Of a stretch of 32,249 bases of DNA, positions 1 to 32,249 are shown piece after piece. Below the pieces are notes generated by a model. The model saw nothing but the letters and a program-made list of their open reading frames with translations. It was not told the DNA's origin and did no database searches. Origin of the DNA: Candidatus Cloacimonetes bacterium HGW-Cloacimonetes-3 (GTDB taxonomy: Bacteria > Cloacimonadota > Cloacimonadia > Cloacimonadales > Cloacimonadaceae); assembly GCA_002840645.1 (NCBI GenBank), contig PHBO01000020.1, forward strand, positions 1 to 32,249. The letters are read 5' to 3'. A program made the translations under genes and the position numbers. Positions within the stretch are counted from its first letter, which is position 1; each line of letters begins with the position of its first letter.

Positions 1-1
1 A

Positions 2-47
2 GCAAAAGCGACGAGCACCTTGATTGTGCACGTCGGAGCTTTTGCGG
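2..47. repeat. Imperfect hairpin at the window edge
   Basis: GCAAAAGC at 2-9 pairs with GCTTTTGC at about 38-45, and inside it GACG (10-13) pairs with CGTC after a 3-nt bulge, followed by GCAC/GTGC. There is no clear T-tract behind it. The same bases could encode the last residues of an upstream + strand gene: the frame starting at base 2 reads AKATSTLIVHVGAFAAVA and stops at 56-58. I cannot tell whether this is a coding tail or a structured RNA end. A TTGACA lies at 74-79 and another at 123-128, upstream of the first full gene, but neither has a convincing partner box. Confidence 0.3.
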
Positions 48-160
48 CAGTAGCGTGACAACTATTTCAGGACTTGACATGAATATACTTCATTGCTTGG
101 AATGTTTTCTGCATTAAATTATTTGACATGATATGCTAAAAACCCTGGAGGTTTTAATAC

Positions 161-2080
161 ATGCGATTTAGCCACAAACTGACGATACTGATAGCACTAT
201 TGATGCTTGGAGCAAGCTCTGTGATAGCGCAGACGGTGAAATTCACCCTGGATAAGAGTAGCCTGAAACCCGGTGAAAAGGGGATATTGCGGGCAACTTT
301 AAGCATCCCTGAGGGGCAGAAGCAATCCTTTAACCCCCAAGAGCCGGAATACTTTTATCTGGAAGCACAGCATCCGGATTTGAAGTTCGCAAAAGTTGTT
401 TATCCCAAGGCAACTAAGGTTGTTTCGGAAGAGGAATGGCAATATCACCCGCAGGTTACGCTCAGTTTGCCTTTCACCGTTAATACTACCGCCAAGGCGG
501 GGACAAAGCAGATAAAAGCTTTACTTAGCTATAACTTATGCTATGACAGCGGTATGTGCAACCCGCCCGAAGAAGCGGAAGGCATAGTTAAGCTTGAGGT
601 TGCCGCTGCTGATAAAGCGGTAGCGGTTAACAATCAGGCGGGGACGCCGGAAAACCTTGCCGGCGAGGGCTCTGGCATTCAGAACCCAAACACGGTAACA
701 CCCCAAAACTCCAACACCACAGAACTCCATAACCCAAACACTCCAGAACTCCAGAACCCAAACACTCCTGAACTCCAGCACTCCAGCACCCCAACACCCC
801 AGAACCCCACCCCTCCCGTCCCCTGGAAGGAAGTGCTGAAATACATCCTCTTTGCCTTTCTGGGTGGGATAATTTTAAATATAACTCCCTGCGTGCTGCC
901 GATTTTACCTATCCGCATTATGAGCATCATGAATCAGGCGCAGAAGGATAAAAGCAAGGTTTTGCGCCACACGCTTGTTTACACCGTGGGTGTGCTGATC
1001 TCCTTTGCTGCGATGGCGGGAGTGTTTATTGCCCTGCAACAGGCGGGAGAATCCGCCGGATGGGGCTTGCAGAACCAAAATCACGGCTTCGTGATTGCCC
1101 TGATGGCAGTGGTGTTTGTGTTTGCATTATCGCTTTTGGGCGTGTTTGAAATGCATGCTCCGGGGATGAATACCGCCACAAAAGCCACAAGCAAAGGTGG
1201 CTACAGCGGGTCGTTCTTTGGCGGTATCTTTGCCTTCCTGATGGCGATATCCTGCACGGGACCGTTCTTAGGAGCTGCGCTGCCTTTTGCGTTGAAGCTT
1301 CCTCCTACGCTGATGATGGTGTTTTTCCTAACTCTTGGGCTGGGTTTTGCCTTCCCCTTCCTGCTGATCGGGATGGTTCCAAAAGCACTGAAGATTATTC
1401 CCAAACCGGGCGATTGGATGGTGCTGTTCAAAGAACTGATGGGCTTTGTGCTGCTTTACATAGTTTATACCCAGCTGAAGACGCTACTGATGCTAACCGA
1501 TGGCGATTATTTCCTTAAAGTGATCTGGTTTATGCTTATTCTGGGCTTTGCCGTGTGGCTGTATGGACGCTTTGTGCGTATGGAACACAGCAAAATAACG
1601 CAGTGGGTGTTTACCATCCTGCCTTTGATGCTTATTGTGTCCGCTGCGTTTGTGTATCTGCCCTATAAAGAAACTGCTGCCAAAACAGCGTTGCCGGGCA
1701 GCGGCGAAATGATGCCTGCCCCACATGCACCGGAAGGCTGGTATGTGTTTAGCGAAGAGCTTTTTAACAAGCTTAGCGAAGAAGGCAAGCCGGTATTTCT
1801 GGATATTGGTGCAGCCTGGTGTAAAAATTGCACCACTAACGAGAAAACCGTGCTGTTTACCGAGGATGTTATGAAACAATTTGCCGATAAAGGCGTGGTG
1901 CTGCTGCGTGGGGATTTCACCAAAAAAGACGAAGCTCTGCTGGCGTGGATAAAGAAGCATGACCGTGCCGGAGTACCCTTTAATGCTTTGTATATTCCCG
2001 GGCAGGTACCTTATATCTTCGGTGAGCTTATCACCAAAAATGAAATTAGCAATGCGCTATCCGGGATAGCAGGAGAATAG
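161..2080 (+). CDS. dsbD: DsbD-family thiol:disulfide interchange protein
   Basis: An inner-membrane protein of 639 residues that would move reducing power from cytoplasmic thioredoxin to envelope thiol proteins. The order is: signal peptide (1-23), a DsbD-alpha-like domain (about 25-150), a low-complexity Asn/Pro/Thr linker (about 168-220), a transmembrane DsbD/CcdA domain (about 225-505), and a C-terminal thioredoxin domain. The membrane cysteines are visible at C244 (in ITPCVLPILPI) and C365 (in ISCTGPF). The thioredoxin pair is C554-K-N-C557. This is the full three-domain DsbD layout. The start is supported by GGAG in CTGGAGG ahead of ATG. The next gene begins at the base after its stop, so the operon is tightly packed. 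The linker is encoded by near-tandem DNA repeats, an oddity noted separately. Confidence 0.93.
   Translation: MRFSHKLTILIALLMLGASSVIAQTVKFTLDKSSLKPGEKGILRATLSIPEGQKQSFNPQEPEYFYLEAQHPDLKFAKVVYPKATKVVSEEEWQYHPQVTLSLPFTVNTTAKAGTKQIKALLSYNLCYDSGMCNPPEEAEGIVKLEVAAADKAVAVNNQAGTPENLAGEGSGIQNPNTVTPQNSNTTELHNPNTPELQNPNTPELQHSSTPTPQNPTPPVPWKEVLKYILFAFLGGIILNITPCVLPILPIRIMSIMNQAQKDKSKVLRHTLVYTVGVLISFAAMAGVFIALQQAGESAGWGLQNQNHGFVIALMAVVFVFALSLLGVFEMHAPGMNTATKATSKGGYSGSFFGGIFAFLMAISCTGPFLGAALPFALKLPPTLMMVFFLTLGLGFAFPFLLIGMVPKALKIIPKPGDWMVLFKELMGFVLLYIVYTQLKTLLMLTDGDYFLKVIWFMLILGFAVWLYGRFVRMEHSKITQWVFTILPLMLIVSAAFVYLPYKETAAKTALPGSGEMMPAPHAPEGWYVFSEELFNKLSEEGKPVFLDIGAAWCKNCTTNEKTVLFTEDVMKQFADKGVVLLRGDFTKKDEALLAWIKKHDRAGVPFNALYIPGQVPYIFGELITKNEISNALSGIAGE
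731..778 (+). repeat. 24-bp tandem repeat in dsbD linker
   Basis: Two adjacent 24-bp units, 731-754 and 755-778, differ at one base and both encode NPNTPELQ. Degenerate versions of the same CCAGAACTCCA and CCCAAACAC words extend over about 679-822. That stretch is almost free of G on the + strand. Because the unit is a multiple of 3, changes in copy number would alter linker length without shifting frame. Confidence 0.8.
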
Positions 2081-3205
2081 ATGAGATACCTTTATATTAT
2101 GCTGATAGTTACGCTAGCCCTGTTAAGCTCTTGCGACCGCTATGAGCACAATTATACAACTCCGGTAGGGACAGATTATGCGGTGGAGCTTTTCACTCCG
2201 CTACAAACCGCTTTTAACCAATCCAATGCTAACGATATTAGCCCGGTGATGGCACATTATGCCGATGATTACCTACATTTCGGGATAAGTAAAAGCGAAT
2301 GGGAACTGGAACTGCGCACCCTGATAACCGGGGTAGCTAATCCCATGTTTGAAGTTATCATGGGCAGTGCTATGCAGCAGAATGAAACAAACGCCATCGC
2401 CAATTGGCAGCTAAGGATAAGTGATCCTGATTCCAAAAGAGTGATTGCAGACAGCACCTTCGTGGGCGAAAGACTGGTGAAGCGCGGGAGTAAGTGGTTG
2501 CTGAAAGGTAACCAAATGATCTGCGAACCGCCTGCGGGGAAACAACTGGTGATTGCTGAATACTTCACCTACCTTTCCTGTAATAACTGTCCACCTGCCG
2601 AGGAAAAGCTAAAAGAACTGCAACTGCAATACCCGCAGAATTTTGTGTATCTTGAGCAACATACCAGCGGTGATTTGCAGATAGTGGGAGACACCACGCC
2701 AAGCTATTATGCAGCTTACAGTCCTCCCGTAACCGTGTTTAACGGCATGGTTAAGGTAACGCAGAGTGTTCCTGCTTCTCTTGCCATCTATCAGAGCCAG
2801 GTGGATGAGCTTGTTACTTTAGACACACCCATTCGGTATCAGGTGCAAAGCGCACCCGTGATAAACGGCAGGGAGCTAAGCGGTTCTGTGCAGTTAACCC
2901 CTCTTATTGCCCTGGATCAAAGCGAGATGCAGCTGCATTATGTGATAATTGAAGAAGAATCGCCATATTCAAATACTACTACCCCAAATGTTAAGCTGCA
3001 CAATGTGGTGCAGGCGCGGGGCAGTGTTAGCTTAAGTGGCGTAAATCTCGCGAGTCCCATTAGCTTTAGTTTAACTTCCCCAAGGGATTTGCCCGAGGAT
3101 ATCCGCTTGATTGTATTTGCCCAAAAGAGACCCAGCCCTTTCCAAAATAACGCTACGATATATGGGGGATTAGATATTCCGCTATTACGCAAGGGAGCTA
3201 AATAA
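2081..3205 (+). CDS. Lipoprotein with thioredoxin-like CxxC domain
   Basis: A 374-residue predicted lipoprotein. The N-terminus MRYLYIMLIVTLALLSSC ends in a lipobox, with C18 as the likely lipidated residue. Residues 20-150 form a domain I do not recognise, resembling the SnoaL/NTF2-like average in character (inference only). From about 155 a thioredoxin-like region appears, with C167-N-N-C170 in FTYLSCNNCPPAEEKL, then a run containing YYAAYSPPVTVFNGMVKV that resembles Omp28-type proteins. The cis-Pro-like 'PPVTVFNG' fits a thioredoxin fold. ATG follows directly after the dsbD stop, with the ribosome site (AGGAG) inside the dsbD end. Its stop overlaps the next ATG by one base (TAATG), so translation is probably coupled. 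It is a plausible client or partner of DsbD. Confidence 0.75.
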   Translation: MRYLYIMLIVTLALLSSCDRYEHNYTTPVGTDYAVELFTPLQTAFNQSNANDISPVMAHYADDYLHFGISKSEWELELRTLITGVANPMFEVIMGSAMQQNETNAIANWQLRISDPDSKRVIADSTFVGERLVKRGSKWLLKGNQMICEPPAGKQLVIAEYFTYLSCNNCPPAEEKLKELQLQYPQNFVYLEQHTSGDLQIVGDTTPSYYAAYSPPVTVFNGMVKVTQSVPASLAIYQSQVDELVTLDTPIRYQVQSAPVINGRELSGSVQLTPLIALDQSEMQLHYVIIEEESPYSNTTTPNVKLHNVVQARGSVSLSGVNLASPISFSLTSPRDLPEDIRLIVFAQKRPSPFQNNATIYGGLDIPLLRKGAK

Positions 3206-3696
3206 TGAAAAAGATACTGTGCTTATTATCCATCCTGATAATGGCTTTAATGCTTTATGCAGAGGCAATGCCGGAGTTCAGGCTACCCGATGAAACAGGC
3301 AAAAAAGTAAGCCTGGAAAGCCTGTTGGGCAAGGGTCCCCTGCTGATTGATTTCTGGGCAGACTACTGCAGCCCCTGCAAGCTTGCCATGCCATATCTGC
3401 ATGAGCTTGCCATCAAATACGATTCTTTAACCGTGGTTTTGGTTTCCATTGATGCCCCCAAGAGCCAGATGAAAGCTAAGAACTACCTTAAGGGCAAGGA
3501 CTATAAGTTTGTCACGCTGTTTGATGCGGAAAAGAGCCTTGCCAAGAAGCTGAACGTCAGCAATCCCCCTCACACCTTCATCTTGAATAAAGAGGGTGAG
3601 ATAGTGTATTCGCACATAGGTTTTGAACCCGGAACAGAGAAGCTTTACGAGCAGCATATACGCAGCATGCTTGGCTTGGAATGCGAGGCAGAGTAA
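3205..3696 (+). CDS. TlpA/ResA-type envelope thioredoxin
   Basis: A 163-residue thiol-disulfide oxidoreductase of the TlpA/AhpC-TSA group. It has a signal peptide or N-terminal anchor (1-19), then the FRLPDETGKKVSLESL start typical of the family. The active site is in FWADYCSPCK, with C55-S-P-C58, and the cis-proline is in NPPHTFILNKEGEIV. Such proteins keep envelope thiols reduced, using electrons passed by DsbD or CcdA, and a dsbD homologue lies two genes upstream in the same operon. It overlaps the preceding stop by one base and is followed without a gap by the next ATG. I would not choose a more specific name such as resA without knowing the substrate. Confidence 0.88.
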   Translation: MKKILCLLSILIMALMLYAEAMPEFRLPDETGKKVSLESLLGKGPLLIDFWADYCSPCKLAMPYLHELAIKYDSLTVVLVSIDAPKSQMKAKNYLKGKDYKFVTLFDAEKSLAKKLNVSNPPHTFILNKEGEIVYSHIGFEPGTEKLYEQHIRSMLGLECEAE

Positions 3697-5142
3697 ATGC
3701 ATAAACGCATAGTGTTACTCCTGTTCGCATTGCTGCTGCTAAGTTTATTGCCGGCGCAAAACACGCTGGCTATAAATGGCTTGAACGAGGCGCAGTTCGT
3801 GTATCGTACTGCTGAGGACTCCTTAAATGCCTATTTTCGTAATAGCTTTGCCATTAATCTGTCTTACCGCAACTTCGGCTTTGGGCTAAAGTACATTGCC
3901 GAGCTGCCGAAGTATTCCACTCAGCAGGCAGAGCTTGTGGATGAGCTAAACCCAAATCAGCTTGAGCTTGGCTGGAAGGAACTTTACGCAACCTACAGCA
4001 AAGATGCCTTTTATATCCATGCCGGAACCATGGAAGAGAGCTTCGGCAACGGGCTAAGCTTCCGCAGCTACATTGATCCCGAATTTGATGAAGATCACCG
4101 TCTGGACGGCTTCTTGTTAAAATATGACGATGCCTACACTTTTAAAGCCATGTATGGCGCTATAGAAAGCCCGGAGAGCATCGGAAATTACGATTTGGCA
4201 TACGGTGCCGATCTGCTTGCTCCTGCGCTCTATGGCATGCGTTTTGGCGCATCTGCTGTCACCTACCGCACCTTGGGTGCCAATGTTTACAATCAGCGGG
4301 ATGTCTTTTCCGGCAGGATGCAAATCAATGGGGAAAATCTGGGAGCATATGCGGAATACGCAAGCAGCGAAACCTATAAGCAAACGGGGCTTCCAACCGA
4401 TTTTGGCAGTGCAATATATGCAAATGCAGACTATAGTTTGGGCAAGCTTCAGCTTGGAGCAGCCTACAAGAAATATACAGACTTTCAATACCGTCTGCAC
4501 GATCTGGCGATGGCAAACTACCACAATGAAACCATCTCCGATGCGCTCCCCACAGGTTTGGACGAAGAAGGCTGGCAAGCCCGTGCTGCCTATTCTGTTA
4601 CCGAATGCCTTAGTGTAAGCACAGACTATGCAGAGGCATGGGACAGCCTAAAAGACAAGCAGATGAACGACCTGTATGTTGCTGCAAACTGGGTGAAGGA
4701 TAACTCGCTGGTAGAAGCCTCCTTCTCTCATGTGGAAAAGGCGGATGATGCAGGGAGCTATTGGCAAAAGGAAACCACTCCTGCTATCAGCCTGGGACTG
4801 CCCGTCTTTGCCAAGCAAGTGTATATAAAAGGCGAATTCAAGATGGCAGAAAAGCAGATATTTGCCTATAAATCGGAGCATTATGAGCCTAAAATACAAG
4901 CTGACCTCAGCTTTGGCAAGCTGGCTTTGTCTTTGGGTGCACAAAGCAATTGGGAAGATTTTGATGCCATTATGGACAGCCGTTATTGGGCTGCTGTGGA
5001 AGCCAAATACCCTGTTGCCAGCCACAGCGATATCACTATTTTTGCCGGCAAGGAAGCCGGTGGCAAGGTTTGCCGCAATGGCGTTTGCCGTTATGTATCG
5101 GCATTTCAGGGACTAAAAGTGGAGCTATCCACGCGTTTCTGA
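3697..5142 (+). CDS. Predicted outer-membrane barrel protein (DUF6029-like)
   Basis: A 481-residue protein with a signal peptide (MHKRIVLLLFALLLLSLLPA) and many alternating, aromatic-rich strands ending in Phe (KVELSTRF), as in outer-membrane beta-barrels. The segment with 'EESFGNGLSFRSY...FDEDHRLDGFLLKY' resembles the DUF6029 family as I remember it; no search was run. There are very few cysteines. Two lie near the C-terminus as C459-R-N-G-V-C464, spaced to form a small disulfide loop, and one more lies in the barrel (TECLSV). Its place directly behind dsbD and tlpA genes, with no spacer, suggests that this cysteine pair is handled by the operon's thiol proteins. That link is inference. Function of the barrel is unknown. 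Confidence 0.78.
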   Translation: MHKRIVLLLFALLLLSLLPAQNTLAINGLNEAQFVYRTAEDSLNAYFRNSFAINLSYRNFGFGLKYIAELPKYSTQQAELVDELNPNQLELGWKELYATYSKDAFYIHAGTMEESFGNGLSFRSYIDPEFDEDHRLDGFLLKYDDAYTFKAMYGAIESPESIGNYDLAYGADLLAPALYGMRFGASAVTYRTLGANVYNQRDVFSGRMQINGENLGAYAEYASSETYKQTGLPTDFGSAIYANADYSLGKLQLGAAYKKYTDFQYRLHDLAMANYHNETISDALPTGLDEEGWQARAAYSVTECLSVSTDYAEAWDSLKDKQMNDLYVAANWVKDNSLVEASFSHVEKADDAGSYWQKETTPAISLGLPVFAKQVYIKGEFKMAEKQIFAYKSEHYEPKIQADLSFGKLALSLGAQSNWEDFDAIMDSRYWAAVEAKYPVASHSDITIFAGKEAGGKVCRNGVCRYVSAFQGLKVELSTRF

Positions 5143-5165
5143 ACAAATAGATAAGGAGAATTATT

Positions 5166-6512
5166 ATGAAATATATCAGTTTACTACTTGCCTTGTTACT
5201 TGCAAGTATGCTTTTTGCAGAGCCGGAGTATGTACCTTATACCACTATGGCGGAGCATTTAGGCTCCAGCACTTGCGGAGGTTGCGCAGTCGCCTGGCAG
5301 GGATTGCAGGTGCCTCTGGCGCAAACGCACAATGGCGAGTTTTTTGTTGCCAAATTGTACACTCAAAGCGGAGATTTAACCACAGATGCGGTGTTAGACC
5401 GCTTCAATTATTATGAAGTAATAGGCATTCCTGCCGTTATCTTCAATGGTAAAACCAGGGTAAACGGCAGTGGAGACGGTATTGCAGACGGCAGCATGTA
5501 TAACAGCGCTCTAAACCAATACCGTTACAGTTCTTCCCCCCTACAGATGTCGGTAAGCAATTTCTCCGCCACCAGTGGAGAGTTTAGCGGGGAGATTTTA
5601 ATGGTATCCCCCACCCTGAATATCGTGGATGCAAAAGTGGTGTATTACCTGTTGGAAGACAATATCACCGCCTCGGAAACCCATGTAGTGCGCAGTATCT
5701 TATACGACGATCTGAACTTAAGCGGAAACGGAAGCAACTTTGGCTTCAATAAAACCTTCAGCATCAGCCCCGCCTGGAATGCAGCTAATCTATGGGCTGT
5801 TGCCTCGGTACAATTAGTGGATAAGGCAATTTTGCAGAACGTTTCCACCCTTCCTTTGCCTACCTACAACCTAAGGGCAGCGATGGACTGGAACATGAAC
5901 ATCATGCAAGCTCCAACCTTGGAAAACTATAATTCCCCGCCTTTCTGGCTGTTTAACATGGGTACTTCGGATAATTATACTACCAGGATTGTGGTGGATT
6001 CTGCGCCTGCTGGATGGTATTTTAACTATTGTGATGAGGAAGGTAACTGCTATGTTGGTGATATGGATGTGCCCTTAAGCTTGAGTGCCCGGGAGACAAA
6101 GTCCTTTCATCTAAACATGTTGATTGGCAGTCCGGGGGTTGCTTATTTCCGCTTTGTGGTATCCTCTCCCAATATAGGAAGCTACAGTATCCCCTTCCGC
6201 TATGTTACGGAAGGCACTGCCAATAGTGACGATACCCTTATCGCCCAGCCCTTCCGCCTTGGCAATATATACCCCAATCCCGTGAAGCAAAACGCTGAGA
6301 TTATGCTAAATAGCAACAAAAGCATGAGCGGAACCGGTATTGACATCTTCAATCTTAAGGGACAGATGGTGCAAAGTGTTCCCATTCATAAGCTAAATCC
6401 TGGCGAGAACCGCATTGCCTTTAGTGCCGACAAAAGCCTTCCCAACGGAGTGTATTTCTACAAAATCTCCGGCACGGAAACCCCTGCGCGCAAGTTCATT
6501 CTGATGAAATAA
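5166..6512 (+). CDS. Secreted CGGC thioredoxin-like protein with sorting domain
   Basis: A 448-residue secreted protein. It has a signal peptide (1-18) and then an Omp28/thioredoxin-like start with C37-G-G-C40 in SSTCGGCAVAW. The 'YYEVIGIPAVIFNGKTRVNG' segment supplies the cis-Pro-like turn of that fold. A middle beta-rich region follows. A C-terminal sorting domain occupies about 366-448, with 'LGNIYPNPVKQN', 'IDIFNLKGQMVQ' and 'NGVYFYKISG' motifs. The ribosome site is AAGGAG ahead of ATG. It sits 23 nt behind the barrel gene and just before a terminator, so it is the last gene of the dsbD operon. It is probably exported across the outer membrane, which would carry the operon's thiol theme to the cell surface (inference). 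Confidence 0.82.
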   Translation: MKYISLLLALLLASMLFAEPEYVPYTTMAEHLGSSTCGGCAVAWQGLQVPLAQTHNGEFFVAKLYTQSGDLTTDAVLDRFNYYEVIGIPAVIFNGKTRVNGSGDGIADGSMYNSALNQYRYSSSPLQMSVSNFSATSGEFSGEILMVSPTLNIVDAKVVYYLLEDNITASETHVVRSILYDDLNLSGNGSNFGFNKTFSISPAWNAANLWAVASVQLVDKAILQNVSTLPLPTYNLRAAMDWNMNIMQAPTLENYNSPPFWLFNMGTSDNYTTRIVVDSAPAGWYFNYCDEEGNCYVGDMDVPLSLSARETKSFHLNMLIGSPGVAYFRFVVSSPNIGSYSIPFRYVTEGTANSDDTLIAQPFRLGNIYPNPVKQNAEIMLNSNKSMSGTGIDIFNLKGQMVQSVPIHKLNPGENRIAFSADKSLPNGVYFYKISGTETPARKFILMK

Positions 6513-6537
6513 ACAAACCCTCCAATAAGTAAAAAAA

Positions 6538-6561
6538 GCGAGGTGGTTTGCCCCACCTCGC
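6538..6561. terminator. Bidirectional hairpin terminator
   Basis: A perfect 9-bp stem, GCGAGGTGG (6538-6546) with CCACCTCGC (6553-6561), and a 6-nt loop. A run of seven A precedes it and TTTGCTTTA follows it, so it can stop transcription on both strands. It lies between the convergent dsbD operon and sdpRI pair. Confidence 0.88.
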
Positions 6562-6586
6562 TTTGCTTTATCTCCCGATCGTCATA

Positions 6587-6600
6587 CCCGCGCAGGCGGG
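6587..6600. repeat. REP-like palindrome
   Basis: CCCGC-GCAG-GCGGG inside GTCATACCCGCGCAGGCGGG. The shape and wording match short extragenic palindromes dispersed in many bacterial genomes. It sits 26 nt after the terminator and outside any gene. Confidence 0.55.
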
Positions 6601-6620
6601 CATTCAGATTTTCCTTGCTT

Positions 6621-6689
6621 GCATTGCCCTATCATTGCCCACCCATTCCCCACAAAGAGGGGAATGAGTGGGGTTTGATAGGGGTTTGC
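6621..6689. repeat. Long imperfect palindrome
   Basis: Arms 6621-6651 and 6659-6689 are inverted copies of each other with 24 of 31 positions matching. The inner 14 bp (6638-6651 with 6659-6672) mismatch only once, around the loop ACAAAGA. The mismatches fall in two matching blocks (ATTG opposed by AAAC), as if two half-copies of a repeat had diverged. It lies just downstream of sdpI and may help to end transcription or may be a small mobile remnant. Confidence 0.6.
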
Positions 6690-6704
6690 TCACAGGTAAG
6701 AAGC

Positions 6705-7373
6705 CTAATTCTTCTCTGCACCAAGCTTTTTGAATATATACAGGGAGTATGGCAGCGGGAACAGCAATATCAGCATTGCCACTACCCCGCTTATCTCCTG
6801 GAAGGCACTATTGTGCAGCAGGATAAAGCCTTTCGCGATCATTATCAGCCCGCTGATGGCAAACAACCAGCCGCCCAGGCGGTGAGTGCGTTGCCACACA
6901 TCTTCATTGCCAAGCGTCCAGGGTGTTTTTATCCCGATAAAGAAGTTGCGCGGGGTTTTGGGCATCAGATTGCCCAGGAATATGAACAGCAGCCCGATAA
7001 GGATGAGCATAAACTGAATCTCAGGCACGACACCGGTTTGCGCCAGGTACAATGAATAAACACTGATCAAAGCAAAAAAGAGCACCAACACCAATGTAAG
7101 AGGCGGCAGCAGCCGTTCAAAGCGTTTTTCGTACTTCTTGTACCAGGGGGAGTACCAGGGCGTGAGAAATAACAACAGGAACAAGCCTATGCTTAATCCT
7201 GACCATAACAAAAGTGCTGTCGTTTTGGTGGAATAGCCGTCGATCTCATTTTTGATATTCCAGTGAGTGGGTACTTGGGCGTCTGCGGGCAGGTTGTAGG
7301 CAAAATAGCCTAAGACTACCAAGTGTAGCACTATTACTAACAATGACCATTTGAAATTACTTAGTCGTTTCAT
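6705..7373 (-). CDS. sdpI: SdpI-family membrane protein
   Basis: A 222-residue integral membrane protein with about six hydrophobic segments. The N-terminal half has the DUF1648-like phrase 'LPADAQVPTHWNIKNEIDGYSTK'. The C-terminal half has the SdpI signature 'GNLMPKTPRNFFIGIKTPWTLGNEDVWQRTHRLGG'-type block (about residues 134-168). In Bacillus subtilis, SdpI is an immunity protein and signal receptor that sequesters the repressor SdpR at the membrane. No toxin gene is seen here, so the role may be general envelope stress sensing rather than immunity. Its first 17 nt overlap the sdpR-like gene, a sign of co-translation. Confidence 0.85.
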   Translation of the reverse strand: MKRLSNFKWSLLVIVLHLVVLGYFAYNLPADAQVPTHWNIKNEIDGYSTKTTALLLWSGLSIGLFLLLFLTPWYSPWYKKYEKRFERLLPPLTLVLVLFFALISVYSLYLAQTGVVPEIQFMLILIGLLFIFLGNLMPKTPRNFFIGIKTPWTLGNEDVWQRTHRLGGWLFAISGLIMIAKGFILLHNSAFQEISGVVAMLILLFPLPYSLYIFKKLGAEKN

Positions 7374-7647
7374 CTTTAACCTCGCTTTTATCTATTACTT
7401 GCATTATCCAGCTGATGATATCCTCAAACACAGAAGTATTGAGGGAATAGTAAATATACTGTCCGCGTTTCTGAGCATAGATAAGATCTGCCGTACGCAG
7501 AATCTTCAGATGCTCACTAAGCGCAGCCCCGCTGAACTCGAAATGCTGCCCGATCTCACCCGGAGTAAGCGTCTGGTGCTTCTTCAGCAGCATCAGAATC
7601 TTGCGGCGGTTCGGGTCTGCAATTGCCTTGAAAAAGGAATCTGACAT
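7357..7647 (-). CDS. sdpR: ArsR-family repressor (SdpR-like)
   Basis: A 96-residue winged-helix protein. The pattern 'FKAIADPNRRKILMLLKKHQTLTPGEIGQHFEFSGAALSEHLKILRTADLIYAQKRGQYIYYSLN' is typical of ArsR repressors. It has no metal-binding ELCVCD box, which fits the SdpR branch that responds to SdpI instead of metals. The start is fixed by GGGAGG about 7 nt ahead of ATG. It probably represses its own operon through the palindrome just upstream. The pairing with an overlapping sdpI gene makes the identification strong. Confidence 0.87.
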   Translation of the reverse strand: MSDSFFKAIADPNRRKILMLLKKHQTLTPGEIGQHFEFSGAALSEHLKILRTADLIYAQKRGQYIYYSLNTSVFEDIISWIMQVIDKSEVKDETTK

Positions 7648-7663
7648 CTCAGACCTCCCGTAA

Positions 7664-7687
7664 GTATTTAACTAAATACCTAAATAC
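7664..7687 (-). promoter_or_regulatory. Palindromic operator for sdpRI
   Basis: GTATTTA-AC-TAAATAC (7664-7679) is a perfect 7+2+7 palindrome, and a further half-site TAAATAC follows at 7681-7687. It lies 17-40 nt upstream of the repressor start. A TTGACA on the minus strand (7708-7703) lies just beyond it, so a bound ArsR dimer would cover the promoter core. Confidence 0.72.
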
Positions 7688-7690
7688 TGA

Positions 7691-7867
7691 AGTAAGCTAA
7701 TCTGTCAAGCAATAATCCCGCATAATTCTTCACAATACAATGTAGAGCAGCACGCCGATGCAGCTGATTGTAAATGGTCACTGGAAGCTATAAAACAATT
7801 GCTAAAGTGGATTGAAAACAAAGGAGATATGGCTCGACATAAATTGCTCTTGACATGGAAATACTAA
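7691..7867 (+). pseudogene. Start-less open frame, possible gene remnant
   Basis: After the TGA at 7688-7690 there are 58 sense codons before TAA at 7865-7867, with no upstream ATG. The last part reads like real protein: LEAIKQLLKWIENKGD then MARHKLLLTWKY. An AAGGAG precedes the internal ATG, but that would leave only 12 residues. I do not recognise the family. It may be a gene tail left by a deletion, or chance. Confidence 0.25.
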
Positions 7868-7879
7868 TAATTATCTTTG
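7850..7879 (+). promoter_or_regulatory. FCB-type promoter upstream of the sorted protein
   Basis: TTGACA (7850-7855), 20 nt, then TATCTTTG (7872-7879), which fits the TAnnTTTG -7 box of Bacteroides exactly. It would give a leader of about 200 nt for the gene that begins near 8084-8099. Confidence 0.55.
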
Positions 7880-7960
7880 TATTTATGGAATTTGTTTGGC
7901 TGTATTAGTGGTAATGATTTATGTAGCAATGGCAATATGCCTTGAGTACATATAGTTGGA

Positions 7961-8024
7961 ACCCTGTTTTACTGAGGGCGAAGCAGGATATAGATAGTGT
8001 GATGCGAAGCCCTTATTGCAGGGT
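7961..8024 (+). other. Nested hairpin in the leader region
   Basis: ACCCTG (7961-7966) pairs with CAGGGT (8019-8024), and inside it AGGGC (7975-7979) pairs with GCCCT (8009-8013). The word GCGAAGC occurs on both sides of the apical loop. It lies between the predicted promoter and the start of the next gene, so it would be transcribed. I do not recognise a known riboswitch. The rest of 7648-8098 holds no supported complete gene. Confidence 0.35.
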
Positions 8025-8098
8025 TTCAGAGTAAATGATATCTACGAGTTATCTTAAACATCATCTTCAATACGGGAGTACTTATAAAAAAGCTTATC

Positions 8099-9721
8099 TT
8101 GTTATTATGCATCCTCATAGCACAAAAGTTATTGCTTTCTAACCCTGTTCCTCAATCGACAATTTTCCAGGTGGCAGGATACTGGTATGAGTTACAAACA
8201 GGTTTACTTCCTACTGTAGAAGCATTTCAAGCTTTACCAGACTCAACAAATCCATCGTTGTACAAAATTGACTATAGTCATGATGGATTTGTTGTAATAT
8301 CAGCAGATGATAGCTGTATTCCAATTTTAGGGTTCTGTGATTATGGGGATTTGGTTACTAATAGACAGAACGAGGCATCGGAAGATATGCTGCTGGATTA
8401 TATAGCGCAAATAGATGATGTTAAAACAAACAATCGTAGCAACGCAGAAACACTTCTCATGGAGTATTCGTTCGAAACCCAAATGGATCATGAAAGCTGG
8501 TATTGGGTTAGCTTCCCGGTGCTAAACACCAGAACCAACGGAATGCTACAGGCGAGTGAGTTCTTTAGGGAACTGCTTGAACTGGGCGAAGATAACATCG
8601 GTAATCCCATTCCAACCTATCTTGATGAAATCACATGGGTAGATGGAGGCGATCCTGAACCGATACATCTTCAATGGTTAACTAATGATTGGTCACCAAA
8701 TCAATACAGCCACACTGTCTCAAGCCCCCAAGGGTATAAGATTAAATTGCTTACAAACACTCCCAATACCGTAACCCTGAAAGAAAGCGGATTCAAAACG
8801 CCGGATACTCTGCAATTCCCACTTTATGAGAATGTGGAAAACTGGATAGGCTATTTCAAAGATGGGCCCCAATCGCCCCGGGATGCTTTTAGTAATATAT
8901 TGAATGATATTGTACTAATCAAAGCAAAGAACTGGAGTTTATATCGTGATCCATCCACAGGACAATTGACAGGGAAACAGGGAACGCTAAACTATGGCGA
9001 TATGGTAATAGTAGTAACTAACAATGACCATACTTTCCAGTGGAGTAATAACAGTGTTGTTCCACCGATAATAAAACAAATTCCAAAGGCTTTTACCTTC
9101 GATGAAAAGCCGGACTATATCCCGGTGTATGTAAACCTGCCGGATAGTTTGGTTTCCGTTATCAAAGAAATTGGATTATATGTGGATGGAGTATGCAAAG
9201 GTGCAGTGGTGGTAGAAGATAACATCGAACAGATTTCTGCCTATGTGGATAGTGTAACTGAACTAAGCCAAGGAAACGTAGAGTATGTGTTTAGTTACGA
9301 AGAAAGCAAAAGCCATGCTGGCGGGCTGGCGTCCATTAGCTTGAACCCAAGTAGGATTCAGGCAAAGTATGGTGTAAGCGGTAACAAGTATCCATATTTC
9401 GAAGTGAACTTCAACACAGATGCTTTGGAAAATATGGTGCCACCGGAGTTTGCCATCGGGCAGAACTATCCCAATCCATTCAACCCCAGTACCACTTTGT
9501 CCTATACCCTGCCGGAATCTGCAAGGGTTCGTCTTGACATTTATAACCTAAAAGGACAATTGGTGAATACCTTGGTTGATTCTCAACAGGATACCGGACA
9601 TCACAGCTCGGTATGGAACGGGAAGGATATGAACAATAGCAATGTAGCCAGCGGAGTATATCTATACCGTCTGAGTAGCCCTCATAAGTCCATCACCAGG
9701 AAAATGCTACTAATGAAGTAA
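8099..9721 (+). CDS. Secreted protein with C10-propeptide-like and sorting domains
   Basis: A protein of about 540 residues. The N-terminal 130 residues, including 'YKIDYSHDGFVVISADDSCIPILGFCDYGD', resemble the Spi/peptidase C10 propeptide domain, but no Cys/His protease domain follows. The middle is unrecognised. The last 90 residues are a textbook sorting domain: 'IGQNYPNPFNPSTTLSYTLP', 'LDIYNLKGQLVNTL', 'SSVWNGKDMNNSNVASGVYLYRL'. The start is odd. The TTG at 8099 has no ribosome site and cuts the signal peptide short. In the same frame, ATA-AAA-AAG at 8084 sits 5 nt behind GGGAG and would give (M)KKLILLLCILIAQ, a normal signal peptide. There is no ATG before the in-frame stop at 8036. The true start is probably 8084 by a rare ATA codon, or the ATG has mutated. 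Confidence 0.75.
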   Translation: MLLCILIAQKLLLSNPVPQSTIFQVAGYWYELQTGLLPTVEAFQALPDSTNPSLYKIDYSHDGFVVISADDSCIPILGFCDYGDLVTNRQNEASEDMLLDYIAQIDDVKTNNRSNAETLLMEYSFETQMDHESWYWVSFPVLNTRTNGMLQASEFFRELLELGEDNIGNPIPTYLDEITWVDGGDPEPIHLQWLTNDWSPNQYSHTVSSPQGYKIKLLTNTPNTVTLKESGFKTPDTLQFPLYENVENWIGYFKDGPQSPRDAFSNILNDIVLIKAKNWSLYRDPSTGQLTGKQGTLNYGDMVIVVTNNDHTFQWSNNSVVPPIIKQIPKAFTFDEKPDYIPVYVNLPDSLVSVIKEIGLYVDGVCKGAVVVEDNIEQISAYVDSVTELSQGNVEYVFSYEESKSHAGGLASISLNPSRIQAKYGVSGNKYPYFEVNFNTDALENMVPPEFAIGQNYPNPFNPSTTLSYTLPESARVRLDIYNLKGQLVNTLVDSQQDTGHHSSVWNGKDMNNSNVASGVYLYRLSSPHKSITRKMLLMK

Positions 9722-9730
9722 ATGAAGATA

Positions 9731-9753
9731 GCGGGGAGGAAGCCCCTCCCCGC
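9731..9753 (+). terminator. GC-rich hairpin between two secreted-protein genes
   Basis: GCGGGGAGG (9731-9739) pairs perfectly with CCTCCCCGC (9745-9753) around a 5-nt loop. The tail ATTATATT is only weakly T-rich, so it may reduce rather than abolish read-through into the gene starting at 9770. Confidence 0.65.
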
Positions 9754-9769
9754 ATTATATTGAGGAACA

Positions 9770-12211
9770 ATGAAACTGATAGATACCTTGTTAATCCTTG
9801 CCTTGCTGTTACCATGTGTTGGCAGTGCCACAACCCGAACGGTTAGGCAGGATGGCAGCGGTGATTACACTGCTGTTCAGACTGCATTGGATGCTTCCCA
9901 GCCGGGTGATTCGGTTTTGGTTCATCCCGGTAGGTACTACGAAAACCTGATTATTGGAACCAATAATATCAGCTTGATCAGTCTGGAGGCTGTATCTGAT
10001 AACCCGGCGCATATTGATTCGACAGTTATTGATGGGACTTTGACTAATCCATGCTTAAGAGTTAGCCAGGGCAAAACTAATATTTACATTCGAGGTTTAT
10101 CCTTTACCAATGGTCTAAGCGTTGGTTCGGGTGGCGGTATTTCATTCAGTTCAGGATCCAGTGCATCCCTAATAAATTGTAAAGTATTCGGCAACACAGC
10201 TAATTTTGGTGGAGGAATAAATGTTATTGGGGCTACTGTAACTTTCAGTGGAGTTGAGATATCTGATAACTACTCCAAGATACTTGGCGGAGGATTAATG
10301 GTTGTTTCAATAACAGGATATCCCCACGCGATAACCTTTGACCCCCTTAACCGCTGCTCTATCTACAACAACCGTTCAGGCTCGGGTCAGGATATCTTCA
10401 TTCAGGACGCTACCGGCAATCAGAATGTATATCTGGATACCTTTTCTGTAGATAATCCCGCAAGCTATTATGCGATATTCAAAACGCAAAACAATGCGGA
10501 TTATCACATGAACATAGACATTCTTAACGCCCATCATCAGGAGATAAATAGCGATATTTACATTTCTCCCGATGGAGATGATGACAATGATGGGCTTAGC
10601 CCTGCCAGCTCATTAAAAACCATTCACGAAGGCATCTACCGTATTGCCTCGGATAGTCTGAACCAAAAGACTGTGCACCTGATGCCGGGAACCTATTCCC
10701 GTACTGCTAACGATCAGGTATTTCCAATTGCGTTAAAGAGTTGGGTGATAGTTCAAGGAAGTGGGATGGAAAACACTGTGGTTGTCGGAGAGCCCCACCC
10801 GCAGATTCCTGTCAGTTACGGATCAGCCGATAGTGTCTTTATGACCTATATTGAGCCAGTTCTATCAATGTCAGACTTTTCAATCACAACTATGGGAGTA
10901 ACAAATGGTAATGCGATAGTAAGTGTGTGGGATGGTTGCATGAATCTAAAAAATATGCGGATTCACAATGTGAACCCTGACTACATTGCCTCTGTGTTAT
11001 TATGGCATAATAGCGAACGTGATGTTGTTTGGGATAATGTCATTGTAGAGAATGAGATTACTCCTGATGGAGGCTTAGTCAATATTGAAGGGAGTGTTGC
11101 GGGCAGATTTACTAATTGTGTATTTAGGAATGCAACTTCTACCTACTCCTCTACTTCAGTTTGGGCATATCCATTAGTGCTATTTAGAGGAGATAAAAAC
11201 CTCATTTTTGAAAACTGCGAGTTCAGCAACTTAACCATGAGTGATGACAATTCTATAGCAATTGGAATTGGTGGAGTGCAATATCCCCAGCAACAGAATA
11301 ACTTCAGCTTTAATAACTGCCTCTTTAATAATAATACATCTCCCGGTGGTATAATTGGGGTTAATTCAAAAAACAACCCCAATATGAGCTTCACTAATTG
11401 CACTTTTGCCGGAAATGAAAGTAATACCTATACTCTTGCAACTAATGGTAATGTAGATATCACCAATACAATCTTTTATAATAACAGCCCATATCAGATC
11501 CAGGTTGTTCCCCAGACCGTTACCGGTGAGACAACAACCTTGAATATTGACTATTCCAATATCAAAAACGGGATGGCGGGCATACAGCAAGCTCCGGGGA
11601 ATACCATCAACTACCATCCCACCAGCATCAGCAACAACCCACGATTCCTGGGTGGGGATGATATTCACAATCCGCAGTACTATAGCCTATCAAGCGTTTC
11701 ACTTTGCATAGATGCCGGAACACCAGATACTTTAGGATTATTCTTGCTACCTTACGATCTGGCAGGTAATGTGCGCGTTTGGAATGGCAGGATAGATATG
11801 GGCTGCTTTGAATACGGTTCTCTGCCTTATGTGGGTGTTGATGATCCCGAGTTACCACCTCCCCCCGGAGGGTTTCGGGTATCAGTTTATCCCAATCCAT
11901 TGTTAAACACCAGCCGGGCAGCGGGAGTATTCATCGAATTCACATTACCCAAGAAACCCGCTTCACAACCTGAAATTGAGATTTATAATATCCGCGGACA
12001 GAAAGTTAGGAGCATCTGCGTAACAGAAAGCAACCACAGCATAATTGACAAAACTGGTTTATCAGGAGACCTAAAGCAAAATGGGGAGCTATATTCCTCT
12101 GTTTGGAATGGCAAAGATGACAACGACAGGTCACTTGCATCAGGGACATATATAATCCGGGCAATTGCCGACCAGAAGGTGGCAACCACAAAGATAACGA
12201 TTATCAAATAG
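9770..12211 (+). CDS. Secreted beta-helix protein with sorting domain
   Basis: An 813-residue protein. It has a signal peptide (1-20) and then 'VRQDGSGDYTAVQTALDASQPGDSVLVHPGRYYENL', the usual opening of right-handed beta-helix proteins. A second opening near residue 264, 'ISPDGDDDNDGLSPASSLKTIHEGI', matches DUF1565. Asn-rich rungs of the type NCxFxxN run through both halves. The C-terminal sorting domain begins near 700 with 'VSVYPNPLLNTSRAAG' and contains 'EIYNIRGQKVRS' and 'SSVWNGKDDNDRSLASGTY'. The ribosome site is GAGG 4 nt ahead of ATG. Such proteins are often surface adhesins or polysaccharide-binding proteins, but nothing here fixes the ligand. A close relative is cut by the right end of the window (31735-32249). 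Confidence 0.85.
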   Translation: MKLIDTLLILALLLPCVGSATTRTVRQDGSGDYTAVQTALDASQPGDSVLVHPGRYYENLIIGTNNISLISLEAVSDNPAHIDSTVIDGTLTNPCLRVSQGKTNIYIRGLSFTNGLSVGSGGGISFSSGSSASLINCKVFGNTANFGGGINVIGATVTFSGVEISDNYSKILGGGLMVVSITGYPHAITFDPLNRCSIYNNRSGSGQDIFIQDATGNQNVYLDTFSVDNPASYYAIFKTQNNADYHMNIDILNAHHQEINSDIYISPDGDDDNDGLSPASSLKTIHEGIYRIASDSLNQKTVHLMPGTYSRTANDQVFPIALKSWVIVQGSGMENTVVVGEPHPQIPVSYGSADSVFMTYIEPVLSMSDFSITTMGVTNGNAIVSVWDGCMNLKNMRIHNVNPDYIASVLLWHNSERDVVWDNVIVENEITPDGGLVNIEGSVAGRFTNCVFRNATSTYSSTSVWAYPLVLFRGDKNLIFENCEFSNLTMSDDNSIAIGIGGVQYPQQQNNFSFNNCLFNNNTSPGGIIGVNSKNNPNMSFTNCTFAGNESNTYTLATNGNVDITNTIFYNNSPYQIQVVPQTVTGETTTLNIDYSNIKNGMAGIQQAPGNTINYHPTSISNNPRFLGGDDIHNPQYYSLSSVSLCIDAGTPDTLGLFLLPYDLAGNVRVWNGRIDMGCFEYGSLPYVGVDDPELPPPPGGFRVSVYPNPLLNTSRAAGVFIEFTLPKKPASQPEIEIYNIRGQKVRSICVTESNHSIIDKTGLSGDLKQNGELYSSVWNGKDDNDRSLASGTYIIRAIADQKVATTKITIIK

Positions 12212-12459
12212 GATCATAATTATTAGCGAACCCAGGTTAGTTTTTCTGGATAGTTGACATTATACAATGGCTGTCCTCGTTCCGCATTTCCAATAAAGGG
12301 TGTAAAGGGAATATGAGCCCCGGAGACACCTACAGGATCATTACTGAGACGTATTCGATCTGATTGCCCTTAATTCAGAATGCTAAGGTTCCGCCACTAT
12401 TGAGATGATCTCTTTTAAAGGCCATTGAACTCAGACTTACTTTCCTTGCACTTGATGCC

Positions 12460-13029
12460 CTATAACAGCGTTATGCCCATGCATTCCAGCAGGGAAACCG
12501 CATCCGGCAGGCAAAAGGTAGCTCCCATAAGAGTATTGGTAAGCGGGTTTATAGCATAGCCATGGGCGTTGTTGAACTTCGCCTTGCTAAGGTTGGTATT
12601 GTGGAAATTCACGTTAGTAAAGACAGCTTCGCTAAAGTTTCCTTCGCTTAGGTTGCAGCCGATGAAGTCCGTTTCTATGATTTCGCAGTTAAGGTAGCCG
12701 GTTTTCTTTAGCTCCAGAAAGTTGAAATTGCAGCTTCGCAGCAGACAATGGGAAAAGCTGATACTAAGGGCAAGGGCATTGCAGCGGGTAAAATCCACCC
12801 CCACCAGTTTGCAGGTTTCGAACTTCACCCCTTGCAGTTTTGCATCCAGAAAGGAAGTGAGAGACAAATTGCAATCCCTGAACCTGCAGCTATCCAATAT
12901 ACCGGAGAAATGCACCTCAGATAAATCGCATCCCTCAAAGCGGCAGTTGGTGAAATTACGTTCACCATAACCGGGATCTTCCCAAGCGCTTATGCTTAAA
13001 TCAGCAACATCTTCCAAGTAATCATCCAT
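12460..13029 (-). CDS. McbG/Qnr-like pentapeptide-repeat protein
   Basis: A 189-residue protein built from A(D/N)LxF-like pentapeptides from about residue 25 to 150 (CRFEG CDLSE VHFSG; TDFIG CNLSE GNFSE AVFTN VNFHN TNLSK AKFNN). These fold into a right-handed quadrilateral beta-helix. The C-terminal part 'GYAINPLTNTLMGATFCLPDAVSLLECMGITLL' has the same layout as the end of McbG, a microcin B17 self-immunity protein related to Qnr gyrase-protecting proteins. Length also fits McbG (187). It is likely cytoplasmic. Protection of gyrase is possible but not shown by sequence alone. The start has AGGAG 9 nt upstream, and ATGGATGA overlaps the end of a small upstream frame. Confidence 0.8.
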   Translation of the reverse strand: MDDYLEDVADLSISAWEDPGYGERNFTNCRFEGCDLSEVHFSGILDSCRFRDCNLSLTSFLDAKLQGVKFETCKLVGVDFTRCNALALSISFSHCLLRSCNFNFLELKKTGYLNCEIIETDFIGCNLSEGNFSEAVFTNVNFHNTNLSKAKFNNAHGYAINPLTNTLMGATFCLPDAVSLLECMGITLL

Positions 13030-13219
13030 GCTCCATATCTCCTGCGGGCAAGTTCTTTTTTAGCATCTTCGCCAGACCGTACATAACGTCAAGCAGATTG
13101 TTTGCATATCTTAAACAGGAAAGAATCATGAAAGCTTCAAATGGTGAAACTGGAGCTAAAACGGCAAGCATTAGTGGATTTACATGGTATTTGACAAGCT
13201 TGGGATCAAATCCCGGCAA
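13022..13219 (-). CDS. Small hypothetical protein (uncertain)
   Basis: A 65-residue frame between the UbiA gene and the McbG-like gene, overlapping the first by 14 nt and the second by 8 nt. It can start only at TTG (13219) or at an internal ATG (13171), and neither has a good ribosome site. The product has one hydrophobic stretch (PLMLAVLAPVSPFEAFMIL) and a basic tail with 'LRYANNLLDVMYGLAKMLKK'. I do not recognise it. The tight double overlap argues for a real, coupled gene, and the weak start argues against. Confidence 0.28.
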   Translation of the reverse strand: MPGFDPKLVKYHVNPLMLAVLAPVSPFEAFMILSCLRYANNLLDVMYGLAKMLKKNLPAGDMEHG

Positions 13220-14054
13220 GTCTCATAAGAAGGAACAGCAGCAAACCCAGCGTAGCCCCAATGTACAGCCTTCTTATATATTTACGGCCTTCATCATTGG
13301 CTGAGGAAAGAAGCTTTACCGATGATGTGATGATTGAGATGTCTATCACCAAGATTGGGATCAGGTAGAACAAGGAAAACCACCTCATCAGAAACGGGAT
13401 CCATGTAAGTAAGATAACCAATCCAAAAATCACCGTACTCACCCTAAGGGCAATCGCCCTTCCATACTTTATTGCCAGTGAATTCGAGTGGATCAGTTTA
13501 TCTCCCTTCATGTCCATTGCGTCTGCCGCAATTTCTTCGCCTAAATCTATCAAAGCAGCTATCAGTCCAAAGAGAATCACCGTCTTATGAAATGGCAATC
13601 CCACCGACGCACCACCATAAACAAAGGTCGTTCCGACAGAGATGCTTACCAATAAGTTGCCGGGCAAGCCGGTTTTCTTTAGATAACGGTTGTAGAGAAA
13701 CCCGATTATAGCCAGGCACGAAGAAATAAGCAGAACGGTGGGGCCAAGAAGCCAGCTTAAGCCTAAGCCTGCAAAAAGGAGGAATAGCGAAAACACTAGT
13801 GCTTCCAGAGGAGCAACTTGTCCGGATGGGATTGGACGTTTCGGAGCATTTATCTTGTCTGATTCCACATCGAAATAGTCATTCATTGCCAGGATGGAAG
13901 CCGAGATAAAAAACACCGAGAGAAATCCCGAGATAGCTTTCCCTAAGGGAGCAAATTTTGTAAGGGCAAACATCTGACCCATGAGCACACAAATCCCTGC
14001 TGATAATGGCAGTTCAAAGCGAATGAGTTTGCTGAGACCTATGATCTTATTCAT
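13206..14054 (-). CDS. UbiA prenyltransferase, DGGGP synthase-like
   Basis: An integral membrane prenyltransferase of about 282 residues with eight or nine hydrophobic helices. The first Asp-rich motif is N58-D59-Y-F-D62-V-E-S-D66, followed by 'KINAPKRPIPSG'. The second is GEEIAADAMDMKGDK with D178, D181 and D185. Both bind Mg2+ and prenyl diphosphate in UbiA enzymes. The second motif is closer to archaeal digeranylgeranylglyceryl phosphate synthase (xExxxDxxDxxGD) than to MenA, UbiA or chlorophyll synthase, as judged by eye. An ATG at 14054 gives the usual family N-terminus (MNKIIGLSKLIRFELP). Longer starts exist at 14096 (ATG) and 14114 (GTG), and none has a strong ribosome site. The substrate is an inference. 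Confidence 0.8.
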   Translation of the reverse strand: MNKIIGLSKLIRFELPLSAGICVLMGQMFALTKFAPLGKAISGFLSVFFISASILAMNDYFDVESDKINAPKRPIPSGQVAPLEALVFSLFLLFAGLGLSWLLGPTVLLISSCLAIIGFLYNRYLKKTGLPGNLLVSISVGTTFVYGGASVGLPFHKTVILFGLIAALIDLGEEIAADAMDMKGDKLIHSNSLAIKYGRAIALRVSTVIFGLVILLTWIPFLMRWFSLFYLIPILVIDISIITSSVKLLSSANDEGRKYIRRLYIGATLGLLLFLLMRLAGI

Positions 14055-14235
14055 AAGTGTAAACACATCCTTGTTATTTTTTACTGATACACCCATTGAA
14101 GGACTATTCTCCACTAAGCTGCGTTAAGTGTCCCTTGTAACTGGTTTGTGGAGCAATCTCTTAAGGGCTCTGTATCTTAGGGTACACATAACAAAGCTGT
14201 TAAGCTTCCTGTCAACATCTTTCAATCCAGAGTAG

Positions 14236-14255
14236 TGCAGGATGCCGATCCTGCA
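14236..14255. repeat. Perfect 8-bp hairpin
   Basis: TGCAGGAT-GCCG-ATCCTGCA in the region between the divergent UbiA and DUF3795 genes. It has no T-tract, so it is more likely a REP-type palindrome or a protein site than a terminator. A TTGACA follows at 14277-14282 with CTTG 21 nt later, a weak promoter candidate for the rightward gene. Confidence 0.5.
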
Positions 14256-14322
14256 GGAGATAGTATAAATAAAGTATTGACATCACTATTGGGGCTTATA
14301 TCGCTTGCACAGAGGTGAAATT

Positions 14323-14793
14323 ATGGATCAGAGACCATCTATCGATTATCTAACTTACTGTGGTTTGTATTGCAAAATGTGTAGTATCGTTGCCACTATC
14401 CCTGTTCAGGCTACTGCCTTACAAGAGACTTTGCAAAACGATGGCTGGGAGTACTATGGTTCGGAAATATATCCGGAATTCGCTCCTTTTTGGAAAGTTC
14501 TAAATAGTTTGAAAGAAATGGACAAGACATCCCCTCTTTGCATTGGCGGATGTGGAGATCCCACCTGTGAGATAAGGGTTTGTGCCCAGGAGAAGGGTCT
14601 GCGAGTGTGCGCCGAATGCGCTGAATTTCCCTGTAAATTACTCACGGATTTCACCCGGAGATATCCCTTCTTAGTGGAAAATGGGAAACGTATTCAGGAG
14701 ATAGGAATCGATGCCTGGCTGGCAGAACAGGACGAATTGGTAGCTAATGGCATCACCAATAAAATCCTGTGCCAGAGAAAAGAGAAAGGCTAA
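14323..14793 (+). CDS. DUF3795 cysteine-rich protein
   Basis: A 156-residue protein with the DUF3795 layout: 'YLTYCGLYCKMCSIVATIP' near the N-terminus, 'LCIGGCGDPTCEIRVCAQEKGLRVCAECAEFPC' in the middle, and a helical end. The many paired cysteines suggest metal or iron-sulfur binding. No function is established for the family that I know of. The start is set by AGAGGTG 5 nt ahead of ATG; a TTG upstream (14305) would place the ribosome site inside the gene. The stop lies 8 nt from the stop of the convergent gene on the other strand, with no terminator between them. Confidence 0.8.
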   Translation: MDQRPSIDYLTYCGLYCKMCSIVATIPVQATALQETLQNDGWEYYGSEIYPEFAPFWKVLNSLKEMDKTSPLCIGGCGDPTCEIRVCAQEKGLRVCAECAEFPCKLLTDFTRRYPFLVENGKRIQEIGIDAWLAEQDELVANGITNKILCQRKEKG

Positions 14794-14801
14794 GCTATTG
14801 G

Positions 14802-15740
14802 TTACATATCCGGATTAAAGTGGGCTAACACCCGCAGTGCTCTTAGCGTATTCCACCGGCTGGGGTGCCCCACCTTTTCCATGTGAAAGAGCATTGCTCC
14901 GGCATGGCGGTTTTGCAGCTTCCACTTTCCTTCGGCATCGCGTTTATGCTTGAGTAATTCAAGTGCTTCCTTTAGGCGGGGATCGTAACTTAGCTTTCGC
15001 TCTGCGAGGTGATACAGTGCCTTCAGCACGTCATAGTGCCAATGCGGGGGATAGCTGAAGAGGCTCATCTTGTAGTCCACCGGCTCCATGGTTTGATGCG
15101 ATAGATAGAGGTGATGCACCATAAGGAATTCAATGCACTTATTCTCTGCTTTTGTTAATTCCGCAAGCCTGTATGTACCGCCGTTCTGCCGGTATTCCCA
15201 CAGCCCTTCCAGTACAGAAAGGCTGGTATGAAAAGAGCCATGCACGGCTTTATGAAGGTAACGGCAGTTCCAGCCGCCGTCCTGCATCTGAGAGCTTAGG
15301 AACATATCTATCACGCTGTTCATGCGCTTATCCGGTGGTACGAAGTAGGACGCGTAGTTCAGCACCATGCCATCCACACAGATATCGCTGTGCTTGTAAT
15401 CCTTCCAGAAGCTAAATCCGCCATCGGCGCACTTCTGCTTATCCAGACATTGATTTACTATGGAAGTGATAGAAGGGATGTCCTTTATGGGTTGCAGGTA
15501 TTTCAGCATCAGCAGAGTATAGTGCGTGCATGTCCATTTGGGACGGTACCAGCCCAAGCCCCAGTGCCCGTTTTCTTGTTGTAACTCCAGAAATTGCTTA
15601 GCCCAGCCTTCGGTGTGGATTGCTTTCCACAGTTCAGGCTTCTCAGTTTCCAGTAAATCCCGGTAAACCTGATACTGGATGGACACATCACCTTGCAGCA
15701 GCCAGGCAAGTAGATTATCATCTAATCCATTATGAAACAT
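14802..15740 (-). CDS. Alpha/alpha-toroid (squalene cyclase-like repeat) protein
   Basis: A 312-residue protein with QW-like repeats: 'QQENGHWGLGW', 'KQKCADGGFSFW', 'SSQMQDGGWNCRY', 'RDAEGKWKLQ'. These mark the prenyltransferase/squalene-oxidase alpha-alpha barrel. It is about half the length of squalene-hopene cyclase and lacks the catalytic DxDD motif, so it is unlikely to be a cyclase. There is no signal peptide, so it is probably cytoplasmic. The start is chosen by GGGAGG 7 nt ahead of ATG (15740); an in-frame TTG at 15755 lies upstream of that site. A TTGACA on the minus strand at 15798-15793 may be its promoter. Its role is unknown. Confidence 0.75.
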   Translation of the reverse strand: MFHNGLDDNLLAWLLQGDVSIQYQVYRDLLETEKPELWKAIHTEGWAKQFLELQQENGHWGLGWYRPKWTCTHYTLLMLKYLQPIKDIPSITSIVNQCLDKQKCADGGFSFWKDYKHSDICVDGMVLNYASYFVPPDKRMNSVIDMFLSSQMQDGGWNCRYLHKAVHGSFHTSLSVLEGLWEYRQNGGTYRLAELTKAENKCIEFLMVHHLYLSHQTMEPVDYKMSLFSYPPHWHYDVLKALYHLAERKLSYDPRLKEALELLKHKRDAEGKWKLQNRHAGAMLFHMEKVGHPSRWNTLRALRVLAHFNPDM

Positions 15741-16013
15741 CTGTTTACCTCCCAAAAGAACAATAGAGTAAGCTGATATACCGATAGAAATATGTCAACT
15801 TGAAAAGCCATTGGGAATAGAAATACTTATCTCCATCTATAAAACACATAGGAAAACGATATTAGATAGAGCTAAGATATACTGATTGGCGGCGAAATGA
15901 CCTGTAGAACAGCAGTACTATGTAAAAGAAAGTGCTTGCTTATATTCAGAATGGTTATATTGTGGGTCTCAATTAAAAAAGCATGTGATCTGGAGAGGAT
16001 ATGATCGGCATAA

Positions 16014-16151
16014 GGATATCAGGTGTTAGCAAAATCTATGCGGAAAAGAAGTGTTTTTGGGGCAGCAAAGATATTCCGCATCGGGATGCTGATGTATGGC
16101 AAAACGGCTATCTTCGGCGAAATCGTTAAATGGCTAAAATATAAAAACTAA
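16014..16151 (+). pseudogene. Remnant of an ABC-2 type permease C-terminus
   Basis: In the frame that opens after TAA at 16011-16013 and ends at 16149-16151, the end of the translation reads FGAAKIFRIGMLMYGKTAIF then GEIVKWLKYKN. From memory this matches the last residues of NatB/ABC-2 permeases ('AKIYRxGILMYGKKPxxKExxKW'). No transmembrane part remains upstream. An overlapping frame from 16001 begins MIGIRISGVSKIYAEKK, which looks like the first strand of an ABC ATPase but soon dissolves. The rest of 15741-16171 holds no supported gene. The block appears to be decayed transporter debris. Confidence 0.5.
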
Positions 16152-16171
16152 CAGATTAAGGAGATATGGTA

Positions 16172-17554
16172 ATGAAACAACTGATAATTGTTATGTTGGC
16201 AATGGGTTTTGGTGTTGCCCATGCTGAGAATATTACGGGTGATTGGTATGGAATGCTGGATGTAGGGGTGATGCAGCTAAAACTGGTGTTTCATGTTTCC
16301 CAGGAAGGCAATGGCTTTAGTTCCACTATGGACAGTCCGGATCAGCATGCCTATGGAATAAATGCAAACAGTACAACATATAAAGATCATATCCTCAGCC
16401 TCTCGATCTTAAGTTCCGGAATCAATTTTAGCGGTGAATTAAAAGACAATTCCATTGTAGGTACATTCCAACAGGGCGGCACTAAATTTCCCCTCACATT
16501 AACCCGGGAAATTGGTGAAAAGCAATCCCGCCCCAGACCTCAGGAGCCAAAAGAACCTTATCCCTATTACACAGAAGATGTGTATTTCCCCAATTCCGCA
16601 GCCTCGATAAAGCTTGCGGGCACCCTTACCCTGCCTTCTGCCAAGGGGAAATATCCCACCGTGATCATGATTACGGGTAGCGGACCACAGGATAGAGATG
16701 AAGCGGTCTTTGGGCACAGACCTTTTTGGATTATAGCCGATCATCTGGCAAGGAAAGGAATCGCTTCTCTACGTTTTGACGACCGTGGCACAGCGAAATC
16801 AGAAGGAGATTTTGCCGCAGCCACTACCTTTGATTTCGTAACCGATGTGACCAGTGCCATAGAATATCTTAAAACCCGCAAAGAGGTGAAAACCATAGGC
16901 TTGCTGGGGCATAGCGAAGGCGGGATTATTGCCCCGATAGTGGCTTCACAAACTGATATTATGAAGTTTATCATACTGCTGGCTGGCACCGGAGATAGGG
17001 GTGATCGCTTGCTGTTAATGCAGCAGGAAGCCATTATGCGAGCTGCTGGAAAGGACGAAAGTGAGCTGCAAAAAACCTTAGCTATCAATGCCGCTGCTTT
17101 TGAAATAGTGATTCAGTCAGCAGATACCGACAGCCTGAGAGCAGATTTGCATAAGTACATTACAGAGACCATAGACAATGGTTCCGTGGAGATTCCCGCA
17201 GGGAACACCCGCGATGAATTTATCAATTCACAATTGGCAGGTATATGCAATCCGTGGATGCTAAACTTCATGAAGCTGGATCCGACAAGGTACCTGGAAA
17301 AAGTCCGATGCCCGGTTCTGGCACTTAATGGTGCCAAAGACCTTCAAGTTCCTTCGGGGGTTAACCTTGCCGCCATCAGGAACGCCCTTGCCAGAGGCGG
17401 GAATAAAGCCGTAACTACCAAGGAATACCCCGGCTTGAACCATCTGTTTCAGGCTTGCGAAACCGGTTTGCCGGATGAGTATCAAACCATCGAGCAAACC
17501 TTCGCCCCCGCTGTACTGGATGATATAACAAGCTGGATAAAAAAACAAAAATAA
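16172..17554 (+). CDS. Secreted alpha/beta hydrolase (esterase-like)
   Basis: A 460-residue exported hydrolase. It has a signal peptide (MKQLIIVMLAMGFGVAHA) and an N-terminal beta domain (about 20-120) of the kind seen before many serine esterases ('GDWYGMLDVGVMQLKLVFHV', 'GTFQQGGTKFPLTLTR'). The alpha/beta-hydrolase domain follows. The probable triad is S248 in GHSEGG, D390 in NGAKDLQVP and H424 in GLNHLF. The oxyanion region is 'ITGSGPQDRDE'. The start at 16172 is set by AAGGAG 8 nt upstream; the ATG at 16166 is too close to that site. No peptidase-specific feature was seen, so an esterase or amidase acting in the periplasm is most likely. Confidence 0.85.
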   Translation: MKQLIIVMLAMGFGVAHAENITGDWYGMLDVGVMQLKLVFHVSQEGNGFSSTMDSPDQHAYGINANSTTYKDHILSLSILSSGINFSGELKDNSIVGTFQQGGTKFPLTLTREIGEKQSRPRPQEPKEPYPYYTEDVYFPNSAASIKLAGTLTLPSAKGKYPTVIMITGSGPQDRDEAVFGHRPFWIIADHLARKGIASLRFDDRGTAKSEGDFAAATTFDFVTDVTSAIEYLKTRKEVKTIGLLGHSEGGIIAPIVASQTDIMKFIILLAGTGDRGDRLLLMQQEAIMRAAGKDESELQKTLAINAAAFEIVIQSADTDSLRADLHKYITETIDNGSVEIPAGNTRDEFINSQLAGICNPWMLNFMKLDPTRYLEKVRCPVLALNGAKDLQVPSGVNLAAIRNALARGGNKAVTTKEYPGLNHLFQACETGLPDEYQTIEQTFAPAVLDDITSWIKKQK

Positions 17555-17560
17555 GCGCAA

Positions 17561-17581
17561 GAGAGAAGCATCCATTCTCTT
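17561..17581 (+). terminator. Weak hairpin after the hydrolase gene
   Basis: AGAGAA (17562-17567) pairs with TTCTCT (17575-17580) around a 7-nt loop, followed by TTCATTC. The stem is short and the tail only partly T-rich. Confidence 0.35.
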
Positions 17582-17607
17582 TCATTCGTCATTCGCAGCG
17601 AGTTAGC

Positions 17608-17637
17608 TTGACAAAAATCCAGGTGCAAACAGGTTTG
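17608..17637 (+). promoter_or_regulatory. FCB-type promoter of the membrane-protein cassette
   Basis: TTGACA (17608-17613), 20 nt, then TTTG (17634-17637) in GTTTGCAT. It gives a leader of about 25-30 nt before the ATG at 17670. The -7 box lies inside the palindrome at 17624-17639. Confidence 0.6.
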
Positions 17638-17653
17638 CATCATAAACTGGTTT
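17624..17653 (+). promoter_or_regulatory. Tandem operator-like palindromes
   Basis: TGCAAAC-AG-GTTTGCA (17624-17639) is a perfect 7+2+7 palindrome. A second, shorter copy AAAC-TG-GTTT (17644-17653) follows, with centres 17 bp apart. The first covers the TTTG box of the promoter. The winged-helix protein encoded at 18386 is the obvious candidate to bind here, as autoregulated cassettes often do. Confidence 0.6.
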
Positions 17654-17669
17654 GCCAAGGAGAGACGTG

Positions 17670-18269
17670 ATGGAAAATGACCTTATAACTGCTACCAGAA
17701 ACAAAGTACAACGCGAGCAACAATATGCTGGCGGGAAATCTTTCTTTATGGCGGGAACAAATCTCATTGTAGTTGTTACAGCCGTCCGGTATTCATACTA
17801 CATTTTGCTGGCCATAATTCCTATCTTGCTGCTTAACCTGTACATACGGAAGCATGTTATACTTCCGCGTATAGGATATGTGCAGATAAAGCGAGAACCG
17901 GCATTCAGGCCTTCGTTGTGGTACTTTTTGGCAGCCATTGCCATCGTGCTGGCCGTAGGTTTTGTTGCTGCTCTGGGTGCAGGAGAGATGTCCATGCTCA
18001 CCAGACAAGTATGGGCTGGAGTGATGGTAAGCGCAGTGCTGTTAATCATGCTTGTGTTCACAATTAGTTATTTGCCCAGGAGCGAGGTAAACATCCTTAT
18101 CAGTTACGGGATTCTATTGGCAGCGCTTGTTTTGACCTTCCTGATAGATATGCCGGAGAATGCAGGATACCTGATAGCGTTGGTTTGGGGAAGTGCTAAC
18201 ATAGTGTTGGGCTTGCTACAGTTTTTAATGTTTCTGAAAACACATAAAAGACTAAAAGATGAAGACTGA
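17670..18269 (+). CDS. Multi-spanning membrane protein, unknown family
   Basis: A 199-residue protein with about six hydrophobic helices, among them 'NLIVVVTAVRYSYYILLAII', 'WYFLAAIAIVLAVGFVAAL', 'GVMVSAVLLIMLVFTISYL', 'ISYGILLAALVLTFLI' and 'ALVWGSANIVLGLLQFLMFL'. The N-terminus (ENDLITATRNKVQREQ) and C-terminus (KTHKRLKDED) are charged and probably cytoplasmic. No conserved catalytic motif is seen. The start at ATG 17670 follows AAGGAGA by 6 nt; a TTG at 17652 lies upstream of that site and is rejected. The gene is first in a cassette with a small ORF and a winged-helix regulator, all overlapping. This is an arrangement often used by proteins that sense membrane state, but the role here is unknown. 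Confidence 0.75.
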   Translation: MENDLITATRNKVQREQQYAGGKSFFMAGTNLIVVVTAVRYSYYILLAIIPILLLNLYIRKHVILPRIGYVQIKREPAFRPSLWYFLAAIAIVLAVGFVAALGAGEMSMLTRQVWAGVMVSAVLLIMLVFTISYLPRSEVNILISYGILLAALVLTFLIDMPENAGYLIALVWGSANIVLGLLQFLMFLKTHKRLKDED

Positions 18270-18396
18270 TATTGTATCCCAAACTAAGGATGAAATCCTC
18301 TCAGAACACGAGTGCAGTATCGCAAACACAGTGGCAGGAATACGGCTTTTAGTGCGCTTTATCAAGAGCCATCCGGTGGTTAACAATGAAACCTGA
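18259..18396 (+). CDS. 45-residue small protein bridging two genes
   Basis: ATG at 18259 lies 11 nt inside the end of the membrane-protein gene, and its TGA (18394-18396) lies 11 nt inside the regulator gene. The three genes use three different frames. The peptide begins MKTDIVSQTKDEILSEHECS and ends IRLLVRFIKSHPVVNNET, a helix-like charged and hydrophobic mix with one Cys. I do not recognise it. Exact fitting into the gap with short overlaps on both sides favours a real coupled gene. Lack of a strong ribosome site and the small size keep confidence moderate. Confidence 0.42.
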   Translation: MKTDIVSQTKDEILSEHECSIANTVAGIRLLVRFIKSHPVVNNET

Positions 18397-18709
18397 TGAT
18401 GCAAAGGCAGAAGCCAATGTCGATGATATCGATCGCATAATCCACGAGCCTGCGCGCCTGAACATTATGCTCTACCTGTATGTGGTGGAAAAGGGCGATT
18501 TCACCTACCTGCTGCATAAAACCGGGCTGTCCAAAGGCAACCTGAGCGTCCAGCTTCAAAAGCTGGAACAGAGCGGATATGTGGAAATCACAAAGGAATT
18601 TGTGGAACGCATCCCGCATACCCTGGCAAGCCTTACCAAACAAGGCAGACGAGCCTTCGAGCTTTACAAAGAAACACTGATAGATATCTTGCAAGCATCC
18701 GGGAGTTGA
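18386..18709 (+). CDS. Winged-helix transcriptional regulator (MarR/ArsR-like)
   Basis: A 107-residue DNA-binding protein. 'IDRIIHEPARLNIMLYLYVVEKGDFTYLLHKTGLSKGNLSVQLQKLEQSGYVEITKEF' contains the recognition helix and the start of the wing. This is the layout of the 'winged helix DNA-binding domain' group that is often encoded beside a small membrane protein. 'LASLTKQGRRAFELYKETL' forms the C-terminal helix. There are no metal-binding cysteines. GGTGG about 6 nt ahead of ATG is a weak ribosome site, so coupling to the preceding frame is likely. Its most probable target is the palindrome pair in front of the cassette. Confidence 0.82.
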   Translation: MKPDDAKAEANVDDIDRIIHEPARLNIMLYLYVVEKGDFTYLLHKTGLSKGNLSVQLQKLEQSGYVEITKEFVERIPHTLASLTKQGRRAFELYKETLIDILQASGS

Positions 18710-18918
18710 AAGTTACTTTACGAAACATCCCCAGGAATGCACAGGGCAGATAGTGCCACCCAATGTCCCATCCGGGTTTGTGTACAATTTGCAGGGCTAT
18801 TGATAATCCGGCTGTGCCAACTGGCAAATGCCAGTGTTCCAACCATGTGCAACGATCTTTAGCATAAGGATTGATAAACAATTCATCGCCGCTTCCTCCT
18901 TGCATAAATTGCCATAGC

Positions 18919-18965
18919 AATACGGATGCATTACGCATCCCATCCGTATTTCATGCGTAATGCAT
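18919..18965. repeat. Two overlapping, mutually exclusive inverted repeats
   Basis: Repeat A pairs AATACGGATG (18919-18928) with CATCCGTATT (18941-18950). Repeat B pairs ATGCATTACGCAT (18926-18938) with ATGCGTAATGCAT (18953-18965), a perfect 13 bp. The left arms share three bases and the arms interleave, so the RNA could form either hairpin or a pseudoknot. The structure lies upstream of the predicted leuS promoter, so it more likely belongs to the end of the preceding transcript or to a dispersed element. The rest of 18710-19074 shows no supported gene. Confidence 0.7.
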
Positions 18966-19007
18966 AAGTAATTCAAGCAAGGGAGATGGAAGCAAACCAG
19001 CTTTTGC

Positions 19008-19036
19008 TTGACAATTCCCAAGCTCCCCAAATTTTG
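19008..19036 (+). promoter_or_regulatory. leuS promoter (FCB-type)
   Basis: TTGACA (19008-19013), 19 nt, then TTTG (19033-19036) in ATTTTGCAA. The predicted start of transcription is about 30 nt ahead of the leuS ATG. The same TTTTGCA word follows a TTGACA-like box before both tRNA genes in the window. Confidence 0.58.
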
Positions 19037-19074
19037 CAAGGGACTATAAATAAAACACATGAGTGGAGAACAAC

Positions 19075-21558
19075 ATGGAATACCCCTTTGGCGCAATAGA
19101 GCGCAAATGGCAACAGACCTGGCGTGAGAAACGCATTTTCAATGCCCCGCAGAAATCGGATAAGCCGAAATACTATGTACTTTCAATGTTTCCCTATCCT
19201 TCGGGGGTTCTCCACATCGGGCATGCGTCCAACTATTCCATCGGCGATGCCATCACGCGTATCAAGCTGATGCAGGGCTACAGCGTGATGCAGCCCATGG
19301 GCTACGATTCCTTTGGCATGCCAGCCGAAAACTATGCGATATTGCACAATTCCCATCCCCGCCTGACCACCGAAGAGAACATTGCCGCCATGCGGGTGCA
19401 GTTCGACGGTATGGGCTTTGGTCTGGACTGGGAGCGCGAAGTAAGCACCTGCCGTCCCGACTATTACCGCTGGGGACAATATATCTTTAAGAGACTGTAT
19501 CAGAAGGGCTTGGTTTACCGCAAGAAAAGCTTCCAGAACTGGTGCGAAGAGTGCCAAACCGTGCTTGCCAACGAACAGGTGGAAGATGGCTCCTGCTGGC
19601 GCTGTCACAGTGCCGTGGAGCAAAAAGAGCTGGAGCAGTGGTATTTCAAGATTACGGATTACGCCGATGAACTGTTGGATTTTTCCAAGGTTATAGATTG
19701 GCCTGAACGCGTGATGACCATGCAAAAGAACTGGATTGGCAAATCCGAGGGTGCGAAGATAGATTTCACCCTGGAAGGCACTGAAGTGAAGATACCCATC
19801 TTTACCACCCGTCCCGATACCATCTATGGCGTTACCTTTATGGCTTTGCCGCCGGAGCATCCGCTGGTGCAGGAATGGTTGGCTGCAGAACCGAACAATG
19901 CTGAACTGCATGACTTCTGCCACAAGGTGATAAACGCCGATAAAATGCTGCGCAGCTCTGCTGATGCGGTGAAAGAAGGCGTGTTCAGCGGCAGATACTG
20001 CATCAATCCCTACAATGGGGCAAAGGTGCAGATTTGGATTACAAACTATGTGCTGATGGATTATGGCACGGGAGCCGTGATGGCTGTTCCGGCACATGAT
20101 CAGCGCGATTTTGATTTTGCTAAGAAATATACTATTCCCATGAAGATAGTAATTCAAGCTCCTGATAACAGCCTGGTCTTGGATGAGATGCAGGAAGCCT
20201 ATACGGAAGCAGGAATTATGGTTAATTCCTCCAGATTCGACGGCATGGAAAGCGAAGCTGCCAAGGCAGCCATTACCGCCTGGGCTACCGAAAACGGCTG
20301 GGGCGAGCAGACCTTTACCTACCGCTTAAGAGACTGGGGTATTTCGCGCCAGCGCTATTGGGGAAACCCGATTCCGGTGATTCACTGTCCCAAGTGCGGC
20401 GTGGTGCTGGTGCCGGATGAAGAACTGCCGGTTAAGCTGCCCGATAATGTTCAGGTTGGCAGAACCACCAGCAATCCTTTGCTGTCTGTTCCGGAGTGGA
20501 TAAACGTTCCCTGCCCGCAGTGCGGCGAGGATGCCAAACGCGAGACGGATACCATGGATACCTTTGTGGATTCCAGCTGGTATTATGCCCGCTATGCAGA
20601 TCCCAAGAATACGGATAAGCCTTTTGAGCCGGAGCTTGCCAAATACTGGCTGCCGGTAGACCAATACATCGGCGGGATCGAGCATGCAGTAATGCACCTG
20701 ATGTATGCCCGCTTCTTCCATAAATTCATGCGGGACATGGGCTGGGTGAATAGCGATGAACCCTTTGCCCGTCTGCTTACCCAGGGAATGGTTACCAAAG
20801 ACGGTGCCAAGATGAGCAAATCCAAGGGCAATACCGTTGATCCGCAGTATATTATCGACCGCTTTGGGGCAGATACCCTGCGCGTGTTTCTGATGTTCGC
20901 TTCCCCCCCCGAAAAAGATGTGGAGTGGAGCGATGACGGGCTGATGGGTTCATTCCGCTTTTTGAACCGCGTGTGGCGTTTGATTGATGCGAACAAGGAA
21001 CTTATCCGCAAAGGCTTGAATAATGCCGTGCAGGGCGATATTTCGCCGGAAATAGCCGAATTGCGCTATGATACACACCACGCAATTTCCCGCTGGCACG
21101 ATGACTGCCTGGAGCGGATGCAGTATAACACAGCTATTGCCGCCACGATGGAGCTGTTGAATTCAATAGTAAAATTCAAAGAACCGGAAAAGTTGAACGA
21201 AGCGGAACTGGCGGTTTATGCCTTTGCCTGTGCCGCTTTGCCCAAGATGCTGTATCCCTTTGCACCGCATATCGCCGAAGAGCTTTGGCAAGCGCTGGCA
21301 CAGCCGGAATTGTTGCATGATAGCGGGATGCCTGTATTTGATAAAGTGTATTTGTGCAGAGACACAATTACTTATATGGTGCAGATAAACGGCAAAATCC
21401 GCGGGAAGCTGGAAGTTGCCGCCGATATAGATCATGAAACCCTGAAAGCTGAAGCTCTGGAAGTGGAAAACGTGAAGCGCAGCCTGGAAGGAATGATAGT
21501 AAAAAAAGTAATAGTGGTACCCGGGAAAATGGTTTCCATTGCCGCTGTGCAAGGATAA
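19075..21558 (+). CDS. leuS: Leucyl-tRNA synthetase
   Basis: An 827-residue class I synthetase that charges tRNA-Leu. The HIGH motif is H47-I-G-H50 in GVLHIGHASN, and the KMSKS motif is K579-M-S-K-S583 in DGAKMSKSKGN. A zinc-binding insert follows the first Rossmann half (NWCEECQ...CWRCHS). The CP1 editing domain carries 'FTTRPDTIYGVTFMALPPEHPLV' and 'MAVPAHDQRDFDFA'. A second pair of CxxC knuckles (CPKCG, CPQCG) lies before 'DTFVDSSWYYARYADP', as in bacterial LeuRS. The C-terminal domain ends in 'VQINGKIRGKLEVAADID'. The start at 19075 follows GTGGAG by 6 nt. A GTG at 19063 would be ahead of the ribosome site. The length is normal for the bacterial family. Confidence 0.98.
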   Translation: MEYPFGAIERKWQQTWREKRIFNAPQKSDKPKYYVLSMFPYPSGVLHIGHASNYSIGDAITRIKLMQGYSVMQPMGYDSFGMPAENYAILHNSHPRLTTEENIAAMRVQFDGMGFGLDWEREVSTCRPDYYRWGQYIFKRLYQKGLVYRKKSFQNWCEECQTVLANEQVEDGSCWRCHSAVEQKELEQWYFKITDYADELLDFSKVIDWPERVMTMQKNWIGKSEGAKIDFTLEGTEVKIPIFTTRPDTIYGVTFMALPPEHPLVQEWLAAEPNNAELHDFCHKVINADKMLRSSADAVKEGVFSGRYCINPYNGAKVQIWITNYVLMDYGTGAVMAVPAHDQRDFDFAKKYTIPMKIVIQAPDNSLVLDEMQEAYTEAGIMVNSSRFDGMESEAAKAAITAWATENGWGEQTFTYRLRDWGISRQRYWGNPIPVIHCPKCGVVLVPDEELPVKLPDNVQVGRTTSNPLLSVPEWINVPCPQCGEDAKRETDTMDTFVDSSWYYARYADPKNTDKPFEPELAKYWLPVDQYIGGIEHAVMHLMYARFFHKFMRDMGWVNSDEPFARLLTQGMVTKDGAKMSKSKGNTVDPQYIIDRFGADTLRVFLMFASPPEKDVEWSDDGLMGSFRFLNRVWRLIDANKELIRKGLNNAVQGDISPEIAELRYDTHHAISRWHDDCLERMQYNTAIAATMELLNSIVKFKEPEKLNEAELAVYAFACAALPKMLYPFAPHIAEELWQALAQPELLHDSGMPVFDKVYLCRDTITYMVQINGKIRGKLEVAADIDHETLKAEALEVENVKRSLEGMIVKKVIVVPGKMVSIAAVQG

Positions 21559-21593
21559 TAAACAGAGCTACACAGGCATTTGCCACTTTCCTC

Positions 21594-21624
21594 TTGACGA
21601 AAACAGCAGCCTTAGTTCTTTTGC
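21594..21624 (+). promoter_or_regulatory. Promoter of the CAU tRNA gene
   Basis: TTGACG (21594-21599), 21 nt, then TTTG (21621-21624) in TTTTGCAC. It ends 18 nt before the tRNA gene and shares the eight-base word TTTTGCAC with the tRNA-Asn promoter. Confidence 0.58.
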
Positions 21625-21642
21625 ACAAAAGCAGTGTTTGGG

Positions 21643-21718
21643 GGCCTATAGCTCAGTTTGGTAGAGCTACCGGCTCATAACCGGTTGGTCGGGGGTTCGA
21701 CTCCCTCTGGGCCCACCA
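21643..21718 (+). tRNA. tRNA with CAU anticodon (Met or Ile2)
   Basis: A complete cloverleaf of 76 nt with an encoded CCA. The acceptor stem is GGGCCTA/TGGGCCC with one G-T pair, the D arm is GCTC/GAGC, the anticodon stem is ACCGG/CCGGT with loop CTCATAA, and the T arm is GGGGG/CCCTC with TTCGACT. The anticodon CAT is at 21676-21678. Position 1-72 is a normal G-C pair and the anticodon stem lacks the three G-C pairs of initiators, so it is not tRNA-fMet. Elongator Met and lysidine-modified Ile2 cannot be told apart here by eye. Confidence 0.93.
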
Positions 21719-21792
21719 TCTTTTCTCCCCCACTCATTTTTCTATTTTACATCCCTCTGAAACAGGGTATATTGTTTTATAGGTAAAAAATT

Positions 21793-22737
21793 ATGAAAAT
21801 CTTGAATATATGCTTGGCTATCCTGCTTTTGGCTTTGCCGCTAAGCGCTACAAAGTATGCAGGTGAGATCTTTGCCGTCAGCCCCGGAGTTATCTCCACG
21901 GCTATGGGCGGTACAGGGCTTACCTACTCCGATTCCTATGCGGCTGCATGGTGGAATCCGGCACTACTTGGTCTGAAACCTGCTCCCGGACTGGAACTGA
22001 TGCGTTCCGAGCACTTTGAAGGGCTTCTGAATCAGAATCAGCTTAGTATTGTGCTCCCCACTGCCAGCCCCACTGCCATTATTATCAATCACCTTTCCAT
22101 AGATGACGTTAAACTAACCAGGCTGGAAAACCCCAATGCTCCCATCAGCAACGATAACCGCCCCATTGTTTGGAAGACGGTAAGTAACCAGGATTTCATT
22201 GTTTATGGTGCCATTGCCCGTCAGTATTCTTCCCGGTTGTATTACGGCTTTGCTCCCAAGCTTGCCTACCGCAGCCTTGCCACGCATAGCGGCTTTGCTT
22301 TTGGTGCGGATATGGGAGTGCTTTGGCAGTACAATGAGAAAGGCAGAATTGGTGCCAACCTGCGTGACTTCTTCTCTACCCAGATATTGTGGAAGGACGG
22401 AGAAAACGAAGTGGTAAGCCCCAGCATGGATGTGGAAGCAGGATATGAAATAGCTCCTTTAGCCGGGATTCCCATTCACATAGCCGTACGTAGCGAGATG
22501 CATGCCGAAAACCGCAGTGCTACCGTGGAAATGGGTGCTATCAGTGCCGATTTTCATGCCGGTATAGCAGTGCAGCCAATCCCCGCCTTGCGCGTGCTTG
22601 GCGGCTATGATGTGGATACTTTCACTGCCGGTTTGGCTGTTACACACAAACGTTTTGGCTTAAATTACGCTTTCCGCAATAACTCTCCGGATGGATTGGG
22701 TTTCTCTCAACGTATTTCCGCCACCTACAAATGGTAA
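21793..22737 (+). CDS. PorV/UPF0164-like outer-membrane protein
   Basis: A 314-residue predicted outer-membrane barrel. It has a signal peptide (1-20) and then 'YAGEIFAVSPGVISTAMGGTGLTYSDSYAAAWWNPALLGL', the hallmark N-terminus of the PorV/PorQ and UPF0164 group, which is related to FadL. Amphipathic strands follow, ending in 'FSQRISATYKW' with a terminal aromatic. In type IX secretion, PorV carries proteins with C-terminal sorting domains to the cell surface, and the window encodes four such proteins. That functional link is inference: the group also has members of unknown role. The stop overlaps the dxr start by 7 nt, so the two are translated together. Confidence 0.78.
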   Translation: MKILNICLAILLLALPLSATKYAGEIFAVSPGVISTAMGGTGLTYSDSYAAAWWNPALLGLKPAPGLELMRSEHFEGLLNQNQLSIVLPTASPTAIIINHLSIDDVKLTRLENPNAPISNDNRPIVWKTVSNQDFIVYGAIARQYSSRLYYGFAPKLAYRSLATHSGFAFGADMGVLWQYNEKGRIGANLRDFFSTQILWKDGENEVVSPSMDVEAGYEIAPLAGIPIHIAVRSEMHAENRSATVEMGAISADFHAGIAVQPIPALRVLGGYDVDTFTAGLAVTHKRFGLNYAFRNNSPDGLGFSQRISATYKW

Positions 22738-23891
22738 ACCGCAATATCGCCCTCCTGGGAGCAACAGGCTCCATAGGTACATCCACCCTGGACGTGGTTT
22801 CCGAACAGGGCTTGGGTATATCGCTGGCTTCTGCACATCAGGACTATAACAAGCTGATAGATATCGCCAACAGGCATAGCATTCCCTGCATCGTTCTTAC
22901 CGGTATTGATGATTCCACCCTGCAATCGAAGCTAAAACTGGACAACCCTTCCCTGCGCATATACTTTGGTGAGGAAGAGCTTTTGCAACTCCTGAGGGGT
23001 GAGGATTACGATATTGCCCTAAACGCCATCACCGGCTCTGCAGGCTTGCGCTCCAGTTTCGCCATTTTGGAAAGGGGCAAAGCCCTGGCGCTGGCGAACA
23101 AGGAATCTTTGGTCATGGCAGGGCACCTTTTAACCAAGCTAATCAAGGATAAGCCCATTATCCCCGTGGATAGCGAGCATAGTGCCATCTTTCAGGCAAT
23201 CGGGACACATCCTCTCAGTGAAGTGAAACAATTGCACATCACTGCCTCGGGCGGTGCCTTTCGCGACCTGCCTATGTCCGAATTCGCCCATATAAGCCCG
23301 CAGGAAGCATTAAAACATCCCAACTGGAATATGGGCGCAAAGGTTACTTTGGATTCCGCCACGATGTTCAATAAGGCGTTAGAAGTTATCGAGGCGCATT
23401 GGTTGTTTGGCTTGCCCTACGAACAGATTTCCGCTATCATCCATCCCCAATCCATAATCCACTCCCTGGTGGAGTTCATTGACGGCTCTTTGCTGGCTCA
23501 GCTTAGCACTCCGGATATGAAGCTGCCTATCCTTTATGCCCTTTCCTATCCGCACAGGACTGCTTCAGTATTAGTGAAGACCGATCTTGGCAAGCTGTCC
23601 GGGCTTACTTTCCGAGAAATTGAACCTCAGCGTTATCCGCTGTTCTTCCTTGGTCTGGAAGTGGGAAAAAGCGGGGGCATCCAGCCTACCGTGATGAATG
23701 CGGCGGTGGAGGCAGCATCTATGCTGTTTCTAAATGGCAAAATAGCCTATACCGATATGATGTGGATAGTTTATGAAGCTCTGGATACTACTCCCAATAT
23801 CTCGGAGCCGGATTTGGAAACTATAATCCGGGTGAACAGGGAAGTGTTTGAGAAGGTGAGCACTGCTAAGGTGAGACACTTCGTTAGGTGA
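22731..23891 (+). CDS. dxr: 1-deoxy-D-xylulose 5-phosphate reductoisomerase
   Basis: A 386-residue cytoplasmic enzyme. It converts DXP to 2-C-methyl-D-erythritol 4-phosphate with NADPH, the committed step of the MEP isoprenoid pathway. The NADPH loop is GATGSIG near residue 10. Other signatures are 'ALANKESLVMAG', 'IIPVDSEHSAIFQAIG', 'ITASGGAFRDLP', and 'HPNWNMGAKVTLDSATMFNKALEVIEAHWLF' with the metal and substrate residues. 'IIHPQSIIHSLVEFIDGS' and the NAAVEAA helix complete the family pattern. The ATG overlaps the upstream gene by 7 nt. The last dozen codons and the stop are built from copies of the GGTGAGA repeat array, so the extreme C-terminus (VSTAKVRHFVR) probably differs from relatives. 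Confidence 0.97.
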   Translation: MVNRNIALLGATGSIGTSTLDVVSEQGLGISLASAHQDYNKLIDIANRHSIPCIVLTGIDDSTLQSKLKLDNPSLRIYFGEEELLQLLRGEDYDIALNAITGSAGLRSSFAILERGKALALANKESLVMAGHLLTKLIKDKPIIPVDSEHSAIFQAIGTHPLSEVKQLHITASGGAFRDLPMSEFAHISPQEALKHPNWNMGAKVTLDSATMFNKALEVIEAHWLFGLPYEQISAIIHPQSIIHSLVEFIDGSLLAQLSTPDMKLPILYALSYPHRTASVLVKTDLGKLSGLTFREIEPQRYPLFFLGLEVGKSGGIQPTVMNAAVEAASMLFLNGKIAYTDMMWIVYEALDTTPNISEPDLETIIRVNREVFEKVSTAKVRHFVR

Positions 23892-23925
23892 GAACCTGCG
23901 GTAAGTGAGAGCTTCGCAAGTGAGA
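23855..23925 (+). repeat. GTGAGA repeat array, left arm
   Basis: Five copies of (A/G)GTGAG(A), at 23855, 23870, 23887, 23904 and 23919, spaced 15-17 nt. The spacers include ACTTCGTTA, ACCTGCGGTA and GCTTCGCA. The first three copies lie in the 3' end of dxr, and the third supplies its TGA stop. The array is mirrored at 24012-24066. Confidence 0.8.
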
Positions 23926-23929
23926 TGTT

Positions 23930-23958
23930 AAAAGGGTGGAACATTGTTCCACCCTTTT
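23930..23958. terminator. Strong bidirectional terminator
   Basis: AAAAGGGTGGAA pairs with TTCCACCCTTTT around CATTG, with A-rich and T-rich ends for both directions. It lies between the convergent dxr and hsp20 genes and between the two GTGAGA arrays. Confidence 0.85.
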
Positions 23959-24011
23959 GTTATCAGCTATGTAAAAAATACTTAGCACCTAAGCTTAGAT
24001 ATCTATCAACC

Positions 24012-24066
24012 TCTCACCTAACGAAGTTTCTCACTTACCGCAGGTCTCACTTGCAAAGCTCTCACT
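24012..24066 (-). repeat. GTGAGA repeat array, right (inverted) arm
   Basis: Four copies of TCTCAC(C/T), at 24012, 24029, 24045 and 24060, i.e. (A/G)GTGAGA on the minus strand, spaced 15-17 nt. The spacers match those of the left array (AACGAAG, TACCGCAGG, TGCAAAGC). The whole is a near-exact inverted copy of 23870-23925 with the unit order reversed as expected. It ends about 10 nt from the hsp20 stop. Confidence 0.8.
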
Positions 24067-24076
24067 TCCCTTCCCC

Positions 24077-24517
24077 CTACTGCACCGGGATAATTTTCTC
24101 CTCCACAGGTGTCATAGTGAAAGCGATCCTCAGGATGCCGTTGATGTAATTTACCTTAGGGTTTTCCTTGTCTATATTCAGTTCCGGAAAGTAGATGCGG
24201 CGGTCAAAGCGCCCTGTTTCTATCTCCATGCTGTAGTAGCACAGCGGACAGTTGGTAGAGGGGAAGCTTCGCAGTCCGCTGATGCGTAGGTATTCCGCTG
24301 AAGTGGAGATGCTGATTTCATCCTTTTCCACTCCTGCCAGTTCTGCGATCACGATCCACTCTTTATCTGTCTGAAATACGTCGCATTTGGGGTGCCACAC
24401 GTCATCTATGGCATCTTCCAGTGTATGTGGGTTGCTGGTTAGTGCTGATACTTCGCCGATCAGTTTCAGCATCTCTCTTTGAATCCCGACGATGTTGGTA
24501 TAAATCTTATCGTGCAT
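24077..24517 (-). CDS. Hsp20/alpha-crystallin small heat-shock protein
   Basis: A 146-residue cytoplasmic holdase chaperone. The alpha-crystallin domain covers about 43-135, starting 'PKCDVFQTDKEWIVIAELAGVEKDEISISTSAEYLRISGLR' and ending in 'KVNYINGILRIAFTM', the usual A-x-x-x-N-G-x-L-like block. A C-terminal I-x-V-like tail ('EEKIIPVQ') could dock oligomers. GGGGAG lies 5 nt ahead of ATG. The inserted 'NCPLCYYS' in the loop after beta-5 gives a CxxC pair, unusual for Hsp20 proteins. The gene is 21 nt behind the DUF4139 gene on the same strand, so the two are probably one transcript. Confidence 0.9.
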   Translation of the reverse strand: MHDKIYTNIVGIQREMLKLIGEVSALTSNPHTLEDAIDDVWHPKCDVFQTDKEWIVIAELAGVEKDEISISTSAEYLRISGLRSFPSTNCPLCYYSMEIETGRFDRRIYFPELNIDKENPKVNYINGILRIAFTMTPVEEKIIPVQ

Positions 24518-24538
24518 GGTTTCTCCCCTGTTTAGGGT

Positions 24539-25870
24539 TTAGTATTCGCTTCTTTCTTTGAAGCTATAGATAATTTCCTTATTAGGAGCTATCTCCAGGG
24601 TGAAAGTAACTTTATCGTTAGCATCTTTGGTATATTTCTGTTCAGATTCTATGATGCGGGTGCTGGTGGCAAGCTGGTGAGTTACATTGATGGTTTTCAC
24701 TGTATCAGAGTTATTCTTGCAGGTAACCTGCAAAACACGTTCGGAAACCCGGGTGGATACTTGCTTCTGTTCTTTCACACGCGTGGAAGCTACCAGATCG
24801 AAAGCCGTTCCGGTATTTATGGCTACTTCTTCGTTCTTGGATGTGTGCTTGATGCTGTCTTCGCCAATGAATTCCAGATTGGCGTCAGTATCCTGTTTGT
24901 AAACTTTTATTGTTCCTTTGGGCATTGCTTTTCCTGCGCCGTTTTCGGCAGTGTTCTTGAACTTGATCATGCTTCTCACGCCGGCGCTGTAGGTGCTGTA
25001 TTCGTATTCTGCGCGGGCTTTCACGTTCATGGGGGGGTACAGTTCAAGCTGCTTGGTCTGGTTATTGGCAAAAGACACTTTCTGATCCAGGGTGTACATA
25101 TGGAAATCGTGGAAGGCTTTTTCTTCAAAGGAGGGTGCCGACATTGAGTCCGACATTTCATTATACATGCGTTCCCCGCCTGCTACACCCTTGTAATAGT
25201 TATCCTGAACCTGGTTCACATCGCCCGCGATCAGCTTAAGGTTCACCGCATTGAAGGCACGTCCGGAGCGGTTGTTGATAGTTACCCAAGAGTTCAGTAG
25301 CAGTGTTTTCTCGTCCCACACGGTGTTGTAGGTTACATCCCAGCTGAAACCACCGCTAAGGTAGGTCATCTGGACGGGATATACCCCTTTCTTGGGAGCA
25401 ATCAGGCTCCAGTGCAGAGTTGGCTTTGTGTAGAAATTGCTTGGTAACTCTGCCAGCTGCACCCATTGGGTTTCAGCATCGGATATCACCAGCAGGCGTT
25501 CAGTTCCGGTTTCAATTATACCCAGGCTGCCACCTTCAAAGAACTTTAATACTCCGCGGAGCTTGGATTGGTCTTTCATGATCACCATCACATCGCGGTC
25601 CAGATACTTTGCCATGATCTGGTATTTGCCGGCAAGGTCGAACTCGTAATTCTGCTCGGCAACACGGATGCCGCCGGTAACAATAACGGATTCCGGTTTT
25701 ATGCGGCTGGTGATATCATCGAAGTTATATTCCTGACGTCCGTTTTCCAGATTCAATTCGAAACGGGAACGAACTAAAGAGAGGTCATCGTTGTAAATCG
25801 TGATCCAGTCTTCCGCAAAAACAGGAACCAGGATCAGGGAGATGAGGATAAAGAGGATGCAGTGCTTCAT
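24539..25870 (-). CDS. DUF4139 domain-containing secreted protein
   Basis: A 443-residue exported protein with a signal peptide (MKHCILFILISLILVPVFA). It opens with 'DWITIYNDDLSLVRSRFELNLENGRQEYNFDDI', typical of DUF4139 and mucoidy-inhibitor-like proteins, and continues with 'YLSGGFSWDVTYNTVWDEKTLLLNSWVTINNRSGRAFNAVNLKLIAGDV' and a beta-rich C-terminal half. The family has no settled function that I can name with certainty. The start at ATG 25870 follows GGAGA by 5 nt; a longer frame to 25906 has no such site. A minus-strand TTGACA at 25950-25945, with TAGTCTG about 19 nt on, may be its promoter. The spacing is close to the other promoters of the window. Confidence 0.8.
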   Translation of the reverse strand: MKHCILFILISLILVPVFAEDWITIYNDDLSLVRSRFELNLENGRQEYNFDDITSRIKPESVIVTGGIRVAEQNYEFDLAGKYQIMAKYLDRDVMVIMKDQSKLRGVLKFFEGGSLGIIETGTERLLVISDAETQWVQLAELPSNFYTKPTLHWSLIAPKKGVYPVQMTYLSGGFSWDVTYNTVWDEKTLLLNSWVTINNRSGRAFNAVNLKLIAGDVNQVQDNYYKGVAGGERMYNEMSDSMSAPSFEEKAFHDFHMYTLDQKVSFANNQTKQLELYPPMNVKARAEYEYSTYSAGVRSMIKFKNTAENGAGKAMPKGTIKVYKQDTDANLEFIGEDSIKHTSKNEEVAINTGTAFDLVASTRVKEQKQVSTRVSERVLQVTCKNNSDTVKTINVTHQLATSTRIIESEQKYTKDANDKVTFTLEIAPNKEIIYSFKERSEY

Positions 25871-26027
25871 TATGTCTCCTTCAACAGCCACACTTAGTTT
25901 CACCATGTGACCTTCGATTCACAGACTAATGTATGCACCGGATATGTCAAGCCAAAAAGTATTTTATCCGCTAAGCCTTGCCGAAAGGCGGTTTTCGCTT
26001 ATCTTTTTGGACATACTGGAGTTAATA

Positions 26028-27149
26028 ATGAAAATTGATAAACAACTTGGCATAGTACTGATGGCTATTATGTTGCAATTTGTCACATCTTTGAAGGCAG
26101 AGAAAAGTTCTATATCCGGATTCCCCATTATAGCATACTCGCATGAAACAAAGCTGATGGGGGGAGGATTTCTTAATTATCTGAAGCAAACGGAGAAAGA
26201 CAGCCTTGCCAATGAGTTACAGATCACCTCTTTGTTAATTTATACGGCAAACAAGCAGTTCCAAATCCTTAGCATTCCCCGGCTAAAACGGAACAACGGA
26301 AAATACCTGCTGGGTATGGATGTAAGGGGCAGAAACTGGCCTGATAAATACTATGGTATCGGCAACAAAACAAACGAACGGAACTATGAGAAGATAACCC
26401 AAAGACAGTTCAAACTGCGGTTGGATGGGGATGTAAGATTATACCAAGCTCTTTATGGGGGAGCTAAGATCACTCTCATAAACGAGGAGCTAAAGAAGGG
26501 CGACCGAGAAAGCTTACCTTATACCGAAAACTTTCATGGCATAAACGGTAGCCAAACCTATATTGGGATTGGGTTAGGGATGCGCTATAAGACACTTGAC
26601 AATGATCAATACCCGGGAAGGGGGCTAAACCATACCGTATCTTACATGCAGTTTTATGCAACTAAACACGATGCATCCAAGCAAAGTTTCGGACAGCTTG
26701 ATGTAGAGCTGAACCACTATCTTCCCCCGTTATCAGGTGTGGTATTAGCCATGCAAAGCAGCTTTACCTATTCCGGGAATCAGCCCCCTTATAGCTTTTT
26801 GCCGGAACTGGGAAACAGGCTTAGAGCTTATGACAGCAAGCGTTATGTGGATAATATGCTGATTGCGCAGAGGGCGGAGCTTAGGGTTTTCCCGGCAGAA
26901 TTGCCTTTTTGCGCTGATATTGATTTATTGCAAAGGGGTTTTTTCCGGCGTCTGGGCTTTGTGGTGTACTATGAGGCTGGTCAGGTTGCTGGCACTGAGA
27001 AAGAAATCAGTTGGGAGAGAAATCACTACAGCGCAGGATTTGGTATTCGTTACAGTATCTCTGTTCTTCCCCGGTTAAATCTCAGAGCGGATTTCGCCTT
27101 CGGTGAGGGTGGGATGAACGTTATTATTCAGGGTGGAGAAGTATTCTAA
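26028..27149 (+). CDS. BamA/TamA-type surface antigen (D15 domain) protein
   Basis: A 373-residue outer-membrane protein with a signal peptide (MKIDKQLGIVLMAIMLQFVTSLKA). The body consists of amphipathic strands and ends with 'AGFGIRYSISVLPRLNLRADFAFGEGGMNVIIQGGEVF', the conserved last strands of the bacterial surface antigen (D15/Omp85) barrel. 'GLGMRYKTLDNDQYPGRGLNHTVSYMQFY' is the matching earlier strand pair. No POTRA domains precede the barrel, so it is a short member and not BamA itself. The start is set by GGAG 7 nt ahead of ATG at 26028; an upstream ATG in the same frame (25929) would place a non-secretory stretch before the signal peptide. It is divergent from the DUF4139 gene. Confidence 0.85.
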   Translation: MKIDKQLGIVLMAIMLQFVTSLKAEKSSISGFPIIAYSHETKLMGGGFLNYLKQTEKDSLANELQITSLLIYTANKQFQILSIPRLKRNNGKYLLGMDVRGRNWPDKYYGIGNKTNERNYEKITQRQFKLRLDGDVRLYQALYGGAKITLINEELKKGDRESLPYTENFHGINGSQTYIGIGLGMRYKTLDNDQYPGRGLNHTVSYMQFYATKHDASKQSFGQLDVELNHYLPPLSGVVLAMQSSFTYSGNQPPYSFLPELGNRLRAYDSKRYVDNMLIAQRAELRVFPAELPFCADIDLLQRGFFRRLGFVVYYEAGQVAGTEKEISWERNHYSAGFGIRYSISVLPRLNLRADFAFGEGGMNVIIQGGEVF

Positions 27150-27173
27150 CGGCTTATTGAAGGCAAAAAAAAG

Positions 27174-27248
27174 TGGCTCCGGAAGAGGGATTCGAACCCC
27201 CGACTTAGTGGTTAACAGCCACCCGCTCTACCGCTGAGCCATTCCGGA
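27174..27248 (-). tRNA. tRNA-Asn (GUU)
   Basis: A 75-nt cloverleaf with CCA encoded. The acceptor stem is TCCGGAA/TTCCGGA, D arm GCTC/GAGC, anticodon stem GGTGG/CCACT with loop CTGTTAA, T arm GGGGG/CCCTC with TTCGAAT, and discriminator G. The anticodon GTT corresponds to plus-strand 27214-27216. Confidence 0.96.
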
Positions 27249-27262
27249 ACACTTTGTGAGTG

Positions 27263-27292
27263 CAAAATCCCTAAAGGGCACAAAACTGTCAA
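27263..27292 (-). promoter_or_regulatory. tRNA-Asn promoter (FCB-type)
   Basis: On the minus strand TTGACA (27292-27287), 20 nt, then TTTG (27266-27263) in ATTTTGCAC, ending 14 nt before the tRNA. The TTTTGCAC word is shared with the CAU-tRNA promoter. Confidence 0.62.
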
Positions 27293-27304
27293 TCAGAAAA
27301 TTAG

Positions 27305-29029
27305 TCAGGCTTCGCTAACAAGGCAATTGTCACACTCTGCGATCTGGCTTTTAAGCAGATTATAAATCTTAGCGGTATCTTCACTAAGCATTAGTTTGGT
27401 TAGATATTGTGGATTGCGAAGGGTTGTGGATAGTGTCTGCATCAGGTTTAGCTGCGATTCAGGTTTATCTGCGGGAGTAAGAGTGAGGAATATCAGCTTC
27501 ACACCCTTGCCATCAGGGCTGTCCCAATAGATATCCTGGGCTGTTTTAACCACAAATAGTTTACTGCTCTTCAATCCCTCCAGGTGAGCATGGGGGAAAG
27601 CTATCCCACGCCCTACGGCAGTGCTCATCTGTTCTTCCCGGGCAAAGATTTCCTTTTTAAGTGTGGTTTCAGGGATGTTTATCCGGGTTGCAACGCGGCT
27701 GATAAGCTGGTTTAGCAGTTCGTCTTTGGTTCTGGACTTGATATCAAAAACAACATCGCTCTTAGTGAAGAGGAATTTAACCATGTCTTTACGCATTTTC
27801 CGCAGGGTGTAAGATAGCCAAGGTCCGAAGATGATAGTGGAAAAGATGGAGGCAGTAACAACACTTACGAATACCGTCTCTGTAATCAGTCCCCCGCTAT
27901 ATGCCAGCATCGCTACCACAATGTGCATTTCCCCTCCGGCAGTGTGAGCAATAGCAATAGTACTGAGGTTGGCTTTCTTCTGCTTAGCCCACTTAGCTCC
28001 CACCCATGCGCCAATATACCTGGAACTAACACCCAAAACAGTAATCAGGGTAACTAAAGCCCAATCCAGATTTGCCAGAATATCAACTTGCAAGCCTATC
28101 TTGGCGAAGAAGATGGGAACAAAGATGGAATACACCATGCGATGGATAGTATGCCTGTCCTGTTCTGTAATATGTCTGGCTTCACCCACCACGATACCGG
28201 CGATGAAAAAGCCAAATAAAGAGTGAATGCCAATCTTCAGCGTGGCAGCTCCGAAAAGCATTCCCACAATAACTATGAAGGTAGTCTTATAGCCTGTTTC
28301 CTTGCCTATCCTGTTATGTATGAAGGTGATGCCCATATCCACAAAGCGCTTCAGCAGGGTTAAGCTAATCAAAGTAAACGCCACCGTTAGGAAGATTAAC
28401 TTCAGGATAAAAACAATTTCCACCGCACCATGCGCCATGATGCCAAGAATTACTGTGAAAACCACCCAACCAACAATGTCGTTCAAGGTTAAAGCCGATA
28501 CCACCAGGAAGCCCATATCGGTTTTTAACACTCCCAAATCCTTGAAGCTTCGGATGGCTACAGGCAATGCACTAATGGTCATGATAGCTGCAATAAACAG
28601 CGAGAATATGATCCTCTGAGAGGGATCAACAAGGTATCTTTCAGGTAGGAAGTATAGCACAATAAAGCTTAAAAGCATGGGAATTGCAAGATCTGCCAGG
28701 CTAAGCTTGATCGCACTTCCACGTTGTTTCCATACCCGGGAGAAGTTTATCTCCAGGCCTGTCTCCATCAGCAGAAAAAGGTTGCCAAACCATGCCACGG
28801 TGCCAAGCATTGCCCATTGAATGGGTTCATCCGGGAAGATGCTAAGCTGTAGCTGTGGTGCGTAGCGACCAAAGATCGCCGGACCAAGGATTAGCCCCAC
28901 TAACACATCACCGGTTATGGTGGGTTGCTTGATCCGCTCCAGAAAAAAGCCCACAACCTTACACGCACCAAGAAGCAATGCGAATTGAATCAGGAAGATC
29001 AGGAGGTGGTGTTCGCTGATTGTTCCCAT
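27305..29029 (-). CDS. Cation/proton antiporter fused to PTS EIIA domain
   Basis: A 574-residue membrane protein. Residues about 8-400 form a CPA2-type antiporter with some 12 helices; 'LVGLILGPAIFGRY', 'LFLLMETGLEINFSRVWK' and 'SALPVAIRSFKDLGVLKTDMGFLVVSALTLNDIVGW' are family signatures, with the conserved ND pair. After 'SRTKDELLNQLISR', residues about 425-565 form a PtsN-like EIIA domain. Its phosphorylatable histidine is H480 in GIAFPHAHLEG, and 'IFLTLTPADKPESQLNLMQTLSTTLR' completes it. The fusion suggests that ion flux is controlled by phosphorylation or by metabolic state (inference). It starts 11 nt after the phosphorylase gene, so it is in the same operon, with only a weak ribosome site (ACAGG). 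Confidence 0.9.
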   Translation of the reverse strand: MGTISEHHLLIFLIQFALLLGACKVVGFFLERIKQPTITGDVLVGLILGPAIFGRYAPQLQLSIFPDEPIQWAMLGTVAWFGNLFLLMETGLEINFSRVWKQRGSAIKLSLADLAIPMLLSFIVLYFLPERYLVDPSQRIIFSLFIAAIMTISALPVAIRSFKDLGVLKTDMGFLVVSALTLNDIVGWVVFTVILGIMAHGAVEIVFILKLIFLTVAFTLISLTLLKRFVDMGITFIHNRIGKETGYKTTFIVIVGMLFGAATLKIGIHSLFGFFIAGIVVGEARHITEQDRHTIHRMVYSIFVPIFFAKIGLQVDILANLDWALVTLITVLGVSSRYIGAWVGAKWAKQKKANLSTIAIAHTAGGEMHIVVAMLAYSGGLITETVFVSVVTASIFSTIIFGPWLSYTLRKMRKDMVKFLFTKSDVVFDIKSRTKDELLNQLISRVATRINIPETTLKKEIFAREEQMSTAVGRGIAFPHAHLEGLKSSKLFVVKTAQDIYWDSPDGKGVKLIFLTLTPADKPESQLNLMQTLSTTLRNPQYLTKLMLSEDTAKIYNLLKSQIAECDNCLVSEA

Positions 29030-29040
29030 GTTATAGCCTG

Positions 29041-30354
29041 TTACGTGCTTGCTATTTCGTAAATAAGTGGTTCCTTACTCTTGGGGAATTCGGCGATCTT
29101 ATAGGCGGTGCGGATAAGCCCGGCTACTTCTTCTGCTTTGGACTGAGAAGCAGCGTGCACTTCTCCAAGTATATCGCCGGCGTTTATCTTGTCGCCTATT
29201 TTGGGATAAAGCAGTGCTCCCGCAGCGTAATCTATGGTGTCCGATACCTGCATGCGTCCGGCTTTGATGCGCACCAGGGCATAACCTATGGCGCGGGAAT
29301 CTATGCTGTGCACATAGCCGCTGTTCTTGGCTATGATGGGTACTTTTACCCCTGCCTGAGCAAAGATGGAGTAATCGTCTATAACTTCGGGGTTGCCGTT
29401 CTGTGCGGCGATGATCTCCCGGAACTTAGCAAGTGCCTTTCCGCTGCTGACAGCATTGTCTATCTGTGTTTTGGCATCGTCAAAGTCCTTGGCTATGCCT
29501 GCGCTGATCAGCATTTGTGCGGTAAGGGCGGTGGTTAGTTCGTATGTATCGGGCAGGTAGTTACCTTTCAGGTATTCAATCGCCTCTATCATTTCCAGGG
29601 CATTACCAACCGCGTTTCCAAGCGGGGAATTCATATTTGAGAACACCACGCATACCTTTTGTCCAAAGCTTTTGCCGGTGTACATCAGGTGTTCCGCCAG
29701 CTCTTTGGCACGGCGCAGGTTGGGCATGAAGGCACCGCTGCCTATTTTGAGGTCTATCACCAGGTGCTTGGCACCTTCGGCGATCTTTTTGCTCATAATG
29801 CTGGCGGTTATCAAGCCCGGGCTTTCCACCGTGGCGGTAACGTCCCGCAGGGCGTAAATGCGTTTATCGGCGGGAACCAGCTCTGCGGATTGCCCCACAA
29901 GGGCATAGCCGTGATTCAGCACCATTGCTTTGAAATCTTCCATGCTATAGCCTGTATTGAAGCCGGGAATGGATTCCAGTTTGTCCAGCGTACCGCCGGT
30001 GTGTCCCAAGCCTCTACCGGAGATCATGGGCACATACAGCCCCAAAGCAGCCGCAATCGGTGCCAGCATCAGGCTTATCTTGTCGCCTACGCCGCCGGTG
30101 GAGTGTTTGTCCGCCACGGGCAGGTTGGCATCGAAAGTTATAGTTTTGCCGGATTCTATATAGCTTTTGGTGAAGGCAGCAATCTCATTCTTCTCCAAGC
30201 CCTGAAAGTAGCTTGCCATCAGCATGGCGCTCATCTGGTATTCGGCAATTTCACCGCTAAGATAGCCATTCACAAAGCCGGATATTTCCTCAAAGCTAAG
30301 CGCAATGCCGTCGCGTTTCTTAAGTAACAGTTCCACGGGGTTGTATTTCTGCAT
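29041..30354 (-). CDS. pdp: Pyrimidine-nucleoside (thymidine) phosphorylase
   Basis: A 437-residue cytoplasmic enzyme of nucleoside salvage. It cleaves thymidine or uridine with phosphate to the base and (deoxy)ribose 1-phosphate. The family signature 'KHSTGGVGDKISLMLAPIAAALG' begins at K83, followed by 'VPMISGRGLGHTGGTLDKLESIPG'. 'SIMSKKIAEGAKHLVIDLKIGSGAFMPNLRRAKELAEHL' carries the substrate lysine block, and the C-terminal domain has 'GDILGEVHAAS'. The length suits both Pdp and DeoA; I use pdp because no thymidine-specific feature was confirmed. AGAGGAAG lies 3-4 nt ahead of the ATG. It is 9 nt downstream of the phnE-like gene. Confidence 0.93.
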   Translation of the reverse strand: MQKYNPVELLLKKRDGIALSFEEISGFVNGYLSGEIAEYQMSAMLMASYFQGLEKNEIAAFTKSYIESGKTITFDANLPVADKHSTGGVGDKISLMLAPIAAALGLYVPMISGRGLGHTGGTLDKLESIPGFNTGYSMEDFKAMVLNHGYALVGQSAELVPADKRIYALRDVTATVESPGLITASIMSKKIAEGAKHLVIDLKIGSGAFMPNLRRAKELAEHLMYTGKSFGQKVCVVFSNMNSPLGNAVGNALEMIEAIEYLKGNYLPDTYELTTALTAQMLISAGIAKDFDDAKTQIDNAVSSGKALAKFREIIAAQNGNPEVIDDYSIFAQAGVKVPIIAKNSGYVHSIDSRAIGYALVRIKAGRMQVSDTIDYAAGALLYPKIGDKINAGDILGEVHAASQSKAEEVAGLIRTAYKIAEFPKSKEPLIYEIAST

Positions 30355-30363
30355 TATCTTCCT

Positions 30364-31332
30364 CTAATTCGTTATCAATCTGCTGCGGATGTATCCGCTA
30401 AACAAGTCCATTATCCACACCACCAGTGCTATTAACCACATAATAAGCCCCACATTGCGCCAGGCAAGCATTTGTTGCTGCTGATACAGCGCCAGTCCGA
30501 TACCGCCACCACCCACAAAGCCTACAATTGTAGCCATGCGGACGTTTATATCCCAACGGTAAATAGTGAAAGCAAGGTAAGGAGCAAGAATCTGCGGGGC
30601 AACGGCATAACGCCATACCTGCAGGGTGGAGGCACCCGTGGCTTTTATGGCTTCCACTGGTCCTGGATCGATGTTTTCTATTTGTTCGCTGTAAAGCTTT
30701 ATCAGGGCGGCGATGGAGTGTATCCACAAAGCCAGCATACCGGCAAAGGGACCAATGCCCACCCACACGCAAAAAATGATTGCCCACACGATCGCCTCAA
30801 TACTGCGGAAGATGGTGGAAAGAGTGCGGATAAACAGGTAAGTAGCCTTGCCTGCCCAGGTGCCAAACATCAGGTTCTTGGCGGCAAAAAAGGAAAGCAC
30901 AAAGGCAAAGGGAATGGCAAACACCGTGGCAAGCAACGCCAGATAGATAGTCTCCATCAGAGCTGCCAGCATGGGAACCATTTCCTTGGGATTGGGGTTA
31001 AAGATACCGCTTAAAATGGAGCCGGTATTCGCCGCCTGCGTGAAGAAAGCCATGGGCTTCACTTCCACTATTATCCATGCCATCAGCAGGCTTATGCCAA
31101 CGCCCAGTCCAAGCTCATACTTCCACAGGCTTCCGCCCATTTCCGGCTGCACCACTAAACTGCCCAAACTGCCTTTTATACGCAGCATCAAAAATGCTAC
31201 CAAAAGCGGAAAAAGCAGAACAACCGCACCACTGATGCTTTGCTCCCACATCCGCAGGCAAAACCAGCTTATGCAAGCAATTACGTACAACCAAAGGACG
31301 TATTCGATACCCAAAATCTTTATATTTCTCAT
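30364..31332 (-). CDS. PhnE-type ABC transporter permease
   Basis: A 322-residue membrane protein of the phosphonate-type permease family with about eight hydrophobic segments. The N-terminal 80 residues hold two or three extra helices. The binding-protein-dependent permease domain follows, with 'LMETIYLALLATVFAIPFAFVLSFFAAKNLMFG' and the EAA loop 'DPGPVEAIKATGASTLQVWRYAVAPQILAPYLAFTIYRWDINVR'. This is followed by 'GFVGGGGIGLALYQQ', typical of PhnE. No PhnC ATPase or PhnD binding protein is encoded in the window, although these usually sit directly upstream. The downstream partner is a nucleoside phosphorylase. The substrate could be a phosphonate, phosphite or a nucleoside-related compound; I cannot decide. 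Confidence 0.88.
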   Translation of the reverse strand: MRNIKILGIEYVLWLYVIACISWFCLRMWEQSISGAVVLLFPLLVAFLMLRIKGSLGSLVVQPEMGGSLWKYELGLGVGISLLMAWIIVEVKPMAFFTQAANTGSILSGIFNPNPKEMVPMLAALMETIYLALLATVFAIPFAFVLSFFAAKNLMFGTWAGKATYLFIRTLSTIFRSIEAIVWAIIFCVWVGIGPFAGMLALWIHSIAALIKLYSEQIENIDPGPVEAIKATGASTLQVWRYAVAPQILAPYLAFTIYRWDINVRMATIVGFVGGGGIGLALYQQQQMLAWRNVGLIMWLIALVVWIMDLFSGYIRSRLITN

Positions 31333-31438
31333 AGGGAATCATACTCCCCAAAGATAGGCTTGTGAGTCAAGCAAAAAGAGGCGGGGTGGCAAAATATCCT
31401 GTCCCGGCGTCCGTAATGACACCCGCCCTCGGCTGACG

Positions 31439-31455
31439 GCACACGCGGCGTGTGC
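31439..31455. repeat. Perfect palindrome GCACACGC-G-GCGTGTGC
   Basis: An 8-bp perfect inverted repeat with a one-base centre, in the gene-free region between phnE and the partial gene at the window end. It is too tight for an RNA hairpin at full length, so a DNA-binding site or a dispersed element is likelier. Confidence 0.55.
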
Positions 31456-31481
31456 AAATACGATTATCCACTGTTTTCACT

Positions 31482-31571
31482 CTATACACTTGTAGAAGAA
31501 CAGAGGGAGAGCCAGAAAAACTTCCCTTCATAGTGTATAGGGGGACAGATTTTGAATTTTGGGACAGATTT
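31482..31571. repeat. Inverted 9-mers and GGGACAGATTT direct repeats
   Basis: CTATACACT (31482-31490) and AGTGTATAG (31532-31540) bracket a 41-nt spacer. Immediately after, GGGACAGATTT occurs at 31542-31552 and 31561-31571. I remember very similar 'GGGACAGATTTGAATTT' sequence beside IS200-like and REP-associated transposases in other bacteria. No transposase is present here. Confidence 0.5.
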
Positions 31572-31605
31572 GGCATTTATTTTTGCTGATGTGCAAATAA
31601 CTGGG

Positions 31606-31688
31606 TTGCCAAGCTCCGGCTTGGCAAATTGGCGAAGCCAATGGAAAACCAAGGCTTGCATACCCTGTGGCAAACGGGAGCTTGCCAC
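31606..31688. repeat. Cluster of three TTGCCA/TGGCAA hairpins
   Basis: TTGCCAAGC-TCCG-GCTTGGCAA (31606-31627), ATTGGC-GAA-GCCAAT (31628-31642) and GTGGCAA-8nt-TTGCCAC (31667-31688). The same core recurs in each, the usual look of a REP/BIME cluster. Apart from these repeats, 31333-31734 contains no supported gene. Confidence 0.7.
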
Positions 31689-31734
31689 CCCAGAACAACT
31701 GTCGCCTTTTTCGCTACATCATTTGTATATTTGG

Positions 31735-32249
31735 CTATCTTACCAATGTTACCTTTCTGCTGCTTACCTGCTTGCCATTCACCTGCAGATGCAGAATGTA
31801 GATACCGCTGGAGCACTGGGTATTGTTTGCATCCCTGCCATCCCAATAGCTTAATTGCTCGCCCTTAGTAGCTGGGTTTAGCTCTATGCTCTTCACTTTC
31901 TGTCCTTTGATGTTATATACGTTTACACAGGCATTCTGTACGGGTTTTGAACTGCCTGAGACAATAGAGCTAAGATCAACCTTCAGATTGGTAAAACTCT
32001 GGAAAGGATTGGGGTAAGCGGAGAGCGTACAAACGCCAAGAGGTAGTATGGATGGATCATCTACCGAGACATAAGGCTCCGAACCGTATTCATAGCAGCC
32101 CATGTCTATCACTCCGTTCCAGATGCGGTTGTTACCTGCCAAGTCGTAAGGCAAGATGCTTAATCCGGTAGTATCTGGTGTTCCGGTATTAATACAAGGT
32201 GAACCCTCTGCAAGGCTGTAATACAGAGGATTGGATATATCCCCTCCGG
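31735..32249 (-). CDS. Sorted beta-helix-type protein, 3' part only
   Basis: The gene enters from beyond the window end; 171 C-terminal residues are visible. They begin GGDISNPLYYSLAEGSPCIN and continue 'LPYDLAGNNRIWNGVIDMGCYEYGSEPYVSVDDP'. This aligns by eye with the end of the protein at 9770-12211 ('NPQYYSLSSVSLCIDAGTPDTLGL', 'MGCFEYGSLPYVGVDDP'). A C-terminal sorting domain follows: 'LSAYPNPFQSFTNLKVDL', 'NVYNIKGQKVKSIEL', 'SYWDGRDANNTQCSSGIYIL'. It stops at TAG 31735-31737. It is a paralogue of the beta-helix protein and a likely substrate of the same export route. Confidence 0.85.
   Translation of the reverse strand, partial: GGDISNPLYYSLAEGSPCINTGTPDTTGLSILPYDLAGNNRIWNGVIDMGCYEYGSEPYVSVDDPSILPLGVCTLSAYPNPFQSFTNLKVDLSSIVSGSSKPVQNACVNVYNIKGQKVKSIELNPATKGEQLSYWDGRDANNTQCSSGIYILHLQVNGKQVSSRKVTLVR

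Follow-up and report, generated by a model that had tools for sequence, protein, structure and literature searches.

Why would an operon that begins with dsbD also encode an outer-membrane β-barrel, and do the cysteine pairs found in all five of its products belong to one system? This question is raised by a window of 32,249 nucleotides, the whole stretch of DNA that was analysed, which is an entire contig of a 2.7-Mb Cloacimonadota draft genome. The reading favored here, with a probability of about one half, is that the operon may encode a dedicated envelope reductive thiol relay that has the barrel as its client, with a TlpA-type thioredoxin placed at the periplasmic mouth of the barrel or in its lumen.

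The five genes and their cysteine pairs

A first-pass annotation had described five genes with gaps of -1 to 23 nt and a cysteine pair in every product. Both points hold: all open reading frames lie on the forward strand with gaps of 0, -1, 0 and 23 nt, and every pair named was found at its residues. Gene 1, dsbD (161..2080), encodes a complete DsbD, which is the inner-membrane electron input. The alpha, TM and gamma domains and three cysteine pairs are all present, i.e., C127/C133 in DsbD-alpha, C244 and C365 in DsbD_TM and C554KNC557 in the C-terminal thioredoxin domain. The earlier cysteine list for this protein was right about C244/C365 and CKNC and had overlooked the alpha-domain pair. 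Profile matches were obtained to PF02683 (E 2.6e-22), PF13899 (E 6.1e-14) and PF11412; the last of these, to the alpha domain, scores under the Pfam threshold of that family (21 vs 25 bits), and the NCBIfam cut-off for DsbD is not reached either (159 vs 330 bits). The DsbD cysteines are kept across relatives. Tandem repeats at window positions 680-809 encode an NPNTPELQ-rich linker between the alpha and TM domains. Upstream of dsbD, the start of the contig (window 1-45) can form an RNA hairpin (-21.4 kcal/mol, z -1.9) that has no match in Rfam.

Gene 2 (2081..3205) encodes a lipoprotein with a lipobox cysteine (C18), an NTF2-like part, a thioredoxin-like part with C167NNC170 (codons 2579-2581 and 2588-2590) and a beta domain. 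The protein resembles Omp28/DUF1223, and it is not counted as an Omp28 member, as it scores under the cut-off of that family (PF11551 / NF033782; 33 vs 150 bits). The lipobox cysteine, both CxxC cysteines and P216 are invariant in 48 lipoproteins. The AlphaFold2 model (pLDDT 93) retrieves 2axo and cystatin/NTF2-like folds with Foldseek, and HMM matches are to thioredoxins and, weakly, to HBP35 (5y1a). In a few deep lineages (L109, L112, L116, L126, L141) the CxxC is a CxxCH, a haem-like motif with one site in each protein.

Gene 3, tlpA (3205..3696), encodes a TlpA/ResA-like periplasmic thioredoxin with C55SPC58 (codons 3367-3369 and 3376-3378). It belongs to the TlpA/ResA group by its AhpC/TSA-Redoxin fold and CxPC active site, with matches to PF08534 (E 1.8e-18) and PF00578 (E 2.5e-18). 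In one clade the TlpA proteins have additional cysteine-rich C-terminal tails (L055, L072, L090 and others). Gene 4 (3697..5142) encodes the barrel, a member of PF19494 (DUF6029; E 8.2e-21, 74.7 bits vs a cut-off of 27), and gene 5 (5166..6512) a secreted Omp28-like protein with C37GGC40, C289/C295 and a type IX sorting tail. A terminator-like hairpin with a 12-bp stem (6535..6564; strand not assigned), recognized by a consensus match only, probably closes the operon. Further downstream, at window 8099-12211, two more proteins with secreted tails are encoded, of which one has a Spi-inhibitor domain and the other is a beta-helix protein. A PADLOC search gave 0 matches.

Conservation of the module and exchange of its electron input

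The gene order, which had been proposed as a first check in relatives, is a phylum-wide module of the Cloacimonadota. PF19494 is present in 57 of 61 close relatives; across the phylum it occurs in 103 of 125 genomes, or in 66 of 71 if only good genomes are counted. In a set of 90 loci with distinct, non-redundant barrel sequences, counting only loci where the contig leaves room, TlpA adjoins the barrel or is fused to it in 82/82, an upstream CxxC lipoprotein is encoded in 78/79, an upstream DsbD in 64/69 and a match to the gene 5 profile lies within 600 bp downstream in 79/83. The same order recurs in 60-80 other Cloacimonadota loci, while the genes flanking the module differ from subclade to subclade. 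Scanning of contigs retrieved the operon from Cloacimonadota and from two contigs titled Armatimonadota (L123, L126); the latter nest among Cloacimonadota and are probably mislabelled MAGs. A plasmid search for DUF6029 outside the phylum gave no match, and a search of IMG/VR with a degenerate motif for DUF6029 of other phyla gave only two chance matches.

Two of the products are physically tied at five loci (L056, L057, L120, L127, L156), where the N-terminus of the barrel is fused to an entire TlpA domain that carries a signal peptide of its own. The joint is immediately past the signal-peptide region of the barrel, and about 10 residues separate the two profile matches. This layout suggests that TlpA is placed beside the periplasmic rim of the barrel.

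Five loci lack an upstream DsbD. In one of these, L051, DsbD is encoded downstream, and the other four belong to genomes that are devoid of any DsbD_TM (G054, G093, G095 and G046, 93-97% complete) and retain the lipoprotein, TlpA and the barrel. Their loci encode a stand-alone DsbD-alpha with a C-x4-C pair, a NapH/MauN-like four-iron-sulfur membrane protein and a further TlpA, which points to one electron input having been swapped for another. One genome, G060, has both DsbD and the NapH-type input. For flavinylated systems, several alternative inputs at the membrane have been described, and both DsbD and NapH are among them (PMC8238504). In a barrel tree built with FastTree the cases with the alpha domain and NapH are close together and may therefore have a single origin. 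DsbD-alpha, a NapH/MauN-like polyferredoxin and TlpA adjoin the module at L057:9848-11847, L165:9582-11624, L155, L156 and L056, and four of these genomes are wholly without DsbD_TM. In two genomes of one genus (G119, G121; 95-96% complete) dsbD is kept, the barrel and a full-length lipoprotein were not found and no tlpA lies downstream of dsbD. As this co-absence is confined to one lineage and the NapH and fusion cases occupy a single part of the barrel tree, few independent events are likely to be involved. Altogether, synteny, the TlpA-barrel fusions and the replacement of DsbD by a NapH-type input strongly support, at the level of sequence, a functional unit of DsbD, TlpA and the barrel.

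The DUF6029 barrel and its cysteine hairpin

DUF6029 is a barrel family without an assigned function, which presumably also includes Bacteroidota. The literature searched contained no report of a link between DUF6029 and DsbD or TlpA, which is no proof of its absence. In an alignment of 65 barrels with a mean column identity of 41%, only 20 columns are invariant, and these include G455, G456, C459, G462 and C464. The C-x4-C pair, encoded at 5071..5088 within GGKVCRNGVC, is present in 89/89 readable barrel C-termini, so that the barrel cysteines do not vary in the presence of dsbD and tlpA, as had been asked of them. Since C459 and C464 are among the few invariant columns and the gene order recurs in the relatives, the arrangement seen in the window is beyond chance. 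The full GGxxCx4C motif occurs in 88 barrels, 38 of which have no other cysteine. The C-x4-C pair is not specific to the Cloacimonadota; this idea was rejected, as the pair is fixed in the PF19494 profile and the window barrel shares its C-terminal C-x4-C block with the family. When C459 or C464 is replaced in silico by alanine in the last 101 residues, the PF19494 score drops by 7.4 bits in either case, while changing the RN between the cysteines to GG raises it by 5.5 bits, which marks the cysteine pair as a hallmark of the whole of DUF6029.

The AlphaFold2 model of the barrel (pLDDT 91.3, pTM 0.82) has about 24 strands, as counted from the DSSP string, with C459 and C464 on the hairpin of strands 456-460/463-467, immediately before the last strand. 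The C-terminal strand of outer-membrane barrels of this type terminates in the periplasm, and the model thus places the pair in the last extracellular loop. Consequently, a periplasmic TlpA could reach the pair only via the lumen. Foldseek retrieves generic large barrels, the best being the 24-strand FimD/PapC ushers (TM 0.57), and the list also holds MtrB (6r2q_B) and AlgE. The presence of AlgE among these many barrels, together with a reported HHpred link of DUF6029-like barrels near OPX proteins (PMC9603273), would fit a polysaccharide exporter, a role that has been suggested for such barrels. This is very improbable, as the 14 largest flanking-gene clusters include no recurrent neighbor for polysaccharide export and the thiol genes would be left unexplained.

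The pair could also form a purely structural disulfide, with DsbD, TlpA and the lipoprotein as maturation factors that clear mixed disulfides during barrel assembly. Oxidoreductases do act on mixed disulfides during the assembly of LptD, a cross-strand disulfide at a β-turn is an ordinary stabilizer and the pair is fixed across DUF6029. However, many barrels have just two cysteines, five residues apart, so that there is no mispairing to fix, and such a role, which is considered rather unlikely, would hardly seem to call for three reductants dedicated to it and a fused TlpA.

Gene 5, related systems and a putative relay

The first-pass annotation had proposed an electron route from the inner membrane over the barrel to the secreted CGGC protein. 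While a functional unit of DsbD, TlpA and the barrel is upheld by the synteny, the fusions and the NapH swap, the hand-off to the CGGC protein is not general. Gene 5 encodes a probable type IX secretion cargo, as judged from its C-terminal sorting domain (PF18962, E 1.2e-10, 41.9 vs a cut-off of 27 bits), and is Omp28-like without being a member (PF11551 / NF033782; 21.4 vs 34.9 bits). C289/C295 are invariant in 38 aligned full-length proteins, and C37GGC40 is lineage-specific: a CxxC within the first 90 residues occurs in 27 of 40 full-length, one of 32 short and none of six long downstream genes, i.e., 28/78 in total. A role for gene 5 as obligate last step was therefore rejected, and a surface thioredoxin as general terminus is unsupported. 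In the lineage of the window, the protein may be a surface recipient, with an accessory role. At loci whose gene 5 no longer has the CxxC, a protein of 490-503 aa with a C-terminal TlpA domain is encoded after it (L055, L058, L072, L085, L090, L100, L103, L129).

At six loci of one clade (L066, L071, L082, L084, L089, L142), gene 5 is directly followed (gaps -3 to 2) by a metal transporter gene that was labelled ZupT-like by eye from its sequence; in a seventh, L078, this gene lies further downstream. Together with the iron transporter that is sometimes present in DsbD/DUF3570 clusters (PMC8238504), these genes give a weak hint that the barrel could be a pore through which a metal or sulfur compound is imported, with TlpA and the lipoprotein reducing the ligand for its release or uptake and C-x4-C binding it or acting as a gate. 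The metal transporter is confined to one clade, though, and a TonB-type plug or a conserved transport neighbor was not found, which makes such a pore, like the structural disulfide, rather unlikely but a serious rival to the relay.

Of the systems described so far, the DsbD/DUF3570/DUF4266 clusters, HBP35 and MtrCAB come nearest to the module, which is none of them. The clusters of DsbD, thioredoxin, DUF4266, DUF3570 and ApbE likewise combine DsbD and a thioredoxin-like protein with an uncharacterized extracytosolic protein and a small protein with a cysteine motif (PMC8238504). In contrast, matches to DUF3570 and DUF4266 are absent from the module, no flavin component was seen and ApbE was not noticed as a recurring gene in the surveyed flanks; membership of these flavinylated-barrel systems was rejected, as the [S/T]GA[S/T] flavinylation motif occurs in only 2/65 barrels. 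Secondly, HBP35 (PG0616) of Porphyromonas gingivalis is a type IX-exported surface protein with a thioredoxin CxxC and insulin-reductase activity, and illustrates that surface thioredoxin-type proteins exist; the parts of its description consulted do not tie it to a DUF6029 barrel (PMC2907840), and the CxxC is kept in only some relatives of gene 5. Thirdly, the module resembles the porin-cytochrome conduit MtrCAB in having a large barrel and a periplasmic electron carrier. The carriers are haems in MtrCAB and thiols here, the TlpA motifs are of the CxPCK type instead of multihaem CxxCH, and a sequence relation was not found.

A full thiol conduit across the outer membrane can also be imagined, in which electrons would run from a TlpA inside the barrel to its extracellular hairpin and from there to proteins at the surface. 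The large barrel, the fused TlpA, the cysteine hairpin and, in the lineage of the window, the surface CxxC proteins would suit it, but the placement of TlpA in the lumen is hypothetical and a surface acceptor CxxC is present in only the 28 proteins mentioned. The complete conduit is thus thought improbable. A thiol counterpart of the porin-cytochrome complex, in which TlpA would plug the 24-strand barrel and pass periplasmic reducing equivalents to the extracellular hairpin, is likewise a speculative model with a low probability.

In the preferred reading, the reductive thiol relay, electrons would enter the periplasm via DsbD or, in some relatives, via the NapH-like iron-sulfur protein and a separate DsbD-alpha. 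The biochemistry of DsbD and TlpA is one of reductive electron flow, which, together with the swap of DsbD for a NapH-type input, leads us to infer the reductive direction. The electrons would then pass to TlpA at the periplasmic mouth or within the lumen of the DUF6029 barrel, a step in which the CxxC lipoprotein may assist, and could reduce or switch the C-x4-C hairpin, supposing that the latter is redox-active, or a ligand passing through the barrel. Altogether, these elements suggest that the outer membrane holds a thiol-based redox device of an undescribed type. In a phylum-wide module a thioredoxin is physically linked to a large barrel and exchange of the inner-membrane electron source is tolerated, and the uncharacterized Pfam family DUF6029 (PF19494) gains a hypothesis for its function. 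The module makes it a testable question how cells that dispense with cytochromes could use reducing power at the outer membrane or outside it; if true, a barrel plugged by TlpA would be a haem-free electron route across the outer membrane.

Follow-up and report, generated by a model that had tools for sequence, protein, structure and literature searches.

What is the 45-codon open frame that lies between a membrane gene and a winged-helix regulator gene in this DNA, and what kind of unit contains it? The window (the whole stretch of 32,249 nt that was analysed) is one entire contig of a 2.68 Mb genome in 32 contigs. We consider it likely that the locus is an autoregulated two-gene operon, made up of a six-helix membrane protein and an HTH_34 regulator, and that what lies between the two genes is the wreckage of a second, duplicated membrane gene. 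The features on which the argument turns are, in window positions:

17608-17613, forward strand: TTGACA, upstream promoter element, recognised by sequence
17624-17639, unstranded: perfect 16-bp palindrome TGCAAACAGGTTTGCA, formed by an outer half-site and the left half of the central operator
17626-17654, unstranded: four-half-site array CAAAC-N2-GTTTG-N5-YAAAC-N2-GTTTG, the only exact match in the genome
17633-17647, unstranded: central operator GTTTGCATCATAAAC, GTTTG-N5-YAAAC, which is the portion that the family conserves
17670-18269, forward strand: membrane gene, 199 aa, frame 0 modulo 3, with an N-terminal helix (2-18) and six long helices
18259-18396, forward strand: small frame of 45 codons, frame 1 modulo 3, probable remnant of a second tandem membrane-gene copy
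18259-18312, forward strand: small-frame codons 1-18, membrane-family N-terminal helix, on weaker evidence
18316-18390, forward strand: small-frame codons 20-44, membrane-family C-terminus
18386-18709, forward strand: winged-helix regulator, 107 aa, frame 2 modulo 3, HTH_34 (PF13601), PH1061-like

The coordinates bear out a preliminary description in which all three reading frames are in use and 11 nt are shared at each junction (18259-18269 and 18386-18396). For the membrane gene, whose listed ORF starts at TTG 17652, we took the ATG at 17670 as the start, with AAGGAG upstream and 7 nt between. An intact frame whose start and stop overlaps are like those between co-translated genes speaks for a dedicated small protein that signals between the membrane protein and the regulator, as had been proposed. 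We hold such a protein to be very unlikely, however, since the 45-codon frame is missing at all 20 junctions that we measured in relatives (G011 included), where the two genes meet directly, overlapping or lying no more than 11 nt apart, with no space left for such a frame; an interruption of the frame in relatives had been named in advance as what would speak against it. Spacing was taken from the membrane stop to the regulator start, with start codons chosen by eye; the 28 membrane proteins compared gave 19 measured junctions, eight having no measured regulator start and one (G022) no regulator match in its locus. Among the Cloacimonadota the genes overlap by 8-20 nt at 11 of 13 junctions and are separated by 11 nt at the other two, and the exact 11-nt overlap seen in the window recurs in five of the 20 relatives. 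No homologue of the 45-residue protein was found in 59 other genomes at E<0.05, and one of the seven weaker matches (E 0.06-0.68) is the C-terminus of the membrane relative in G021. Its sequence is, moreover, explained by the ends of a membrane gene, and resembles at both ends those of the neighbouring membrane protein.

Profile comparison identifies residues 20-44 of the small frame as the C-terminus of the membrane family. A profile built from the C-terminal 45 columns of the alignment of 28 membrane proteins, with the window left out, matched these residues at 21.4 bits, a score that none of 5000 shuffles equalled (best 2.9). Higher scores were reached by 21 of 1513 other short ORFs of the same DNA, 19 of which are tails of aligned family members, while the other two (L081 and L065) are, by the family profile, tails of further full or partial members; the next ORF below the small frame, at 20.0 bits, is a Lokiarchaeal tail fragment (L097). 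The likeness extends to DNA, where the 3′ end of the small frame agrees with the 3′ ends of relatives at a mean of 22.0 of 42 nt (0 of 10000 codon shuffles as good). The family C-terminus stands in the small frame at the same distance from the regulator ATG as in relatives, and a ATCCGGTG stretch is found 7 nt before that ATG, likewise in G004, G019 and G015. Because the proline that the family carries near its C-terminal end is present in the small frame and missing from the first membrane gene of the window, it is the small frame, and not the first gene, that carries the ancestral junction with the regulator.

The correspondence of residues 1-18 with the N-terminal helix of the membrane family is shown more weakly. 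An ungapped, start-anchored comparison with the membrane protein of the window scored 31, which was equalled by three of 20000 permutations and by none of the 1513 ORFs, figures uncorrected for the nine comparisons made, of which four were good overall; the other good scores were 27 (G065), 25 (G004) and 23 (G066), and no signal was seen with G052, G021, G015, G027 or G022. The similarity to the membrane protein of the window peaks at residue 18, which is the end of the predicted helix 2-18. An N-terminal profile HMM missed the small frame (-2.4 and -1.7 bits), as might be expected of a chance open frame in spacer DNA with an accidental likeness to membrane-protein ends, and short frames are indeed common (7.5 kb contains 86 with 30 aa or more). 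Such an accident seems to us highly improbable, given that the C-terminal score is reached by no shuffle and by no natural short ORF apart from membrane-family tails, and that head and tail occur in the right order, in the right frame and at the right distance from the next start codon. From the absence in relatives and the membrane-family ends, therefore, the 45 codons look like a second tandem membrane gene from which about 155 internal codons are missing.

Outside the window, 28 loci have both genes, and seven of them (L073, L057, L078, L082, L083, L084 and L097) carry extra membrane-gene copies. Copies lie before and after the regulator in L073, with two partial copies on each side, L057 has two copies in one frame, and L083 has three. 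In the tandem loci G053/L082 and, from Hermodarchaeota, L083 and L084, the same regulator has two or three complete genes of this membrane family immediately before it, whereas in the window the second copy is cut to 45 codons. The Lokiarchaeal locus L097 holds one full copy and, directly before it (L097:2144-2314), a 56-aa ORF that matches model positions 169-201 (33 positions) at its end, a second, independent tail remnant.

A tandem duplication would have given the order membrane1-membrane2-regulator, and an in-frame loss of about 155 codons from membrane2 would then have left the 45-codon remnant, with the junction that starts the regulator kept. We infer this deletion, because we found no genome in which the second copy of this lineage is still intact. 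The organism might instead possess a full second membrane gene whose middle was lost in assembly, tandem similar copies being a typical site of collapse and the window being one contig of a 32-contig assembly. We think this quite unlikely, since collapse usually merges copies at shared sequence, whereas in this contig the first copy is whole and the remnant has divergent ends of its own, and since a profile search of the genome detected no second full copy elsewhere. If the frame is the remnant of a deleted gene, its present role is likely to be that of keeping the read-through junction that starts the regulator, in that it would keep ribosomes running from gene 1 to the regulator start (translational coupling). 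That it also yields a peptide product of its own is possible but unsupported. It is unlikely that the remnant, a helix and tail without the membrane core, works as a free decoy or tether whose binding to the regulator gives the operon a constant leak; if true, a small regulator would have arisen from a duplicated sensor by loss of its middle part.

The first membrane gene is itself a complete member of its family, matching the HMM of 28 relatives over positions 1-200 of 202 (73.9 bits). Its structure model (mean pLDDT 81.7) has seven helices, and a fold search of the PDB with this model returned nothing usable (best E 0.82); from the charge pattern and the six-helix model, we would guess that both termini are cytosolic. 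The protein matches no Pfam family at E up to 1, and at E up to 10 only FA_desaturase (7.4 bits) and TgpA_N (6.3 bits); the small frame has no match in Pfam, and neither of the two has one in NCBIfam. DUF6056 was considered for the family and rejected: one member matched it at E 8.2e-5, among scattered weak matches in which no Pfam family was found in more than two of eight aligned relatives. The membrane protein was matched in seven of 60 genomes, the window's own included, and of the 124 genomes of the phylum that were searched with a profile of eight membrane proteins, 20 have the family, while a scan of named genome contigs with the membrane protein as query gave no match.

The regulator scores 87.8 bits against HTH_34 (PF13601), for which the curated cut-off is 27, and is therefore a member; a profile of eight regulators matches PDB 1ub9 (PH1061) at 46.2 bits. 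It was matched in 21 of 60 genomes, counting that of the window, and a regulator-profile scan of named genome contigs returned 31 loci, in 22 of which the same membrane family, by profile, stands beside it. By record title these 22 include Cloacimonadota, Methanocella, Anaerolineae, Acidimicrobiia, Thermoplasmata, and Hermod-, Hod- and Lokiarchaeota, though single placements may be mis-binned because the records are metagenome-assembled, and the relatives, which include close-kin pairs such as G066/G065, G092/G093, G075/G074 and L086/L089, are not independent. The closest relatives of the window in this survey are Cloacimonadota by title, and the pair, with its closely set junction, is found again in other phyla. 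The nine loci without the membrane family comprise seven from Hydrogenedentota, L068, which begins at a contig edge, and L079, which has no such gene upstream. In the Hydrogenedentota loci (L087, L088, L090, L091, L093, L094 and L095) the HTH_34 regulator overlaps a different multi-helix protein. The same pair is present in L098, a Bacteroidota-titled contig, where the regulator sequence is divided among three frames and only part of the membrane gene is matched, so that the locus is decayed or poorly sequenced. A second class of HTH_34 protein, with a C-terminal extension, occurs in many Cloacimonadota (G000:C4:92915-93193, i.e. L035, and L022, L023, L025-L028, L031, L034 and L036), followed by a gene that we take to be TldD/PmbA-like.

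Upstream of the pair, the perfect 16-bp palindrome of the preliminary description is present (17624-17639), with a partial copy 17 nt on, a 12-nt direct repeat of 92% identity. TGCAAACAGGTTTGCA has its sole exact match within the window here, and with up to three mismatches it matches twice against a shuffle mean of 2.26; it is the exactness of the palindrome that stands out, since mismatch-tolerant matches are no commoner than in shuffles. Read as CAAAC-N2-GTTTG, the window scores 10 of 10, which none of 400 shuffles of its upstream region reached, but this register is perfect in only two of 25 relatives (G052 and G093), and the widely conserved dyad is GTTTG-N5-CAAAC. What had been called a compact, self-regulated unit stands as to the gene pair and an upstream inverted repeat, both conserved across phyla; the operator register had been set half a repeat off.

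The aligned upstream regions, from bacterial and archaeal contigs, show the dyad as STTTG-N5-CAAAS, of which the window has nine of ten positions. Over the 25 non-window regions the best scores sum to 219, against a mean of 171 and a maximum of 182 in 400 dinucleotide shuffles, a comparison that is partly circular, the pattern having been picked from the sequences on which it was scored, several of them from close kin. At least nine of ten positions are matched in 14 of the 25 regions and eight in seven more. The four that score 7 or less are G027, G022, Herm83a and Loki97; the last two are not first in their runs but stand behind other copies, and G022 has no adjacent regulator, whereas G027 has no such excuse. 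The G022 locus (L055), a full membrane gene with neither a regulator match beside it nor the operator, is a natural negative control. Because the pattern was chosen from the same sequences, perfect 5-bp inverted repeats were counted for every spacer length between 0 and 13: of 26 regions, 15 have one with spacer 5, and five each have one with the neighbouring even spacers 4 and 6. The counts for spacers 3 (10), 7 (12) and 9 (7) are raised too, which a centre shared with spacer 5 would lead one to expect.

A TTG precedes the operator by 24-25 nt in the window and seven relatives (G004, G066, G065, G052, G021, G015 and G027) and by 30-31 nt in five others, which makes 13 of the 15 listed loci; G075 and G074 are the two that differ. 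A sigma-70 promoter was set aside, since by eye there is no TATAAT-like box 17 nt after TTGACA; TTG followed by TTTG presumably fits a promoter of the Bacteroidota type, with elements at -33 and -7. Within the genome the four-half-site array has a single exact occurrence, and allowing up to three mismatches adds one other place, which favours a local autoregulator.

Our best model, built on analogy with the SdpI/SdpR system, pairs a local autorepressor with a membrane sensor; its logic is SdpRI-like, the proteins belong to other families, and an extra copy has decayed. A dimer of the regulator would bind the central repeat and repress its own promoter, and the membrane protein may sense an envelope signal and lift the repression, probably by retaining the regulator at the membrane. 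In Bacillus subtilis, the immunity membrane protein SdpI sequesters the autorepressor SdpR at the membrane (PMC1626106). As in that system, a polytopic membrane protein and an autorepressor share one operon, here as predicted from the genes. Unlike in SdpI/SdpR, the membrane gene comes first, the regulator best fits HTH_34, and no SdpI domain (PF13630) was found in the membrane protein by Pfam at E up to 1. We know of no toxin gene partner for this pair, again unlike SdpI/SdpR. Elsewhere in the window there is, as previously described, a true SdpI/SdpR-like pair (6705-7647, reverse strand), in which an SdpI-domain membrane protein (68.8 bits) and an ArsR-type regulator (HTH_5, 42.6 bits) are encoded by overlapping genes.

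In the parts of the literature on HTH_34, PF13601, PH1061, 1UB9 and Cloacimonadota promoters that were available to us, we found nothing on this membrane/regulator module and no published function for PH1061 or PF13601. The analysis brings to light a membrane protein paired with a winged-helix regulator, with an operator that can be recognised and in contigs of both bacteria and archaea; no description of this pair turned up in the literature searched. It also removes a candidate small protein and puts a traceable story of gene decay in its place. For the annotation of small ORFs, the membrane and HTH_34 pair advises caution, in that a tidily overlapping open frame may be the hinge of a deleted gene.
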